Positions 1-64,000 of a stretch of DNA of 64,000 bases are shown piece after piece. Position 1 is the first letter of the stretch; each line of letters opens with the position of its first letter. The notes beneath the pieces were generated by a model, which was given only the letters and a program-made list of their open reading frames with translations, made no database searches and was not told the origin of the DNA. A program made the position numbers and the translations under genes. Origin of the DNA: Akkermansiaceae bacterium (lineage in GTDB: Bacteria > Verrucomicrobiota > Verrucomicrobiia > Verrucomicrobiales > Akkermansiaceae); contig JABDRB010000009.1 of assembly GCA_013041925.1 (NCBI GenBank), positions 62,001 to 126,000 of the forward strand, read 5' to 3'.

Positions 1-1
1 G

Positions 2-1462
2 ATTGTGGTGGTTAATAAAATCGACCGCGACCACAGTGACCCGCTCGGCGTGCACGATCGAGTGCTTGAGCTCTTCCTTGAACTTGAGGCCAACGAAGAC
101 CAGTTTGAGGCGCCCTTTGTTTATGGTTCGGCCAAAAATGGATTTTTTGTGAAATCGCTCGATGACGAGCACAAGGACGTCACCCCACTTTTGGAAACCA
201 TCGTAGAGCATGTGGCATCACCTGATTCCGACCCCGATGCTCCGTTTAAGATGCTGGCATCGAATATTTCTTGGGACGACTACGTTGGCCGGGTTGCGCT
301 GGGCAAAGTCCAATCTGGCTCCGTCAAAAAGGGGGACAGCATTTTTCTTCTTCGCAAGGACGGCAAGCAGGTGCGAGGCAAGGTCACCAAGGTTTTTGAA
401 TACAGCAGCCTTACCAACCAAGAGTCCGCTGAAGGCGTGGCGGGAAATATCGTGGGTGTTGCTGGGTTTGAGGATATTGATATTGGAGAAACGCTTTCGG
501 CCGACCCTGAGGCGGAGGCGTTGCCCTTTGTTTCCATTGACCCTCCTACGGTGAAGATGCAGTTTTCGATCAACGATGGCCCATACGGTGGCCGTGAAGG
601 GAAACATGTGACCTCGCGTGCGATCCGTGACCGTCTTCATCGTGAAGTAAAAACGAATGTTTCCATTGAGGTTTCGGATACCGATCAGGCGGGAGTTTTC
701 GAGGTAGCGGCTCGGGGAGCGATGCAGATCTCCGTGCTTGTCGAAACCATGCGCCGTGAGGGGTATGAAATGCTTGTTTCCCGCCCCATGGTGATCACCC
801 ATAAAGGCGAAAACGGAGGTGTCGAGGAGCCATTCGAAACTGTCTTTGTCGAAGTGCCTGATGAATACACTGGTGGTGTGATGAAAACTTTGGCCAACCG
901 CCGCGCACGTATCGAAGACATGGGAACCAATGCTCACGGTGCCACCATTGAAGCGACGATTTCGACACGCGGTCTGATTGGTTTTGAATTTGAATTGTTG
1001 AACCTGACCAGCGGTCATGGTGTGATGTCGCACTTGTTTAAGGAATATGCACCCCACTGCGGCCCGATCAATACCCGTAACACGGGTACATTGGTGAGTA
1101 TGTCCACGGGCACGGCGATGGCTTATTCCCTCCTGCCGCTCGAAGACCGAGGCAAACTTTTTGTCGGACCTGGGGATGAAGTGTATGAAGGTCAAATCAT
1201 TGGTGAAAACCCGCGTAAGGATGATCTTGCGGTCAACCCAGTTAAAGCCAAGAGCCTGACCAACCACCGGTCGGCCACCAAGGGGATTACGGTAGGCCTT
1301 GCCCCTCCGATCCGGATGTCACTGGAGCGCGCGATCGAATACATTGCCAACGATGAACTGCTTGAGGCTACACCAGGCCACCTGCGACTCAGAAAACGCA
1401 TCCTCGACCCGCACGAGCGTAAACGCTCCGTCAAAGCGGCCAAGGCAGAGGCTGGCCTCTAA
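2..1462 (+). CDS. typA: Translational GTPase TypA/BipA, 5'-truncated by the window edge
   Basis: This is the 3' part of a ribosome-associated GTPase of the EF-G superfamily, linked to stress adaptation and 50S assembly. The frame is open from base 2 and enters at the G4 motif NKID, so about 130 codons (P-loop, G2, G3) lie upstream of the window. After the end of the G domain come an EF-Tu-like beta-barrel (roughly residues 75-165 of the visible part), EF-G-type domains III and V, and the BipA-specific C-terminal domain. BipA-typical stretches include RRARIEDMGTNAHG, STRGLIGFE and LTSGHG. The visible 486 codons match the expected remainder of a protein of about 600 residues. It ends in TAA and is followed by a likely terminator, so it appears to end its transcription unit. 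Confidence 0.95.
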   Translation: MVVVNKIDRDHSDPLGVHDRVLELFLELEANEDQFEAPFVYGSAKNGFFVKSLDDEHKDVTPLLETIVEHVASPDSDPDAPFKMLASNISWDDYVGRVALGKVQSGSVKKGDSIFLLRKDGKQVRGKVTKVFEYSSLTNQESAEGVAGNIVGVAGFEDIDIGETLSADPEAEALPFVSIDPPTVKMQFSINDGPYGGREGKHVTSRAIRDRLHREVKTNVSIEVSDTDQAGVFEVAARGAMQISVLVETMRREGYEMLVSRPMVITHKGENGGVEEPFETVFVEVPDEYTGGVMKTLANRRARIEDMGTNAHGATIEATISTRGLIGFEFELLNLTSGHGVMSHLFKEYAPHCGPINTRNTGTLVSMSTGTAMAYSLLPLEDRGKLFVGPGDEVYEGQIIGENPRKDDLAVNPVKAKSLTNHRSATKGITVGLAPPIRMSLERAIEYIANDELLEATPGHLRLRKRILDPHERKRSVKAAKAEAGL

Positions 1463-1503
1463 GCGTGTGATCATAGAATTTGCCACGGCTTTCAGAGTCG
1501 TGT

Positions 1504-1538
1504 AAAAAGGGTTTCCTCATCCGGGAAGTCCTTTTTTT
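1504..1538 (+). terminator. Probable rho-independent terminator after typA
   Basis: An imperfect hairpin of the form AAAAAGG...TTCC / GGGAAG.CCTTTTTTT begins about 40 nt after the typA stop and ends in a run of seven T. One or two mismatches or bulges are needed, so folding energy should be checked. Confidence 0.5.
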
Positions 1539-1571
1539 GTGATGAGAAAGGGAGCCTGAAAAATCGATCTA

Positions 1572-2366
1572 TTGCGCCAGCCACTTCTATATTCCGTTGT
1601 TTCAGGGTTTGTGCTGCTTGCTGTTTTGGCGGTGATGCAGTGTCAGGAGGGTGAGCAGAGAGAAGTTGATGCCACCCCTCCATCTGCTGCCACCCCCACT
1701 AGCGTTTTTCAAACCATCTGTGCCAGCTGTCACGGCCCGATGGGTGAGGGGGACCGCGCGTTGGGGGCGCCATCTATTGCCTCCCTGCCGCGGTGGTATG
1801 TGGAGGAGCAGATGCAAAAATTCCGCAACGGCCAGCGGGGGGCTCACCCGCAGGATATCAATGGTCAGAAAATGCGCGCGGGTATTGCCTCATTGTCGGC
1901 CAGTGAGATCGAGGAAGCGGTGGATGAGCTCGTGGCCTTATCTGCGGTGAGTCACCCACGCACCCTGGAGGGTGATGCCGTGGCAGGTGAGCAGCTTTAT
2001 CAAGAACACTGCATGGCATGTCATCGGTTTAATGGGCACGGTGAGTTGGTCTTCCGCAGTGCCTCACTCAATGGGCTCCAAGATTGGTATGTTTTCCATC
2101 AACTGGGGAACTTTCAGCAAGGCATCCGTGGCTACCACGCCGAGGATGAAAGCGGGGCAAAAATGCGTAAAGCCGTTAGCTACCTCACCCGCGATCAGGA
2201 GAAGCGCGACGTTGTCGCCTGGCTTGCCGAGCTCGCTCGAAAATTTCCCGTGAAAAAACCCGCTGCGTCAACAGCACCGCCTGTGCGACCGAGCACCTTG
2301 GACACCTTGGACACCTTGGACACCTTGGACACCTTGGACAAGGCATCCCCGCATAAAAACCGGTAG
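1572..2366 (+). CDS. Exported dihaem cytochrome c (tandem c-type domains)
   Basis: This is a periplasmic or membrane-attached electron carrier with two haem-c sites, CASCH (C50-H54) and CMACH (C147-H151). Each domain is followed by a probable axial Met in a KMR context (M101, M199). The domains are an internal duplication: WYVEEQMQKF...GQKMR in the first matches WYVFHQLGNF...GAKMR in the second, as in cytochrome c4 / c553-type proteins. An N-terminal hydrophobic stretch (residues 5-22) is a signal or anchor. Cys24 follows it but lacks a clean lipobox. The start is TTG, since an upstream ATG at 1542 hits a stop and no other start is in frame. The tail (about residues 248-264) encodes a TLD repeat from a 9-bp DNA repeat. 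The partner oxidase is not visible in the window. Confidence 0.85.
   Translation: MRQPLLYSVVSGFVLLAVLAVMQCQEGEQREVDATPPSAATPTSVFQTICASCHGPMGEGDRALGAPSIASLPRWYVEEQMQKFRNGQRGAHPQDINGQKMRAGIASLSASEIEEAVDELVALSAVSHPRTLEGDAVAGEQLYQEHCMACHRFNGHGELVFRSASLNGLQDWYVFHQLGNFQQGIRGYHAEDESGAKMRKAVSYLTRDQEKRDVVAWLAELARKFPVKKPAASTAPPVRPSTLDTLDTLDTLDTLDKASPHKNR
2294..2338 (+). repeat. Five tandem copies of a 9-bp repeat inside the cytochrome gene
   Basis: The unit CACCTTGGA is repeated five times without a mismatch near the 3' end of the cytochrome gene. Because the unit is three codons long, gain or loss of copies changes only the length of the C-terminal tail (repeating T-L-D) and keeps the stop in frame. 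Confidence 0.95.
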
Positions 2367-2431
2367 AGGCGTTGCCATGGGTGTGTCTCTGGGGTGCGTC
2401 AAACGTGCCCGCATCCATCACCAGCGACGGG

Positions 2432-3301
2432 CTAGATGAATTCCCCGTCGATTTTATCGAGGAGTTGGGTGGCGAGTTTATGGAGGTGGTGTTTTTCAGG
2501 GACTGTATCCAGTAAGCGGATGACCCAATGTCTCGCCTGATCGTTCCCTGACGTTTCACCATAGCCGGCACGGTGGAGTTTAGCTAACTCGAGCATCGAG
2601 CGTGGAGCGCTGACCGACGATTGCTTGGTGACACGTTCATACCATGGGATGGCTTTGGCTGGATTGTAAGCGGTTGTTGCTGGGTTGTTATAGACGTCGG
2701 CCAGCATGATGTGGCTGGCATCGTACCCTTCGTCATGTGCTTTCAGGAGCCACGGGATTGCTTCGTCAGGGGACTCTGCGTAATCGATATAGACCTTAGC
2801 GATATCAATCATAGCTTGGCGGTGTCCTGCCTCGATGGCATGTTGGAACCACTCGATGGATTGGGTGTTTTCGTGGTCGGCATTTTTTTCCTGTTTATGA
2901 GACCTGTGGTGGCAACCGAGAAAAAACATCGCGCTAGCATTTCCGAGAGCGGCGGCTTTGTGATACAGGTGTAATGCTTCGTCATCGTCCGTGTTGAAAC
3001 GGGCTTTGGAGGCTAATCGGCACATTGCTTCGGCATGACCGGCGTCGGCGGCCCGTTGGAACCATGCTTTGGCTTGGCCGATATGACGATTTGTCCCCCA
3101 CCCGTGACTGTATCCGTGCCCTAGGGCGAACCATACGTCAGGGTCTCCTGGTTTCGCCTGTTGGAGGAGATTTTTGAACATCGTTTGCCATTCAGCGCGC
3201 AGTGAATCGAGCTGGGAGATATAGGCCGTGGGGTCTTTGGGGAGCTCGAGATAGATCTTCGTGGATGCGATGAATTTTTCGGCTAGGGATGGCTGACTCA
3301 T
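2432..3301 (-). CDS. Sel1-like repeat (TPR-type) protein
   Basis: A 289-residue protein made of Sel1/TPR-type helical repeats that probably acts as a protein-interaction scaffold. Typical repeat cores are AKAWFQRAADAGHAEAM, ALHLYHKAAALGNASAM, SIEWFQHAIEAGHRQAM and AIPWLLKAHDEGYDAS, from about residue 70 to 250. No signal peptide or catalytic motif is seen. The ATG at 3301 is preferred because GGAG lies 7 nt upstream. A longer frame would need a TTG at 3328. This is one of the few genes in the window with a clear Shine-Dalgarno sequence. It stands alone, tail to tail with the cytochrome gene. Confidence 0.85.
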   Translation of the reverse strand: MSQPSLAEKFIASTKIYLELPKDPTAYISQLDSLRAEWQTMFKNLLQQAKPGDPDVWFALGHGYSHGWGTNRHIGQAKAWFQRAADAGHAEAMCRLASKARFNTDDDEALHLYHKAAALGNASAMFFLGCHHRSHKQEKNADHENTQSIEWFQHAIEAGHRQAMIDIAKVYIDYAESPDEAIPWLLKAHDEGYDASHIMLADVYNNPATTAYNPAKAIPWYERVTKQSSVSAPRSMLELAKLHRAGYGETSGNDQARHWVIRLLDTVPEKHHLHKLATQLLDKIDGEFI

Positions 3302-3481
3302 AAGAATGCTCCATTGTGGAATAGGCAAAATCGCGGCTCGTCGATGCTAGATCGAGGCATCATCTCCGCAAGCTGATTTTTTGCGTGTCTTTCTTACAAA
3401 GATCAACCTGATAAAGTGCGCTGAGCGGTCGGTTGGTTACAATCGCCAAGACGTTAGATGTTTTTACCTTAGCGAGCGATC

Positions 3482-3510
3482 TTGACGCGATCGATGATCC
3501 TTACTATAAA
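3482..3510 (+). promoter_or_regulatory. Near-consensus promoter directly upstream of the CBS gene
   Basis: TTGACG (3482-3487), a 17-nt spacer and TATAAA (3505-3510). Only 6 nt separate the -10 box from the ATG at 3517, so the expected first transcribed base is the start codon itself (leaderless). No Shine-Dalgarno sequence is present. Confidence 0.7.
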
Positions 3511-3516
3511 TAGATT

Positions 3517-3960
3517 ATGGAAATGACACTCGCTGAGATTATTCAAGAAAAAGGAACGCGCATCTGCCAGATTGGCCCGGAGTCAAGTATTGATGATGCG
3601 GCGTTGCTGATGAAAGACGAGCGGGTGGGAGCACTTTTGGTGATGCTTGATGACGAGATTACCGGGATTTTGACCGAGCGTGATATTGTTTACCGTGTGC
3701 TTGCGGAGCGATTGGATCCCGCGGTGGTGAAGGTGCATGAGGTGATGACCAAGGATGTCATCGTGATCAAGCCAGCGCTCACCATACGCGAGGCGATGCA
3801 TGTGGTGACCGAAAAGAGGTTTCGCCATATGCCCGTCGTCAGTGGCAATCAACTCATCGGGGTGGTGTCGAGTGGTGACCTGACCCGTAGGATTGCGGCT
3901 GAAGATGAGGGGGTGATCCACACGCTTTACGACTACATCTACGGGACATACCCAGGTTGA
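3517..3960 (+). CDS. Tandem CBS-domain protein
   Basis: A 147-residue protein consisting almost entirely of two CBS domains (about residues 10-65 and 72-128), a Bateman module that binds adenine nucleotides or related ligands. Visible signatures are VGALLVMLDDEITGILTERDI in part and RHMPVVSGNQLIGVVSSGDL in part, which end the two repeats. No enzyme or transporter domain is attached, so it is probably a free-standing energy-state sensor with an unknown partner. The start is ATG 3517, or less likely ATG 3523. It has its own strong promoter and is probably translated from a leaderless message. Confidence 0.9.
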   Translation: MEMTLAEIIQEKGTRICQIGPESSIDDAALLMKDERVGALLVMLDDEITGILTERDIVYRVLAERLDPAVVKVHEVMTKDVIVIKPALTIREAMHVVTEKRFRHMPVVSGNQLIGVVSSGDLTRRIAAEDEGVIHTLYDYIYGTYPG

Positions 3961-4008
3961 TGCCAAACCGATGATTCCCCCTGGATTTCTCGCTCAATGG
4001 TGGGGGGG

Positions 4009-4716
4009 TTAATGCGAGAATGAGATGAGGCCGTAGTGTTCGGCTTTGTCTCGGAAGATGAGTTCACCTTTTCCTAAGCTGGATTTGTAGGCGAGTTGTT
4101 GCAGCTCTGCTTGGTCGATGGGGAAGGCTCGGTTTTCGAGATGCTGACGGAAGGAGGTGTGCTGTTCACGGCTGAGGAGGTCCCAGTTGGCTTCGGCATC
4201 CTGCAGGAGTCGCTGGATGAAGTCGTCATGCCTTTCCCCCGTGCGTGGTAGCAGGTCGTAGATCATGAGGGTGCCATGTGGGCTGAGGACGAGTCGGATG
4301 TTATCCAGGATGGAGGATTTCTGTTTGTTATCGAGGTAGGACAGAGCATAGCCAGCGAGGACAAAATCGAATGGCCCGTGCAGTTGTTGAATCATCTCGG
4401 TAAGGTCGCCATGGAGGAGCTCGATACTCCAGTGGCTGGGTTCAAAGTGGGTTCGGGCGATAGCGAGGAGGTTGCTCGCGATATCGATGCCGTAATACTG
4501 GATGTGGTCGACGCCATCGAACGCGGCTTGGGCTACGGATCCATCGCCACAGCCGAGGTCGAGAATGCGCAGGCTCCTTTTTTCCTGTTTCCATGCCCAT
4601 GACCGCAGTGACTTGGTGATCTCGCTGTGGCACATGTAGTTGTGCGCAATGAGGTCTTTGAAAAGGAGGCCGCCATCGTGGTGTGCACCTTGATGGTCGT
4701 TGGATTCCATATTCAT
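4009..4716 (-). CDS. Class I SAM-dependent methyltransferase
   Basis: A 235-residue Rossmann-fold methyltransferase. Motif I is ILDLGCGDGS (about residues 50-59), followed by an acidic residue in YYGIDIAS, motif IV-like FDFVLAGYALSYL and a LSPHGTLMIYDLL strand-5 segment. The substrate is not evident; the methyltransferase-type fold used by small-molecule or ubiE-like enzymes fits best. It starts 32 nt after the parA stop on the same strand, so the two are probably co-transcribed. Two possible starts (M1 and M3) are close together and neither has a Shine-Dalgarno sequence. Confidence 0.85.
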   Translation of the reverse strand: MNMESNDHQGAHHDGGLLFKDLIAHNYMCHSEITKSLRSWAWKQEKRSLRILDLGCGDGSVAQAAFDGVDHIQYYGIDIASNLLAIARTHFEPSHWSIELLHGDLTEMIQQLHGPFDFVLAGYALSYLDNKQKSSILDNIRLVLSPHGTLMIYDLLPRTGERHDDFIQRLLQDAEANWDLLSREQHTSFRQHLENRAFPIDQAELQQLAYKSSLGKGELIFRDKAEHYGLISFSH

Positions 4717-4748
4717 TGAGTTTGACGGGGAGATGGTTTTGAGAAAAG

Positions 4749-5549
4749 TCAGTGACTTGTGGCAGCGGCGGCTGCGGTGCTGACAGTGTGGCGGGTGAGG
4801 AACTCATCCGCGCATTCTCCGTAGGCTTTACTACCGGTGCCAGCGGGGTCGTGTTCGAAGATAGTTTTGCCGTGGCTGGGGGCTTCTCCGATACGGATTG
4901 AGCGTGGGACAATGGTTTTATAAAGTTGGGATGGGAAGTAGTTCGCCACCTCGTCGACGACCTGGCGGGAGAGGTTGGTGCGGCCATCATACATGGTCAT
5001 CAGGATCCCCTCGAGGATGACATTCGGGTTGGCGCCGGAATCCCGAATTTGATCGATGACCTGGACAATTTTTGCCAGGCCTTCGAGGCCAAACCACTCG
5101 CATTGGAGTGGGATGAGGATTTCATCGGCTGAGGCGAGGGCGGAGGTCATGAGCACGCCGAGTGACGGTGGGGTATCGAGGATACAGAAGTCGAAGCGGT
5201 TGAGTTCCTTGGGTTGCGTTAGGAGGTTACGGAGGCGTAATAAGTGGTCGTCCATGCGGGCGAGTTCGATTTCCACGCCGGCGAGGTCCATACCGGACGG
5301 GATCAATGAGAGGTTAGCGAGGCGGGACGGGATGATTTTCTCCTCCACGGTGCTTTCCCCGATGAGTGGGTGATACATGCTTTCGCGGCCATTGGGTTCG
5401 TGTCCAATCCCGCTGGTTGCGTTCGCCTGCGGGTCGAGATCGATGAGGAGGACACGTTGTCCGCGGGCGGCGAGGCCGGCGGAGAGATTGATGGCGGTGG
5501 TTGTTTTTCCCACACCTCCTTTTTGATTGGCGACAGCGACGATTTTCAT
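4749..5549 (-). CDS. parA: ParA/Soj-type chromosome-partitioning ATPase
   Basis: A 266-residue deviant Walker-A ATPase of the ParA/MinD superfamily. The deviant P-loop KGGVGKTTT is at residues 10-18. Walker A' is LLIDLDPQANAT (about 37-48) and Walker B is FCILDTPPSLG (about 118-128). In the Soj family, ATP-bound dimers bind DNA non-specifically and are recycled by ParB. The ATG at 5549 is chosen because MKIVAVANQKGG is the canonical Soj N-terminus. An upstream in-frame extension of 25 codons looks non-coding. No parB or parS-like gene follows; the next gene is a methyltransferase, so the partner is probably encoded elsewhere. Confidence 0.92.
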   Translation of the reverse strand: MKIVAVANQKGGVGKTTTAINLSAGLAARGQRVLLIDLDPQANATSGIGHEPNGRESMYHPLIGESTVEEKIIPSRLANLSLIPSGMDLAGVEIELARMDDHLLRLRNLLTQPKELNRFDFCILDTPPSLGVLMTSALASADEILIPLQCEWFGLEGLAKIVQVIDQIRDSGANPNVILEGILMTMYDGRTNLSRQVVDEVANYFPSQLYKTIVPRSIRIGEAPSHGKTIFEHDPAGTGSKAYGECADEFLTRHTVSTAAAAATSH

Positions 5550-5727
5550 TGGATGGAAACGATACAGATCTGAAAAACCGCGAAACGTATGCGGAGAGCG
5601 AACTTGCCCAGAATCATGCACCATTACGGCGCCTGACCAAAGCCAAAAAAACGATGTTCTTCAAACGTGTCATTGCACTGACGCGGCAATGCGGCAATCT
5701 GGCACGGGCACCGGGTGCTGAGTTGGT

Positions 5728-8700
5728 ATGATGGAAATGACAGAACAATGGATAGGCAAGGCCGCTGGGGGTCGGGTTTTCAAGGACGCCCGTGCTCTGG
5801 TGCGGCTCGGCAAGGTGCTTAATGTGGTGCGTAAAGAGGTTGATGGGGCGATTGTTTTTCAAGGTTCATTGAGCTCGGGGAAGAGGCCGATGCGGGTGGT
5901 GGTCAAGGTGTTGGGGCCGACGCAGGTAAAAAACCTGTGTGGCTGTGCCATGAGCCGGGCGACCGGTGCAATGTGTGAACACGCAGCGGCGGTGATGTTG
6001 GCGGGCTTGGTGGGTGGGCAGGATAAGCCGTCGTCTCATGCGACCGTGGAGGAGGAGCGTGCGCCGAAGGATGCGGCCTCGAAGCCGGTCCCGATGGAAG
6101 TGAGGTTGTCGCCTCAGTTCCCCTACGATGGGGGGCGGGCGGTGCACCTTCGGCGTGTGGATGGCGCTGTGTCTGATGAATATGACCGTGCGCTCTGTGA
6201 CTGGTTGCGTCAGCACACGGGTCGGGTAGATGCGGCGATGCTTTCGATTCCGGAGCGGGATCTGGCGGGGTTTTATCGTGCGATTTGTGGGCATACACGG
6301 GTGACCCGTGGTGAGGGAACTGTGGATGTGGCCATGGGCCATTTGCGGCCCCCCTTGGAGATGGAGGTGGATGGTGGCTTATCCTGGGTGCGATTAATCA
6401 CAGAAGGTGCGGAATCAGGATTGATGGCATGGGGCGAGAGCTTGGCGGCTTGGGACGACGTGACGGGGCGGCTGCTTATTGCGAGTCCGTCATCTGATCG
6501 GCCGGGGGAGCCTTTGCGGTCGGGGGTCCCTTTATTTACCACTGAGGACCTGCTGGGTGGGGATTGGCTGGAGATGGAGACGGGAGCCTTGATTGAGCAG
6601 CTTGTTGAGTTGGGGGATGTGTATCAGCTACCCGATGACCTCGGTGGATTGGATGTGTGTGAAGGCACTCCGGGCATCGAGTTGGAGATCGCAGGGACGA
6701 CCCGCACGCTCCAAGCTCGGCTGGTGGCGGTGTATGCTGGGTCGGCGCGGGTTCCGCTAGGGGTGGTGGATCAATCGGCGGATAAATTTCCGATTTTATC
6801 GGATGATGTCGATGATGTGAACCGATGGCTGGTGCGTCATCCGGAGCTTGAACGGTCGGCGCTTACGCGATTGATGGAGGCTGGGTTTCAGGTGCTGGAT
6901 GCTTCAGGTTTTCTATTTCTCCGAGGTGAGGATGAAGTGATTGATTTTCTGACCACCACATTACCGGCGTTGCGGAAGCAGTGGGACGTCAAAACGGAAG
7001 AAAAACTTGTGCGGGTGGAATCGAAGCTGGGGAGGATCACCCCAGAGATTCATATCCAAGGGGGGGGCGGTGACTGGCTGGCGTGTGATGTTGCTTGGCA
7101 ATGCGGTGGTGAGGTGATCGATCGTGATGTGGTCAGGCGCCTGCTGCAATCGGGTAGTCGCACCATGCCGCTTCCACGGGGAGGCAAGGCGGTGATTTCC
7201 CACTTTGATGCGGAGGTCATGGAGGGGTTTCTTCTGGATACTGATCCGCGCCAAGAAGATGGACGGTTTTACTTTCCGGCGCGTCAGGAGGCGTATGTGC
7301 AGCGGTTGCGTGGCTACTACGGCGAGGCCTGTGAGGACGAGAAAACTGCGGTGCCACGCCTACCTGATGACCTTGCACAAACGTTGCGTGTGTATCAGAG
7401 TGAGGGTGTGGATTGGCTGTATCGGCGGGCAGTGGGTGAAGGTGCGGCGCTCTTAGCTGATGATATGGGTCTGGGCAAAACCTTGCAGACGCTCGCCTTT
7501 ATCCAGCTTTGGAAAACCCACGGGCCGGAATCGGCCAAGGCGCCGGCTCTGGTGGTGTGCCCGGCGACGTTGTTGGGGAATTGGCGTGATGAAGCGGCGA
7601 AGTTTGTGCCTGGGCTGACGGTTTTGGTGATGCATGGTTCGCGCCGTAAGGATTATTACGAAGTGATGGGGGCGGCGGATATCATTGTGACGAGTTTTGC
7701 GTTGCTTGACCGCGACTGTGCCCATTATCAGAAAATGAAGCTTGGTGCGTTGGTGCTGGATGAAGCGAGTGCGATCCGGAACCCAGACACCTTGGCTGCG
7801 AAGGCGGCGCGGAAGGTGAAGGCGGCTGTCCGCATCGCCATCACGGGCACGCCCGTGGAGAACAGCGTGCGCGATCTGTGGTCGATTTTTCAATTTCTCA
7901 TGCCGGGGTATCTCGGTAGTCGGGATGACTTTAGGCATCGCTATGAACTTCCGTGTGCGGCGGAGGTTCCTGACCGGGCTGCGATGCAGCGCCTACGCTG
8001 GCGCACGGGTCCCTTTATGTTACGGCGGACCAAGTCGCTGGTGGCAAAAGACCTACCACCTAAAATCGAGAGTATTGTCTGGTGTGATCCATCTCGCTTG
8101 CAGAGGGAGCATTACCAAGGGATTCTCCAGCATGGTGCAGCGAAGGTGGACGCGCTGCGTGAGCAGGGTGGTGCGAGTGGGGCGCGGATGCAGATGCTCA
8201 CCGTGCTGCTCCGACTTCGGCAGAGTTGTTGTGACTTGAGGTTGTTGGATTCTGAGATGAAGAAAGCGGAGGTCTCGGACGTATCGGCAAAATTGGCGCG
8301 ATTGATGGAGCTGCTGGATGAGGCGCAACGTGGTGGCCACCGCGTGTTGGTATTCAGTCAGTTCACCACGATGCTCGGGTTGATCCGGGATGAGCTCGAC
8401 CGTGAGGACATCGATTATTGTTATCTCGATGGTGCGACGCGGGATCGGTCGGCGGTGGTAGATCGGTTTCAGCAACCGGCTGGGCCACCGGTATTTTTGA
8501 TCAGTTTGAAGGCAGGGGGGTATGGCCTTACGCTAACGGCGGCCGATACGGTTGTCCTTTTTGATCCGTGGTGGAACCCCGCGGTGGAGGCGCAGGCGGC
8601 GGATCGGATCCACCGGATTGGCCAAACGAAGCCGGCAACGATTTACAAGCTGATTACACGCGGGACGGTGGAAGAAAAGATTCTTCGATTGCAGGAAAAA

Positions 8701-8802
8701 AAGCGCGGCGTCATCAGTGCCGCGATGGGTGAAGTGGGCGATGAAGATCGCCCGATGATGAATGGCCTGAGCGAAGGGGAACTCCGCGATCTTCTCGGGT
8801 AA
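5728..8802 (+). CDS. SWIM zinc-finger SNF2-family helicase
   Basis: A 1024-residue Swi2/Snf2 ATPase. A SWIM zinc finger (C71-x-C73 ... C83-x-H85) lies near the N-terminus. A long middle region of about 450 residues is typical of bacterial SNF2 proteins. The RecA-like core follows: motif I DDMGLGKTLQ near residue 580, motif II LDEASAIRNP near 678, and motif VI QAADRIHRIGQ near 957. Motif II reads DEAS rather than the usual DEAQ/DEAH. These proteins are ATP-driven translocases on duplex DNA or remodel RNA polymerase or DNA complexes; the exact role is unknown. It is divergent from parA across a 178-bp gap. The start is ambiguous among clustered ATGs (5728, 5731, 5737). Confidence 0.93.
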   Translation: MMEMTEQWIGKAAGGRVFKDARALVRLGKVLNVVRKEVDGAIVFQGSLSSGKRPMRVVVKVLGPTQVKNLCGCAMSRATGAMCEHAAAVMLAGLVGGQDKPSSHATVEEERAPKDAASKPVPMEVRLSPQFPYDGGRAVHLRRVDGAVSDEYDRALCDWLRQHTGRVDAAMLSIPERDLAGFYRAICGHTRVTRGEGTVDVAMGHLRPPLEMEVDGGLSWVRLITEGAESGLMAWGESLAAWDDVTGRLLIASPSSDRPGEPLRSGVPLFTTEDLLGGDWLEMETGALIEQLVELGDVYQLPDDLGGLDVCEGTPGIELEIAGTTRTLQARLVAVYAGSARVPLGVVDQSADKFPILSDDVDDVNRWLVRHPELERSALTRLMEAGFQVLDASGFLFLRGEDEVIDFLTTTLPALRKQWDVKTEEKLVRVESKLGRITPEIHIQGGGGDWLACDVAWQCGGEVIDRDVVRRLLQSGSRTMPLPRGGKAVISHFDAEVMEGFLLDTDPRQEDGRFYFPARQEAYVQRLRGYYGEACEDEKTAVPRLPDDLAQTLRVYQSEGVDWLYRRAVGEGAALLADDMGLGKTLQTLAFIQLWKTHGPESAKAPALVVCPATLLGNWRDEAAKFVPGLTVLVMHGSRRKDYYEVMGAADIIVTSFALLDRDCAHYQKMKLGALVLDEASAIRNPDTLAAKAARKVKAAVRIAITGTPVENSVRDLWSIFQFLMPGYLGSRDDFRHRYELPCAAEVPDRAAMQRLRWRTGPFMLRRTKSLVAKDLPPKIESIVWCDPSRLQREHYQGILQHGAAKVDALREQGGASGARMQMLTVLLRLRQSCCDLRLLDSEMKKAEVSDVSAKLARLMELLDEAQRGGHRVLVFSQFTTMLGLIRDELDREDIDYCYLDGATRDRSAVVDRFQQPAGPPVFLISLKAGGYGLTLTAADTVVLFDPWWNPAVEAQAADRIHRIGQTKPATIYKLITRGTVEEKILRLQEKKRGVISAAMGEVGDEDRPMMNGLSEGELRDLLG

Positions 8803-8815
8803 TATAAAAAGTCAC

Positions 8816-8842
8816 TTGAATGAAAGCCGTCTATCGTGTAAT
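8816..8842 (+). promoter_or_regulatory. Candidate promoter for the 106-residue gene
   Basis: TTGAAT (8816-8821), a 15-nt spacer, then TGTAAT (8837-8842). The ATG at 8851 lies 8 nt after the -10 box. The spacer is short, so the -35 assignment is weak. The -10-to-ATG spacing matches other units in the window. Confidence 0.4.
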
Positions 8843-8850
8843 GGCAAAGT

Positions 8851-9171
8851 ATGAATGCTGAAGAACTCGCAAGCTCCGCCTCGGCTGGTGGAAACCCACC
8901 GGCTGGGTTAAATGATTCGACCAAAGCACTGTGGCTCGCCCGTGCGGGTAGATGGAGTGAGGCACACGACCTGTGTCAGACGGTGGAGGATGAGAACGAT
9001 GGTGCATGGGTGCATGCCCACCTGCACCGAGTGGAAGGTAATCTGACCAATGCCAGCTACTGGTATGAACAAGCGGGGAAACCTCAGCCAGATGGGCAGT
9101 CGATGCTAGGCGAGGAATGGTTGACCATGGCAAAGGAGCTGCTGGGCCGCAGTCCGCAGTCGAGCTTGTAA
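8851..9171 (+). CDS. Small TPR-like protein of unknown function
   Basis: A 106-residue soluble, helical protein without a signal peptide. The segment ALWLARAGRWSEAHDLCQ (about residues 29-46), followed by HLHRVEGNLTNASYWYEQAG, resembles one or two tetratricopeptide helices pairs, so a scaffold role is plausible. It follows the SNF2 gene by 48 nt but has its own possible promoter in that gap. I do not recognise a named family. No Shine-Dalgarno sequence precedes the ATG. Confidence 0.7.
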   Translation: MNAEELASSASAGGNPPAGLNDSTKALWLARAGRWSEAHDLCQTVEDENDGAWVHAHLHRVEGNLTNASYWYEQAGKPQPDGQSMLGEEWLTMAKELLGRSPQSSL

Positions 9172-9194
9172 AAAAAGGTTGATGTCAATTTACC

Positions 9195-9222
9195 AAAAAA
9201 GCCGAGGTCGCGTGACCTCGGC
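9195..9222 (-). terminator. Strong terminator for the bactofilin gene
   Basis: A perfect 10-bp stem AGCCGAGGTC / GACCTCGGCT with a GCGT loop. On the minus strand it is followed by a run of six T, so it terminates transcription coming from the bactofilin gene about 50 nt after its stop. Confidence 0.85.
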
Positions 9223-9274
9223 TCGATAGATGGGTGTGCTTAATGCCGGCAGGCACATTGAGCTTGGGCGTCCA

Positions 9275-9595
9275 TTAGCCACCGATCTCGGTGCGGCCGG
9301 AAAGGACGGCACCTTCTTCCATGCTAAGCATTTTGGTTTTGATATCACCATCGAGCTTGGAGTTGGTTTTGAGTTCGCAGCGTTCGGAGGTGATGGTCCC
9401 TTCGATTTTGCCAAAGAGTTTCACTTCGCCAGCCTTGACATCACCTTTGACAAAAGCGTTTTCACCGATGGTGACCTTACCTTTATCCGAAGTGATTTCG
9501 CCTTCTACTTTACCGTCAATGACCATGTCATTGCTAAACTTGATGGAACCGTTGATTTCGATTCCATTCGCGAGAACGTTGGTTGCATTCGCCAT
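9275..9595 (-). CDS. Bactofilin (polymer-forming cytoskeletal protein)
   Basis: A 106-residue bactofilin (DUF583). The protein is one continuous right-handed beta-helix with the characteristic short repeat of Gly-x-[VI] turns: INGSIKFS, IDGKVEGEI, VTIGENAFVKGDV, VKLFGKIEGTI, LDGDIKT. Bactofilins polymerise without nucleotide and organise cell-wall enzymes at curved or polar sites. This fits its position next to two proteases and two penicillin-binding proteins. The start MANATNVL (9595) is preferred. A 15-codon upstream extension is unlike the family. Confidence 0.9.
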   Translation of the reverse strand: MANATNVLANGIEINGSIKFSNDMVIDGKVEGEITSDKGKVTIGENAFVKGDVKAGEVKLFGKIEGTITSERCELKTNSKLDGDIKTKMLSMEEGAVLSGRTEIGG

Positions 9596-9668
9596 AAGGC
9601 CCGCACTTTGCCTGAGTGTTGCTTTATGGCAATCAAACAATTTAAAAAATTAAACTAAGAGGTCTTAA

Positions 9669-10826
9669 TTATTGAGAGGTTTTTCTGCGGGCATTTCCAT
9701 GGGGGAGGTGACGGCTGACGGGTTCGGGATGGGTGGTGAGGAGGTTTTGGAGGGTGGATGTGGGGATGATGTAGGTTTTGATACGGCTGCCGCGGGCGAT
9801 GGCGATACCGACGATGTTGCCATTGAGGTCGGTGACGGGGCCGCCACAATCGTTGGTCTGATTATCGTGTGGGTTATTGGGAGTTGAGTCACCTTGGATG
9901 GCTATATCGGATTGGATGACGTTGGGGAAATTGGTTCGGATGCGGCTGGGAACGGTGCCCATCTGTTCCATTTGTTGCATACGTTTGCGGGGGAATGCGC
10001 GGATCTGGGTGTTCTCGGATCGGGAGCCTAGGTGGACGGTTGTTTGTTTGTCCGCATGACCACGTCGGTAGCGCACGATCATTTTAGACCCGGGGGGGAG
10101 GCGTTGGAGGGTGTTGCGCATTTCCATGGCGCCGGTGATGGGTTTTTTGTCGAGGGAGAGAATGACATCGCCCTCGCGGAGTCCGGCCCGAGCCGCAGCG
10201 GAGTTCGGCATGACCTCTTTGAGTGGGACCCCTTGGTGGTGGGTGGGGGAGAAGTCCATCAGCACACCGAGGTAGGCTTTATCGCCTTCACGCAGGCTGC
10301 GGGCATGCACGCTGACGACGCCCAAGCCTTGGACGTGACCGTCGGGGCGGGCAAGGGTGATGAAGCTGCCCAGTTCGGGGGTGGAAGAGGCGGTCAGATC
10401 GAGAGGAACCAGTTTGGCGTCTGGCGACTTGATGGTGAGCAGGGCGAGATCGTGGTCTGGGTAGATGCCGACGACTTGAGCCGGGTAGCGTTTTCCCATA
10501 GGAGTGGTGACGCGGAGTCGGCTGGGTTGTTTGTTTACCTCGCTCCATTTGGTGAGGATGACAGGTTGTTTTTTATCTGGGTGGGTGACGACGGTGCCGA
10601 ATGCGACCCTTTGTCTGGATGAGTGGATGCTGACGGTGCTTTTTGACGCGGTGGCAACGGCCGGTTGGGCAGCACGGAAAAAGTCGACAGCCTGCGTATG
10701 GAGTCGCTTGATTTCCGATGGCCGTAGGTTCTCGAGGGGGTCGGGTAGGCGCAGCTTATTTTGTGAAAAGGCGTGGATGCTGAGTCCGAGCAATCCCGTT
10801 GCGATGATGAGAACAGGGCGTTTCAT
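9669..10826 (-). CDS. HtrA-like pseudoprotease with an inserted PDZ domain
   Basis: A 385-residue exported protein (signal peptide MKRPVLIIATGLLGLSIHAFS) related to trypsin-like HtrA proteases. The His site that normally reads TNAHVV is LTKWSEV, so the catalytic His is missing. The Asp site HDLALL is kept. The nucleophile motif GNSGGP is replaced by NDCGGP. A PDZ domain (EVMPNSAAARAGLREGDVIL) lies before this last motif, so the order is protease N-half, PDZ, then protease C-strand DLNGNIVGIAIARG. It lies directly downstream of an intact HtrA-like gene and is co-transcribed with it. It is probably a non-catalytic substrate- or partner-binding paralogue. An alternative ATG at 10856 lies only 6 nt after the upstream stop. 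Confidence 0.8.
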   Translation of the reverse strand: MKRPVLIIATGLLGLSIHAFSQNKLRLPDPLENLRPSEIKRLHTQAVDFFRAAQPAVATASKSTVSIHSSRQRVAFGTVVTHPDKKQPVILTKWSEVNKQPSRLRVTTPMGKRYPAQVVGIYPDHDLALLTIKSPDAKLVPLDLTASSTPELGSFITLARPDGHVQGLGVVSVHARSLREGDKAYLGVLMDFSPTHHQGVPLKEVMPNSAAARAGLREGDVILSLDKKPITGAMEMRNTLQRLPPGSKMIVRYRRGHADKQTTVHLGSRSENTQIRAFPRKRMQQMEQMGTVPSRIRTNFPNVIQSDIAIQGDSTPNNPHDNQTNDCGGPVTDLNGNIVGIAIARGSRIKTYIIPTSTLQNLLTTHPEPVSRHLPHGNARRKTSQ

Positions 10827-10862
10827 GGGCGTGGCTGAGATTTTGTGTGGGGGCATTGTGGC

Positions 10863-11864
10863 TTATTGATGGGGTAAGATATCGCCTCGGCGTCCTAGGG
10901 TGACCGAAAGGGTCCGGCTGAGCTTGCCTCGGGTGATGCCGACCTTGATGGAATCGCCTGCGTTGTATCGGGAGAGGGTGGCGTGGAGGACGCGGAGATT
11001 GGGGGTGGCACGACGGTTGATGGTGCGGATGATATCGCCAGCGCGCAGACCCGCGTCGCTGGCGGGGCCGCCGTCGAACACGTGGCGGACGCTGAGGCCG
11101 AGCCGTGCGGAGTCGCGGGTGATAATACCGAGGACGGGGGCATCGGGGTCATCCAGCATACTGCTGCCGAGTCGGCCCCAGGTTTCGCCATTTTTCAATT
11201 TCCCCCAATTTTTGTGGAACCCTTCGATGCTGGCGTGATTATTGGATGAAAGGGAGGCGCCGATGGACGAGTGAATCCCGATGACACGGCCATCAAGGTC
11301 GAAGAGCGGGCCACCACTATCGCCACCGATCAGGGTGCAGTCGGTGCTGATGAATTGGTTGGGGCCACGTGCGATGATGCGGCCGAATCGGACGGGTGGC
11401 GTGCGGATGGGATCGAATCCCCCTGCGTGGCCGAGGGCGATCACGAGGTCGCTGGACGTCAGTGATTTGGACTGGCCGACCTCGGCGTAGGGCCATGCGC
11501 CGCTGGGTGCGGGATCGATGATCTGGGCCATGGCGGTGTCTTGGGTGTAATGGGCGCCGAGCACTTTGGCGCGTGCTTGTTGGCCGTTGGTGAAGATGAC
11601 GGTCATTTCTTCGGCGCCGCGGACGACGTGACCCGCGGTGAGGATGAGGCCGTCTTTACTGACGATGACGCCGCTGCCGGAGGCTCCATTTTTCGTGGAA
11701 AAAAGCGAGATGGTGGCGGGTGTGACATGTTTGACGGTTCGGGTGATCTTAGTTTGTAAGGATTTGAGGTCGTCGATTTTTTGCACAAGCGGAGCGGCTT
11801 GGGTGAGGCTGGCGGTGACAAACAGGAAAAGTCCGGCAGCGGGAATGGGGAGAAGGCGTGTCAT
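10863..11864 (-). CDS. HtrA/DegP-type serine protease with one PDZ domain
   Basis: A 333-residue periplasmic protease for envelope quality control. The N-terminal signal peptide (MTRLLPIPAAGLFLFVTASLTQA) is followed by a trypsin-like domain with an intact triad: His in LTAGHVV, Asp in YTQDTAMA and Ser in GGDSGGP. The C-terminal PDZ domain carries VFDGGPASDAGLRAGDII. There is one PDZ, against two in DegP. The ATG at 11864 is chosen because it starts the signal peptide. A 23-codon extension upstream looks spurious. It is the first gene of a two-gene operon with the degenerate paralogue, and is divergent from the penicillin-binding protein genes. Confidence 0.9.
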   Translation of the reverse strand: MTRLLPIPAAGLFLFVTASLTQAAPLVQKIDDLKSLQTKITRTVKHVTPATISLFSTKNGASGSGVIVSKDGLILTAGHVVRGAEEMTVIFTNGQQARAKVLGAHYTQDTAMAQIIDPAPSGAWPYAEVGQSKSLTSSDLVIALGHAGGFDPIRTPPVRFGRIIARGPNQFISTDCTLIGGDSGGPLFDLDGRVIGIHSSIGASLSSNNHASIEGFHKNWGKLKNGETWGRLGSSMLDDPDAPVLGIITRDSARLGLSVRHVFDGGPASDAGLRAGDIIRTINRRATPNLRVLHATLSRYNAGDSIKVGITRGKLSRTLSVTLGRRGDILPHQ

Positions 11865-11911
11865 GGTGAATGTGGGGACGTAATGGCGGGTGTGACTCAG
11901 GGATTTAACGT

Positions 11912-11979
11912 GAGAAGCGACCCGTGCAGGCAAGATTGTTTCAATAATTCGATGGCAACGCTGGTCGAAGTCGCTTCTC
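11912..11979. repeat. Long-range inverted repeat between htrA-like and PBP genes
   Basis: A perfect 10-bp inverted repeat, GAGAAGCGAC (11912-11921) and GTCGCTTCTC (11970-11979), separated by 48 nt. It lies in the divergent intergenic region upstream of the protease (start 11864) and the PBP (start 12087). It may be a paired operator or an RNA hairpin in a leader. Confidence 0.5.
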
Positions 11980-12086
11980 TAGGCTAGAACCGCTGAGTAG
12001 TTTCGCTACCGCAAATGTCATAAAAAGGCTGTATTGGCAGTGTCTGGGCAGTGACGAGGGGTAGTGGAGCTTACGAGGAAACCATT

Positions 12087-14435
12087 ATGGCAGCGCGTAA
12101 AACCAGTTCAAAATCGACGCCAAAGAAGCGGGCCAAGAAGCGTGCGCCGTCGCGCTCATCTGCGCCACGTAAGCGTGCGGCGGCGAAGAAGAAGTCGCGT
12201 CATCGGAAGAAAAAACCCGCATCGAAAAAACGGGGTGTTTTATGTAAGGTTGTGTGTTGGCCGGTGATCTTGTTTGCGCACATGATCCGCGGTTGGCATC
12301 CCGTTGTGAGGTGGCCAGCTCAGATGCTGGCATGGGTCGGCTTGGTCGTTTTATGGGCTGGGATACTGGTGGCGGCTTGCTATTGTATAATGGCCGCTGG
12401 CTATGATTTGGACAAGGTGACGGCGATGCCGGCGAGAACCTTGGTTTACTCCCGCGATGGCAAGACGGAGCTGGGTCGACTGCATGGAGATAATCGGTAT
12501 CTTATCGGACACGATCAAGTTTCGGATGACTTCAAGGCGGCATTGATCTCTAGGGAAGATGCTCGTTTTCGTAGCCATTGGGGGATTGATTTACGCAGCA
12601 TAGCACGAGCAACGGTGCAAAATGTGAAGCGGCGTCGGTTGGCACAGGGCGGGTCGACGTTGAGCATTCAGTTAGCGGAAAACACGTATTTTCAACCTGA
12701 TTCCACGGTGAGGAAATCGAAGTTGAGGTTGTTGCATCAGAAATGTTTAGAAATGGCGCTGGCATTAAGGATCGAGCATCGGTTTGAGAAAGATGAGATT
12801 CTGGAGCACTACATGAATCGGATTTTTTGGGGTCACTCGATCCGTGGGATTGAGTCGGCATCGCGCACGTATTTTGAAAAGTCGGCGAGTCGATTGACGT
12901 TATCGGAAGCGGCGATGTTGGCGGGGATCATCCGTGGTCCGAATGCATTTTCACCTTTTAAGAATAGGGAGGCGGCCGAGGGTGAGCGGGATGTCACGTT
13001 GGGGAGGATGGTTCATTATGGGTATATCGATCAGGCGGATGCGGATCAGGCGATGCGTCAACCCCTGAAAATCCGGCCCAAAAACCGGAGGGTGATTCAG
13101 GATACCTATGTCATGGATGCGGTGCGGCGCGAACTCGACCGGATCCTGGAAGAGGAAAACATAGAGGCAGGTGGGCTGACGGTGATCACCACGATTGATC
13201 ATACCATCCAGCGAGCCGCCGAGCTCTCGATGGAGCGCAACCTCAGTAAGGTGGAAAAAACCCCAGGCTACTGGCATCAGACACGTCAAAAGTGGCGTGC
13301 CCGTCCTGCGGGTCGGCGTGGTGACCCTGCCTACGTCCAAGGTGCGTGTGTGGTGATTGAGAACCGCAGCGGCGCCGTGCTCTCGGTGGTGGGTGGTCGC
13401 CATGCTGGCGAATCGAAGTATAACCGTGCCATCCAGGCGAAGCGGCAGATTGGATCCCTATTCAAACCCTTTGTTTACCTGAGCGCGTTTAACCGTGGAT
13501 TGATGCCATTGACGTGGGTGCCGGACGGACGGATTACCCCGGGTGAGATCGACGGCGCGCCGAGGTCGTGGTCGCCATCCAATTCCGATGGGAAGTATGG
13601 CGGCTACATCACGGCTGATGACGCGCTGGTCCACTCACGCAATACCTCCTCGGTGCGGGTCGGGAACTTTGCCGGATTGAAAAATGTGAATCAGACTGCC
13701 CAAGACGTGGGTTTTATCCAAGGGATTCCACCTAACCCGTCCTCCTATCTGGGGTCATGGGAGGCGACTCCGTGGCAGGTGGCGAGTGCCTACACGGTTT
13801 TTCCTAATAATGGCGACTGGTATCGCCCTTATCTCATTCAGGAAATACGCAATGCCAAGGGTGATCGTGTTTATCCGGGGAAGGGTGATTCGGGGAAATT
13901 GGTCGTGCGTGCCGCAGACCCTGGTGCGACGTGGTGTGTTTCTCATACACTTCAGCAAGTGATTGAGCGTGGCACGGGGAGGCGGACGCGAAGTCTCGGC
14001 TACCAGTCCCCCTGTGCTGGTAAAACGGGGACAACCGATGACTACAAGGACGCATGGTTTGCTGGATACACTGGCACGTTGACTTGTGCGGTCTGGGTGG
14101 GGATGGACAAACCGCAAAAAATCATCCATCGAGGGTATGGCTCCACGCTGGCTGCTCCGATCTGGGTGGATGTGATGAAGACGGCAGGTCGTCTGGGATA
14201 CGCCACACCGAAGTTTAAACCCTTGCCACTCCGCTCGGCCGCGTTATGTCGGTGGTCGGCGAGGCGAGCGACCCGTGGATGTGCCGCGCATCAATCGGTC
14301 TACACGGCGCAGGTTCCCGCTGACATGTTACCTGCACCGAATGATTTTTGTACGATTCACCCGTTGCGGGCGGTGGCGCCTGAGAGGAGTGGCGGGCGAC
14401 GGCGCCCCCCGCCCCGCGCGATCCCTGTCGAGTGA
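12087..14435 (+). CDS. Bifunctional class A penicillin-binding protein (GT51 + transpeptidase)
   Basis: A 782-residue peptidoglycan synthase. The cytoplasmic N-terminus (about residues 1-55) is extremely Lys/Arg-rich. A transmembrane helix is at about 75-100. The GT51 glycosyltransferase has its catalytic Glu157 in REDARFRSHWGID, plus GGSTLSIQL and a second EILEHYMNRIFWG motif. The transpeptidase has SLFK (Ser457), an SRN motif and KTGTT near residue 649, so both activities should be intact. The start at 12087 follows GAGG at 8 nt; a longer frame from 12051 lacks this. A second, degenerate PBP gene follows 67 nt downstream on the same strand. Confidence 0.93.
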   Translation: MAARKTSSKSTPKKRAKKRAPSRSSAPRKRAAAKKKSRHRKKKPASKKRGVLCKVVCWPVILFAHMIRGWHPVVRWPAQMLAWVGLVVLWAGILVAACYCIMAAGYDLDKVTAMPARTLVYSRDGKTELGRLHGDNRYLIGHDQVSDDFKAALISREDARFRSHWGIDLRSIARATVQNVKRRRLAQGGSTLSIQLAENTYFQPDSTVRKSKLRLLHQKCLEMALALRIEHRFEKDEILEHYMNRIFWGHSIRGIESASRTYFEKSASRLTLSEAAMLAGIIRGPNAFSPFKNREAAEGERDVTLGRMVHYGYIDQADADQAMRQPLKIRPKNRRVIQDTYVMDAVRRELDRILEEENIEAGGLTVITTIDHTIQRAAELSMERNLSKVEKTPGYWHQTRQKWRARPAGRRGDPAYVQGACVVIENRSGAVLSVVGGRHAGESKYNRAIQAKRQIGSLFKPFVYLSAFNRGLMPLTWVPDGRITPGEIDGAPRSWSPSNSDGKYGGYITADDALVHSRNTSSVRVGNFAGLKNVNQTAQDVGFIQGIPPNPSSYLGSWEATPWQVASAYTVFPNNGDWYRPYLIQEIRNAKGDRVYPGKGDSGKLVVRAADPGATWCVSHTLQQVIERGTGRRTRSLGYQSPCAGKTGTTDDYKDAWFAGYTGTLTCAVWVGMDKPQKIIHRGYGSTLAAPIWVDVMKTAGRLGYATPKFKPLPLRSAALCRWSARRATRGCAAHQSVYTAQVPADMLPAPNDFCTIHPLRAVAPERSGGRRRPPPRAIPVE

Positions 14436-14502
14436 ATGAGCCACTTGAAAGAGTCTCTTTTTCTCTGCCTATCTACTTAATCTCTGAGTCGTCCATCATG
14501 GA

Positions 14503-16227
14503 ATGCGGTCGATGAGCTCGGAGGATCAACCATCAACGATTATCTCTATGACTTGGAAATCGGTCAATCAAACATCAAACCTAGCCCGTAGGATGCCCCA
14601 TTGGGTTCCTCCCTGGGTGGCTGGGCTCTTGCGATGGTTGCTGAAGTGGGGGATGGTCGCGCTGGTTTTATGGGTTGCGGTGGGTTTGTTCTATTTTTAC
14701 CTCTCGTTGAAGTATGACCTTACGGAGGTGTCGAAAATTCCTGAGCGGTCGGTGATTTTGGATCGTCATGGTGAGGAGTTTGCCACGATTCATGGTGAAA
14801 GGAGAAAGTTGATTACGAGGTCGGAGGTTCCGGATGTGATGGTGCTGGCGTTACGTGCCAGAGAAGATCTGAAGTTTCCAGATCACACGGGGATTGATAT
14901 CAAGGGGTTGGTGCGCGCGACATTACGGAATATCCGTGATATGTCCTACACCCAAGGGGCCTCGACCTTAACGATGCAGCTCACCCGGAACAGCTATGAG
15001 CTGCGCGCGAAATCGGTGCATCGAAAGCTGTTGGAAATGGCGATCACCTTGCGGATTGAAGGTCGGTATACCAAAGATGAAATTCTCACCCATTACCTGA
15101 ACCGCATTTATTTTGGTGCAGGTTGCCACGGGGTGGAGGAAGCGGCCCAAACCTACTTTGGCCAATCCGTCGCGGAGCTTAACACGGGCGAGTGTGCCCT
15201 GCTGGTGGGCATCATCCGTGGGCCCCATTTGTTTTCCCCATTTCGTAATCGGGAGGGGGCGATGCAGCAGCGTGATGAAGTCCTCACGCGGATGGTGCAG
15301 TGTGGTTTTTTGAGTGAACAAGGTGAGGAATCGGCACGGGCTGAACCGATTCGACTTGTGTCACCGGATGATCGGCATCGTGGAAGCTCCTATGTGAAGG
15401 AGAGTATTCGCCGTCAGTTGCAGGTCATCCTCGATGGTCGCGACATACGTGATGGTGGATTAACGATTCATACCACACTGGATGCGGGTCTGCAGCGTCG
15501 ATGTGATAAGGTCATGGGCGCACCCATTCCGGGACTTGAAAAGGCGGGAGATGCGGGTCGGGGAAAGGTGCAAGGTGTGGTGGTGAGTATGGATGCGCAG
15601 ACGGGTGGCATCCTGAGTCTTGGTGGTGGCCGGAAATTCAGTGAGTCTCCCTATAACCGTGCCTACTTGGCACGCCGTGACCTAGGGCCTGCCTTTGTTC
15701 CGTTTCTGGATGCGATGGCGTTGGAGCGTGGTAAGGTTTGTATCTCTGGGCATCCTGTGCAGACAGGCCGTCAGCTTGGCGTTGATGAAACGATACGTCT
15801 CTCCCGGCGTCTTGGCTTTACGGGACCATTTGCTGACAGCGAGGACCTTTACCGTGGCACCCTTGCTGCCAGCCCGGTCGAGCTCGCCGTTGCAACGGCC
15901 GCGCTTGCGGCTGACGGAAATAAATCGGAACCCTACCTCATCTCCCGCATTACGGATGCGGCGGGGCGTGTGTTTTATGACCGGCGTCCCACCCGCTCGC
16001 AGGTGATGATGAAAGAGTCTGCCCGAGAGGCACTCGCCGCGACGGACTGGCGGGATGACGGCTCATGGATCGCCACAACACATTCGCGGCACGATGCTTG
16101 GGCTCTCGTTGTGAAAGAGTCGCGCGTGATGGTGATTTGGATGGGTCACGATCAGCCACGGGTGATGGGATCTCGTCCCGTGATCAAGCGTGCGATGCAG
16201 GATGTGATTAATCGGATCCAGCCGTAG
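14503..16227 (+). CDS. Class A PBP paralogue with intact GT51 but degenerate transpeptidase
   Basis: A 574-residue membrane protein with one N-terminal transmembrane helix (about 45-70) and a complete GT51 domain: Glu121 in REDLKFPDHTGID, GASTLTMQLTRN, EILTHYLNRIYFG and IIRGPHLFSPF. The C-terminal part aligns with a transpeptidase but has lost its catalysts. The SLFKPF of its neighbour reads PAFVPF, no SxN is found, and KTGTT reads WIATT. The domain is also about 150 residues shorter. It should therefore polymerise glycan but neither cross-link nor bind beta-lactams by acylation. It may form a pair with the active upstream PBP. Starts at 14503, 14512 or 14548 are possible. Confidence 0.88.
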   Translation: MRSMSSEDQPSTIISMTWKSVNQTSNLARRMPHWVPPWVAGLLRWLLKWGMVALVLWVAVGLFYFYLSLKYDLTEVSKIPERSVILDRHGEEFATIHGERRKLITRSEVPDVMVLALRAREDLKFPDHTGIDIKGLVRATLRNIRDMSYTQGASTLTMQLTRNSYELRAKSVHRKLLEMAITLRIEGRYTKDEILTHYLNRIYFGAGCHGVEEAAQTYFGQSVAELNTGECALLVGIIRGPHLFSPFRNREGAMQQRDEVLTRMVQCGFLSEQGEESARAEPIRLVSPDDRHRGSSYVKESIRRQLQVILDGRDIRDGGLTIHTTLDAGLQRRCDKVMGAPIPGLEKAGDAGRGKVQGVVVSMDAQTGGILSLGGGRKFSESPYNRAYLARRDLGPAFVPFLDAMALERGKVCISGHPVQTGRQLGVDETIRLSRRLGFTGPFADSEDLYRGTLAASPVELAVATAALAADGNKSEPYLISRITDAAGRVFYDRRPTRSQVMMKESAREALAATDWRDDGSWIATTHSRHDAWALVVKESRVMVIWMGHDQPRVMGSRPVIKRAMQDVINRIQP

Positions 16228-16284
16228 CCGAAAAAGGATGACCACTGGAGGGTTATCAAAGGGGGGGCGACAGATGATGCCGAC

Positions 16285-17220
16285 TTACTTTGACTTCTTG
16301 TGTTGTGGGGCCGCTCTCACTGAGCTTAACCATTTCTTGCAGCTCACGGTCCACGGGAACCCGCCTAATCCCGTGCCATGTCCACCATCTGGGTAGGCAT
16401 GATACGCGCAATCCACCTTTGCCATTTTTAAGACGGGCACATAGGCCTCGACCTCTTCATGAAACCCATCGTTTTTCGAGATCGCAATGTAGATAGGGAT
16501 GGTTGGGTCGGCCACTTGGCTGAATGCTTTGTCGACCGCTCCCTTTTTGCCGAGGTAGGCAGGATAAATGAGGACGCCGAAGTCTGGTTTGCAGCTGATT
16601 TTATCCCAACGATCGATCGGGTCGTAACTCGCGTCGTCAAAATGGTGGAGGCTCAGCGCACACAGGTGACCGCCCGCCGAAAACCCCATGACCCCGACTT
16701 GATGGGGGTTGATCCCAAAACGCTTTGCGTTGCCGCGGACGAGTCGAATGGCGCGTTGCGCATCTTGGAGTGGGGCATTGACACCCTTACGCATTGGCAC
16801 GCGATATTTCACCACAAAGGCGGTGATGCCCTGCTTGTTGAGCCACTCGCCGACATGGCTTCCTTCTTTTGCCGCCGCTAGATGGCGGTAGCCACCACCC
16901 GGAAAAAGAAGCACCGCCATGCCATTGGGTTTTTCGGGTTTCATCCACATGATGGACGGGCGGGCGACATGCTTGACCCGCTTCTCAAACACCTCATTCG
17001 ACAACCTCAGCGGATCGTCATCGCGCCGACCATTGTCAGGCCACACGCGGTAGAACGGGTGATCACCTGCCACACTGGATAACAACCTTAGCTCTCCGGC
17101 ATCATAATCTTCTTTTGCCAGTGGATCGGCATGAACGGGGGCCAAGACGAGAGAGCCCACCAAGCCACATTGGAGCATCAGCGACCACCGTGCACGCACA
17201 TGTTGATCAAAACGTTTCAT
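16285..17220 (-). CDS. Secreted alpha/beta-hydrolase, carbohydrate-esterase-like
   Basis: A 311-residue exported hydrolase of the BD-FAE / acetylxylan esterase-like group. The signal peptide is at residues 12-31. The oxyanion motif FPGGGYRHLA is followed by the nucleophile elbow GFSAGGH and a C-terminal YPDGGHGTGLG that supplies the catalytic His. Such enzymes usually remove acetyl or feruloyl groups from plant or algal polysaccharides. It is the last gene of an operon with the sulfatase, 10 nt after the coiled-coil gene, which suits deacetylation plus desulfation of a decorated glycan. Confidence 0.82.
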   Translation of the reverse strand: MKRFDQHVRARWSLMLQCGLVGSLVLAPVHADPLAKEDYDAGELRLLSSVAGDHPFYRVWPDNGRRDDDPLRLSNEVFEKRVKHVARPSIMWMKPEKPNGMAVLLFPGGGYRHLAAAKEGSHVGEWLNKQGITAFVVKYRVPMRKGVNAPLQDAQRAIRLVRGNAKRFGINPHQVGVMGFSAGGHLCALSLHHFDDASYDPIDRWDKISCKPDFGVLIYPAYLGKKGAVDKAFSQVADPTIPIYIAISKNDGFHEEVEAYVPVLKMAKVDCAYHAYPDGGHGTGLGGFPWTVSCKKWLSSVRAAPQHKKSK

Positions 17221-17230
17221 CTCTTTCTAT

Positions 17231-17581
17231 TTATCTAAAGGCGGCGATGCATGCCGTGACGGACAGCACCAAGGACACGCTCGCCATCACGGTTAGGAAC
17301 TTCGTGCGGGTGATCAAACTCTGCGTGCTGAGTGAGAGTGCCGCAACATTTTCTGCCAGCCCAGCAATCAGCTCAGATTGTTCCTTGTAGAGCTGGCTTT
17401 TTCTTTTGGCATCATTCTCCAGTAGGGCAATCCGCTGATCTGGCGTCACCTCGTTTTCATCGACCCCGGATGCCTCGGTGGGTGATTCTTTCCAGTCCTT
17501 GATCTTAGTGAGGAGTTTTGCTGCCACTTCACGGTTTTCGTAGGCGGCCTTGGCGGCGGTGAGGATGAGTTTTGGGTTCAT
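17231..17581 (-). CDS. Small coiled-coil protein with a C-terminal membrane anchor
   Basis: A 116-residue protein of unknown family. Residues about 45-85 are a predicted coiled coil (DQRIALLENDAKRKSQLYKEQ), and a single hydrophobic helix near the C-terminus (about 94-114) suggests a tail-anchored inner-membrane protein. Its ATG overlaps the sulfatase stop by 4 nt (ATGA), so translation is probably coupled. The esterase gene follows 10 nt later. A role tied to the sulfatase/esterase operon is inferred only from this arrangement. Confidence 0.72.
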   Translation of the reverse strand: MNPKLILTAAKAAYENREVAAKLLTKIKDWKESPTEASGVDENEVTPDQRIALLENDAKRKSQLYKEQSELIAGLAENVAALSLSTQSLITRTKFLTVMASVSLVLSVTACIAAFR

Positions 17582-19101
17582 GGATGGATGGGTTTGGTGT
17601 CGGAGTTGTAGATCTTCCAGAAGTCCTGGCCTTGATGATGGGTAAACTCAAACGGGGTATGACCGTCATTGAGTATGACGGACTGTTGTTTCAGGAGTTT
17701 CCTGAGTGTCTTTAATTTAACCGCATATTCAGGATTTGCAGCTAGATTGTTGATTTCCATCGGGTCATTGATCAGATCAAAAAGCTGGGTATGCCTTTGA
17801 TCGTTAACGCAGTATTCGATTAGCTTATATTGGTTGTCGCGGACGGAGCGCTGCCACGACATAAACGCGAAATAAAGATGCTCCCGGTGTGTGGCATCGG
17901 CATGGTTGATGACCTTGTTGAGGCTCTTAAACTGTACCGTTTCCGGAGTTTTTAACCCAGCCTTTTCACACAAGGTGGGATAGATGTCATACATATAGCA
18001 AAGCTGCTTACGCACTTGGCCGGCAGTGATGCCAGGGCCTGAAATAATCAGTGGGACATGGACGGAATGATCATAGACATTCTGTTTCCCGATCAACCCG
18101 TGTCGACCGACGGCGAGACCATTATCGGAAGAGAAAACGATCACCGTATTCTGGAGTTTTCCATTTTTTCCCAGCGACTCGAGGATCCGTCCGATCTGTG
18201 CGTCCGTATGGGTAATGGTTGCGTAATAATCGGCGATATGTTTCTGGACGATGGCTTTGGTGCGCGGGAACGGAGCTAGCTTTTCGTCACGGATTTTGAG
18301 CATGCCGTTATCAAAGGGATGGATGGGCATAAATGATTCCGGCAAGGGGATATTTTTGTCATCATACCTATCGCGGAATTCCTGCGGTGACTGCCTCGGG
18401 TCATGCGGTGTCTGGAACGCGACATAGGCGAAAAACGGCTGGCTGTTGTTTTTCTGGCCTTCGAGGAAGCGGATGCATGCATCGGCATAGATCTCGGCAG
18501 AATGTTTGCCAGTATGCAGAACGCATTTTTCCGGCGAGTAGTCATTGCTTGGCGAGTAGGAAAACAGGGGCATCTTGTATTGGCTACGGGTCATCCCTTT
18601 AAACAGAATTTTGTCCCCGGTGCTGAAGGATCGGTTAAAGTGTCCCTCGATCCCTGGTTCGTTTTTACCCGTCGCAAAGGTGACATAGCCGTTTTCACGA
18701 AAAACTTGAGGCATCGTCTTGTACTTGTCAGATATCTCAAACCCCCACATGCCTTGGTTTTCAAGGTTCCACAATGTCCGCCCACTCAACAGCGATGCCC
18801 GTGATGGAGAACATACCGCGGGCGAAGAACCTCCCATGATGTATGCATTGGTAAAAGCCACACCAGACCGAACGAGGCGATCGATGTGGGGCGTTTCAAT
18901 CCATGGGTTGCCTAGGGCATTGATCGTGTCGGCACGCTGGTCATCCGTAAACAAAAACAATACATTGGGGCGTTCATTGACTGGCGTGGCGGCCTCGCCC
19001 TGAGCCATCGGATTGTCGGCAGGGGAAGAATAACTGCACGGCATGGTGGTCAGCATCGCGAACAGGGGAAGAAGGATGAAGCGGTGAGGATGCGTATTCA
19101 T
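17578..19101 (-). CDS. Secreted type I sulfatase (formylglycine-dependent)
   Basis: A 507-residue sulfatase (S1 family). After a signal peptide comes the metal-binding segment VLFLFTDDQRADT, then the maturation motif C-S-P-S-R in SSPAVCSPSRASLLSGR, where Cys is converted to formylglycine by FGE. Later metal ligands occur in FSSDNGLAVGRHGLIGK. A C-terminal subdomain ends in a LFDLINDPMEINNLA motif common to polysaccharide sulfatases of this phylum. Expected activity is removal of sulfate esters from a sulfated glycan. It is the first gene of a three-gene operon and has a promoter with TTGACG whose -10 box ends 6 nt before the ATG. Confidence 0.92.
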   Translation of the reverse strand: MNTHPHRFILLPLFAMLTTMPCSYSSPADNPMAQGEAATPVNERPNVLFLFTDDQRADTINALGNPWIETPHIDRLVRSGVAFTNAYIMGGSSPAVCSPSRASLLSGRTLWNLENQGMWGFEISDKYKTMPQVFRENGYVTFATGKNEPGIEGHFNRSFSTGDKILFKGMTRSQYKMPLFSYSPSNDYSPEKCVLHTGKHSAEIYADACIRFLEGQKNNSQPFFAYVAFQTPHDPRQSPQEFRDRYDDKNIPLPESFMPIHPFDNGMLKIRDEKLAPFPRTKAIVQKHIADYYATITHTDAQIGRILESLGKNGKLQNTVIVFSSDNGLAVGRHGLIGKQNVYDHSVHVPLIISGPGITAGQVRKQLCYMYDIYPTLCEKAGLKTPETVQFKSLNKVINHADATHREHLYFAFMSWQRSVRDNQYKLIEYCVNDQRHTQLFDLINDPMEINNLAANPEYAVKLKTLRKLLKQQSVILNDGHTPFEFTHHQGQDFWKIYNSDTKPIHP

Positions 19102-19107
19102 GATGTC

Positions 19108-19136
19108 ATTTTTTGAGGTAGCCTGCGCCGCGTCAA
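19108..19136 (-). promoter_or_regulatory. Candidate promoter for the sulfatase operon
   Basis: On the minus strand TTGACG (19136-19131), a 17-nt spacer, AAAAAT (19113-19108), then 6 nt to the ATG at 19101. No Shine-Dalgarno sequence. Probably gives a leaderless message. Confidence 0.55.
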
Positions 19137-19281
19137 ATACGGATTTGCCATCTGATTGGGTGGGTATACTTTATGTCATGCCCGAGCCATGTTGTATGAG
19201 ATAAAAAGCGTATTACAATTTGGTATTTTAAATTTCACGTTTCGCGTTCGCCCGTCTGAGTCTATTTCCCCCCATGATGCC

Positions 19282-19455
19282 ATGATGACCTATCCGGTTA
19301 CCTGTCCGACCTGTTTTGAGACCTTTGAGATTGCCATCCCCCCGGTGGCAGAGATGCCGGCGGAGTATGATTATGACTGCGAGGTGTGCTGCCGACCGAT
19401 GTTGATCATTCTCAATTCTCCAGAGGACATCTACGCTCAGTCGTTGGCTGATTGA
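19282..19455 (+). CDS. CPxCG-like cysteine-rich small protein
   Basis: A 57-residue protein with two cysteine pairs, CPTCFE and CEVCCRP, arranged as a small zinc ribbon around an acidic middle. It matches the CPxCG-motif cysteine-rich proteins common in Gram-negative bacteria, whose function is unknown. The frame is open further upstream to 19156, but that extension is basic and non-conserved in appearance, so MMTYPVTCPTC is the likely N-terminus. ATG 19285 is equally possible. Confidence 0.75.
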   Translation: MMTYPVTCPTCFETFEIAIPPVAEMPAEYDYDCEVCCRPMLIILNSPEDIYAQSLAD

Positions 19456-19523
19456 CGGGTCAAGGCATGGATCCGTTGGTCGTAAGGGTCCCATCGGCCA
19501 TCGATTCTCTGGAGGTGGTGGAA

Positions 19524-20360
19524 TCAGCGGGTGAGGTGGATGCCGTCTTTATTGATGGTGATTTTACGTTTGCGAAAGAGGGCACCGGTCGCTTTTTTAA
19601 AGGATTTTTTGCTTACGCCGAGAGCCTCATAGATATCATCGGCTGGGCTGGAATCGCAGAGGTGCCAATGCCCGCCGCGTTGCTGGAGCTCAGATTCAAT
19701 GCGGGATTCCAGATCGTCAATCCCCGCTCGGCCGGGCGCATGGAGGGAGAGGTCAATTTTCCCATCGTCGCGTACTTGGGTGATAAACCCTTGAAGTTGC
19801 TCGCCGGGGGCAGGTCGGTGGAATACCTGATTGGCAAAGAGGACGCCGCTGTGCTTGCCATTGATGATGGCTTTGTAGCCGAGGTCGGTTTTGGCATAGA
19901 CCATGAGGTCGACCTGTTGTCCAGGCGCATAGTCCGGGTCGTCATTGCTGAAGTGTCGGTTGAGCCGTCGGCTGGCAACGATGCGGTCGCTTTCGGCGTC
20001 GACATAGACAAAAACAACATACGACTTACCGACGTCGAGTCGGATTTTTTGTTCGCGGAATGGGACAAAGAGGTCCTTGGCGAGGCCCCAATCCATAAAG
20101 GATCCAATGGGGGTGCTGGCGATACATTCCAAGCTGGCAAACTCACCGGGCATCGCCTTCGGGTGTTTCATGGTCGCGATCGGACGATCCTCGGAGTCGC
20201 AGTAAATAAAGACGTCCACCGAGTCGCCGACGTTGACGGTGCCGATGGTTTCGTTGCGCGGGAGAAGGATTTCACCGAGGTCGCCGCCGGAGTCGAGAAA
20301 GAGACCGGGTGAGCTTTCCCGCAGGATCGTGAGTTGTGCGCGTTGTCCGATGTGTGCCAT
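19524..20360 (-). CDS. cvfB: CvfB/YitL-type S1 RNA-binding protein
   Basis: A 278-residue RNA-binding protein of the CvfB (virulence factor B / YitL) family: three consecutive S1-like OB folds and a C-terminal winged helix. Characteristic segments are EILLPRNETIG at the end of the first domain, SFMDWGLAKDLFVPFREQ in the second, and the C-terminal DIYEALGVSKKSFKKATG that opens the winged helix. Family members bind RNA and affect expression of diverse genes after transcription. It is a single gene, convergent with the CPxCG gene and divergent from yecH. Confidence 0.9.
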   Translation of the reverse strand: MAHIGQRAQLTILRESSPGLFLDSGGDLGEILLPRNETIGTVNVGDSVDVFIYCDSEDRPIATMKHPKAMPGEFASLECIASTPIGSFMDWGLAKDLFVPFREQKIRLDVGKSYVVFVYVDAESDRIVASRRLNRHFSNDDPDYAPGQQVDLMVYAKTDLGYKAIINGKHSGVLFANQVFHRPAPGEQLQGFITQVRDDGKIDLSLHAPGRAGIDDLESRIESELQQRGGHWHLCDSSPADDIYEALGVSKKSFKKATGALFRKRKITINKDGIHLTR

Positions 20361-20464
20361 GGTGGCGACGATAGGCTCTCACTTTTAAAGTCCAAATACC
20401 AAATCGATCTATTTGTGGGTGACGATGTGCGGAGGATTCGACAGGATGAGGCGAGTGATAGCGG

Positions 20465-20492
20465 TGGTCAGCTGGGAAAACGAGGGTATAGT
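20465..20492 (+). promoter_or_regulatory. Candidate promoter for yecH
   Basis: TGGTCA (20465-20470), a 16-nt spacer and TATAGT (20487-20492), followed after 8 nt by the ATG at 20501. The -10 box matches consensus at five of six positions and no Shine-Dalgarno sequence is present. Confidence 0.5.
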
Positions 20493-20500
20493 GGGCAGAT

Positions 20501-20740
20501 ATGGAACAAGCACACGTACACGATATTATGCAGATGATGATGGAGAGCGGTAAGGTTTACACGCGCGAGAGCCTGAAGAAGGACATCATTGAGAAGTTTG
20601 GGATCACCACAACGTTTCACAGTTGCTCGGAGAGTATGATGTCCGCGGGGGACGCGGTGACCTTTCTCGAAGGTCGGGGGAAATTTATCCCGAGCGAGGA
20701 GGGGTTTTACACGGACGAGAGTAAGAAGTGCAGCCACTAG
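20501..20740 (+). CDS. yecH: YecH-family metal-binding protein
   Basis: A 79-residue protein matching the YecH (DUF2492) family. Family features visible are HVHDIMQMMMESGKVYTRES at the N-terminus, a central FHSCSESMMSA segment, and FLEGRGKFIPSEEGFYTD near the end. Cys and His residues (HVH, HSC, KKCSH) could bind a metal. The biological role is unknown. It is convergent with the Fur-family gene, with 50 nt between them. A leaderless start at 20501 is likely. Confidence 0.85.
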   Translation: MEQAHVHDIMQMMMESGKVYTRESLKKDIIEKFGITTTFHSCSESMMSAGDAVTFLEGRGKFIPSEEGFYTDESKKCSH

Positions 20741-20790
20741 GTTGTTACGATGCTTGCCACGACGCGGCGCGCTTTTTTACTAAGTGGGCG

Positions 20791-21222
20791 CTACGTGGTG
20801 GTGCAGGCTGGGCAGGTGCCAAAGAACTCGAGTTCGTGGTAGAGGTTTTGATAGCCGGTGGTGAACTGGATTTCTTTTTCGAGTTCATGCACTGGGCAGG
20901 GCGCGTTGATCGGCTCGATGCTGCCACATTCTGTGCAGATCAAGTAGTCGCGGTGCTGGCCGGGGATGAGCAGGGCAAAGTAGGCCGCGCGTTCGTGTAG
21001 CCCGAGACGGCGCAAGATCCCCTTATCGGCCAGCCGCTGGAGAAGCCGGAAGATGGTGGCTTTATCACATTGGTTGGTTAGCCGTGGGGAGTCGGCGAGC
21101 TCGGTGATGGTCATGGGTCGGTCACCTTCTAAGAGGGTGGCGAGTAACTCTTCGAGTGCTTTGGTGCGGCGCAGTCCCTCGGTTCGGCAGCGGGCGATGA
21201 GGATGTTGAGGTCGTTGGGCAT
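20791..21222 (-). CDS. Fur-family transcriptional regulator
   Basis: A 143-residue metal-responsive repressor. An N-terminal winged helix (LRRTKALEELLATLL ... TNQCDKATIFRLLQRLADKG) is followed by the dimerisation domain, with the structural zinc site CTECGSIEP / CPACTTT. Fur, Zur and PerR cannot be separated by eye. The HExH-type regulatory ligands are only partly evident (YLICTECG, LYHELEFFG). It starts 18 nt after ruvB on the same strand, so it is probably the last gene of an ACT-ruvB-fur operon. Its target genes are not apparent in the window. Confidence 0.9.
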   Translation of the reverse strand: MPNDLNILIARCRTEGLRRTKALEELLATLLEGDRPMTITELADSPRLTNQCDKATIFRLLQRLADKGILRRLGLHERAAYFALLIPGQHRDYLICTECGSIEPINAPCPVHELEKEIQFTTGYQNLYHELEFFGTCPACTTT

Positions 21223-21240
21223 GAGGCAATGGTCGTGGGC

Positions 21241-22257
21241 TTACAGCAGTCCGGGTTGCTGGGGGTCGGGTGTTGCGCCGATTTTGGTGTAGGCGGCGGG
21301 TAGGGCGACGCGGCCGCGCGGGGTGCGTTTGAGAAACCCCTGCATGATGAGAAAGGGTTCGTGGACTTCTTCGAGGGTGGATGCGTCCTCACCGATGGCG
21401 ACGGCGAGGGTGGAGAGGCCAACCGGGCCACCATTAAATTTGTAGATGGCGGCTTCGAGGATGCGTTTATCCATTTCATCGAGGCCGTCGTTATCGATTT
21501 CGATCATGGCGAGTGCGTCGTGGGCGATGGCGGCGGTGATCGTGCCATCGGCGCGGACTTGGGCAAAATCGCGCACCCAGCGCAGGAGGTTATTGGTGAT
21601 ACGTGGGGTGCCGCGCGAGCGTGAGGCAATTTCGCTGGCGCCCTCATCCTGGATCGCGACTCCGAGCAATTTGGCTGAGCGTTTGATGATATGAGCGAGT
21701 TGGTCGGCGGTGTAGTAGTCGAGTCGATTCACCAGTCCGAACCGTGAGCGCAAGGGGGCGGTGAGCATGCCAGAGCGGGTGGTGGCACCCACGAGGGTGA
21801 ATTTAGGGAGGTTCAGTTGGATGGATCGGGCGGACGGTCCGGAGTCGATAATGATATCGAGTCGGTAATCCTCCATCGCGGGGTAGAGGTATTCCTCGAT
21901 GGCGGGGTGGAGGCGGTGGATCTCGTCAATAAAGAGGATGTCACCTTTTTGGATGTTGGTGAGGATGCCGGCGAGGTCACCGGCTTTTTCGATTTGCGGG
22001 CCGGAGGTGGTGTGGAGGTTGGTGCCCGTGGCATTGGCAATGATATTGGCGAGTGTGGTTTTCCCGAGTCCAGGGGGGCCGGATAGCAGCACGTGTTCGA
22101 GCACATCGTCCCGCATTTGTGCGGCTTCGACCATGAGCATGAGTCGCTCGGTGACTTTTTCCTGACCGTGGAACTCCTCAAATCCAGGTGGCCGCAATGA
22201 TTGGTCAAATGCTTGATCAGGCGACTCGTTGGTTGGTTGGTATAAGGATTCGGGCAT
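21241..22257 (-). CDS. ruvB: Holliday junction branch-migration ATPase RuvB
   Basis: A 338-residue AAA+ motor that drives Holliday junction branch migration with RuvA. Visible motifs: [12 protein letters not shown], Walker [13 protein letters not shown], Walker [10 protein letters not shown], sensor [10 protein letters not shown] and a C-terminal winged helix with [12 protein letters not shown]. The ATG at 22257 begins [10 protein letters not shown]. The much longer frame beginning at 22611 overlaps the ACT gene in another frame and encodes Pro/Ser-rich sequence, so it is rejected. ruvA and ruvC are not adjacent. It lies 28 nt after the ACT gene and 18 nt before the Fur-family gene. Confidence 0.97.
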
Positions 22258-22285
22258 GGGCGTCGAGAAGTCGATGGGGGGGAGA

Positions 22286-22744
22286 TTAGCGGATGAGGTC
22301 TTCTTCGTAAAAGACGCGGAAGCCGGCACGGTGCAGCACGGACGTGCCGAACTGGGTGTCTTCGAGGTGCATGGCCATGAGGTTTTTTCCTTTGGGGCGC
22401 GCCATGAGGGAGTAGGCAAAATCGACGTTGGTTTCGGCGGCGCGCAGGGTATCGAGTGCGAGTGCGAGGCCTTGCCCAGATTCATTGAGTGCGATGACGG
22501 CAATTTCTGAGGTGGTGTGCGGGATCCCTTTTTCCATGAAGATGCGCATGGCGGTATCGGGGTCGGAGAGGACCAAGCGGGCGATGGCGGCGTCGCGTGA
22601 GTCTTGCACACTGAGGCCGATCACCTCGATATGGGCGGAGCTCAGCAGGCGGACCAGCGAACTGAGTGCGCCGGATCGGTTTTTGAGCATCACAGAAAAC
22701 TGGATGGGCAGCGTGCCATTGGGTTTGATTTCACAGTCGGGCAT
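22286..22744 (-). CDS. ACT-domain protein (two ACT-like halves)
   Basis: A 152-residue cytosolic protein with an N-terminal ACT domain ([20 protein letters not shown] ... [17 protein letters not shown]) and a second ACT-like half ([21 protein letters not shown]). ACT domains bind amino acids or other small ligands, so it is likely a free-standing sensor or subunit for an amino-acid-related enzyme. The upstream 12-bp palindrome GGATTATAATCC (about 22776-22787) contains TATAAT on both strands and may be part of its promoter. It heads the operon containing ruvB and the Fur-family gene. Confidence 0.85.
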
Positions 22745-22821
22745 AGGACTGCGGTATTAAACCATAGTTAGGCGGGGATTATAATCCTAAAATGAGCTGA
22801 TTTTACGTGTGATGGGCGAGA

Positions 22822-24084
22822 TTAGAGTTCTTTGATAAAAACATTCCGCCAGCGGATCTCTCCGCCATGGGTCTGAAGTTGGATGGGGCCACGTTCGAAG
22901 ATGGGTTTTTTGCGATCAAAATAATTTTCCATGACGGCCGCATCGACGACCATTTCTCCGTTGAGGTGGACGGTCACCTTGTTTCCGACCATGATGATGC
23001 GCATGCTGTTCCACTCGCCAAAGGGTTTGTCCATGAGTTTGGATGGGTTTTTCCCAAGGGCTCCCTTGCTGTTGTTCCAAAGCCCCCCTGATCCTTTATC
23101 GGCGCCGTGTTTCCATTTGCCACCCTCTTTGGTGGTGTCCCAAATTTGCACCTGTGGCACGCCGCGCAGGTAGATACCGCTGTCGGCCTTGGCTACGGTT
23201 TTGTATTCGAGTCGGAGTTCGAAGTCGGCATAGTCTTTGTTGGTGGTCAGGTAGAGGCCTTGACCGTCGTTGACGAGAATGCCATTTTTGACACTCCAGT
23301 GTTGGTTGATATTTTTGCGGGTTGCTTGTTTATGGGCATCGAATGCTTCGGGTTTCATTTTCCAAAGCGTGCGTGGGTCCTGGGTGGCGTGGCCAAACCA
23401 GCCATTGAGGTCTTTACCGTTGAATAAAGCCGTGAAGCCTGCGGGTGGTGAGTTGAGTGCTCCAGTGGTGGGGCCTGCAAGCTCGGTAATTTTCATGCCG
23501 CGGAACTGGACGGGGTCGCCATGCCCGCAAAAAGCGATGTGACCGGAGTGGCGAGTGACGCCGAGGTGTTTGGGGAATTTTTCAGCTAGCACGTCGAGGT
23601 TGGCCTCATTGATGATGGTGCCATTGAGTTCGACGGTGACGTTACGGTCGATCACGGTGATGGTTTCCTTATTCCATTTGCCGACAGGTTTGAGGAAACC
23701 TTTTTGGGCGGCTTTCAGGGTGTAGAGGCCGCCGTGGAATTGGTAGTCTTTGAGGTCGGCATACTTCGGGTGGGTATCGTCGAGGACCTGAACTTCGATG
23801 CCGGTGTATGCGGGGTTACCTGATCCGGGGTAATGAATGCCAATACCATTATTGCCGCCGGGTGGGAGTTTGAATTCGAACTCGAAAATATAGTTGGAGT
23901 AGGTCTTCTCTGTGATCAGATTTTTCCCCTTGGGGCTGCAGATGATGGCGCCGTCTTTGACCTCGTAGCCAGATCCTTTCCAGCCGGTGAGGTCTTTGCC
24001 ATTGAAAAGAGAGACCGGTGCAGAGGCCGATACCAAGGAGGAGGAGAGGGCGGTCAGGGTGAGGAGTGTGAGTGTGCGTTTCAT
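22822..24084 (-). CDS. Secreted protein with two tandem DUF1080 (3-keto-disaccharide hydrolase-type) domains
   Basis: A 420-residue exported protein. The signal peptide (residues 1-22) is followed by two DUF1080 jelly-roll domains. The first begins SLFNGKDLTGWKGSG and runs to about residue 205; the second begins ALFNGKDLNGWFGHA and runs to the end (VFIKEL). Shared features include NNGIGIHYPGSG versus DSGIYLRGVPQV and FRGMKITEL versus RWRNVFIKEL. Characterised members of the DUF1080 family cleave 3-keto-glycosides made by Gfo/Idh-type oxidoreductases. Two oxidoreductase genes lie about 2 kb away. No binding or catalytic residue can be assigned by eye. Confidence 0.85.
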   Translation of the reverse strand: MKRTLTLLTLTALSSSLVSASAPVSLFNGKDLTGWKGSGYEVKDGAIICSPKGKNLITEKTYSNYIFEFEFKLPPGGNNGIGIHYPGSGNPAYTGIEVQVLDDTHPKYADLKDYQFHGGLYTLKAAQKGFLKPVGKWNKETITVIDRNVTVELNGTIINEANLDVLAEKFPKHLGVTRHSGHIAFCGHGDPVQFRGMKITELAGPTTGALNSPPAGFTALFNGKDLNGWFGHATQDPRTLWKMKPEAFDAHKQATRKNINQHWSVKNGILVNDGQGLYLTTNKDYADFELRLEYKTVAKADSGIYLRGVPQVQIWDTTKEGGKWKHGADKGSGGLWNNSKGALGKNPSKLMDKPFGEWNSMRIIMVGNKVTVHLNGEMVVDAAVMENYFDRKKPIFERGPIQLQTHGGEIRWRNVFIKEL

Positions 24085-24135
24085 CTTGGGATGGGCGAGG
24101 GGTGATCCGTTGGCGAGTGATACGTGGCTGATCGT

Positions 24136-24182
24136 GCGGATATTTCCGCCTTATTTCCGCCTAAGTGGATATAAGGAGGCGG
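24136..24182. repeat. Cluster of direct and inverted repeats upstream of sdaA
   Basis: A hairpin GCGGA-TATT-TCCGC (24136-24149), a direct repeat ATTTCCGCC at 24142-24150 and 24153-24161 (11 bp apart), and AGGCGG (24177-24182) complementary to CCGCCT at 24157-24162. It lies between the divergent DUF1080 and sdaA genes and could be an operator array. Confidence 0.5.
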
Positions 24183-24271
24183 ATCGACGGAGGCAAGCGG
24201 GGAATGGGGGGGAGGGGGTGGTGCCGTGCCTCGATACCTGTGGGTCATCGATCGGAGGTATCGGAATTAGG

Positions 24272-24300
24272 ATGTCATCCATGTGGATTCGTGCCATATT
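24272..24300 (+). promoter_or_regulatory. Candidate promoter for sdaA
   Basis: ATGTCA (24272-24277), a 17-nt spacer, CATATT (24295-24300), then 5 nt to the ATG at 24306. Both boxes match consensus at four of six positions, so support is moderate. Confidence 0.4.
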
Positions 24301-24305
24301 TGGGC

Positions 24306-25910
24306 ATGAGCCTGCCACCCAGTATATTTAATGACGTTCTTGGTCCCGTGATGCGGGGGCCGAGCAGTTCTCACAGCGCGGCGGCCAACCGGATTGCGCG
24401 GATTGCACGTAACCTTGTGGGTGAACGTGTGTGTCAGTTGATTGCTAATTATGACCCCAACGGGTCACTGGTGACAACCCATAAGGACCAAGGAACGGAT
24501 TTGGGTCTCTATAGTGGTATTCTTGGCTGGCAGCCTGATGATGCCAGGCTGCCCACCTATCCGCAGGCGCTGGCACAAGCGGGGATTGAGGTGGTGGTGA
24601 ATTATGTTTCCTATGATGCACCGCATCCGAATTACTACCGCCTCGAGCTGATCGGGGAAAGCGGCAGCGCTTACCACATCGATGCGACCTCGACGGGTGG
24701 CGGGATGATTGAGCTGCAATCCATCGACGGCGTGCCATTCGGTGGCGTGGGTGATCTGCACACGACGGTCTACTGGATGGATCATCGGCCAGATGCGGGT
24801 GTGTATGAAGGGACACGTATTCATGCGGGTGCTGAGATGTCCCGTTGGCTCCCCGGTAGTGATGGTGGCGGACTGCTGAGGTTTGACTCCCGTGAAATCC
24901 CTCCAGCAGATGAGGTGGAAAAACTCGGGCAGGCTCTCGGTTCCACACGTCATCGAGTTTTGCATGCCGTCCTGCCGATCCTCTCGCGGAAGGACCTATC
25001 GGTTCCTTTTACACGCTGTGGTGAAATGCAGCAGCACCCTGAATTTTTGGACCGTCCACTTTGGGAAAGTGCCGCCAGTTATGAAGCGGCGCGGGGTGGT
25101 ATTTCACCGGATGAGGTGCTTGATCGGATGAAATCTCTCGCTGAGATCATGTCGGATGCGGTGGCTGACGGCTTAAAAGGAACCGAGTATGGCGACCGGA
25201 TTCTTCCGGCGCAAAGCCCTGGATTTACGCAGGCCGAAAATGAAGGTCGACTGATCCCGGCGGACATCAACAACCGGATCATCCGTTATGTCTCCGCGTT
25301 GATGGAGATGAAGTCATCCATGGGGGTGATTGTGGCGGCTCCCACGGCGGGGTCCTGTGGCGCGATGCCGGGGGCGGTTCTTGCTGTGGCCGATGCCTTG
25401 GGTGTGGATGAAGATGAACGCGCACGCGCGCTTCTCATTGCCGGCCTCATCGGTGTGTTTATCACCCGTGATGCCAGCTTTGCCGCAGAAGAAGGTGGCT
25501 GTATGGCCGAGTGTGGATCAGGGTCATCGATGGCCGCCGCGGCGATTGTCCACCTCGCCGGCGGTAGCACCGAGAAACAACTGGCCGCCGCGTCGATGGC
25601 GCTGCAAAATTGTTTTGGCCTAGTCTGTGACCCGATCGCTAACCGTGTGGAGGCTCCCTGTTTGGGTAAAAATGTGATGGCGGCGACCAATGCGCTATCC
25701 TGTGCCAACATGGCATTGGCAGATTACCAGCACCTCATCCCGTTTGACGAAGTGGTGGTCGCGATGAATAAAGTGGCACACCAGATTCCGCGCGAATTGA
25801 GATGCACCAACCTCGGCGGACTCTCCATCACCCCGACCGCGGATAAAATTGCGCAGCGTTTAGCTGGCGGTGGTTGTGGGTGCAGTTCGTCTGCCGAATC
25901 CTGTGGATAA
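24306..25910 (+). CDS. sdaA: Iron-sulfur L-serine ammonia-lyase (single chain)
   Basis: A 534-residue L-serine deaminase that converts L-serine to pyruvate and ammonia using a labile [4Fe-4S] cluster. The beta domain with MRGPSSSHSAA is at the N-terminus. The alpha domain carries cluster Cys residues in GSCGAMPGAVL, AECGSGSSMAAA and LVCDPIANRVEAPCLGKN. It ends with a Cys-containing tail (GGCGCSSSAESCG). The family also includes versions longer than the usual 455 residues of E. coli SdaA; here an extra segment of about 80 residues lies in the N-terminal half. ATG 24306 is chosen over a 47-codon upstream extension that is Gly/Arg-rich and unconserved in appearance. Confidence 0.92.
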   Translation: MSLPPSIFNDVLGPVMRGPSSSHSAAANRIARIARNLVGERVCQLIANYDPNGSLVTTHKDQGTDLGLYSGILGWQPDDARLPTYPQALAQAGIEVVVNYVSYDAPHPNYYRLELIGESGSAYHIDATSTGGGMIELQSIDGVPFGGVGDLHTTVYWMDHRPDAGVYEGTRIHAGAEMSRWLPGSDGGGLLRFDSREIPPADEVEKLGQALGSTRHRVLHAVLPILSRKDLSVPFTRCGEMQQHPEFLDRPLWESAASYEAARGGISPDEVLDRMKSLAEIMSDAVADGLKGTEYGDRILPAQSPGFTQAENEGRLIPADINNRIIRYVSALMEMKSSMGVIVAAPTAGSCGAMPGAVLAVADALGVDEDERARALLIAGLIGVFITRDASFAAEEGGCMAECGSGSSMAAAAIVHLAGGSTEKQLAAASMALQNCFGLVCDPIANRVEAPCLGKNVMAATNALSCANMALADYQHLIPFDEVVVAMNKVAHQIPRELRCTNLGGLSITPTADKIAQRLAGGGCGCSSSAESCG

Positions 25911-25933
25911 CGGTCGTCTCGCCAGCCGCCTTG

Positions 25934-27001
25934 CTAGAGCGTGACCATCTCGCCGGTGCGGAATGACTTGTCGGCGGCCTCAACGATTTTCATCGAGCTG
26001 ATGGCGTCCTGCATGTGATCGGAGAGATCGTGGTCATTCTGGATGGCATCGAGGAAAAAGGCTTGCTCGCGATGGCAGAGCTCATCGTGGTCGGGTTCGT
26101 CGCCCGTTTCGGTCCAGGTATCATTCTTGACAAACTGGTTATTTTCATCGAGTTCGGAGAAGTGGCGGCGTAGTGTGTTAGTTTTGGTGTGGGCATCGAC
26201 GTCGGCGGAGGCGCCTTCACTGGCGGCTTCTTTGGCTTCGATGGTGACGCAGCCATTGGGGCCGACGACATCTTTGACGAAGAAGGCGGACTCTGACATC
26301 ATGGGTCCCCAGCCCGCTTCATACCAGCCGACCGAGCCGTCCTCAAAGGTCACCTGAAGGTGGCCGTAGTTGATTTTCCCTTCGGGGAGGTCGTCGGATA
26401 GTCGGGCGCCGAGGCCTGCGACACGGACGGGCTTGGATCGGGTCATCTGGCACATGACATCGACGTAGTGGACACCGCAATCGACGATCGGCGAGATGGA
26501 GCTCATCAGTGCCTTGTGGGTTTCCCAGTTCCCGCCGGACGATTGTTGGTTGAGGTTCATGCGCATGACGAGTGGTTTGCCGAGGTCGTGGGACATCTCG
26601 ATAAATTTTTGCCAGCTCGGGTGGTGGCGCAGGATGTAGCCGATGACGAGTTTCCGGTCGTGTTTTTTGGCGGCGGCGACGATTTTTTCAGCCTCCTCGA
26701 CGGTTTCTGCGAGGGGTTTTTCGACAAAGACATCACAGCCGGCTTCGAGGGCGGCGATGGCGTAAGCGGCGTGTGTATCTGGGTAGGTCGAGATCGAAAC
26801 GGCGTCGGGTTTGGTTTCTTTGAGCGCTTGATGGTAGTCTTGAAACAACGGGTAATGGACGCCGAGTTCATTATTAAGTTTTTGACCTGATCCGTCGGAG
26901 CGTGTGCAGATGCCTACGATGTTGAATTCGGGGATGTTGTGGTATGCGAGCGCATGAGAGCGCCCCATATGGCCGGCGCCGGCACAAAGAATGTTGATCA
27001 T
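25934..27001 (-). CDS. Gfo/Idh/MocA-family oxidoreductase
   Basis: A 355-residue NAD(P)-dependent sugar dehydrogenase-like enzyme. The N-terminal Rossmann fold has the dinucleotide motif CAGAGHMGRSHA (residues 5-16), the conserved EKP in VFVEKPLAETV near 95, and a C-terminal alpha/beta domain with VDCGVHYVDVM, the family catalytic-region His. It is cytosolic (no signal). The start MINILCAGAG (27001) is chosen. The frame is open to 27106, overlapping the upstream gene's end, but that stretch is Pro-rich and runs through a C10 homopolymer. It is the last gene of an MFS-Gfo/Idh-Gfo/Idh operon, suggesting oxidation of an imported sugar or cyclitol. Confidence 0.88.
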   Translation of the reverse strand: MINILCAGAGHMGRSHALAYHNIPEFNIVGICTRSDGSGQKLNNELGVHYPLFQDYHQALKETKPDAVSISTYPDTHAAYAIAALEAGCDVFVEKPLAETVEEAEKIVAAAKKHDRKLVIGYILRHHPSWQKFIEMSHDLGKPLVMRMNLNQQSSGGNWETHKALMSSISPIVDCGVHYVDVMCQMTRSKPVRVAGLGARLSDDLPEGKINYGHLQVTFEDGSVGWYEAGWGPMMSESAFFVKDVVGPNGCVTIEAKEAASEGASADVDAHTKTNTLRRHFSELDENNQFVKNDTWTETGDEPDHDELCHREQAFFLDAIQNDHDLSDHMQDAISSMKIVEAADKSFRTGEMVTL

Positions 27002-27023
27002 GGATTTGTCTGTTGGGTTGGAT

Positions 27024-27033
27024 GGGGGGGGGG
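27024..27033. repeat. Homopolymer of ten G (C10 on the coding strand)
   Basis: A run of ten G lies 23 nt upstream of the preferred Gfo/Idh start, in the 89-nt gap between the two oxidoreductase genes. Tracts of this length are prone to slippage. Confidence 0.95.
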
Positions 27034-27090
27034 AATCGGGATGAGGATGCTGAATGCGGGGATGCTGAGGTGTCGGGGGGAGGTGATTTT

Positions 27091-28392
27091 TTATGACAGC
27101 TTCCATGGGCCGCGCATCGGCTGGTTGATCAGCTTGTTGGCTTCGGCATCATTGATGAACTCGAGCCTTTTTGAGTCGAAGTGAAGCGGTTTGCCGAGGC
27201 GGAGGGCGATTTTACCGAGGTTGATGAGGGTGCATGACCGAAACCCGTTGTGCTCGTTGAGGGCGAACGGTTTGCGCTCGCGCACGGCTTGGTGGAAGTC
27301 GGTCATCATCGGGGGAGGTCCAGGCAGCTCCTTGAGCTTTTGATCGAGCCCTGGGACGTCTGAGCGGAAGTGGCGGAAGATGTTGCCTTTGGGGCCGGAA
27401 ATGATCGGCTCCTTGGGTTTGTTTTCGGCGTCGAGGATGATCTTGGTGCCATCGGCGTAGGTCATTTCGATACGGCGCCATGGCAGCACGGCATCGTGGT
27501 GTTGTTTCTGGGTATCAACCTCGATGTGGATGGGGCTTTCGTTGTCCTTGCCGAGCACGAACTGGCAGGGGTCGAGGTAGTGTTGTCCCATGTCTCCGAG
27601 GCCGCCGCCATCGTAGTCCCAGTAGCCACGGAACGAGTTATGGACACGGTGTGGGTGGTAGGGTTTCAGGGGTGCGGGCCCGAGCCAGAAGTTGTAGTCG
27701 AGCTCCTTCGGGATGGGTTGCTCGGTGAGATCGGTGCGTCCCGACCACCCTTTGAGTTTCCAGTTGCCCACAAAGGCGGTGCCGAGGTTGAAGGTGTAGG
27801 GGCCGTCGCCGAGTAGTTGGTGGTGAACGACTTTCCATGCCTCGGATGCGGGTCGGCTCAGGCCGTAATACCTTGATTTGTATCGGAACCAGGTATTGAG
27901 CCGGAAGATGGCCTTTTGGTCTTCGACGGCTTTGACCATAGCGAGGCCTTCCCCGATCGTGCGTGACATGGGTTTCTCACACCAGATATCTTTTCCCGCC
28001 TTGGCGGCAGCGATGGCTTGCAATGCGTGCCAGTGAGGGGGGGTGGCGATGTGGACGATGTCGATGTCGTCACGGGCGATGAGATCACGGAAATCCGAAT
28101 ACCCCTGAACGTCTCCTGCACCCAGCTTGGCCGCCTCCGCGGTTCGCTTTTTGAGGTGGTTGCTGTCGACATCGCAGAGGGCGAGCAGCTTGCCAGGCAT
28201 CCTGATGTGGGTGCGTGAGATGTTGCCGCAGCCGATGACGCCTTTGGTGAGCTGGTTACTCGGTGCCTTAGGGCCGCCCAACGCGATGTGGCTGGGTAAA
28301 ATTTGGATCGTTGCCATGGCCGCGAGCCCTTTGAGGGCGGCTCGGCGGGTGTGGAGTGGCGGGTTGGAAGGATGAGGGCCAGGCTGGGTCAT
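27091..28392 (-). CDS. Tat-exported Gfo/Idh/MocA-family oxidoreductase
   Basis: A 433-residue oxidoreductase with a Tat signal (twin-Arg HTRRAALKGLAAM at residues 14-26), so it folds with its cofactor in the cytoplasm and is exported. The mature part begins with the dinucleotide motif GVIGCGNISRTHI, the family IWCEKPMSRTIGEG motif follows, and GGLGDMGQHYLDP supplies the catalytic-region His. Periplasmic glycoside oxidoreductases of this type convert sugars to 3-keto derivatives. Gene order (MFS, exported oxidoreductase, cytosolic oxidoreductase) suggests stepwise oxidation and uptake. It lies 20 nt downstream of the MFS gene. Confidence 0.9.
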   Translation of the reverse strand: MTQPGPHPSNPPLHTRRAALKGLAAMATIQILPSHIALGGPKAPSNQLTKGVIGCGNISRTHIRMPGKLLALCDVDSNHLKKRTAEAAKLGAGDVQGYSDFRDLIARDDIDIVHIATPPHWHALQAIAAAKAGKDIWCEKPMSRTIGEGLAMVKAVEDQKAIFRLNTWFRYKSRYYGLSRPASEAWKVVHHQLLGDGPYTFNLGTAFVGNWKLKGWSGRTDLTEQPIPKELDYNFWLGPAPLKPYHPHRVHNSFRGYWDYDGGGLGDMGQHYLDPCQFVLGKDNESPIHIEVDTQKQHHDAVLPWRRIEMTYADGTKIILDAENKPKEPIISGPKGNIFRHFRSDVPGLDQKLKELPGPPPMMTDFHQAVRERKPFALNEHNGFRSCTLINLGKIALRLGKPLHFDSKRLEFINDAEANKLINQPMRGPWKLS

Positions 28393-28412
28393 GACATTGG
28401 ATACGTAGCGGA

Positions 28413-29825
28413 TTAGTCGTTTGTTTCGTCCTTTTGATGGGAGGCGTCATCGGTTTCTACCTTATCCCAGAAAAAGAGGGCAAAAATGACAAAAATAACG
28501 GCGGCCATGCCTGCGGGAAACATCCAGTAGTTTTTCCAATCGGTCATGGCGGTGGTAACGAGTGAGCTATCGATGCCTTCTGGATACCCTTTGCCAAACA
28601 TGCCGAGCAGGCTATCGAGGAAGCTGGATGGGGCTTGTTCACCTGCTGCAGATTGGATGTTATCCATCAGGGGTTGATTGCCGGCGGGGGCGGCACCATA
28701 GTCACCGTAGGTGTTGGGGAGGGCGGTTGTGGTGAAGGGGATGTTTCCGCCAAACGCCATGCGGAAGCCAAAGAACATCCCGATACCTTGGGTGAGAAAG
28801 ACGAGCAGTGACTGGGCTTGCCCACGCACCTTGGCGGGGGCTTTTTTATCGGTGTAGATAAATCCGGTGACAAAAAAGAAATCGTAGCAGATGCCGTGTA
28901 GGGCAACTCCGATGAGGAGCATCCATGTGACCTGATCGGGCGCGCCGAAGGCGAACAGGGCGTAACGGGCGACCCAGCATCCCATGCCGATGAGAAGCAT
29001 CAGTTTAACGCCCAGTTTGCGGAAGAAAAAGGGAATCAAAATCATGAAAAAGATCTCGGACATTTGGCCGAGGGTCATGGTGGCGGCGGCTTGTTCGAAT
29101 CCAGCTGCGCCGAGATAGGCGGAGGTCTGGCCATAATAATAAGCAAGGGGAATGCAGATCAGGGACGAGCAAATCGCAAAGACGAGAAATGAGGGTTTTT
29201 TGAGGAGTTTGAGGGCATCCAGCATAAAGAGGGAGCCGAGGTCCAAGGGTTTATCTTTGGCTGGTGGCGGGGTGTTGGGAAGCGTGAAGCAGTAGATTCC
29301 AAGGGCGAGGCTGGAGATGGCTCCAAGCCAGAAAATATGCAACGATGCCGACCAGCCGAGGCCACCGAGGACGAGGCCGGCAACGATCCAGCCGATGGTT
29401 CCCCAGACGCGGGCTTTAGGGAATTCCTCCTGCTTGAGGTGGGTGAAGGTGATCGTGTTACCGAGTCCCAGAGTGGGCATGTAACAGAGCATGTAGGCGA
29501 TCATGAGTGAGACGATCAGCCCCCCCTTGTCCGCTCCAAGTGGGGCGATGGTCGCGATGACACACATGATGGCCCCGCCGAGCAGCATCAGGATCCCCAT
29601 CACTTTTTCGGAGGAAAAAAGGCGATCGGCAATCAGTCCGAGAAACAGGGGAGCGCAGATGGCGGCGATCGGGGCACTTTCGTAGGCCTTGCCAATGAAG
29701 TCGCCGAGGCCGTTACTTCCCATGGCGAGGGCGAGTGTGGCAAACCATGCTCCCCAAGCAAAAAACTGGAGGAACATCATGATCGAGAGGCGGGTGAGGT
29801 TGTTGTTGGAATTTTTAGGTGTCAT
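28413..29825 (-). CDS. MFS transporter of the nucleoside/sugar:H+ symporter type
   Basis: A 470-residue membrane protein with about 12 transmembrane helices. The N-terminal LSIMMFLQFFAWGAWFATL and ARVWGTIGWIVAGL are typical of the NupG/nucleoside:proton symporter branch that is common in sugar loci of this phylum. A soluble loop of about 60 residues before the last helix (from GGNIPFTTT to SSLVTTAMT) is long for this family. It is the first gene of the operon with the two Gfo/Idh enzymes, so an oxidised or parent sugar, rather than a nucleoside, is the likely substrate. Confidence 0.85.
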   Translation of the reverse strand: MTPKNSNNNLTRLSIMMFLQFFAWGAWFATLALAMGSNGLGDFIGKAYESAPIAAICAPLFLGLIADRLFSSEKVMGILMLLGGAIMCVIATIAPLGADKGGLIVSLMIAYMLCYMPTLGLGNTITFTHLKQEEFPKARVWGTIGWIVAGLVLGGLGWSASLHIFWLGAISSLALGIYCFTLPNTPPPAKDKPLDLGSLFMLDALKLLKKPSFLVFAICSSLICIPLAYYYGQTSAYLGAAGFEQAAATMTLGQMSEIFFMILIPFFFRKLGVKLMLLIGMGCWVARYALFAFGAPDQVTWMLLIGVALHGICYDFFFVTGFIYTDKKAPAKVRGQAQSLLVFLTQGIGMFFGFRMAFGGNIPFTTTALPNTYGDYGAAPAGNQPLMDNIQSAAGEQAPSSFLDSLLGMFGKGYPEGIDSSLVTTAMTDWKNYWMFPAGMAAVIFVIFALFFWDKVETDDASHQKDETND

Positions 29826-29928
29826 GATTGTGGTATGCGGGATACGTGGCGAGTGGCGGTGGTTATTTCAGCGTAATTCTCTGAGGAGGCAAGGATGCAA
29901 TAGGGGTAAATCCCAGAGTAGAGATTGT

Positions 29929-29965
29929 AAAAAACCCCAGCGGATGGTGTCCGGCTGGGGTTTTT
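29929..29965. terminator. Strong bidirectional terminator between gltA and the MFS gene
   Basis: A long hairpin with arms AAAAACCCCAG and CTGGGGTTTTT plus an inner CGGA/TCCG pairing and a 5-nt loop. It has T runs on both strands. On the minus strand it lies about 24 nt after the gltA stop. Confidence 0.9.
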
Positions 29966-29988
29966 GAGGGGTAAGGATGGAGTTCGCT

Positions 29989-31119
29989 TTAGCGCTCGTT
30001 CATCGGTGGCACAGGCATAGTTTCCTGAGGTCCGACATATTTGGTCAGCGGACGGTAGAGGCGGTTGTCCTGAAGCTGTTCAAGGATCTGAGCTGCCCAG
30101 CCTGCGGAGCGTGCGATGGCGAAGATCGGTGTAAACAGGTCGGTGGGGATGCCCAGCGAGTAGTAAACGGTAGCGGAGTAGAAGTCGACGTTCGCGTTGA
30201 GCCCCTTCCGCTCGAGCATGATCTCGGCGATGCGGTTCGACATATTGATCCACTTTGGCTCGCCGAGCTCCTCGGTGAGTTCCATGGCCATTTTCTTGAG
30301 ATGAGGAGCGCGTGGGTCGAGCACCTTGTAGACGCGGTGGCCGATCCCCATGATCTTTTTCTTCTTGGCCAAGCAGTCCTCGACGAAGGCATCGACTTTG
30401 TCTTCTTTGCCGATTTTTTCGAGCATGTGAATCACGCCTTCGTTGGCGCCGCCGTGCAGCGGGCCTTTGAGTGTGCCAACGGCTGAGGTCATGGCGGAGT
30501 AGATGTCACTGAGCGTTCCACAGGTGACACGTGCGGAGAACGTGGAGGCGTTCATGCCGTGGTCGGCGTGGATGATGTAGGCGATATCGAGTGTCTTGAC
30601 GGCGGCTTCTGTTGGCTCTTCTCCGTTAATCAGGTAGAGGAAGTGGGCGGCTCCACAGAGGTCGGTGCGGATAGGAGGCAGGCTGAGTCCCAAGCGAGCG
30701 CGGTGGAAGTAGGCAACGATGACGGGAATCCGAGCGGTGATGGACATCGCGGATTCGTAGAGGGCATCGTGGTCGGGCTCACCAATTTTTGAACGTTTAT
30801 CAAATAGTCCGAGCATGGAAACGCCAGTCCGGATAATGTCCATCGGGTTGGCGTCTTTGGGGGCGCTTTTGATGAAGTCGATCAGCTGTGGCGGAAGTTC
30901 GCGACCGTGGCGAAGTTTTTGCTGGAAGTTTTTCAACTCGCGGGCGTTGGGGAGTCGGCCGTTCAGCAGGAGGTAGTTAACCTCTCCGAAGCAGCAGTTT
31001 TCGACGAGATCGTCGATATCGTATCCGAGGTAGGATAGTTTTCCTTCAGCGCCCTGCACGCGGCTGAGGGCGGATTCGTTGGCGATGACTCCTTCGAGTC
31101 CTTTGGCGTAGTCACTCAT
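29989..31119 (-). CDS. gltA: Citrate synthase
   Basis: A 376-residue citrate synthase condensing acetyl-CoA and oxaloacetate. Active-site regions are present: IIHADHGMNAS, GPLHGGANE (His) and MGIGHRVYK (His), with an Asp region in GLNANVDFYSATVYY. Length fits the shorter type II-like / Gram-positive-type enzyme rather than the allosteric 430-residue form. It is a single gene with a strong terminator behind it. An 11-bp tandem repeat 74-95 nt upstream may be a regulator site. The -10-like TATCCT ends 6 nt before the ATG but no good -35 is seen. Confidence 0.96.
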   Translation of the reverse strand: MSDYAKGLEGVIANESALSRVQGAEGKLSYLGYDIDDLVENCCFGEVNYLLLNGRLPNARELKNFQQKLRHGRELPPQLIDFIKSAPKDANPMDIIRTGVSMLGLFDKRSKIGEPDHDALYESAMSITARIPVIVAYFHRARLGLSLPPIRTDLCGAAHFLYLINGEEPTEAAVKTLDIAYIIHADHGMNASTFSARVTCGTLSDIYSAMTSAVGTLKGPLHGGANEGVIHMLEKIGKEDKVDAFVEDCLAKKKKIMGIGHRVYKVLDPRAPHLKKMAMELTEELGEPKWINMSNRIAEIMLERKGLNANVDFYSATVYYSLGIPTDLFTPIFAIARSAGWAAQILEQLQDNRLYRPLTKYVGPQETMPVPPMNER

Positions 31120-31192
31120 AATCGTAGGATAATTGGTTGTTGTTATTGGAGGGGTATGGATGGTTTGTGAGGTGTTACTAGGCTTAGCTTAT

Positions 31193-31214
31193 GCGCTGTT
31201 TACGCGCTGTTTCC
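31193..31214. promoter_or_regulatory. Tandem 11-bp direct repeat upstream of gltA
   Basis: GCGCTGTTTAC (31193-31203) is followed immediately by GCGCTGTTTCC (31204-31214), ten of eleven bases identical. The repeat step is one helical turn, as in sites bound by a regulator dimer. It lies between the divergent gltA and tsaB genes. Confidence 0.45.
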
Positions 31215-31359
31215 TTTCGGAATCTGACTTAGTGCAGCTCACTGATTACCCTGTGAAAGGGTGTTGTTGAGGAAGAAAAGCCGCAAATCATCAGAGATGC
31301 AAGAATGAATCGCGAAAGCTGTTGGGATAATGTCTGATATATTTTCTCTGATTACGGCA

Positions 31360-31388
31360 TTGGTATTTGCCTGACGTCGATTCATAAT
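31360..31388 (+). promoter_or_regulatory. Candidate promoter for tsaB
   Basis: TTGGTA (31360-31365), a 17-nt spacer and CATAAT (31383-31388). The GTG start at 31395 follows after 6 nt. No Shine-Dalgarno sequence. Confidence 0.55.
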
Positions 31389-31394
31389 ACGCAT

Positions 31395-32078
31395 GTGGAG
31401 ACGATTCTTTCAATTGAGACCAGTGTGCCAGATGCCAGTGTGGCCATGTGGCGTGACGGGGAAAAGGTATTTTCTGAGCCCTTTAGTAGTGATCGGAATC
31501 ACAACTCGATGGTGTTCGACCCCTTGGAAAGGGCGCTGGAAAGACTCGACGGGGGACGATTGTCATCCATCCTCGTGGGGACTGGGCCTGGCAGCTACAG
31601 CGGGATACGTATCGGGATTGCCGTGGCTCAGGGGCTTGCCCTCGTGCACGGATGCCCGACCGTCGGGCTGGGTTCGCTGGCGGCTACACCCGCAGCACGG
31701 GAATCTCGTGGGTCGGCCTTGCCTTTGGCGGTGGGTGATGCACGCCGTGGCCTTTATTTTATTGCTGAAATAGCGGGCCATGGTGAGGCCATGGATGCTG
31801 AGTTGATGGATTCCGATGCGTTGACGGCCCGATTATTGGAAGCACCTGAGAGTGTGTTGTTTACCTTGGATGATCCGAGTCGACTCGGGTTAGCTCCGGA
31901 AATGGAGCGTCGGGTGGTGCGGACGAAGCCGGAAGCTGGGTTATTGATCGATGTCTGGCTCGGGCTCGATGAGGGAAGGCGATCGGAGTTGATGGCGCAG
32001 CCGCTGTCGCCATCATATCTCCGTGCTCCTTATACCTCGAAGGCGAAAGCGGGGCACCCCTTGCTGCGGAAAGGGTGA
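31395..32078 (+). CDS. tsaB: tRNA threonylcarbamoyladenosine biosynthesis protein TsaB
   Basis: A 227-residue actin-fold protein that dimerises with TsaD for t6A37 modification of ANN-decoding tRNAs. Family features are ILSIETSVPDASVAM at the N-terminus, HNSMVFDPLERAL, and the glycine motif VGTGPGSYSGIRIG with GIAVAQGLALV after it. Start is GTG 31395, which overlaps an out-of-frame ATG at 31393 that would give an unrelated sequence. tsaD, tsaC and tsaE are not adjacent. Only about 120 nt separate it from bamA, which has its own promoter. Confidence 0.93.
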   Translation: METILSIETSVPDASVAMWRDGEKVFSEPFSSDRNHNSMVFDPLERALERLDGGRLSSILVGTGPGSYSGIRIGIAVAQGLALVHGCPTVGLGSLAATPAARESRGSALPLAVGDARRGLYFIAEIAGHGEAMDAELMDSDALTARLLEAPESVLFTLDDPSRLGLAPEMERRVVRTKPEAGLLIDVWLGLDEGRRSELMAQPLSPSYLRAPYTSKAKAGHPLLRKG

Positions 32079-32141
32079 TGCCGATGCCATCGTTGATGGC
32101 TGGGGCTGTTTGTTTAGCCTGCTAATTGATAGGAATTCGCC

Positions 32142-32170
32142 TTGACTGGATGAATGTCAGGTTGTCTTAT
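32142..32170 (+). promoter_or_regulatory. Candidate promoter for bamA
   Basis: TTGACT (32142-32147), a 17-nt spacer and TCTTAT (32165-32170), giving a leader of about 25 nt before the ATG at 32201. Confidence 0.45.
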
Positions 32171-32200
32171 GAGCGCATCTCACCCACATAGATAATACCC

Positions 32201-34531
32201 ATGATACACAATATGATTCATCGCATCCCGCAGCAAATGCTTATGCTGGCGGGTTTTGTTCTTATGTTAGGTAGCGCAGCTACCAGCCATGCCCAAAATT
32301 TTGAAGGGAAAAAGATTTCCTCGGTAGGCGTTCGTTACAATGGTCCGCGCACCGTCGATGAGGCGAAGTTACGCGGCCATATGTCCGTGCGAGCTGGCCA
32401 GAATTACAGTGCTTCCCGTCTCGATGAAGATGTGCGCAGCCTGTATGAAAGTGGATTGGTCGACGACGTTCGCTTTTTTGCCGAGCCACGGGGTGCGGGA
32501 GTGAAGGTGACCGCAGAGGTGACGACGCGTGCGAAGATCATCGCCATTGGGTTTGTGGGAAATACTAGGTTCAGCGACAAGAAGCTGGCCGGTGTCACCC
32601 AGCTGAAGGCGGGTGGCGTGATGAGTGATCAGGCGATCCTATCGGCACGCCGCAATGTGCTCGATCACTACCGTGGATTTGGATACGCTGATGTGAATGT
32701 CGGTCACCGTATCCAGACGGCGGCTGCCGCCGGCACCGCTGAGCTGGTTCTGATTGTCGATGAGGGAGCCCGCGCCGAGGTGCGCAAGATTCGCTTCGAG
32801 GGGAACAGCTCGTATCCATCACACGTGCTGCGTAATGAGATGAAGACCAAGCAAAAAGGTTGGTTCTCATTTTTCACCAAGTCCGGTCGTATTGATAATA
32901 TCAAACTTGATGAAGACCTTGACCGTGTGCTTGATTACTACCGGAACCGTGGGTATCTCCGAGTTTCCGCAACGGTTGGAAAAGCACCCTTAGAAGATGG
33001 TCGTGTGGATCTGGTCATTACCGTCAATGAGGGAGACAAGTATGTTGTGGCAGGTGTTGGATTTGGAACCATGAAGGTATTCCAAGCTTCTGAGCTTGTC
33101 CCAGCCCTGACGCTGGTTGCGGGCGACGGCTACTCAGCGAAAAAGATGTATAACGACATCCGCACCATCCGGAGCTATTACGGGTCCCGTGGATACTCGG
33201 ATGCCGCCGTCAGCCCTGACATCCGTAATGTGAGCGCGACGAGTGTGAATATCATTTACCGTGTGGCTGAGGGACGCCGCTATCAAGTAGGCCGCGTCAC
33301 CATCGAAGGGAATGACAAGACACAGGATCGAGTGATCCGCCGTGAGCTTCCTATGAAGCCGGGTGATTTCCTGAACTCGATTGAAATGGACACGACGCGT
33401 CGCCGGCTTCAAAACATGAACTACTTCAATAACGTTCAGGTGAGTGCGGCTCCGAGTGTTCAGAGTGGCTACCGCGATATCAATATCACCGTGAATGAGA
33501 AGAAGACGGGGTCGATTAGCTTTGGTCTCGGGTTTAGCTCGGTGGACAGTATCGTGGGTTATGTCAACCTTGAGCAAACCAACTTCGATATTACAAATTG
33601 GGGAAGCTTTACGGGTGCCGGTCAGCGATTCAGCTCTAAGGTGCAGATGGGTAGCGAGCGTAAAGATTTCAGCATGTCCTGGGTTGAGCCATGGTTCCTT
33701 GGTCAGCGCTTAGCTCTGGGTGCGGAAATTTTCTACCGCGATGCCCTTTATTACAGCTCTGAGTATGAGCAGAGCCAGTATGGTATGGCTTGGTCATTAC
33801 GCAAACCAGTCAGCAAGCGTGCTTATGTGCGCGGAGAATATCGGATCGAGGATATCGGGATCGATGTCGATTCCAACACGCCGCCGGCATCCGCCTTCTG
33901 GGCCGAAGACGGTGACTTCATCCGTAGTGCCATCAGCGTGAACTATGTTTACGATAGTCGTGATAGCAACCAGTTGCCACGTAAGGGTCACAAACTCGAC
34001 TTCGGCCTCACCTACGCTGGTGGGATGATCGGTGGAGATGTGGATGTTTATATCGCCAGCGGAACCGGATCTAAATACTGGAACCTCTGGGGTGACAGTA
34101 TCCTCTCGGTCAAGGGCAACGTTACCGTGGCCGATACCCATGGAAGCAACAAGATGGTTCCTATTTTCGACCGTCAGATGTTGGGTGGACCGCATTCACT
34201 GCGTGGATTTGAAAACCGTGACGCAGGCCCCCGCGACCCACTTACAGGTGAGTCACTCGGTGGTAATAGCTCGGCCTTTGCTTCGGTGGAATACACTTTC
34301 CCGCTTATTGAGCGAGTGCGAGGTGCTGTTTTCTATGATGTAGGCACTGTGAACGCGAAGTCCTGGGACTTCGGTGGCGGTCTTTATCACGATGCTGGAT
34401 TCGGCCTCCGTCTCAATCTCCCCTTTGGCCCGCTGGCTATCGACTATGCGATCCCAATGGGCACACCATCCACGGACAAAGCCGCGGACCAAGGTGGTCA
34501 ATTTCAGTTCTACCTGGATTACAAGTTTTAA
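32201..34531 (+). CDS. bamA: Outer-membrane assembly factor BamA
   Basis: A 776-residue outer-membrane protein that inserts beta-barrels. The signal peptide (to about residue 31, SHAQ) is followed by five POTRA domains (about residues 35-405, with repeated GN.R / LRRxL segments such as VGRVTIEGNDKTQDRVIRRE). A 16-stranded barrel follows, containing the conserved DSRDSNQLPRKG strand and the loop-6 signature LRGFENRDAG. It ends in the aromatic C-terminal signal FQFYLDYKF. The common neighbours skp and lpxD are absent; lpxC-fabZ and lpxA are about 23 kb away. A terminator follows. Confidence 0.95.
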   Translation: MIHNMIHRIPQQMLMLAGFVLMLGSAATSHAQNFEGKKISSVGVRYNGPRTVDEAKLRGHMSVRAGQNYSASRLDEDVRSLYESGLVDDVRFFAEPRGAGVKVTAEVTTRAKIIAIGFVGNTRFSDKKLAGVTQLKAGGVMSDQAILSARRNVLDHYRGFGYADVNVGHRIQTAAAAGTAELVLIVDEGARAEVRKIRFEGNSSYPSHVLRNEMKTKQKGWFSFFTKSGRIDNIKLDEDLDRVLDYYRNRGYLRVSATVGKAPLEDGRVDLVITVNEGDKYVVAGVGFGTMKVFQASELVPALTLVAGDGYSAKKMYNDIRTIRSYYGSRGYSDAAVSPDIRNVSATSVNIIYRVAEGRRYQVGRVTIEGNDKTQDRVIRRELPMKPGDFLNSIEMDTTRRRLQNMNYFNNVQVSAAPSVQSGYRDINITVNEKKTGSISFGLGFSSVDSIVGYVNLEQTNFDITNWGSFTGAGQRFSSKVQMGSERKDFSMSWVEPWFLGQRLALGAEIFYRDALYYSSEYEQSQYGMAWSLRKPVSKRAYVRGEYRIEDIGIDVDSNTPPASAFWAEDGDFIRSAISVNYVYDSRDSNQLPRKGHKLDFGLTYAGGMIGGDVDVYIASGTGSKYWNLWGDSILSVKGNVTVADTHGSNKMVPIFDRQMLGGPHSLRGFENRDAGPRDPLTGESLGGNSSAFASVEYTFPLIERVRGAVFYDVGTVNAKSWDFGGGLYHDAGFGLRLNLPFGPLAIDYAIPMGTPSTDKAADQGGQFQFYLDYKF

Positions 34532-34554
34532 TCCTAACGAAAACGAATCATTTC

Positions 34555-34586
34555 AAAACCCTCAAGCGATGGCTTGGGGGTTTTTT
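34555..34586 (+). terminator. Terminator after bamA
   Basis: Stem AAAACCCTCAAGC / GCTTGGGGGTTTT with one G-T pair, a 4-nt loop and a T run, about 25 nt after the bamA stop. Confidence 0.85.
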
Positions 34587-34691
34587 GTTGGGTGGGTTCA
34601 TGGGGGTGCTAGTGTCCGATGAGATTTGCTGGCTCGGGTGTCCCGTTCTTGCTTGCTAATCAGGGTGTTGGGACAGAGGATGATTGGGCGC

Positions 34692-35783
34692 ATGGATGCA
34701 ATACGTGTAGAATCGCTCGTTAAGGAATACGGTAAAGTCCGTGCGTTGGATCGTGCCAGTGTCTCGATTGCACAGGGTGAACTGTTCTTTTTATTGGGGG
34801 CGAGTGGGTGTGGGAAGACGACCTTATTGCGTTGTATCGCAGGTCTTGAAACGCCGATGTCTGGTCGGGTCTTTTATGAGGGCAAGGATGTGACTCAACT
34901 GCCGACACATAAGCGTGAGGCCGCGATGGTTTTTCAAAGTTATGCACTGTGGCCCCACATGAATGTGGCGCAGAATATTGCCTTTGGTCTGGAGGAAAGA
35001 AAGGTGGAGAAAGACGAGATTGCATCCCGTGTCGAGGAGGCGTTGGAGAGGGTGTATCTTGAAGGGTATGGGGACCGGAGGATTGATCAGATGTCTGGGG
35101 GGCAACAACAGCGGGTGGCACTTGCCAGGGCGTTGGTGGTGAAACCCAAGTGCCTTTTGTTGGACGAGCCATTATCGAATCTGGATGCTAAGCTCCGACT
35201 TGAGATGCGCAGTGAAATCCGTCGAATTGTCAAAGAGAACGATCTGACGGGTGTCTACGTGACCCATGATCAGGAGGAGGCATTATCGATGGCCGACCGG
35301 TTGGCGGTGCTGGATGCGGGTAAAATCATCCAGACGGGGACACCTCAGGAGATTTATCGAAGTCCTCGCAGCGCTTATGTAGCTGGGTTTATGGGGGAAA
35401 CGAATTTGATTGAAGCGACCGTGGATAGTATGGTCTGGGATGGTGACGAGTTAGACGTGCGGGTATCATCGCTGGTGGGACAATTCCACGGGCAAGTGAC
35501 ACAGCGGAATTGGCGGCCTCAGGAGGGGACCAAGGTGCTGGTATCGATACGTCCTGAATCGCTTATTGTCGATCATTCAGGTATTCCCATCAACCGTGTG
35601 ACGGGTCAGGTGGCGAGTAAGATGTACTTGGGGAGGAATGTGCGGTATCAGATCAAGGATGCTGGTGGATACCTGTGGAATATGATGGAAACCAACCCGC
35701 ATGTGATGCGCAACGAGGGCGACCCTGTGGTGTTAACCGCGGACCCGTCCGATGTGATGGTGATGAAGGTAGAGGAGCATTGA
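34692..35783 (+). CDS. ABC importer ATP-binding subunit (ferric/phosphonate type)
   Basis: A 363-residue MalK/FbpC-like ATPase. Walker A GASGCGKTT (about residues 36-44), Q-loop VFQSYALWPH, signature MSGGQQQRVALARAL, Walker B CLLLDEPLSNLD and the H-loop VTHDQEEAL are all intact. A C-terminal TOBE-type regulatory domain begins near residue 240. The ATG at 34692 is preferred because the ATG at 34680 sits on its own GAGG. Its stop overlaps the next ATG by 1 nt (TGATG), so all three importer genes are translationally linked. Confidence 0.9.
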   Translation: MDAIRVESLVKEYGKVRALDRASVSIAQGELFFLLGASGCGKTTLLRCIAGLETPMSGRVFYEGKDVTQLPTHKREAAMVFQSYALWPHMNVAQNIAFGLEERKVEKDEIASRVEEALERVYLEGYGDRRIDQMSGGQQQRVALARALVVKPKCLLLDEPLSNLDAKLRLEMRSEIRRIVKENDLTGVYVTHDQEEALSMADRLAVLDAGKIIQTGTPQEIYRSPRSAYVAGFMGETNLIEATVDSMVWDGDELDVRVSSLVGQFHGQVTQRNWRPQEGTKVLVSIRPESLIVDHSGIPINRVTGQVASKMYLGRNVRYQIKDAGGYLWNMMETNPHVMRNEGDPVVLTADPSDVMVMKVEEH

Positions 35784-37300
35784 TGATGACGGCGATGAAG
35801 TGGGGGAATCGTAAAGGCTGGGTCGCGCTTGCATTTGTTGGATGTGTTGCGGTGCCATTGATCATGGGGAAGAAGCAAGGTGGCAGCGGCATCACACATG
35901 AAAATGCGGACCGGAGGATCAGTATCATCACACCTCACAACGAGACGATCCGTCGTGAGTTTGGTGAGGCATTTCAAGCATGGTGGAAAGATCAATCGGG
36001 TGAATCCGTGTATGTGAATTGGTTGACACCTGGGGGGACGTCTGAGATCAGAAAAATCATCGATAGCCAATACGCAGCTGCTGAGAACGTAGGTGACAAC
36101 GGTATTGGGATTGATCTGATGTTTGGCGGCGGCGATTATGATTTTAGGCGGCAGGCTGACATGGGGCACTTGGTGGAGCTGGACGTATTTCAAACGCACG
36201 CCGACTGGTTTCAGGCCTCGGTGATACCCGCAGAATTTACAGGGGAAACGTATTACGATCAAGACCGTAGGTGGGTGGGTGTTTGTTTATCGCGTTTTGG
36301 AATTTGTTATAATGTGGACGTGTTGAAACGTCTGGGGCTTGATCCTCCGACCAAGTGGGCGGATCTGGGTGACCCGCGATACTTTGGCACGATTGCGCTG
36401 GCGGACCCGTCGAAGAGTGGATCCGTAGCACGCGCTTTCGAAATGCTGATTCAGCAGCAGATGCATGAATCGATCGCATCCATCAGACGTAGACCAGGGG
36501 AGACACATGAACAACTTGATATGCGGGGGCGGAGCGCAGGCTGGGACAATGGGATTAACTTGATCCAGCGCATTGCGGCCAATGCCCGCTACTTTACCGA
36601 TAGCGCGACAAAGATTCCGCACGATGTGGCTCAGGGGAATGCCGCCGCTGGGATGTGTGTGGATTTTTACGGTCGAGCCTACGAGGAGAAGTTGAAAAAG
36701 AAAGATGGCAGCACGAGGTTGCGCTGGATATCCCCGCAAGGAGGAACCTCGATGAGTGTGGACCCGGTCGCGGTGATGCGGGGCGCGCCTAATCCCGAGA
36801 TCGCTCAGCGCTTTGTTGAGTTTCTCCTTACCGAGGACGGCCAGAGGCTTTGGAATGCAAAACCAGGAACACCGGGGGGAACAAAATTCCGTGCACTCCG
36901 GCGAATGCCTGTGCGAAGAGATGTGTATACGGAGGAGAACATGCAGAATTTTTCGGACCCGATAAATCCTTACGAGGAAACGGGAGGATTTGTTTATCGG
37001 CGTGAGTTAACAGGGGAAGGTTTCAAGTCGATTCAATGCATCATCCGGGTGATGTGCCTTGATTTGCATGATGAAATGAAAGTTGCGTGGGAAAAGCTCT
37101 TTGATGCGGGGATGCCTGAGCGCGCGACCAAGGTGTTTTCGGATACGACCTTGGTCTCTTATCAAAATGCCATGGGGGATATACGGAGGAAACTTCGCGA
37201 TGGGAGTAAGCTTGAGGCAGCCCATATGGAGGTGTTTTTGGAAAGGTATTTCAGGAAAAATTACAAGCTGGCGGGCAAGCTGGCTAAGGAAGGGAAATAA
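35783..37300 (+). CDS. ABC importer periplasmic solute-binding protein
   Basis: A 505-residue binding protein of the ferric-ion/2-aminoethylphosphonate family. A hydrophobic N-terminal segment (about 12-28) acts as signal or membrane anchor. The family fold starts at RISIITPHNETIRREF and has GGTSEIRKIID, VCLSRFGICYNVDVL and GNAAAGMCVDFYGRAY. It is about 150 residues longer than FbpA-like proteins; the additional C-terminal domain (about 385-505) follows GQRLWNAKPGTPGG. The ATG overlaps the ATPase stop by 1 nt and follows an AGAGGAG Shine-Dalgarno sequence. The ligand cannot be read from sequence. Confidence 0.85.
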   Translation: MMTAMKWGNRKGWVALAFVGCVAVPLIMGKKQGGSGITHENADRRISIITPHNETIRREFGEAFQAWWKDQSGESVYVNWLTPGGTSEIRKIIDSQYAAAENVGDNGIGIDLMFGGGDYDFRRQADMGHLVELDVFQTHADWFQASVIPAEFTGETYYDQDRRWVGVCLSRFGICYNVDVLKRLGLDPPTKWADLGDPRYFGTIALADPSKSGSVARAFEMLIQQQMHESIASIRRRPGETHEQLDMRGRSAGWDNGINLIQRIAANARYFTDSATKIPHDVAQGNAAAGMCVDFYGRAYEEKLKKKDGSTRLRWISPQGGTSMSVDPVAVMRGAPNPEIAQRFVEFLLTEDGQRLWNAKPGTPGGTKFRALRRMPVRRDVYTEENMQNFSDPINPYEETGGFVYRRELTGEGFKSIQCIIRVMCLDLHDEMKVAWEKLFDAGMPERATKVFSDTTLVSYQNAMGDIRRKLRDGSKLEAAHMEVFLERYFRKNYKLAGKLAKEGK

Positions 37301-37302
37301 TC

Positions 37303-39003
37303 ATGATGAGCAAATCCTCTGCCTACTCAATCACCACGGTTGTGGTTCTGATCTTTGGGGTGTTTTTTGTGTATCCTGTGGCGATGACATTGGCGGTCGC
37401 GTTTCAAAACGAGGCGGGTGATTTTACCTTAGCCTACCTGTTGGCGGTGTTTAAAAACCCGCTTTATGTGGAGGGTTTGTGGAACTCGTTGATGATGGGG
37501 GTGTGTAGCACTGCCGCATCCTTGTTGATTGCGTTTCCGCTCGCGCTGGCATCACGGCGTTGGCTTTTTCCCGGGAAAAAAATCCTGATATTACTCATTC
37601 TTGCTCCGTTGATGTTGCCTCCGTTTGTCGGTGCCGTGGGGGTGCAGCAAATCTTGGGTGTCAGCGGGTCGTTGAACTCCCTGATGATCAATGTGGGGAT
37701 GATGAACGCGTCCGAGCCGGTCGATTGGCTAGGCGAGAGTCGGTTTGGGGGTGTGATCCTCATGAATGCGTTACACCTGTACCCGATCCTCTACATCAAT
37801 ATTGCGGCAACGCTTGCACATCTGGATCCTGCGATGGAGGAGGCAGCACAGAACCTCGGATGCTCGCCGTGGCGCAGGTTTCAGAAAATCACGCTTCCCC
37901 TATGTATGCCCGGCGTTTTTGCGGGTTCGGCGATTGTGTTTATTTGGTCGTTTACCGAGCTGGGTGTGCCCCTTGTTTTTGATTACACACGGGTGGCCTC
38001 GGTGCAGGTTTACGATGGTATCAAGGATCTCAACCAGAACCCGATGCCTTATGCGCTGGTAGCGATGATGCTGGTGATTTCCGCTACCGTCTTTGCGGTA
38101 TCCAAGGTGGTGTTAGGTCGGACGGGTTTAGGGACAGCGCCGCGCCCCCAAACGCACTCAGGCGAAGTGGCGCTCTCAGGGTGGCGAGGTTGGCTTGTCT
38201 CGGCTGGCTTCATCTCAGTCTTTTTGATCGCCAGTGTCCCTCATCTGGGTGTGGTGTTGCTTTCTGTGACCGGTGACTGGTATGGAAGCATCCTTCCGGA
38301 GTCGATGACGATGGCGCACTACAACGAGGCACTTGGGCATCCGCTGGTGGTACCATCGATTAAAAACAGCCTGATTTACGCGTCGGGGTCGACGTTGATC
38401 GATCTGATCCTTGGGGCGGCGATCGCTTGGGTCGTGGTGAGGAGTCGCATTCGTGGGCGGGTGTTTTTGGATGCGGTGATGATGCTTCCTCTAGCAGTTC
38501 CTGGGCTGGTTCTTGCTTTTGGATACATGGCGATTACTCAGAAGGGAGAACCGCTGCACGGGTTGGTGGGTGATACCTATAACCCGCTCTACCTGCTTAT
38601 CGCGGCCTATGCCGTGCGGCGTCTTCCTTACGTTGTCCGTGCTGCCGTGGCAGGTCTTCAACAAAGTAACCTCACCTTGGAGGAAGCGGCACGCTCACTG
38701 GGAGCAACCCCGCTGCGCGCGCTGAGACGTGTCGCCGTGCCACTGATCGGCGGTCATTTAGTGGCGGGTGGTATTCTCGCCTTTGCCTTTGCCGTGCTGG
38801 AGGTATCAGACAGTCTCATCCTTGCTCAGCAAGCGGAACATTATCCGATCACCAAGGCAATTTACACGCTGCTCAGCACCTTGGGCAATGGTCACGAACT
38901 CGCATCCGCGTTGGGTGTCTGGGCGATGGTTTTCCTCGGAATATCCATCACGGGGGCCGTTGTTATTGTCGGGAAAAAGGGGGCGGGCATTTTTAGAATC
39001 TAG
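37303..39003 (+). CDS. ABC importer two-domain permease (FbpB-like)
   Basis: A 566-residue fused inner-membrane permease with about 12 transmembrane helices in two homologous halves. Each half has an EAA loop that contacts the ATPase: EEAAQNLGCSPWRRF near residue 185 and LEEAARSLGATPLRAL near 460. The duplicated layout is typical of ferric-iron and phosphonate importers. It begins 2 nt after the binding-protein stop, completing the ATPase-SBP-permease operon. Confidence 0.92.
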   Translation: MMSKSSAYSITTVVVLIFGVFFVYPVAMTLAVAFQNEAGDFTLAYLLAVFKNPLYVEGLWNSLMMGVCSTAASLLIAFPLALASRRWLFPGKKILILLILAPLMLPPFVGAVGVQQILGVSGSLNSLMINVGMMNASEPVDWLGESRFGGVILMNALHLYPILYINIAATLAHLDPAMEEAAQNLGCSPWRRFQKITLPLCMPGVFAGSAIVFIWSFTELGVPLVFDYTRVASVQVYDGIKDLNQNPMPYALVAMMLVISATVFAVSKVVLGRTGLGTAPRPQTHSGEVALSGWRGWLVSAGFISVFLIASVPHLGVVLLSVTGDWYGSILPESMTMAHYNEALGHPLVVPSIKNSLIYASGSTLIDLILGAAIAWVVVRSRIRGRVFLDAVMMLPLAVPGLVLAFGYMAITQKGEPLHGLVGDTYNPLYLLIAAYAVRRLPYVVRAAVAGLQQSNLTLEEAARSLGATPLRALRRVAVPLIGGHLVAGGILAFAFAVLEVSDSLILAQQAEHYPITKAIYTLLSTLGNGHELASALGVWAMVFLGISITGAVVIVGKKGAGIFRI

Positions 39004-39040
39004 TGTCTGAGTCGTGTGTGTGGACGACCAACATTTAGAC

Positions 39041-39068
39041 TTGAGACGGTAGCCGGGTGCTTTATAGC
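39041..39068 (+). promoter_or_regulatory. Candidate promoter for eda
   Basis: TTGAGA (39041-39046), a 16-nt spacer and TATAGC (39063-39068), then 6 nt to the ATG at 39075. Confidence 0.5.
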
Positions 39069-39074
39069 TAGGCC

Positions 39075-39731
39075 ATGTTCAATTTAGATACTGAAAAATG
39101 TGGTGTAGGTTTAGTGGACAAAATGAGTGTGCATCAATTGGTGCCGGTGATTGTGATGGACCGGGCGGAGGATGGGAAGCCGCTGGCGGAAGCGCTCATT
39201 GAGGGTGGCTTACCTGTGGCTGAGGTCACGATGAGGACGTCTGCGGCACTGGGGGCGATGAAACAGATCGGTGCATACAGTGACATTCTTTTGGGTGCGG
39301 GCACCGTGTTAACAGCGGATCAGGTCGATATGGCGGTCGATAGTGGTGCTTCCTATATTATCTCTCCGGGGATGCATGAGGAAGTGGTCGAACGATGCCT
39401 CGACCTCGGTGTGTTAGTTATTCCGGGTGTGATCACACCCTCGGACATTGCCAAGGCGATGAGCTACGGACTCGACCTTGTGAAGTTTTTCCCTGCCGAG
39501 TCATTTGGCGGAGCCAAAACCTTGAAGGCCATGGCCGCGCCTTATGGGGAGATGCGCTTTGTGCCGACGGGAGGCATCAACGCAGGGAACGTCATGGACT
39601 ACCTGACGTTGCCTAGTGTGGCGGCGTGCGGCGGATCCTGGATGGTGGAGCGGGGGTTGATTCAAGAGGGAAACTTCACTGAGATTGTCTCCCGCGTCCG
39701 TGGCGCTGTCGACTTAGTGAAAAAACCTTAA
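39075..39731 (+). CDS. eda: KDPG/KHG aldolase
   Basis: A 218-residue class I aldolase cleaving 2-keto-3-deoxy-6-phosphogluconate (and 4-hydroxy-2-oxoglutarate) to pyruvate and an aldehyde. The catalytic Glu lies in VAEVTMRTSAAL, GAGTVLTADQVD is conserved, and the Schiff-base Lys lies in DLVKFFPAES. The phosphate site is VPTGGINAGN. The edd gene is not adjacent, so it may serve Entner-Doudoroff, hexuronate or other keto-deoxy sugar routes fed by the local sugar genes. It ends 20 nt from the convergent NusG paralogue. Confidence 0.93.
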   Translation: MFNLDTEKCGVGLVDKMSVHQLVPVIVMDRAEDGKPLAEALIEGGLPVAEVTMRTSAALGAMKQIGAYSDILLGAGTVLTADQVDMAVDSGASYIISPGMHEEVVERCLDLGVLVIPGVITPSDIAKAMSYGLDLVKFFPAESFGGAKTLKAMAAPYGEMRFVPTGGINAGNVMDYLTLPSVAACGGSWMVERGLIQEGNFTEIVSRVRGAVDLVKKP

Positions 39732-39751
39732 CGGTTTCAAGCGGGGGGATC

Positions 39752-40339
39752 CTACTCGGGGAGGGGTTTATTCGGTAGCAAAAGCGAAAAGAGATCAGCC
39801 TCCACCACCTGAGTATCGCCGAGGAACTCGACGAGCAGTTTGATGCGATCCGTCGCGGGGAGAACCTCGATGACTGCCCCCTGCATCCCTTGCATCGCGC
39901 CGTGGGCAAACTCGACCTCGTCACCCTCCTTCACCGTCGGCACGAGGGTAAGCACTTCTTCTTCCTCTCCGCCCTGCTCGACCATCTGCTGACAAAGATC
40001 GGCAATGAACGAGGGGGGGATTTCTGGGACGTAATGGCCAAATTGAAGCAGCTTCATCACCCCCTGGGTATGGATGACGGCGCGTTCATGGGCTTGGCGT
40101 GAGAAAAAGGCAAAGATGTAGCCGGGGAACATAGCCTCGACCCACCAGACTTTCCCGCGGCGTGTCGCTTTACGGTAGCGTAGTCGCGGGCAGAACGACT
40201 GCACGCCATCGAGCTGGGCCAGACTTTTGGCGGCGAGGTGCTCGCGCTTGGTCTGGGTGCGCACGCAATACCAAGCCGGATCGTCCTCGGTTGAGGTCTC
40301 GGCTACGTCATTGTCTGCGGATTGAGGGTTCTGGATCAT
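39752..40339 (-). CDS. NusG/RfaH-type specialised transcription elongation factor
   Basis: A 195-residue NusG paralogue. The NGN domain (about 20-120) starts WYCVRTQTKREHLAAKSL and includes MFPGYIFAFF. A KOW-type domain (about 135-190) starts VKEGDEVEFAHGAMQGMQGAV. Paralogues of this kind bind RNA polymerase and help transcribe selected long operons, often for surface polysaccharides. It follows the GbsR-type regulator by 6 nt and is co-transcribed with it. A core nusG next to secE/rplK is expected elsewhere. Confidence 0.85.
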   Translation of the reverse strand: MIQNPQSADNDVAETSTEDDPAWYCVRTQTKREHLAAKSLAQLDGVQSFCPRLRYRKATRRGKVWWVEAMFPGYIFAFFSRQAHERAVIHTQGVMKLLQFGHYVPEIPPSFIADLCQQMVEQGGEEEEVLTLVPTVKEGDEVEFAHGAMQGMQGAVIEVLPATDRIKLLVEFLGDTQVVEADLFSLLLPNKPLPE

Positions 40340-40345
40340 ACTGAT

Positions 40346-40834
40346 TTATTCGCCGAGAAATTTTTGCAACAAGGGGAGGACGAGGTTGGCTTTGCCTGAC
40401 CATCGATCGAGGCGTTGAATTCGTTCATCATAAAACTCCCTGAGCTCAGGGTCATTAATGGTTGAGAGCTCGCATTCGAGCTCCTTGAGCTTTTTCTGGC
40501 CACTCTGAAGGTGGGGACGGATTTCCTCGCGGATGAACCCACCCACCAGTTTTTTGAGTTCGACGTCTGCCTCAAAATACGTTTTTCGGTCGTTATCGTA
40601 GTTTACCTCACGCACGGCACCGAGTGTTCTGAGCATTTTTAACCCTTGGCTGGCAGAGCCTTTGCTGATGCTTAGTCGATCGACCAGATCCAGCATCATC
40701 AGCGGCTCCGGGGAGGCGTAGAGCACCCCAAAAATTTCGCCAACGGATTTGGGCATACCGAGTAGGCGGACGCCGTCCCTAAAAAAGGAGATAAGGCGTT
40801 CGTCGATGGCTGCTGTGCCTTCCTTCGTGTTCAT
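40346..40834 (-). CDS. GbsR/MarR-family transcriptional regulator
   Basis: A 162-residue winged-helix regulator of the GbsR branch: GVRLLGMPKSVGEIFGVLYASPEPL and RLSISKGSASQGLKMLRTLG form the DNA-binding region, followed by a long C-terminal helix. The ATG at 40834 is preferred over the longer frame from 40906. A TTGAAC-N17-TAAATT promoter ends 7 nt upstream, and the upstream extension would contain an operator-like palindrome. It heads a two-gene operon with the NusG paralogue and probably represses its own promoter. Confidence 0.85.
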   Translation of the reverse strand: MNTKEGTAAIDERLISFFRDGVRLLGMPKSVGEIFGVLYASPEPLMMLDLVDRLSISKGSASQGLKMLRTLGAVREVNYDNDRKTYFEADVELKKLVGGFIREEIRPHLQSGQKKLKELECELSTINDPELREFYDERIQRLDRWSGKANLVLPLLQKFLGE

Positions 40835-40841
40835 GGACGCC

Positions 40842-40870
40842 AATTTAGCACTCAATGCGGGGGTGTTCAA
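40842..40870 (-). promoter_or_regulatory. Promoter for the GbsR-NusG operon
   Basis: On the minus strand TTGAAC (40870-40865), a 17-nt spacer, TAAATT (40847-40842), then 7 nt to the ATG at 40834. The -35 box is one arm of the palindrome at 40865-40882. Confidence 0.55.
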
Positions 40871-40882
40871 TTTTTTTTGAAC
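40865..40882. promoter_or_regulatory. Palindromic operator candidate at the gbsR-like promoter
   Basis: A perfect inverted repeat GTTCAA-N6-TTGAAC with an all-T centre. One arm coincides with the -35 box of the GbsR-family gene, an arrangement expected for autorepression by a dimeric winged-helix protein. Confidence 0.6.
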
Positions 40883-40955
40883 ATCATCCACTGTCGGTTC
40901 AGGCACGGTGGTGCCGATCAGTCAGCGTGCGGTGGGCTCCAGACCTATCCCAAGT

Positions 40956-41177
40956 TTACTTGACGCGCGCCATCGGAGTGGCGGGGGGGGCGACGTTTTG
41001 TTTCGGTGTGGCGGTCGCGGCGGCGTGATGCCCTTGAGGGTTTGCGCCAGCGTTCCCCATGGCGTGTTTGTTTTCGCCCTGCGTTTGGGCCGGGTCAAGC
41101 TGGTTGGTGTAGGAGGCAGTGAGCCAAGCAGCAAGGAGGACGGAGCTGCAGATGATGGAGGTGCGAATAGAATGCAT
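40956..41177 (-). CDS. Putative small exported protein
   Basis: A 73-residue frame with a plausible signal peptide (MHSIRTSIICSSVLLAAWLTA) and a low-complexity mature part rich in Ala, Pro, Gln and Asn. It resembles no family I recognise. A TATGAT box about 35-40 nt upstream on the same strand could be its promoter. An alternative frame on the same strand gives Pro-rich sequence without a signal. Presence as a real gene is uncertain. Confidence 0.45.
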   Translation of the reverse strand: MHSIRTSIICSSVLLAAWLTASYTNQLDPAQTQGENKHAMGNAGANPQGHHAAATATPKQNVAPPATPMARVK

Positions 41178-41281
41178 ATCAGTGGGGGGTATCGGGGGAG
41201 TGCTGGCGCTCGTCTATCATAAGCCGACATCTTAGGTAAAGCTTTATAAATAATATGCCGCAACGCCGCGTCGTGTTGCCT

Positions 41282-42736
41282 TTATCGAGCGACCACGGCG
41301 GCAGCACTGGTGGTGCCATAGCGGTCGACCGAGCTGACGGCGATGGCTGCGGGTTTCCCGCTTAATGTGAGGGCGGTGGTGGATGCGGGCAGCACCTTGA
41401 CGGTGAACCAGTTTTTCCCGTAGCGCGCTTGGATGGCGTATTTCGAGGCCCCGCGGATCGCGGACCACTGAGCGAGCACACCAGAGCCGGAGTCTGAGGC
41501 GCGCATGGTGGGTGTCGGGGGTTGGGATTTACTGATCCATGGCATGGGGGGGACGAGGGCGGCAGACGTGTAGGTTTTTTTTGCCAGCAGGGATGAGATA
41601 CCACCCCGGTTTTGGCGTAATGATTTGATACTCCAGTGGACGTGGCCTGCGTAGTTGCGCCCTGTGGTGCGGGAGAGGTTCACTTGGTTGAGGATTTCCG
41701 TGGCCGGCCGTCCTGGGTCTTCGCTGCTTTGGATCCGGGCGGTGGCGATACCGGGCCAGACGGGTCGGCGTCCTTGGTCGCGCCACCAGCTCAATAGTCG
41801 GTTATACCCTTGTGGCCCTGAGATTCGCCAGTAGAGCTGGGGTGACATGTAGTCGCACCAGCCGTTTCGCAGCCACTTGCGCGAGTCTGCGGCGAGGTGC
41901 TCGTAGGCATTGATGCTGGCGGTGGTGCCGGACGGGATGCCGGGTTTCCAGATACCGAAGGGGCTGATGCCGACTCGCACCCAGGGTTTGGCTTTTTTCA
42001 CCGAGTTATACATGTCACGGACAAACGTATCGACGTAGCCACGACGTTGAGACGGGTTTTTTCCGTCGGGAAAAATTTGTTTAGGGCGCCCGTGTTGATC
42101 GACGTCCGGGTAGGGGTAGAAGTAATCATCAATATGAATGCCATCGACATCGTAGCGGCGGGTGACATCAAGGATGACGGAAAGTGCGCGCTGGCGGGTG
42201 TAGCTGACCGCCGGGTCCATCCATTGGTAGGTTTTGAATCGGCGCATGAGTGAGGGGTGGGTGCGGCTGATGTGGCTACGGGATGCGGCCATGGATGTAT
42301 TGGGTAATGCGCGGAACGGGTTAAACCAAGCGTGCACCTCGATGCCGCGCGCGTGGGCTTGAGAGATGCAATAGGCCAGCGGGTCATAGCCAGGTGAGCG
42401 GCCCATGCTCCCCGTTAACCACGGGCTCCAGGGTTCGATGCGTGAGCGATAGAGGGCGTCACCATGCGGACGCACTTGGAAAATCATGGCATTGAGCTTG
42501 AGTTGGCTCATTTGGTCGAGCATCGCACGGAGCTCGTTTTTCTGAGCCGTGGCCGAGAGACCTTTGCGGCTTGGCCAATCGATATTATAGACGCTGGCGA
42601 CCCATGCGCCGCGGAATTCGCGGGTGACCATGGGTGGTGTTTCGCGGCTGGGTGAGTAGCTTTTTGACCAGGCAGATGAGGTGCAGACCCATCCGATTAG
42701 GAGGATGGGGAGGAGGAGCCGTGTGCGTTGGATCAT
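41282..42736 (-). CDS. Secreted GHL10/DUF187-type glycoside hydrolase
   Basis: A 484-residue exported protein of the glycosyl-hydrolase-like 10 (YngK, DUF187) family. A signal peptide (MIQRTRLLLPILLIGWVC..., cleavage near 25) precedes the characteristic TREFRGAWVASVYNIDWPS. Later come HAWFNPFRAL, DVDGIHIDDYFYPYPD and VGISPFGIWKPG of the TIM-barrel. A beta-rich C-terminal domain of about 90 residues resembles fibronectin type III. Substrate is uncertain; relatives act on peptidoglycan glycans or plant polymers. The ATG at 42736 fits both the signal peptide and a promoter ending 7 nt upstream; an extension of 39 codons from 42853 is rejected. Confidence 0.87.
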   Translation of the reverse strand: MIQRTRLLLPILLIGWVCTSSAWSKSYSPSRETPPMVTREFRGAWVASVYNIDWPSRKGLSATAQKNELRAMLDQMSQLKLNAMIFQVRPHGDALYRSRIEPWSPWLTGSMGRSPGYDPLAYCISQAHARGIEVHAWFNPFRALPNTSMAASRSHISRTHPSLMRRFKTYQWMDPAVSYTRQRALSVILDVTRRYDVDGIHIDDYFYPYPDVDQHGRPKQIFPDGKNPSQRRGYVDTFVRDMYNSVKKAKPWVRVGISPFGIWKPGIPSGTTASINAYEHLAADSRKWLRNGWCDYMSPQLYWRISGPQGYNRLLSWWRDQGRRPVWPGIATARIQSSEDPGRPATEILNQVNLSRTTGRNYAGHVHWSIKSLRQNRGGISSLLAKKTYTSAALVPPMPWISKSQPPTPTMRASDSGSGVLAQWSAIRGASKYAIQARYGKNWFTVKVLPASTTALTLSGKPAAIAVSSVDRYGTTSAAAVVAR

Positions 42737-42743
42737 TGACGAC

Positions 42744-42772
42744 AATATCCGCGCGGGCATCAGGGTTGGCAA
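42744..42772 (-). promoter_or_regulatory. Candidate promoter for the GHL10 gene
   Basis: On the minus strand TTGCCA (42772-42767), 17-nt spacer, GATATT (42749-42744), and 7 nt to the ATG at 42736. Confidence 0.55.
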
Positions 42773-42932
42773 GGGAATAGCATCGGATCGCTCAGATCCT
42801 TCCGCGCACGGCTCTCGATCCGAGTAGTGAGATGACCGATTCTGCTTTATCATCGGCGTGTCCGAGCTAGGCTGCGTATGGTTTCCTCCGATGGTGGATG
42901 CCTCTCATTGCTTTGATCCTCATCCGCTGTTT

Positions 42933-42961
42933 ATGTCAGGCATGCCGACCCATCATCAAAT
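42933..42961 (+). promoter_or_regulatory. Candidate promoter for the esterase gene at 42968
   Basis: ATGTCA (42933-42938), 17-nt spacer, TCAAAT (42956-42961), and 6 nt to the ATG at 42968. Both boxes match consensus at four of six positions. Confidence 0.4.
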
Positions 42962-42967
42962 TTTACC

Positions 42968-43882
42968 ATGCGATACAAAAGACAACGCTGGACTCGACGG
43001 CCGGTGCATAGGCAGAAAATGTTTTTGCAGGGAATGGTATGGACACTATGGACCATGGCCGTGATAGCCGATTCTCCGTCGCAGGTCGACAAGGGCATCG
43101 AGAGCGTGCTGCCGGATCTTGTCACGCCAACAGCCACGGACCATGCGCCTGCACCTGGAAAGCGCGTTAGGCAGGTCAATAAAGACTATGCAGGAACGGG
43201 AGTCTATCACCTTCTCTACCTTCCGACTGATTGGAAAAAGGGGAAGAAATACCCCGTCATTGTTGAGTATGCAGGTAATAAATGGAGAGCAAGCAGTCCC
43301 GGAACCGTTGAAGGCAGCAGCCTAGGTTATGGTATCTCGGCAGGTAAAGGTGTCATCTGGATCTGTATGCCATTTGTAGATAAAACCCATCAGAGAAATG
43401 CCGTCACCTGGTGGGGCGATGTCAAGGCGACGGTCAATTACTGCAAGATGACCGTCAATCGGATATGCACCGAGTATGGTGGTGATCCGACACAAGTATT
43501 CATTGCCGGTTTTTCTCGTGGTGCGATCGCCTGCAATTATATTGGCCTCCATGATGACGAGATTGCGTCGCTGTGGCGAGGCTTCATCTGCCATAGTCAT
43601 TATGATGGTGTTAGGGATTGGGGGTATGCTGGTGCCGATCGTATCTCTGCCGCAAAACGTCTGCGGCGGTTAAGCAAGCGACCCCAATTTATCAGCCATG
43701 AGAAAAGCGTCGAGACCACAAGGGCCTATCTCAAGCTGGCCTATCCATCCGGTAATTTTACCTTTCTGGCATTGTCATTCCCGAATCACACGGATGTGTG
43801 GGTGCTTCGGGATATTGCAGAAAGAAAGAAAATCAGAGGCTGGTTCAATCAGGTCCTCCAGAAAAAAATCGATGCGGAGTGA
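42968..43882 (+). CDS. Exported alpha/beta-hydrolase (esterase/depolymerase-like)
   Basis: A 304-residue hydrolase with an N-terminal basic segment and hydrophobic stretch (about 18-34) that could export it. The nucleophile elbow FIAGFSRGA (Ser near residue 184) and a C-terminal FPNHTDVWV that may supply the His are visible. The fold and the YLPTDWKKGKKYPVIVEYAG opening resemble PHB-depolymerase/feruloyl-esterase-like secreted enzymes. It is divergent from the GHL10 gene and followed 85 nt later by a DUF1080 gene, so a carbohydrate-linked role is likely but unproven. Confidence 0.75.
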   Translation: MRYKRQRWTRRPVHRQKMFLQGMVWTLWTMAVIADSPSQVDKGIESVLPDLVTPTATDHAPAPGKRVRQVNKDYAGTGVYHLLYLPTDWKKGKKYPVIVEYAGNKWRASSPGTVEGSSLGYGISAGKGVIWICMPFVDKTHQRNAVTWWGDVKATVNYCKMTVNRICTEYGGDPTQVFIAGFSRGAIACNYIGLHDDEIASLWRGFICHSHYDGVRDWGYAGADRISAAKRLRRLSKRPQFISHEKSVETTRAYLKLAYPSGNFTFLALSFPNHTDVWVLRDIAERKKIRGWFNQVLQKKIDAE

Positions 43883-43967
43883 CCCGTGTGTCTCAGGTCG
43901 CCAGAGGCATGAGATTCCCAGCATTTCATGATAAACATAAGCAGGTCGACACGTAGGGTATCTTGTC

Positions 43968-44762
43968 ATGCCAAGCTATCACGTTAATCATCGTTTCACG
44001 TTCTGTTCCTTTTGTGCCGCTTTTTTTATGTTGGGAGCTGTGGCGAATGCCGAAAAACCTGAGCAAATGGCGGGTTACGATTCATCCAAGGACATCGGCA
44101 CCAAGGCGCCAGCCGCTGCTGATGTCCCCTTCGACGGCACCATCGAGTCGATTAAAAAGAACTGGGAGATGTGGCCGAGCAAGAACATGGAGATCACGTG
44201 GAAAGTGGTGAAAAGCCCGACAGATGACAGTATGGTCCTGATGTCCAATGGCGGTAAAAAATGGGGCACACACGATCTGGTCACCCAAAAGAAATATCAC
44301 GATTTTGAAGGCCACGTGGAGTTTGTCATGCTGGGTAAACGAGGCGACGGGAAAGCCGAAGGTTATACCAACAGTGGCGTCTACATGCAGAACCGCCACG
44401 AACTGCAGATTGAATCCCCAAAGAGTAAACAAAATATCGCCGACCCCTACAGCTGGAAAATCGGAGCCCACGGCATCGGTGCCATCTGTATGGAACACGT
44501 CCCAGATCACAACGCCTGGCGACCCAATGGCCAATGGCATGCGTTTCATTTCATTTTTGAAGCCGCCGAGTGGAAAGGCACCCAGCTTAAAACCCCCGCC
44601 CGCTTAACGCTTTGGTGGAACGGGATTAAAGTGCACGACAATGTGCCTGTCAAACACGCCAACGGTGGCGTTAAAAACGACCCGACCGATCAACCGCTGA
44701 AGCTGCAGGAACACGGACAGGACGTCCGCTTCCGCAATATCTGGATCAAGCCGATCAAGTAG
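43968..44762 (+). CDS. Secreted single-domain DUF1080 protein
   Basis: A 264-residue exported jelly-roll protein. The signal peptide ends near ANA (about residue 28). The DUF1080 domain covers about 85-264, with YTNSGVYMQNRHELQIESP, NAWRPNGQWHAFHFIFEA, LTLWWNGIKVHDN and the closing VRFRNIWIKPIK. Shared landmarks with the double-domain protein (a SG[IV] segment, then Q..., and R.RN[IV].IK at the end) place them in one family, possibly keto-glycoside hydrolase or glycan binding. It may be co-transcribed with the esterase upstream. Confidence 0.87.
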   Translation: MPSYHVNHRFTFCSFCAAFFMLGAVANAEKPEQMAGYDSSKDIGTKAPAAADVPFDGTIESIKKNWEMWPSKNMEITWKVVKSPTDDSMVLMSNGGKKWGTHDLVTQKKYHDFEGHVEFVMLGKRGDGKAEGYTNSGVYMQNRHELQIESPKSKQNIADPYSWKIGAHGIGAICMEHVPDHNAWRPNGQWHAFHFIFEAAEWKGTQLKTPARLTLWWNGIKVHDNVPVKHANGGVKNDPTDQPLKLQEHGQDVRFRNIWIKPIK

Positions 44763-44898
44763 CGGCCTCGCCATGAGCACACCCGAAACGTCACAAACAA
44801 ATGATATAAGTTTCACCTGTTTCGCGGGTGTTATTACCTGCTGAGCGGGCTTTGGTGTTTTGCTTGCTGTGATGGCACAGAGTGCTATTCTCGGGGGG

Positions 44899-46146
44899 TT
44901 ATTTTCTAAACTGCATGTTCATCACTGAGGGGCGATCATCGGCCTGCGGTTTGATCCTGGAGGGGAATGGTCGCTTGCGGACGGAGGGCAACACGGCGAT
45001 GGCCCAAATGATGCTGACGATGACCCAGCAGCCAGCCGCGTAGATGTGGTGTGAGATTCTGAATCGCTGCATGAATTCAAAATCAGCCGTGACGCGCGTA
45101 AGCATCCCGAGCAAGATGAGGCTGGAGCAAATGGCGAGGGGTTTGATCCAGCGTTGGAACTTCTCCTCCTGACCACTGTGGCCATAGATCACCCGCGTGG
45201 CGACGATCATTGTGATCAACCCGAATCCACCGATGTAGAGTGTGTGATCAAGGGCGATTTTTGGTGTTTTCATCACCCCCGTAGCGACCATGCCTCCGAG
45301 TAGGCACACGATCCCAGCGCGTAGTGAGAGCGGCATAATGCCACTGGACGTTTTGCGTGTTAACCAGCCGCTTTCCTTGGTGATCCAAACGCCACAGAGA
45401 GTGGCACGCACCCACGACATCGATTGCGGCTGGTCGTGGACCTCGATCCAGTAGCTGGCAATCAGCACGCATCCGATCAGGGCACTTTCTCCCGCCTTGG
45501 TTTTCCACGCCCTCGTCATGTGTGGACCACTGAGACGTGCGTGGTGGTTGGGTGTGCCTAGGATCATGGGGAAAATAAAACTACCCACGCCGAGCAATGG
45601 CAACAGGATGAAGGCTTGGTAGAGTAGGCGCTGCATAAAGAGCGTGACGTGAGGGTCTCCCTGAAAGCCGAAGAATGCCGACCATGCAGCGCCGGCGATT
45701 CCGCAAAAAATCCCCATACCTGCTAGGATCATGCCGGGGGGCGGGACGGTCTTGCCCTTGATCAGGCGGCTGAGCAGACATAATACCATCACGATCATCA
45801 TCACGGTAAAAAGTCCATCGCCGGTGCGGACATCGCCTCCCATGTGGAAACTGACTAAGGCAGCATGGAGACTCAGTAAACTACCCACCTGCCAGACCTT
45901 GAGAGGTTGGGCTGAAAGCATTTTCGGCAGAGCTGTGCCGAGGAATCCAATGGCAAATCCACCGACAAAGCCCTCGATCATCACGCGCCCATGGGCAAAC
46001 ATGGGATAGTATGAAAGCCACCCCCAGTAGAAAAGTGGCCACAGGATCACTCCGGCAACCCCCGCAAGCAGGGCGAGGGGGAAAAATACTCGGTAGGGCT
46101 CAGCGGCAAGGTGGGGCGCAAGCTGGTTAAAAAATCGTTTGTTCAT
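44899..46146 (-). CDS. NnrS-family membrane protein
   Basis: A 415-residue inner-membrane protein with about 12 helices. NnrS proteins are haem/copper proteins linked to nitric oxide stress or denitrification. Family features include HLAAEPYRVFFPLALLAG, MFAHGRVMIEGFVGGFAIGF, FLGTALPKML and GGFGLITMIVATRVIYGHSG. The ATG at 46146 (MNKRFFNQLAPH) is chosen; the frame upstream to 46269 is rejected because it overlaps the pckG terminator. No nitrite or NO reductase gene is nearby. Confidence 0.88.
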   Translation of the reverse strand: MNKRFFNQLAPHLAAEPYRVFFPLALLAGVAGVILWPLFYWGWLSYYPMFAHGRVMIEGFVGGFAIGFLGTALPKMLSAQPLKVWQVGSLLSLHAALVSFHMGGDVRTGDGLFTVMMIVMVLCLLSRLIKGKTVPPPGMILAGMGIFCGIAGAAWSAFFGFQGDPHVTLFMQRLLYQAFILLPLLGVGSFIFPMILGTPNHHARLSGPHMTRAWKTKAGESALIGCVLIASYWIEVHDQPQSMSWVRATLCGVWITKESGWLTRKTSSGIMPLSLRAGIVCLLGGMVATGVMKTPKIALDHTLYIGGFGLITMIVATRVIYGHSGQEEKFQRWIKPLAICSSLILLGMLTRVTADFEFMQRFRISHHIYAAGCWVIVSIIWAIAVLPSVRKRPFPSRIKPQADDRPSVMNMQFRK

Positions 46147-46249
46147 GGCGGCGTGCACACTGTATTCAGATGATGTCGCGAAATAAAGAAAAACAATTCC
46201 TTTATTGGGTGTGGATATCATTCCGCATCTGGCGCGGATCCACGGGCAT

Positions 46250-46283
46250 AAAAAAACCGCCCTGCTCATTATGAACAGGGCGA
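46250..46283 (-). terminator. Terminator after pckG
   Basis: Near-palindrome with arms CGCCCTG and CAGGGCG, and TCAT/ATGA inside. On the minus strand it is followed by a T run, about 55 nt past the pckG stop. Confidence 0.8.
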
Positions 46284-46337
46284 TTAAGTATGACTGAACA
46301 CCAGTGTCAGTGACGCTGATATTAAGTCAGATCTTTC

Positions 46338-48167
46338 TTAGCCTTTGACGCGCTCGATCAGGGCGGCGCGTTCTTGGGCGATTTCGGCAGGGAGTTTGTC
46401 ACCGATTTTGTCGAGGAATTCCTGCTGAGTAGCAATCTCTTCGGCCCACTCTTCTTTGTCGAGGTCCATGACTTTGTTGAAGTCTTCCTCGGAGAAGTCG
46501 AGTCCTTCAGCGTTGAAGTCTTCCCAGTTTGGCACGGTGCCGATGAAGGTCTCTTTGCCGCCGACTTCGCCGGTGGCACGTCTGAGAACCCACTCGAGAA
46601 CGCGGGTGTTGTCACCGAAGCCAGGCCAGAGCCACTTGCCGTCTGCGTCCTTGCGGAACCAGTTGGTGTTGAAAATGGCGGGTAACTTCTCGACCTTATT
46701 GCCGATATCGATCCAGTTTTGGAGGTAGTCTCCAACGTGGTAGCCGATGAATGGCAGCATGGCCATGGGGTCGCGGCGGACACCAGGCTTGAGGCCGATA
46801 GCGGCTGCGGTAACCTCGGATCCCATGACGGAGCCGATGAATGCGCCGTGTTCCCAGCTCTTGGATTGGAAAACAAGAGGCATGGTGCTCTCGCGGCGTC
46901 CACCGAAGAGGAAGGCGTCGATGGATACACCGTCTGGGTTGGTCCACTCAGGGTCGATACATGGGCACTGGGACGCAGGAGCGGTGAAGCGTGCGTTCGG
47001 GTGTGAGGATGGGCCTTCGGACTCTGGAGTCCAGTCGTTGCCCTTCCAGTCGATCAGGTGGGCTGGTGCCTCGTCGGTCATCCCTTCCCACCATACGTCG
47101 CCGTCGTCAGTCAGGCCGACGTTGGTGAAGATGGCGTTTTCGAGCATGGAGTCCATGGCGTTCGGGTTGGTCTCGTAAGAGGTTCCTGGTGCCACGCCGA
47201 ACCATCCGCACTCGGGGTTGATAGCGTGCAGTGTGCCGTCCGCGTGTGGCCAGAGCCATGCGATGTCGTCACCGATGGTGGTGACTTTCCATCCCTTGTC
47301 AGTAAGTTCCTTAGGTGGAACAAGCATGGCGAGGTTGGTCTTTCCGCAGGCGGATGGGAACGCGGCAGAGATGTAGCGTTTTTCACCTTCTGGGTTTTCA
47401 ATGCCAAGGATGAGCATGTGCTCAGCCATCCAGCCGTTTTTCTTGGCGATGGTGGAAGCGATGCGGAGTGCGAGGCACTTTTTACCGAGCAGGGCGTTGC
47501 CGCCGTAGCCGGATCCGTAGGACCAGATTTCCTGTGTCTCAGGGAAGTGAGAGATATACTTGTCCTCGTTGCACGGCCAGCTGACGTCTTCCTGTCCGGG
47601 CTCGAGTGGAGCGCCCACGGTGTGGAGGCAGGGAACAAACGTTCCGTGACCATCGCGGCCGAAGTCCACCTTGCCGGCGGCTTCGTCTTCGAGGCGGCTA
47701 AGAACGGGGGCGCCGATCTTAGCCATGATACGCATGTTGACGACAACGTAGGCGCTGTCTGTTACTTCAACACCGATTTTAGCGAGTGGTGAATCGAGAG
47801 GGCCCATGCAGAATGGGATGACATACATGGTGCGTCCTTTCATGCTGCCTTTGAACTTCGGCTTGAGAAGTTCTTTCATGGCGGCTGGATCGTACCAGTT
47901 GTTGGTTGGGCCGCAGTCTGCTTCGTCTTCGGAGCAGATGTAGGTGCGGTCTTCGACGCGAGCCACGTCAGATGGTGCTGAACGTGCTAGGAAGCTGTTT
48001 GGACGCTTCTCTTCATTTAGGCGGGTGAAAACACCCTTGTCACACAGAAGTTGAGTGAGGGTATCCCACTCGTTTTGTGATCCGTCGCTCCATACGACAT
48101 TGTCGGGTTGGCAAAGTTGGGTCATTTCTTCGACCCACTGTTTCAATGGTTCATGTGTTGTGCTCAT
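46338..48167 (-). CDS. pckG: Phosphoenolpyruvate carboxykinase (GTP)
   Basis: A 609-residue GTP-dependent PEPCK, converting oxaloacetate plus GTP to PEP, CO2 and GDP. The size matches the GTP class rather than the 540-residue ATP class. Key motifs are the PEPCK-specific P-loop [13 protein letters not shown], the metal/GTP site [15 protein letters not shown], and the substrate loop [14 protein letters not shown]. It is a monocistronic gene with a terminator behind it. With gltA and sdaA it indicates gluconeogenesis from amino acids or acetate-like substrates. Confidence 0.97.
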
Positions 48168-48403
48168 GGCGATTGCAACTAACCTTAATTGCTCGAATCT
48201 GACAATGGGAATCGAGGATATGCGGAATCACGGGCAAAAAATGCTGATTCAGTGCTTGTAGGATGGTTTTTGTGAGCTATTTTGGGTGATTATTTGAGCA
48301 TTTCGGTGGCGTTAGGGTGTATTTTTTTACATCCAGCGATTGATTCTGCTTTGAGCATGACGGTGGAGTGTCTAGGTTATCAGTAACTTGATTAAAAAGA
48401 GAG

Positions 48404-49201
48404 ATGAGTGAAATAAAAGATATCCACCTGTATGTGATCATGTCCCCTAATTACGCGCTGGTAGCATCCCAACTGGAACCAGCGGAGTTTGGTCGGCATT
48501 ACGCGACGGGGAGTTCGCGATTTTTTGATGGCACGGTGATCTTTGCAGAAATTGACAGTCATTACCGTGATGCATTTTTCCGCATTGACGAGTTACTTGA
48601 GGATATCAAATCCTCGAGGAGCGGGAAGCCGAAGCGAACCAAGTTTATTGCCACTTACCGAGTGCTTGAGCATATTGATCTATCAGCCTTTCAGGATCTC
48701 TATGTTGTGTCGGTCGAGGGTGAGGTGTTAGGTCTTCAGCAGGCACCATACGAGCGGCAGCACGGGCCGGGTTTTATTCGGACGTTTCAGGAGATTTGTC
48801 CGTTTAGCTCCATTATTCTTTCACACATGACGCCGCCTGAATTTGGTAATTACCTTACGGATCCTGATCAGCCTAAGGGGGCTCCGAAGGTGATGTTTAC
48901 GCAGATTGACTTACCGATTGATGTTTTTCTGAAGCATATCGAAGAGAACCCTTTTCATCATAGTCCGCTACCGAACGTGCACCCGCAGAAGTTGCGGGAT
49001 CAGATTCTTGAGATCAAAGATAACCCTAACAAGAAGACGAAAGGGGTGAGTCTTGATTCCGCTATTGATAAGTTATCCTTCCTCCGCTTGCGATCAGGAT
49101 TTTGGATATGTGGTGGCGGTGCGATGTTGTTTTATCCTATCCCAGAGGAATCAAAGCTCGAGAAGGACCACTACAGCTTTTACAAGTCAGTTTCCTGTTA
49201 G
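48404..49201 (+). CDS. Conserved-looking protein of unknown function
   Basis: A 265-residue soluble protein without signal peptide or membrane segment. I do not recognise the family. Visible features are an N-terminal beta-rich region (HLYVIMSPNYALVASQLEP), a Pro/His-rich part (ENPFHHSPLPNVHPQKL), a Lys-rich stretch (EIKDNPNKKTKG), and a C-terminal FWICGGGAMLFYPIPEE. An AGAGAG sequence lies just before the ATG and could be a weak Shine-Dalgarno. It is flanked by pckG (divergent) and topB (convergent), giving no functional clue. Confidence 0.75.
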   Translation: MSEIKDIHLYVIMSPNYALVASQLEPAEFGRHYATGSSRFFDGTVIFAEIDSHYRDAFFRIDELLEDIKSSRSGKPKRTKFIATYRVLEHIDLSAFQDLYVVSVEGEVLGLQQAPYERQHGPGFIRTFQEICPFSSIILSHMTPPEFGNYLTDPDQPKGAPKVMFTQIDLPIDVFLKHIEENPFHHSPLPNVHPQKLRDQILEIKDNPNKKTKGVSLDSAIDKLSFLRLRSGFWICGGGAMLFYPIPEESKLEKDHYSFYKSVSC

Positions 49202-49231
49202 CGTGCCCGCGCCACCCTGAGGTGAGAGCCG

Positions 49232-51823
49232 CTATTTTTTCTTCCCTGTTTTTTTAGCGGCAGATTTTTTAGTGGCGGCTTTTTTTCGGGGTTCGAATTC
49301 GAAGCCGATTTTGCCGGTGGTGGTATCGAAGGTGAGGTAGGCGCTGAATGCGCGCTTGGTGCGTTTCGAGACAAATCCTGGGAGGAGGTTGGTTTTACCT
49401 TTTTCGATGAGTTGAACTCCCTGATCGCTGGGGATCTCGCATTGGAGGATGGTGCGCGAGATGCGGATGCCATCGGGGCTGTCCTTGTTGGTGATGGCGG
49501 GGACATACCAGGCGTTTTTGGTCTCGTAGATTTGGACCTCTTTACCCTCGGGGGTGGTGACGGTGGCGATGATCTGGTCGTCGGTGAGGTCGTCACGTTC
49601 GTTCTCGCCATTATCAAAGACGAAGGAGACTTTCCATTTCCCTTTTTTGCCGGTTTTGGTTTCTTCTTGTTTGAGTTCCAGTGCGGCTTCAAAGGGACGG
49701 TTGAAGCGGGATTTGAAATCGTCTAGCGGGCCGATGAATTTTTTCTCGAGCAGGTCGCGCGCTTCATCTTCGGTGATGAGTCGTGACGCGATGTGTTTGT
49801 TCGTTTTGAATCCGCACTCGGGGTTGTAACACTCGTAGGTGGCATCGGTGGTTTTGAGTTTATCGGCCTGGCAGTTCGGGCAGATGGCGATGAGGTCGGG
49901 GAATACCTTATCCCTTAGTTGGGCCGTGTAATCCTTTGCCCTGTTCACGATGTCCGAGGTGAAGGAAATGATTTCCTGCATGAACTCGGGTCGGGAGAGC
50001 TCGCCTTGTTCCATCTGCCGGAGTTTGCTTTCCCAGTCGCCTGTCATGGACGGGGAGGCGAGCGCGTGGATGCCGAGCTCGTCAGTGATTTCGATGAGGC
50101 GCAGGCCTTTGCGGGTGACGAGGATTTCGCGTCCGTCGCGTTCGATGTATTTCTGGCGGATCAGTCCTTCGATAGTGGCGGCGCGGGTTGCGGGGGTGCC
50201 GAGTCCACGTTCGGACATGGCCTCGCGCAGTTCTTCGTCGTCGATGAGTTTTCCGGCACCTTCCATGGCGGAGAGCAGGGTGGCCTCGTTGAAGCGTGCT
50301 GGGGGTTTGGTTTGGTCGTGTTTGACCTCGATGTGGGTGACGGGAGCGGCTTCACCTTCGGAGACCGAGCAGAGTTCGTCTTTGCCAGCGGCGACACCGG
50401 GTTGGCGACCGTAGACGGCGAGCCAGCCGGGTTTGACGAGGATTTTCCCTGTGGTGAGGAAAGCGTCGACGGCATCCGGGGTGGTGACGCGGGTGATGCG
50501 GCGGGTGTTGAGGAACTCGGCGTGTGGGTAAAAGACAGCGAGGAAACGCTTGGTGACGAGATCGAAGAGTTTTTCAGCGGCCTCATCCATTTTGACAAAT
50601 CGTCCGGTGGGGATGATGGCAAAGTGATCGGAGATTTTGGCGTTATTAAAGACGCGTTTGCTGGGGACGATGAGTTTTTCGGAAATCGCGTGCTGTGCGT
50701 GTTGGCCGAGGGTGCCGCCTTGTTGGGCGATGGCGTCTACGGTTTCGTGGACGTTGCCGAGGTAATCTTCTGGCAGGTAGCGGGAATCGGTCCGCGGGTA
50801 GGTGAGCATTTTGTATTTCTCGTAGAGTGCCTGCGCGACCTGGAGGGTGCGTTTGGCAGAGAACCCGTAGCGGGATGAGGCTTCACGCTGGAGGGTGGTG
50901 AGATCGTAGAGCTGAGGTGATGCCTGTTTGGTGGGTTTTTGTTCCTCGGTGACGGTGCCCGTCTGACCTTCGCAGCGTGTGCGGATCGCCTCGGCGTCCT
51001 CTTTTTTCCAGATGCGCTCGGGGCGTGAGTGTGGGTGCTGAGGGTCACGTTTCCATGACTCATTGATCCAGCGGCCTGGGTAGTCGCCATTGGCTACGGT
51101 GAAGTCGGCGTGGACTTCGCTGTAGGGCTCGGAGATAAACTCTCGGATTTCCATTTCACGTTTGGCGAGGATGGCGAGTGTGGGTGTTTGCACACGACCG
51201 GCGGCGGTGATGTTGAAGCCGCCGTGGCGGGAGCGGAAGCAGGTTAAGGCGCGGGTCGAGTTCAGGCCGACCAACCAGTCGGACTCGGATCGACACTTGG
51301 CGGCGTCGCGCAGGTTGTGCATGTCTTCATCGCTGCGGAGCTGGCTCCATGCCTCGAGGATGGCATTTTGGGTCATGGACTGCATCCAGAGGCGTTTGAC
51401 GGGTTTATCGACTTTTCCGAGCTCGAGGATATAGCGGAAGATCAGTTCACCCTCGCGGCCCGCATCACAGGCATTGACGATGGTGTCGATGTCCTTGCGG
51501 CGTGCGAGTCGGAGGACTTGTTTGAGGCGCGTCTCGGATTGTTCGATCGGTTGAAGTTCGAATGATTTGGGGATGGCGGGGAGGACGTCGAAGTTCCACG
51601 GGAGGTTGCGGGGTTTACCATTTTTACCGATCGGTCCTTGGGGCATTTTTAATTCGACGAGGTGCCCAACGGCGGAAGTGATGACGAAGCCGTCATTTTC
51701 GAAGTAAATATCGCGGCCTTTTCCTTTTTTATCGAACTTGCCGACCTCGGGAGCTTTGGCAAGAGCGCGTGAGAGATCGGTGGCAACAGAGGGTTTTTCT
51801 GCGATGATGAGAGTCTTCGGCAT
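49232..51823 (-). CDS. topB: DNA topoisomerase III-type IA topoisomerase
   Basis: An 863-residue type IA topoisomerase that decatenates and relaxes negatively supercoiled DNA. The Toprim domain begins [14 protein letters not shown] and includes the metal-binding [11 protein letters not shown]. The catalytic Tyr is in [13 protein letters not shown] zinc-ribbon-like set CPNCQ ... CYNPECGF lies near residue 650. Two C-terminal repeats follow: RPFEAALEL and [18 protein letters not shown] Lys-rich tail ends the protein. ATG 51823 ([11 protein letters not shown]) is preferred over 51841. It is longer than E. coli TopB (653 residues) because of this C-terminal extension. Confidence 0.93.
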
Positions 51824-51940
51824 GAAAGGTGGACTAAGCATGGAAGCCTCACTTGGAAAGGGAAATATTCACGGATGGGTGAATTCCTCATCTTTTCCTA
51901 CTCCGTAGGAAGGGTGAAAAAAGAAAAATAGCGGGGTAGA

Positions 51941-52846
51941 TTACGCTTTTTCCACCCAGTGGGACTTCAGGTAATGCTCGCCAGAATATTCTGTGGGCAT
52001 GTCGAGCGAGGTGATGGTGGCGCCTGGTGCTCCATGCCGGACCATGCGGGTGAAATCGCGCGGGTCAAGTTTGCGACAGTTGGTGCAGCAGAGGATCCAG
52101 CCGCCGCGGGCGAGGCAGGCGTGTGCGAGAGCGACGAGGTGTGCGTAATCTTTTTCGACACGAAAGACCTTGCCTTTATCGTCGCGGGAGAAGGTGGGGG
52201 GGTCGAGGATGATGCCGTCAAACGTCCGGCCTTGTCGGGCGAAACGTTTCAGCCAGTGGAAGGTATCGCCTTTGCAGAAAAAGTGGTCGGAGGGGTCGAG
52301 GTGGTTGATTTGAAAATTTGTTTTTGCCCAGTCGAGGTAGACTTGGGAGAGGTCGAGGGTGGTGGTGGTGGCGCCCCCGAGGCCGGCGCAGACGGAAAAG
52401 GCACCGGTGTAGGCGAAGGTGTTGAGGATGGTTTTTCCCGCAGACGCATGGTCGCGCGTGCGTTGTCGGTTCAGGCGTTGATCGAGAAAAATCCCCTGTG
52501 AGTAGCCGGCCTGGAAGTTGATCTGGTAGTTGACGCCATGTTCGGTGGCGGTAAATGGTTGGTTTTGAGCTGGGCCAGCGAGGTGGGTCGGGTCGGTTTT
52601 TTCGTGTTGATCGAGCTGTTTCCAGTAGCATGTTTGTCCGTTTTGGCCGAGTGATTCGAGCCATGCGCGGACGTCGGGGTCGAGGGAGTTGGCGCGGGTG
52701 GAAACGAGCCAGCGGTCGGCATAGGTATCGAGGAAGAGCCCGGGTAAGTCATCGCCTTCGCCGTCGACCAGCCTGAGTGCGTTGGTGGTTGGGCTGAGGA
52801 GGGATGACCGCCGTTTGATGGCGGACTGGATTTTATGCCTGATCAC
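51941..52846 (-). CDS. RlmI-like class I SAM-dependent rRNA methyltransferase
   Basis: A 301-residue methyltransferase related to the RlmI/RlmK 23S rRNA m5C/m7G enzymes. A shortened N-terminal EEHEC-like part (LPGLFLDTYADRWLV) precedes the Rossmann fold with GIFLDQRLNRQRTRD, LNTFAYTGAFSVCA, and the catalytic-type LDPPTFSRDDKG. A second Cys-containing motif WILCCTNCRKLDP follows. The N-terminal PUA domain of RlmI is missing. Start is GTG 52846. The gene is divergent from the phosphohexomutase gene, with only 42 nt between them. Confidence 0.88.
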   Translation of the reverse strand: MIRHKIQSAIKRRSSLLSPTTNALRLVDGEGDDLPGLFLDTYADRWLVSTRANSLDPDVRAWLESLGQNGQTCYWKQLDQHEKTDPTHLAGPAQNQPFTATEHGVNYQINFQAGYSQGIFLDQRLNRQRTRDHASAGKTILNTFAYTGAFSVCAGLGGATTTTLDLSQVYLDWAKTNFQINHLDPSDHFFCKGDTFHWLKRFARQGRTFDGIILDPPTFSRDDKGKVFRVEKDYAHLVALAHACLARGGWILCCTNCRKLDPRDFTRMVRHGAPGATITSLDMPTEYSGEHYLKSHWVEKA

Positions 52847-52850
52847 GGGG

Positions 52851-52878
52851 TTGCAATCTCATGATCTCGCCTTATCAT
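52851..52878 (+). promoter_or_regulatory. Candidate promoter for the phosphohexomutase gene
   Basis: TTGCAA (52851-52856), 16-nt spacer, TATCAT (52873-52878), then 10 nt to the ATG at 52889, implying a leader of only 3-4 nt. Confidence 0.45.
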
Positions 52879-52888
52879 CCAGCGCGAA

Positions 52889-54832
52889 ATGTCCCATATC
52901 TCATCCTCTCTCGATAGTGCAGTGGCCGCAGGTCATCTGCTGGAGTCGTCCCGTGATAACATCCATGGCCTTCTTGCAGGCACGACCAGTCCTGTTGCGG
53001 CCGACGCGATAGCTGAGCTGTTGGAGGTGGGTGCTTGGGAAGAGCTCAATGACCGCTTTTATAAAACGTTGGCCTTTGGCACGGGCGGCTTGCGTGGCAG
53101 GACGATAGGTCGCGTGGTGACCGGCGCCGAGCAGGGAGTGGGCGGACCGAATGATCGGCCAGAACATCCCTGTGTGGGCACGGCATCGATGAATTTTTAC
53201 AACCTCAGCCGTGCTGTGCGCGGGATGGTGATTTACCTGAAGCGATACCTCGCGGAAACGGGAGCCGATCGCCAACCTGTGTTTGTGTTTGGTCATGACA
53301 CACGTCATTTTTCGCGCGATTTTGCGGAGTTTTGCGCCAAGGTCTGCACTGAGCTTGGATGTGATGTGCATTTGTTTGATGGTCCGCGTGCCACGCCGGA
53401 GATTTCTTATGCGATCCGCGCGTTGAATGCGGATGCGGGGGTGGTTTTAACGGCGAGTCATAACCCGGCGCACGACAATGGATTTAAGGCATACTTCAAT
53501 GAGGGCGCGCAACTGGTGGAGCCACATGCTGCAGGTGTGATTGCCGAGGTGAATGCCATTGTGAGCGAGTCGTATGATCGGCTTCCTGAAGGTGATCAGG
53601 GCACGTTGCATGTGCTGGCTGATGCGATGGATCGTCAGTACATGGACGATGCCAAGACCCAGCTTTTGCGTCCTGATCTGATGGCGGGGGGTGAAGAAAA
53701 AACCAAGGTGGTGTTTACCAATCTGCATGGGACGGGTGGGCATTGTATTGTGCCGTTGCTCACCGATCTTGGTTTTGATGTGTTGACGGTTCCTGAGCAG
53801 GACGTTCAGGATGGTCGCTTCCCGACGGTCGCGTCGCCCAACCCAGAGAATGCGCCGGCCTTGGCGATGGGGATTGAATTAGCGGACAAGGAGGGGGCGG
53901 AGATCGTGATTGGCACGGACCCCGACTGTGATCGTATGGGCGTGGCGGTCAGAAACGATGAGGGAGACATGCAATTGCTGACGGGGAATCAGATTGGCTC
54001 GTTGATGGCATGGTATCGGACCAAGACCTACTTTGATCAGGGGGTGATCACGGACTCGAATAGGAGTCGTGCCGTTTTAATTAAAACCTTGGTCACAACA
54101 GACCTTCAGCGTGCCATCGCGGAGAAATATGGCGTCGGCATTGTGGACACTTTAACAGGATTCAAATACATCTCTGCCAAGCTGCAGAAGTATGAGGATG
54201 CGATTCCTGCCGATAAAAAGGGCGACTACCGGACACTTAGCCCGGAGCAAAGCCGCGCCTTGCGTCTCGAGTATTCGCGGTTTTTCATTTTCGGAGGCGA
54301 GGAAAGTTACGGGTATCTGGGCACGGATACCATCCGCGATAAGGACGGGAATGGTGCGGCGGTGATGTTTGCGGAGTTGGCCGCCTATGCGCGGAGTGTG
54401 GGCAAGAGTTTGGCCGCACTGATGGATGAGCTTTACCGTGAGTTTGGTTATCATTTGGAAGTGGGTAAGGCGATGGTGATGGAGGGGGCTGATGGTGCTG
54501 CGAGCATCAAGGCACTGGCCGCATCCTACTCGGCTAACCCACCTGCGGAAATGGATGGTGCCGCCGTCACCCGCGTGCGTGATTTCTCCAAGGACGACTA
54601 TGAAGATGCGGAAGGGGATGCCTTACCTAAAGAGGGGATGTTGATCATCGACCTTGCGGACGGACGGTCATGCGCAGTGCGTCCATCAGGCACTGAGCCG
54701 AAAATTAAGTATTACCTCTTTGGGAAAGATGCCCCGACGCAGGCATTGAAAGCGAGTAAGGAAAAGGTGGCCAGTGGCTTGGAATCGCTCTGGGCGGCGC
54801 TTGAGGTCGATGCCAATCAGCGGATGAGTTAA
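52889..54832 (+). CDS. Alpha-D-phosphohexomutase (PGM/PMM family)
   Basis: A 647-residue phosphoglucomutase/phosphomannomutase. The phosphoserine loop is TASHNPAHDNGFK (near residue 193), the Mg site is GTDPDCDRMG, the sugar loop is FGGEESYGY, and the phosphate-binding loop is RPSGTEPKIKYY. It is longer than standard 450-550-residue enzymes and resembles the PgcA / PGM2-like branch. It converts glucose-1-P and glucose-6-P, or mannose or pentose phosphates. The lnt gene follows 9 nt later, so they are probably co-transcribed. Confidence 0.9.
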   Translation: MSHISSSLDSAVAAGHLLESSRDNIHGLLAGTTSPVAADAIAELLEVGAWEELNDRFYKTLAFGTGGLRGRTIGRVVTGAEQGVGGPNDRPEHPCVGTASMNFYNLSRAVRGMVIYLKRYLAETGADRQPVFVFGHDTRHFSRDFAEFCAKVCTELGCDVHLFDGPRATPEISYAIRALNADAGVVLTASHNPAHDNGFKAYFNEGAQLVEPHAAGVIAEVNAIVSESYDRLPEGDQGTLHVLADAMDRQYMDDAKTQLLRPDLMAGGEEKTKVVFTNLHGTGGHCIVPLLTDLGFDVLTVPEQDVQDGRFPTVASPNPENAPALAMGIELADKEGAEIVIGTDPDCDRMGVAVRNDEGDMQLLTGNQIGSLMAWYRTKTYFDQGVITDSNRSRAVLIKTLVTTDLQRAIAEKYGVGIVDTLTGFKYISAKLQKYEDAIPADKKGDYRTLSPEQSRALRLEYSRFFIFGGEESYGYLGTDTIRDKDGNGAAVMFAELAAYARSVGKSLAALMDELYREFGYHLEVGKAMVMEGADGAASIKALAASYSANPPAEMDGAAVTRVRDFSKDDYEDAEGDALPKEGMLIIDLADGRSCAVRPSGTEPKIKYYLFGKDAPTQALKASKEKVASGLESLWAALEVDANQRMS

Positions 54833-54841
54833 AGAGCCTGT

Positions 54842-56695
54842 ATGACGAGAGGAATGAATAAACCGGCACTTTGGCCGTGGTTGGCAGCGCTCGTCAGTGG
54901 TGTGCTACTGGCGATGTGTTTCCCAGGGTGGGATTGGCCTGGCATGGTTTGGGTGTGGATGCTGCCTCTTTTTCCTGCGATATGGCGGGGGCGGCGGAAA
55001 CGCTACGGGTTTGGGATCGGCTATGTAGCGGGTCTTGTTTTTTGGTTGTTAAATTTGAAGTGGCTGTGGACGGTGAGTGGGCTTGGGGCCATCGCGATGG
55101 CGGCCTTTCTGGCGCTTTACTTTGGGTTTTGGGGGGCGATTGCGGTGAGTGTGGGCAACCCGTGGCGGCAGAAAAAGACGGCAGAGAAAAAACCTCATCA
55201 AGGTAGTAAGATTCAGGAAAAAATCCTCAAGAAACAAGCGGCACAAAAAGGGGGTGGTGTGTTAGGTGGTGTGCTCAACGAGTCGACGCGCTCATTGAAG
55301 TTTGCATTGATCAATGCGGCTAGCTGGGTGGGGATCGAGTGGTTACGTGGTTGGTTGTTTACGGGTTTTGGTTGGAATGGTCTTGGGGTTGCGTTTCACG
55401 ACACTCCGGTGCTGGCGCAGGCGGCTGACTTGGTGGGTGTGACGGGGCTCGCCTTTTTACCTGTGTTGATGAGCGCGGTGATTGTCCAGACCGTGACACG
55501 ATTCAAGGGTGAGCTGGTATCAGGGAAGCTCCGGCCGCGGCTCGACTTCAGTGTGGCAGCGCTCATGCTGGCTGTGCAATTTTGTTATGGGGTTTGGCGG
55601 GTGAAGGATGTTGGGGGCTGGGAAACAGAGCGTGTGCGAGTGCTTCTGATTCAGGAAAATATCCCGCAGGATATTAAATGGGACCCCAAATCGGTGGCTG
55701 ACATTTTACAAGGATACGCGGATTCGACGACCGCTGCGGTGAAGGAGATTGAGGATGCTAATGTTGCATTGCTCCGGGCAAATATGGACGGCGAAGTGGT
55801 GGAGATGAAGCAGCCGGATTTGGTTATTTGGCCGGAGAGTGCGATGCCGAACCCACTGTTGTTTATCGAAGGTGATACGCGGCATTATCTCTATGGGGAT
55901 ACGGCGCATTTATTAGGTAATGAGATTCAACCGCTGGGGGCATTTTCCGTGATTGCGGGTATGAATCTTTTTGAAGCCTACCATTCCGATGGGCTGGTGC
56001 ATTGGAAAGAGGGCGGACGACAGTATAACAGCATCGCGGTGATTGCCCCAGGCGGTGCACTGGAAGAAAGCATTCAGACGTATCGTAAAATGCATCTCGT
56101 CCTCTTTGGTGAGTATATTCCGCTGGTGGACCGACTTCCCTTTTTGGGTAAACTTTTTAAGTTCTCTGCGGGTGCCGATTTTTCCGGTAACTTTGATGCG
56201 GGGACCTCGACGGACCCTTTGACTGTGACTGTGGGCGACGGTGAGGTGCAGTTGATCCCGAGTGTTTGTTTTGAAGATACGGTGGGGCGCTTGACGCGGC
56301 AGTTTGTGCGCCAGGCACCGCAGGTGATGGTGAATGTCACCAACGACGGGTGGTTCAAGGAAAGCGAAGCGGCGGCCCAGCATATGGCAAATGCGAAGTT
56401 CCGCGCCATCGAACTGCGCCGACCTCTGGTGCGATGTGCCAATACTGGCGTGAGTGGTGTGGTTTCTGCCACGGGGAGCCTGATGGACCCGATGACTGGT
56501 GCGCGTCAGGTCGTCGAGGACGCACAGGGGAACCACTTTGTGCGCGGGAATTTATACGGTCATGCTTACGCGCCTGTGCATGGTCCAGTGACGCTCTATG
56601 CGGTGGCTGGCGACTGGTTTGCCATGGTCATGCTGGCGGTGGTGGGTTTTGTCATGATGCGTGCGCTATTCACCCGCATCAATGAAGCCACTTAG
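54842..56695 (+). CDS. lnt: Apolipoprotein N-acyltransferase
   Basis: A 617-residue inner-membrane nitrilase-family enzyme that adds the third acyl chain to lipoproteins. Several N-terminal helices precede the periplasmic nitrilase domain with the triad Glu (WPESAMP, near 332), Lys (RKMHLVLFGEY, near 417) and Cys (SVCFED, near 475). It is about 100 residues longer than usual. A Lys-rich soluble insertion (about 105-140, PWRQKKTAEKKPHQGSK...) lies between membrane helices. Another insert precedes the catalytic Glu. ATG 54842 or 54854 may be the start. Confidence 0.9.
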   Translation: MTRGMNKPALWPWLAALVSGVLLAMCFPGWDWPGMVWVWMLPLFPAIWRGRRKRYGFGIGYVAGLVFWLLNLKWLWTVSGLGAIAMAAFLALYFGFWGAIAVSVGNPWRQKKTAEKKPHQGSKIQEKILKKQAAQKGGGVLGGVLNESTRSLKFALINAASWVGIEWLRGWLFTGFGWNGLGVAFHDTPVLAQAADLVGVTGLAFLPVLMSAVIVQTVTRFKGELVSGKLRPRLDFSVAALMLAVQFCYGVWRVKDVGGWETERVRVLLIQENIPQDIKWDPKSVADILQGYADSTTAAVKEIEDANVALLRANMDGEVVEMKQPDLVIWPESAMPNPLLFIEGDTRHYLYGDTAHLLGNEIQPLGAFSVIAGMNLFEAYHSDGLVHWKEGGRQYNSIAVIAPGGALEESIQTYRKMHLVLFGEYIPLVDRLPFLGKLFKFSAGADFSGNFDAGTSTDPLTVTVGDGEVQLIPSVCFEDTVGRLTRQFVRQAPQVMVNVTNDGWFKESEAAAQHMANAKFRAIELRRPLVRCANTGVSGVVSATGSLMDPMTGARQVVEDAQGNHFVRGNLYGHAYAPVHGPVTLYAVAGDWFAMVMLAVVGFVMMRALFTRINEAT

Positions 56696-56730
56696 AAATA
56701 ATGGATCCGCTCGGCCGTGAGGTTGATGGG

Positions 56731-57504
56731 TTAACGAACAACACCTCGCTCGCTGGTGCTGATGAAGTCGATCAGGCGAGCAACATGCACATCCTCTGCG
56801 TGTTCGGATGTCGCCAGCTCCTCGGTGAGCTCGGCCATGTTGTTTTTTTTGCTGAGGAAAAGTTTTTTGTAGGCCTTTTTCAGTGCGCGTCGGCTATCCT
56901 TGGGGAACCCACGGCGTTGTAGGCCGATTAAGTTGAGGCCGCGCACCGTGGCGGGATTGCCATCGACGATGGTAAATGGCGGGACGTCTTGCACGATTTT
57001 GGTGCAGCCACCGACGAGTGAGTGCTCACCGATTTGGCAGAACTGATGGACGCCGGAGAGGCCGGAAATAATGGCGAAGTCGCCGACGGCGCTGTGGCCG
57101 CCGAGTGTGGCATTGTTGGAGAGAATGCAGTGGTTGCCGACGAGGCAATCGTGGGCGACATGGGCGTAGGCGAGGAAGAGGTTATTGTTGCCGATGCGGG
57201 TGGGGACCTCCTCGGTGGTGCCACGGTGGATGGTGGTGTTCTCGCGGAAGGTATTCCCGTTTCCGATGATCAGAGCGGTAGGCTCGCCGTCGTATTTCAG
57301 GTCTTGGGTGAGCTGACCGATGGCCGCGAAGGGGAAAAAGGTGTTGTTCTCCCCGATGGTGGTGTGGCCTTCGATGACGACATGGGATTTAAGCACGCTG
57401 CCCGCGCCGATCTGGACGTTGGCCCCTACAACGCAGAAGGGGCCGACCTCCACGTCGCTGGCCAGCTTGGCAGTGGGGTCGATGATGGCAGTTGGGTGGA
57501 TCAC
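56731..57504 (-). CDS. lpxA: UDP-N-acetylglucosamine acyltransferase LpxA
   Basis: A 257-residue left-handed beta-helix acyltransferase, the first step of lipid A synthesis. Hexapeptide repeats fill residues 1-190 (IHPTAIIDPTAKLASDV, VGPFCVVGANVQIGAGS). The catalytic His lies in AHVAHDCLVGN near residue 120. A C-terminal helical region (LQRRGFPKDSRRALKKAYK) is typical. It follows lpxC-fabZ by 58 nt on the same strand. The 3' end is convergent with lnt. Confidence 0.95.
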   Translation of the reverse strand: MIHPTAIIDPTAKLASDVEVGPFCVVGANVQIGAGSVLKSHVVIEGHTTIGENNTFFPFAAIGQLTQDLKYDGEPTALIIGNGNTFRENTTIHRGTTEEVPTRIGNNNLFLAYAHVAHDCLVGNHCILSNNATLGGHSAVGDFAIISGLSGVHQFCQIGEHSLVGGCTKIVQDVPPFTIVDGNPATVRGLNLIGLQRRGFPKDSRRALKKAYKKLFLSKKNNMAELTEELATSEHAEDVHVARLIDFISTSERGVVR

Positions 57505-57562
57505 GGCGTGAGATGGCTGAGTCGGTGGTTTCCAGGGTTTTCGGCTTTGAGGCTTGTGCGCT

Positions 57563-58876
57563 TTAGTTATCGATCAAGGCAAACTTGAGTTCACCTGAGG
57601 AAACAACTTCACCGTTGACGATGCAGCGGCACACCGCGGAGCCAATACTGCGCCGGACCTTGATGATCTCGGCCTCGATAAAGAGCGTGTCACCCGGAAG
57701 GACGGGACGGCGCCACTTCACTTTGTCAACACTCATGAAGTATCCGATTTTCCCTTGGTTTTCAGGTTGGCGGAGGAGGACGATGGATGCCACCTGCGCC
57801 ATGGCCTCGACTTGAAGCACGCCCGGCATGATCGGGTGACCTGGGAAATGACCTTGGAAATAAGGCTCGTTGATGGTGACATTTTTGACCCCCGTGCACT
57901 TGTTGTCACCCTCGAAGTCGACGACGCGGTCGAGCATCAGGAATGGGTAGCGGTGTGGCAGGATCTTCATCACCTCATTGATGTCGAGCACAGCCTCGCC
58001 TTCGGGAATGACGAGGGGCGGCACCATGGTGCGCATCCGCATGTATTCGCGTTTGAGTTTGGACGCCATCTCGGTGTTGGGGCCGTGTCCAGGTTTGACA
58101 CAGATGACGTGGCCCATGATGCGTTTTCCGCTGAGCATAAGGTCGCCGATGAGGTCGAGCGTTTTATGGCGGGCGAATTCATTATCGAAGCGCATGGACT
58201 CCTTACTCATGACTTCATCGCCACGGACGACGACGGCATTTTCGAGGCTTCCCCCTTTGATTAGGCCTTTATCGAGCAGGGGTTTGACGTCCTCGTAGTA
58301 GACAAACGTCCGTGCGGGCGCGATTTCTGTTTCGTAAAGTTCGGGTGTGACCTCGCTTGAGAAATACTGGGTGAACCGGCCAGCAGGGCCGACATTGGTG
58401 CAGGACACACGGAATTTTTTATCCGGCACGATGGTGATGAGGGAGCCATTTTTGGTTTCGATGTGGATCGGCTCGCGGATTTCGTAAACTTTGCGTGGTT
58501 TATCCTGCGCTTCGATCCCAGCTTGTTTGATGAGCTCGACGTAGGGTTGGGATGATCCGTCACCGATCGGGGGTTCGTTGGCATCCATTTCGATGATGGC
58601 ATTGTCCACCCCCATGCCGCAGAGGGCAGAGAGGATGTGTTCGACCGTGTGAACCTTGACGGAGCCTTCCGCGAGGGTCGTGGCGCGCTCCACCGTCTGA
58701 ACCTTGTCGACATCAGCATCGATGAACGGCTGGTCATCAAGATCGACGCGGCGAAACTTGAATCCATGCCCGGCGGGGGCAGGTTTAAGGGTCAGGGTGA
58801 CTTTTTCTCCTGTGTGGAGGGAGGTTCCTTCCAGCGTGGCGCAGGAGGCGACTGTGTGTTCCATCTCGGCGGACAT
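57563..58876 (-). CDS. lpxC-fabZ: Fused UDP-3-O-acyl-GlcNAc deacetylase / 3-hydroxyacyl-ACP dehydratase
   Basis: A 437-residue bifunctional protein. The N-terminal LpxC part (about 1-290) has the zinc-site motifs VHTVEHILSALCGMG (near 70) and FARHKTLDLIGDL, and PARTFVYYEDV. The C-terminal FabZ part (about 300-437) has ILPHRYPFLMLDRV, FQGHFPGHPIMPGVLQVEAM and SVDKVKWRRPVLPGD. It deacetylates the LpxA product and dehydrates 3-hydroxyacyl-ACP. The fusion controls both lipid A and phospholipid flux from one chain. ATG 58876 is preferred: a TTGTCA-N17-TACAAG promoter ends 6 nt upstream. The frame is open to 58915. Confidence 0.95.
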   Translation of the reverse strand: MSAEMEHTVASCATLEGTSLHTGEKVTLTLKPAPAGHGFKFRRVDLDDQPFIDADVDKVQTVERATTLAEGSVKVHTVEHILSALCGMGVDNAIIEMDANEPPIGDGSSQPYVELIKQAGIEAQDKPRKVYEIREPIHIETKNGSLITIVPDKKFRVSCTNVGPAGRFTQYFSSEVTPELYETEIAPARTFVYYEDVKPLLDKGLIKGGSLENAVVVRGDEVMSKESMRFDNEFARHKTLDLIGDLMLSGKRIMGHVICVKPGHGPNTEMASKLKREYMRMRTMVPPLVIPEGEAVLDINEVMKILPHRYPFLMLDRVVDFEGDNKCTGVKNVTINEPYFQGHFPGHPIMPGVLQVEAMAQVASIVLLRQPENQGKIGYFMSVDKVKWRRPVLPGDTLFIEAEIIKVRRSIGSAVCRCIVNGEVVSSGELKFALIDN

Positions 58877-58882
58877 GCGGCG

Positions 58883-58911
58883 CTTGTAAGGTAAGCGGCC
58901 ACGGATGACAA
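58883..58911 (-). promoter_or_regulatory. Candidate promoter for lpxC-fabZ
   Basis: On the minus strand TTGTCA (58911-58906), 17-nt spacer, TACAAG (58888-58883), then 6 nt to the ATG at 58876. Confidence 0.5.
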
Positions 58912-59002
58912 GCATTTCAAGGGGGAGTGAGTCGCTTGCTTAGGGCGACCCGCCATCGAGGCGCAAGGATGAGCGGCTAGGCATGGATCGGCGGCATCGT
59001 AT

Positions 59003-59434
59003 TCACTTATGATCCGACTTCGTATTTTTCTCCTTTTTCCTGTTGAGAAGGAGGCCACGTATCGCCAGACCCACACCTGCGGCGATGAAGCTAAACATCA
59101 GCAAAAAGGTAGAGGACTTGATCTCCATCCTGAAGTGAATGCGGCTGACCATTTCGATCACGAGCATCGTCAGTCCTAGGCCCGCGAGCCACCACCCCCA
59201 CTTTTTAGATGAGTCATAAAACAAGACTCCCACACCCATCAAGAAGGGTAGAAAAACAATGCCCATGGAGGTTGTCTCCATCCCACTTCTGCCACCACCT
59301 ACCATTCTGCTGATGGCGCCATACTGACCCGTCGTGACATAGACCGAGTCCATAAAAAAATAGAGGCCGGCAATCACCAGCGCAATCCCACCAAGAAAAT
59401 ATCCTTCTCCTCCTTCATGTCCACCAGGTTTCAT
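59003..59434 (-). CDS. Small multi-helix membrane protein
   Basis: A 143-residue integral membrane protein with about four hydrophobic helices (GGIALVIAGLYFFMDSVYV, MGIVFLPFLMGVGVLFY, WWLAGLGLTMLVIEMV, LLMFSFIAAGVGLAIRG) and a Lys-rich cytoplasmic tail (RKKEKNTKSDHK). The N-terminus is Gly-rich (MKPGGHEGGEG). I do not recognise a named family. The frame is open to 59503, but MKPGG at 59434 is the more likely start. Convergent or adjacent units give no functional hint. Confidence 0.7.
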   Translation of the reverse strand: MKPGGHEGGEGYFLGGIALVIAGLYFFMDSVYVTTGQYGAISRMVGGGRSGMETTSMGIVFLPFLMGVGVLFYDSSKKWGWWLAGLGLTMLVIEMVSRIHFRMEIKSSTFLLMFSFIAAGVGLAIRGLLLNRKKEKNTKSDHK

Positions 59435-59686
59435 GTTCAGAATTTGCCACGTAGGCGACCGATCTGTAAATGAGATAGTTCGGGCAATAGGTAGCTTGAC
59501 CATCTGGGTTTAACGACAATGAGCAGCGGGAATGGTCTTTGTGGTTCTGCCGTGAAGTAGGCTTGCGCACCTTGAATTTGCGGTGCGAGGATCATTCGGT
59601 CGGGTGGGTTTTGAAAAATAAATAAAAAAAACTTCCAAGGATTTTTTCGCTCGTGTGTCAGATAGATAGAAGCATGATGTCACACA

Positions 59687-60256
59687 ATGCAGGCGAAAGT
59701 GCAACATAAGCTGATGAAGCTACGATCGAAATCCCGATTACGCGTCAAAGCATCAGAGAAATCTCGTATCGAAGATATCTTCGAAGCCGAGGAGACTCCG
59801 CTGTTGCGTTACGCATACGGTATGGTGATGCGACGCGAAGTGGCGGAGGAGATCGTGCAAGATGCATTTCTGAAGCTGCACAAGCACTGGAAAGACATCG
59901 ATCAGCCGCGCGCCTGGCTCTACCGCGCCACCCGAAACCTCTCACTGAACTACCTTAGAAAATACCAACGTGAATCCCTGACCGAGGATTCTGACATGGA
60001 ACCGACGGCTCACGATCTCCCCGATGTAGAGCTCGGGCGCATGGAAGCCATCGGCACCCTGCGTATCCTGATTGAAGAGCTTCCGACCGCAGACCGCGAA
60101 CTGATCCGACTTAAATACGATGACGAACTCAGCTACGGCCGTATTGGTGAAGCGCTGGAGCTTAGCACGGGCAACGTTGGCTACAAACTGCATCACCTCC
60201 TTAAACACCTATCTGAAGCCCTGCAAAAAGCCGGTATCAGCTCACCGCGCGGGTAG
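59687..60256 (+). CDS. ECF-type RNA polymerase sigma factor
   Basis: A 189-residue sigma-70-family factor with regions 2 and 4 only. Region 2 (about 30-95) includes LLRYAYGMVMRREVAEEIVQDAFLKL and RAWLYRATRNLSLNYLRK. Region 4 (about 130-180) includes LPTADRELIRLKYDDELSYGRIGEAL and the recognition helix GNVGYKLHHLLKHL. It starts a cluster with a membrane-anchored vWA protein and an exported protein. The vWA protein's short N-terminal cytoplasmic domain and single membrane helix are a plausible anti-sigma arrangement. An A-rich tract precedes the gene. Confidence 0.9.
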   Translation: MQAKVQHKLMKLRSKSRLRVKASEKSRIEDIFEAEETPLLRYAYGMVMRREVAEEIVQDAFLKLHKHWKDIDQPRAWLYRATRNLSLNYLRKYQRESLTEDSDMEPTAHDLPDVELGRMEAIGTLRILIEELPTADRELIRLKYDDELSYGRIGEALELSTGNVGYKLHHLLKHLSEALQKAGISSPRG

Positions 60257-60309
60257 GTCACCCAACGACAAGCAACAAACAAAGAATCACCCCATCACTC
60301 CGACAAACA

Positions 60310-62850
60310 ATGAGGAACGAACTCCATACCTATATTGAACCTGACGTTGAGGCCAGGATTACTGCGCTTGTCCTTGGCGAGGCGAGTGAGTTCGAGGTGG
60401 ATGAGCTTGAGCGGATGATTGAGGGGAAACCCGAACTTACATTGTTTCGCCGCCGCATGGAATCGATTCATGGTTTATTGGGGTCGGCAGTGAAGCTGGA
60501 TCCTGATGAGGCATGGCAGTTGAGTGGTAAGCGTCGCGCCGAGCTGCGTCATGCATGGGCGCATCAAAGTGGGTCAGTTTCTCAATCTCGGCGGATTCGG
60601 TTAGTGCGAGGGTCATGGAAGGCGGCCATTGCTATTGCGGCCTGTCTTGTTGTGTGTGTGGTTATTTTTTCCATGACCCTGCCGATGCTTAAGAAGGGAG
60701 TCAGCGATGAGAGGGCTTTTGAGATTGTGAGTTATCAGGCGGGTAAGGCGAAGGAATCATTCGATGAGGGGCTTGACTTATCATTTGTAGAAACACCAGG
60801 GTCTAGTGTTTCTCCTGAAAAAGATTCTCAAAATGCAAATTGGTTTAGATCCAAGGGGAAAAGAAAGGGGGCATCGAACCTGCCTGCTGAGATCAATGTT
60901 GATCAATCGATTCAAAAGCGCGAAATGACGCGATCAGTCGTGCGTAAGCCCTCGTTGCCGAGTATGAGTATGGCCAAGGTGATTGCATCCGCTACGAATT
61001 CACTGGGATCCATTCCGATGCCGGAACTCGAAGGGCCGAGCAGCTCTGTGGATTTTGGTAATGATGATGATTTTGGTGATGATTTTGGTAGGGATTCCAA
61101 GAAGATGGATGCTCCAGTCGGTGGTTACACGGGGGGAAAGGATCAGCTTGCCAAGCGTGACGTCCTTTATTTCAAGGAGAGTGGGGGAGTTGCACAAGAT
61201 GGTGACGAGCTAAATCGTGGAGAAAAACGGGCAAATGAACGCTGGGGTACACTTAAAAATCCTGTCGTTGATGTTAATGAAAGCCTGCAAATGGGGCTTG
61301 ATGATTTTTCTGAGGACAACCTCATGGCTGGAGAACCTACCGATAAAATCGGCTATACATACAGCGGGAAACAATCGGCACCCAAACCCGCACCCCGTAT
61401 TCTGGACAAGCTAGTTTCTGGGGAAAATCTAAAACTTGATGAGGAGGTGCAGGAGGAAGAATTGAAGAAGGCCAATGAGGGAAAGGAAAAGAAACGCGCA
61501 ACGTCTTTCCCTCTCACCCCTGCCACCCCCACGGCTCTTCCGGACGAGGTCATCACCTCCGCAAAGCCCTTCTCCACGTTCTCTCTGAATGTTGCCGATG
61601 TCTCCTTCAAACTTGCCAAGGTGGCCTTGTTGGAAAAAGGCCAGTGGCCAGACGCCGCCAAGGTGCGCACTGAGGAGTTTGTCAATGCCTTCAATTACGG
61701 CGACTCCTCACCGCGCCGTGGCGAACCCGTCGCCTGTGCCGTCGAGCAATCGGCTCATCCTTTCCTGCAGCAGCGCAACCTGTTACGGGTCGGGATGAAA
61801 ACCGCCTCAGTGGGGCGCTCAACGCCGCTTCGACTCACGGTTTTGTTGGATAATTCGGGGTCGATGGAGCGTGAAGACCGCGAGGCCTCGGTGCTGGCTG
61901 CGATGCAGGTTCTCGCCTCTCAACTCGGGCCGCAGGATGTGATTACCCTCGTGGGTTTTGCCCGTCAGCCACGATTGCTGGCCGACCGCATCACCGGTGA
62001 CCAAGCTGGCCAGCTTGTGCGCATTGTTGCCAATACACCGAGTGAAGGTGGGACTAATCTTGAGGAAGCGCTGCGCCTTGCCCGCTCCTTGGCTGCAAGG
62101 CAGCACCAGGAAGGCGCGCAAGATCGGGTCGTTCTGATCACCGATGGCGTCGCCAACCTAGGAAATACGGTTCCCGAAGAACTCGCCCGCGAGATTGAAA
62201 CGATGCGTCAGCAGGGGATTGCCTTTGACGCCTGCGGTGTCGGTGCCGAGGGGCTCAATGATGACATCCTCGAAGCCCTCACGCGCAAGGGGGATGGTCG
62301 TTACTACTTTCTCAACCGTGCTGAGGATGCCGACAGCGGCTTTGCCAAGCAGTTGGCTGGGGCACTTAGTCCTGCGGCGAAAAACGTGAAGGTGCAGGTC
62401 GAGTTTAATGCCAAGCGGGTGACGAAATATCGTTTGTTAGGATTTGAGAAGCACCGACTGAAGAAAGAAGACTTCCGCAACGATCAAGTGGATGCCGCCG
62501 AGATGGCAGCCGAGGAAGCCGGCAATGCCGTTTACCAGATTCAAGTCAACCCAGACGGTGAAGGTGAACTCGGTCAGGTTTTTGTCCGTTTCCTCGATAC
62601 CCGCACGAACCGGATGGTCGAACGCAGCTGGCCACTTCCCTATGAACCCAAGGCCAAGGCGTTTGACCTGGCCGCACCGTCGATGCAGCTCGCTGGAACC
62701 GCCGCGATGCTGGGCGAAAAACTTCACGGCACCGATGCTGGCTCCGTCCAGTTCTCGATGATCTCAAACACGCTGGGCAAGCTCCGCGGGCACTACGCCG
62801 CCGACCCCCAAGTGCAGGATCTCATCCGGATGTGCGAGAAGGTGAAATAG
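60310..62850 (+). CDS. Membrane-anchored von Willebrand factor A protein (possible anti-sigma)
   Basis: An 846-residue protein. Residues 1-100 are cytoplasmic; a single membrane helix follows (about 103-127). The region 130-400 is low-complexity, Asp/Gly-rich (DFGNDDDFGDDFGRD), and is encoded by AT-richer DNA than the rest. The C-terminal half has a DUF3520/YfbK-type vWA domain with the MIDAS LDNSGSM near 514, ITDGVANLG and a beta-rich tail. It begins 53 nt after the sigma-factor stop. The cytoplasmic part lacks the ZAS zinc motif, so it would be a divergent anti-sigma factor, if at all. Confidence 0.85.
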   Translation: MRNELHTYIEPDVEARITALVLGEASEFEVDELERMIEGKPELTLFRRRMESIHGLLGSAVKLDPDEAWQLSGKRRAELRHAWAHQSGSVSQSRRIRLVRGSWKAAIAIAACLVVCVVIFSMTLPMLKKGVSDERAFEIVSYQAGKAKESFDEGLDLSFVETPGSSVSPEKDSQNANWFRSKGKRKGASNLPAEINVDQSIQKREMTRSVVRKPSLPSMSMAKVIASATNSLGSIPMPELEGPSSSVDFGNDDDFGDDFGRDSKKMDAPVGGYTGGKDQLAKRDVLYFKESGGVAQDGDELNRGEKRANERWGTLKNPVVDVNESLQMGLDDFSEDNLMAGEPTDKIGYTYSGKQSAPKPAPRILDKLVSGENLKLDEEVQEEELKKANEGKEKKRATSFPLTPATPTALPDEVITSAKPFSTFSLNVADVSFKLAKVALLEKGQWPDAAKVRTEEFVNAFNYGDSSPRRGEPVACAVEQSAHPFLQQRNLLRVGMKTASVGRSTPLRLTVLLDNSGSMEREDREASVLAAMQVLASQLGPQDVITLVGFARQPRLLADRITGDQAGQLVRIVANTPSEGGTNLEEALRLARSLAARQHQEGAQDRVVLITDGVANLGNTVPEELAREIETMRQQGIAFDACGVGAEGLNDDILEALTRKGDGRYYFLNRAEDADSGFAKQLAGALSPAAKNVKVQVEFNAKRVTKYRLLGFEKHRLKKEDFRNDQVDAAEMAAEEAGNAVYQIQVNPDGEGELGQVFVRFLDTRTNRMVERSWPLPYEPKAKAFDLAAPSMQLAGTAAMLGEKLHGTDAGSVQFSMISNTLGKLRGHYAADPQVQDLIRMCEKVK

Positions 62851-62864
62851 ACATTTACAAACGA

Positions 62865-62892
62865 TTTACACAACCCACGCCACCATTATGAT
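62865..62892 (+). promoter_or_regulatory. Candidate promoter for the exported protein at the window edge
   Basis: TTTACA (62865-62870), 16-nt spacer, TATGAT (62887-62892), then 10 nt to the ATG at 62903, giving a leader of about 4 nt. The -10 box overlaps the alternative ATG at 62888, which argues against that start. Confidence 0.5.
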
Positions 62893-62902
62893 AATTAAAG
62901 CT

Positions 62903-64000
62903 ATGAATCCGATTACCAACCTTTGGAGACGTCACAAAAAAGGGCTAAGTTGCCTGACGAGTGTCATGTTATTAACTGGGGCGACCACGGCACAAAATCT
63001 CCCAACTGCAGGAGTGCAGGCCACGGTTGACGAAAGCGGGGCGGGGTCGGTGACGCTAACTGCCAAGGGTGTCCTTCCTAAGCCTCCCTTGTTTTTTAAA
63101 GCCGGAGCAGAGGCGGCTGTGAATGTCACCCCTGATCAAATCACTCAGGAAGTGGCGCTGACATTATCCGTTTTACAGGGTCGACCTGAGTTGCTCACGC
63201 TTGGCCTTCATGGGGCTGGGGATATTGTGTCGGTTACTGGTGCTGGCCTAGCCGACTGGGCGGTACGCACATCGGCAGATGGGAAAAATCGATACCTCGA
63301 CATCAAGCCCGTGCTTGTCAAAGATCAACCGGGGCCACGTGAGTTGAAGCTTATGGTGCGCAGTCGATATAAAATTAAGTCCCTGCCAGCCACCCCCGAC
63401 CTACTTACGATCAATCCAGGAATGGCGGCAGGGCTGACCCTTAAGGTGGATATCAAGACGCAGGGGCTCGATCTCAAGGTGGCTCAAATATTTGGGATGT
63501 ATCCCCTCGAGCAGGGCGGGTCGTTCCACAGCTCGGGGTCGAATTCCCTGACGCTCCAGTTAAATCGTTCCGGTGCATCGCCAGCAGATGCCGAGCTTCG
63601 TGGCGTCCGCATCACGGGTCGCGTTGATGAAAAACTCGGCAGCACTCAATTCACCCTCACCGCCTGGGCGCATGTTACCTCCGACGACGGAGGCACTATT
63701 GATTTGCTCAGCGGTCGCGCCGCGATCAGTCGTCTTGATGAAAATGCTGATTACCAAATTAAACTCGCCCCTGGTCCAAAAGGAGGACGCGTCTATCAGC
63801 TTGCCTTTGATCGTGCAGGCAAGTTCCCAGTGCAATTAAACATTATTGCACGTATCGACGATGACGGTGCCGGCTGGAAAAATATCGATTTCGTGGCACC
63901 CCAAGGTGCGGTGGTTCCCGTCCAACTAACGGGTCTGGATGATGACGTTGAATTTAACAAAAACCTACCGCTTCGACCTCAACGCTCCGTGGGTGCATGG
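62903..64000 (+). CDS. Large exported beta-rich protein, 3' end beyond the window
   Basis: An open frame of 366 codons with no stop before the window edge. The N-terminus has a basic region and a hydrophobic core ending TTAQ (signal peptide, about residues 1-32). The remainder is beta-rich and repetitive in style, resembling bacterial Ig-like or adhesin-type domains, with many LTV / VQL / SLPAT strands and frequent Gly-Asp turns. No catalytic motif is visible. It follows the vWA gene by 52 nt and may be its functional partner. The total length is unknown. Confidence 0.75.
   Translation, partial: MNPITNLWRRHKKGLSCLTSVMLLTGATTAQNLPTAGVQATVDESGAGSVTLTAKGVLPKPPLFFKAGAEAAVNVTPDQITQEVALTLSVLQGRPELLTLGLHGAGDIVSVTGAGLADWAVRTSADGKNRYLDIKPVLVKDQPGPRELKLMVRSRYKIKSLPATPDLLTINPGMAAGLTLKVDIKTQGLDLKVAQIFGMYPLEQGGSFHSSGSNSLTLQLNRSGASPADAELRGVRITGRVDEKLGSTQFTLTAWAHVTSDDGGTIDLLSGRAAISRLDENADYQIKLAPGPKGGRVYQLAFDRAGKFPVQLNIIARIDDDGAGWKNIDFVAPQGAVVPVQLTGLDDDVEFNKNLPLRPQRSVGAW

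Follow-up and report, generated by a model that had tools for sequence, protein, structure and literature searches.

Class A penicillin-binding proteins (PBPs) are usually treated as bifunctional by definition. The locus investigated here, part of a window of 64,000 nucleotides (the whole stretch of DNA that was analysed), raises the question of what such a protein does once the active site of its transpeptidase (TP) half is lost while its glycosyltransferase (GT) half is kept. A natural, selected and family-wide TP-dead class A PBP, Akkermansia included, would make it possible to test directly if the two activities need to reside in one molecule, and it would also probe non-catalytic roles of the TP domain. 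The two adjacent PBP genes of the locus and the elements of the N-terminal half of the second one, in the following termed degenerate PBP, are:

12051-14435, forward strand: leading gene of the pair, an intact bifunctional class A PBP with SLFK, SRN and KTG (full Pfam matches for both GT51 and transpeptidase; motifs)
14503-16227, forward strand: degenerate class A PBP, GT51 plus pseudo-transpeptidase, 574 aa (Pfam, motifs, orthologue alignment)
14611-14706, forward strand: N-terminal helix, predicted membrane anchor, residues 37-68 (AlphaFold2 helix and hydrophobic sequence)
14770-15294, forward strand: GT51 glycosyltransferase domain, residues 90-264 (Pfam PF00912, E=1.4e-54)
14863-14865, forward strand: catalytic Glu E121, aligned with E. 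coli PBP1b E233 (5fgz) and invariant in 40 orthologues
15034-15036, forward strand: second Glu E178, aligned with PBP1b E290 (5fgz) and invariant in 40 orthologues
15307-15558, forward strand: GT-TP linker, residues 269-352 (alignment A1, which comprises degenerate orthologues only)

The open reading frame 14503-16227 (forward strand) is uninterrupted across its full length. Most orthologues open at M-[ST]-W-[KR]-P, and the true start of the degenerate PBP is therefore probably the ATG at 14548. An earlier note on this DNA had placed the intact paralogue 67 nt upstream, which is correct from the first ATG, whereas the likely start gives a gap of 112 nt. Its claim that the second PBP keeps all GT51 motifs proved accurate, as every motif was found. 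E121, E178, Q159, R174, K175 and other GT residues are invariant among 40 aligned orthologues. In the NCBIfam comparison the degenerate PBP is nearest to the PBP1a family TIGR02074 (324.6 vs a cut-off of 508.75), and its score for the monofunctional GT family TIGR02070 is likewise below the threshold (106.9 vs 182.65 bits).

The C-terminal half comprises the following elements:

15559-16218, forward strand: pseudo-transpeptidase domain, residues 353-572 (fold match to the PBP1b TP domain)
15688-15699, forward strand: SxxK position, occupied by P396-A-F-V399 (Lys absent in 74/74 orthologues)
15763-15780, forward strand: T421-G-R-Q-L-G, clade-specific conserved motif right after the deleted SxN segment (alignment A1)
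16066-16074, forward strand: KTG position, occupied by W522-I-A (motif comparison)
16138-16152, forward strand: WMGHD, in which the WxGxD strand motif of TP domains is preserved (W546 and G548 invariant, D550 nearly so)

The Pfam TP match of the degenerate PBP is a 57-residue piece only (452-508, E=1.1e-7). GSLFKP of the intact neighbour corresponds to GPAFVP, SRN is deleted, and KTGTT corresponds to WIATT. The alignment to this neighbour and to 74 orthologues thus bears out what had been claimed from the single sequence, namely that SLFK is replaced by PAFV and KTG by WIA, and that SxN is absent. The SxxK lysine is replaced in all 74 aligned orthologues (E 27, T 20, A 13, S 5, Y 4, Q 3, V 1, L 1) and the serine retained in only nine of them; the SxN segment is missing throughout (74/74) and KTG is gone. 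All 34 compared intact neighbours, in contrast, retain S..K, SxN and KTG. The recurrence of the same losses in 74 orthologues argues against chance. Moreover, the stretch that separates the SxxK and SxN positions is about 37 residues shorter in the degenerate PBP than in bifunctional class A PBPs. A shifted but intact set of SxxK and KTG, the alternative named in the earlier note, is excluded by the alignment: the sole S-x-x-K string (S296-Y-V-K) is located in the GT-TP linker and unconserved, and no K[TS]G occurs anywhere in the 574-aa protein.

The loss of the active site has left the predicted fold in place. The AlphaFold2 model of the degenerate PBP (pLDDT 91.5, pTM 0.83) has a TP-like fold, and its residues 296-574 superpose on the TP domain of pneumococcal PBP1b over 273 residues at 2.5 A (Z ~28). 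Among PDB structures, PBP1a and PBP1b match best; the weaker model of the intact neighbour (pLDDT 78.8, 17 sequences) was left out. G368, G395, G452, G472, W546 and G548 are invariant in the pseudo-TP, and the TGRQ(I/L)G motif is specific to the clade. The proposed alignment with characterised class A PBPs and structural modelling thus gave a concordant result: GT glutamates that match those of PBP1b, a predicted TP-like fold, and TP motifs that are gone.

The search of relatives for the pair, also proposed beforehand, revealed 29 paired loci and degenerate orthologues in at least 194 of 260 Akkermansiaceae genomes (profile search, strict threshold). A single-protein query against genome contigs gave no match, and it was the alignment-based search that detected the orthologues. 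The same short protein (~540-630 aa) is found in most of 60 Akkermansiaceae genomes searched, and several gut metagenome-assembled genomes labelled Akkermansia sp. carry the gene, the individual species labels being unreliable. In a survey of the class (188 genomes), matches at E<=1e-139 occurred only inside Akkermansiaceae. One degenerate PBP from a genome of family f3 (L172; G109:C500:8115-9593) groups inside genus g13 of Akkermansiaceae with starred support; given this placement and the 77%-completeness of the genome, it would represent contamination or transfer.

Selection on both halves was estimated from close pairs only, because dS saturates in distant pairs and makes their omega values unreliable. 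Omega of the pseudo-TP is ~0.03-0.14 in most close pairs, and that of the GT domain ranges from near zero to 0.08. The pseudo-TP is hence under purifying selection in close pairs. The more diverged pair L050/L052 has a pseudo-TP omega of 0.42, indicating a looser constraint in some lineages. The mean pairwise identity of the GT domain across the family is 0.605 for the degenerate and 0.592 for the intact proteins, and the corresponding values are 0.404 for the pseudo-TP and 0.576 for the intact TP. This faster evolution of the pseudo-TP, together with the lost catalytic motifs, is what a decaying duplicate or incipient pseudogene would predict. That explanation, and with it a sequencing or assembly artefact, is nevertheless scarcely credible and was rejected: the frames are open in nearly all degenerate orthologues, the gene is spread over the family in the genomes counted above, omega is low, and the GT residues are invariant. 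Since the gene is kept in most of the family, the degenerate PBP is a real maintained wall enzyme and not a decaying copy. It is also improbable that the protein is mainly a regulatory pseudoenzyme, with minor GT activity and a pseudo-TP that scaffolds other wall enzymes. The retention of a folded pseudo-TP, in which TGRQ(I/L)G forms a conserved motif specific to it, would fit such a role, but conservation within the protein is highest in the GT domain (0.605 vs 0.404), where the catalytic residues are all invariant. We therefore favour, with good confidence, the interpretation that the degenerate PBP is a paralogous class A PBP whose GT half is active and whose TP half is a maintained pseudoenzyme.

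The degenerate PBP shares the order of anchor, GT51, linker and TP-type fold with bifunctional class A PBPs (E. coli PBP1a/PBP1b; TIGR02074, PF00912+PF00905), but it lacks SxxK, SxN and KTG and scores under the TIGR02074 cut-off. Monofunctional GT51 polymerases are penicillin-insensitive, and the degenerate PBP would work like these enzymes (MtgA, S. aureus SgtB/MGT; TIGR02070) as a GT51 polymerase without transpeptidation. However, the monofunctional GTs in the PDB have ~210-270 aa and no C-terminal domain, whereas the degenerate PBP has a folded pseudo-TP of ~220 residues. The combination of an active GT and a dead TP, as proposed here, is known from engineered PBP1b S510A and C. difficile PBP1 S487A. 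The latter are laboratory point mutants; the degenerate PBP, in contrast, is natural and family-wide, and its active-site segments are deleted. To our knowledge, TP-dead class A PBPs are mainly laboratory mutants, and a description of a natural one was not found in the open-licence papers searched, which is weak evidence of absence.

A PBP deprived of the SxxK pair, SxN and KTG can no longer form an acyl-enzyme; neither transpeptidation nor beta-lactam binding is therefore expected, while GT51 activity is. We accordingly read the degenerate PBP as a putative beta-lactam-blind glycan polymerase. Its single N-terminal helix would anchor it, and its GT51 residues suggest that lipid II is polymerised into glycan strands. 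In the presumed absence of an acyl-enzyme it would neither cross-link strands nor bind beta-lactams. The pseudo-TP is probably kept folded for positioning or regulating the GT domain, or for binding a partner or the nascent peptide. Without transpeptidation of its own, its strands would need to be cross-linked in trans, by the upstream bifunctional neighbour, by class B PBPs or by L,D-transpeptidase-like proteins. The same genome has nine YkuD matches and seven TP-domain matches, three of the latter in proteins without GT51, and both the YkuD proteins and these three could be candidate cross-linkers. The degenerate PBP thereby bears on how polymerisation goes on when beta-lactams block transpeptidases.

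Two precedents make cross-linking in trans feasible. In E. coli, the TP-dead PBP1b S510A together with the L,D-transpeptidase YcbB suffices for wall synthesis (PMC5089857), and C. difficile with a TP-dead PBP1 still divides (PMC12539705). The E. coli example and the nine YkuD matches would agree with a more specialised function of the degenerate PBP, i.e. a beta-lactam-blind polymerase whose strands are joined mainly by L,D-transpeptidases in 3-3 cross-links. Gene order shows no link to L,D-transpeptidases, and we regard this specialisation as unlikely. The subfunctionalisation proposed in the earlier note has two parts: the predicted polymerise-only character is well supported at the level of sequence, by the GT residues invariant in 40 orthologues, the TP set gone in 74 and the selection on the pseudo-TP, while guiding the partner enzyme or supplying it with glycan is only plausible.

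The relation to this partner can be addressed by gene order. In 29 loci from many genera, the degenerate gene comes after the intact one in the same orientation; the gap is between -50 and 109 nt in 26 loci and 327, 372 and 2605 nt in the rest, and in two loci the genes overlap. Such fixed order and orientation, mostly at less than 110 nt, would be expected of a dedicated two-enzyme synthase, in which the degenerate PBP feeds strands to, or allosterically activates, the adjacent intact PBP. It is a narrower version of our main explanation, and a duplication inside the family, which it draws upon as well, is permitted by the tree topology tests. Against it, the two genes are unlinked in Akkermansia and in genera g9, g11 and g12, with both of them persisting, and the adjacency is explicable by tandem origin alone. 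Furthermore, the intact gene occurs without the degenerate one in G052 (same genus) and in genera g6 and g15, which shows that some lineages can do without the degenerate protein. As the intact partner is found almost throughout, little can be learned from its co-occurrence with the degenerate gene. The synthase is a possibility that we hold only tentatively. A scan for promoters and terminators gave hits no more numerous than in shuffled sequences.

In a quick tree, the degenerate proteins are located outside the intact clade in two well-supported blocks. A single degenerate clade, when forced, has a better likelihood and is not rejected (AU p 0.80), and neither is a duplication placed within the family (AU test p 0.68). 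The simplest reading is a single origin through tandem duplication. Upstream of the pair, two further genes are conserved:

10863-11933, reverse strand: trypsin/PDZ protein of HtrA type, a conserved neighbour encoded divergently to the PBP pair (Pfam, synteny)
9669-10856, reverse strand: second trypsin-like/PDZ protein, conserved neighbour (Pfam, synteny)

Both trypsin/PDZ (HtrA-like) genes are divergent from and upstream of the PBP pair in ~20 loci, and this conserved pair suggests an envelope-maintenance neighbourhood. A bactofilin gene (9275-9640, reverse strand) is located 2.4 kb from the PBP pair and is also found nearby in the same-genus loci L035 and L037. In G052, which lacks the degenerate PBP, the intact PBP adjoins a convergent alpha2-macroglobulin-like gene (L090:149-4999) that encodes 1616 aa with a CTEQ thioester motif; none was found near the PBP pair in the other loci checked.

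The degenerate PBP is of interest not only as a natural, maintained and family-wide protein, but also as part of a wider pattern. The same genome harbors four GT51 genes. One of them encodes the C29 class A PBP (L212:3336-5885, 850 aa), in which GSxxKP is replaced by GTAFFP and SxN by SKI, with KTG kept. Its family is distributed over Akkermansiaceae and part of the remaining Verrucomicrobiota. The members share a Thr where the Ser would be, and the Lys has given way to L, F, H, T or Q, except in two sequences from outside Akkermansiaceae that keep it (L144, L214). Like the degenerate PBP, this second family is GT51-intact and has lost the SxxK pair (T-A-F-F), but it differs in its full-length TP (~850 aa), the conserved Thr for Ser, the mostly kept KTG and its position in a separate clade. 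In a third class A type of ~1200-1380 aa (L126, L227, L228, L239-L241), encoded by other Verrucomicrobiota, the Lys of SxxK is replaced by Gln and KTG by an MTG-like motif, and the TP motifs are likewise missing in L283 and L300. The C29 family and L126, a representative of the third type, branch apart from the degenerate clade. By contrast, the ten class A PBPs of other phyla that were compared alongside all keep SxxK.

Inactivation of the TP half seems to be a recurring feature among the class A PBPs of Verrucomicrobiota, since SxxK is also altered, usually with loss of its Lys, in the C29 family and the ~1200-1380-aa type. We give even weight for and against the more far-reaching view that Verrucomicrobiota repeatedly split the class A activities by inactivating a still-folded TP; there would then be at least three separate glycan-polymerase-only families, two of them in this genome, and in Akkermansiaceae a large share of the glycan made by class A PBPs would come from beta-lactam-blind enzymes and depend on other proteins for its cross-links. 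Counts of "class A PBPs" that are based on GT51 would overstate both the cross-linking capacity and the number of beta-lactam targets in Verrucomicrobiota. Many other families of the class are without any GT51 match: it is absent in 28 of 44 sampled genomes, whereas the five Akkermansiaceae among the 44 have three or four matches. Another GT51 gene of the genome studied here, on C25, has intact GSALKP, SLN and KTGT motifs and adjoins an alpha2-macroglobulin-like gene, the usual arrangement for PBP1c.
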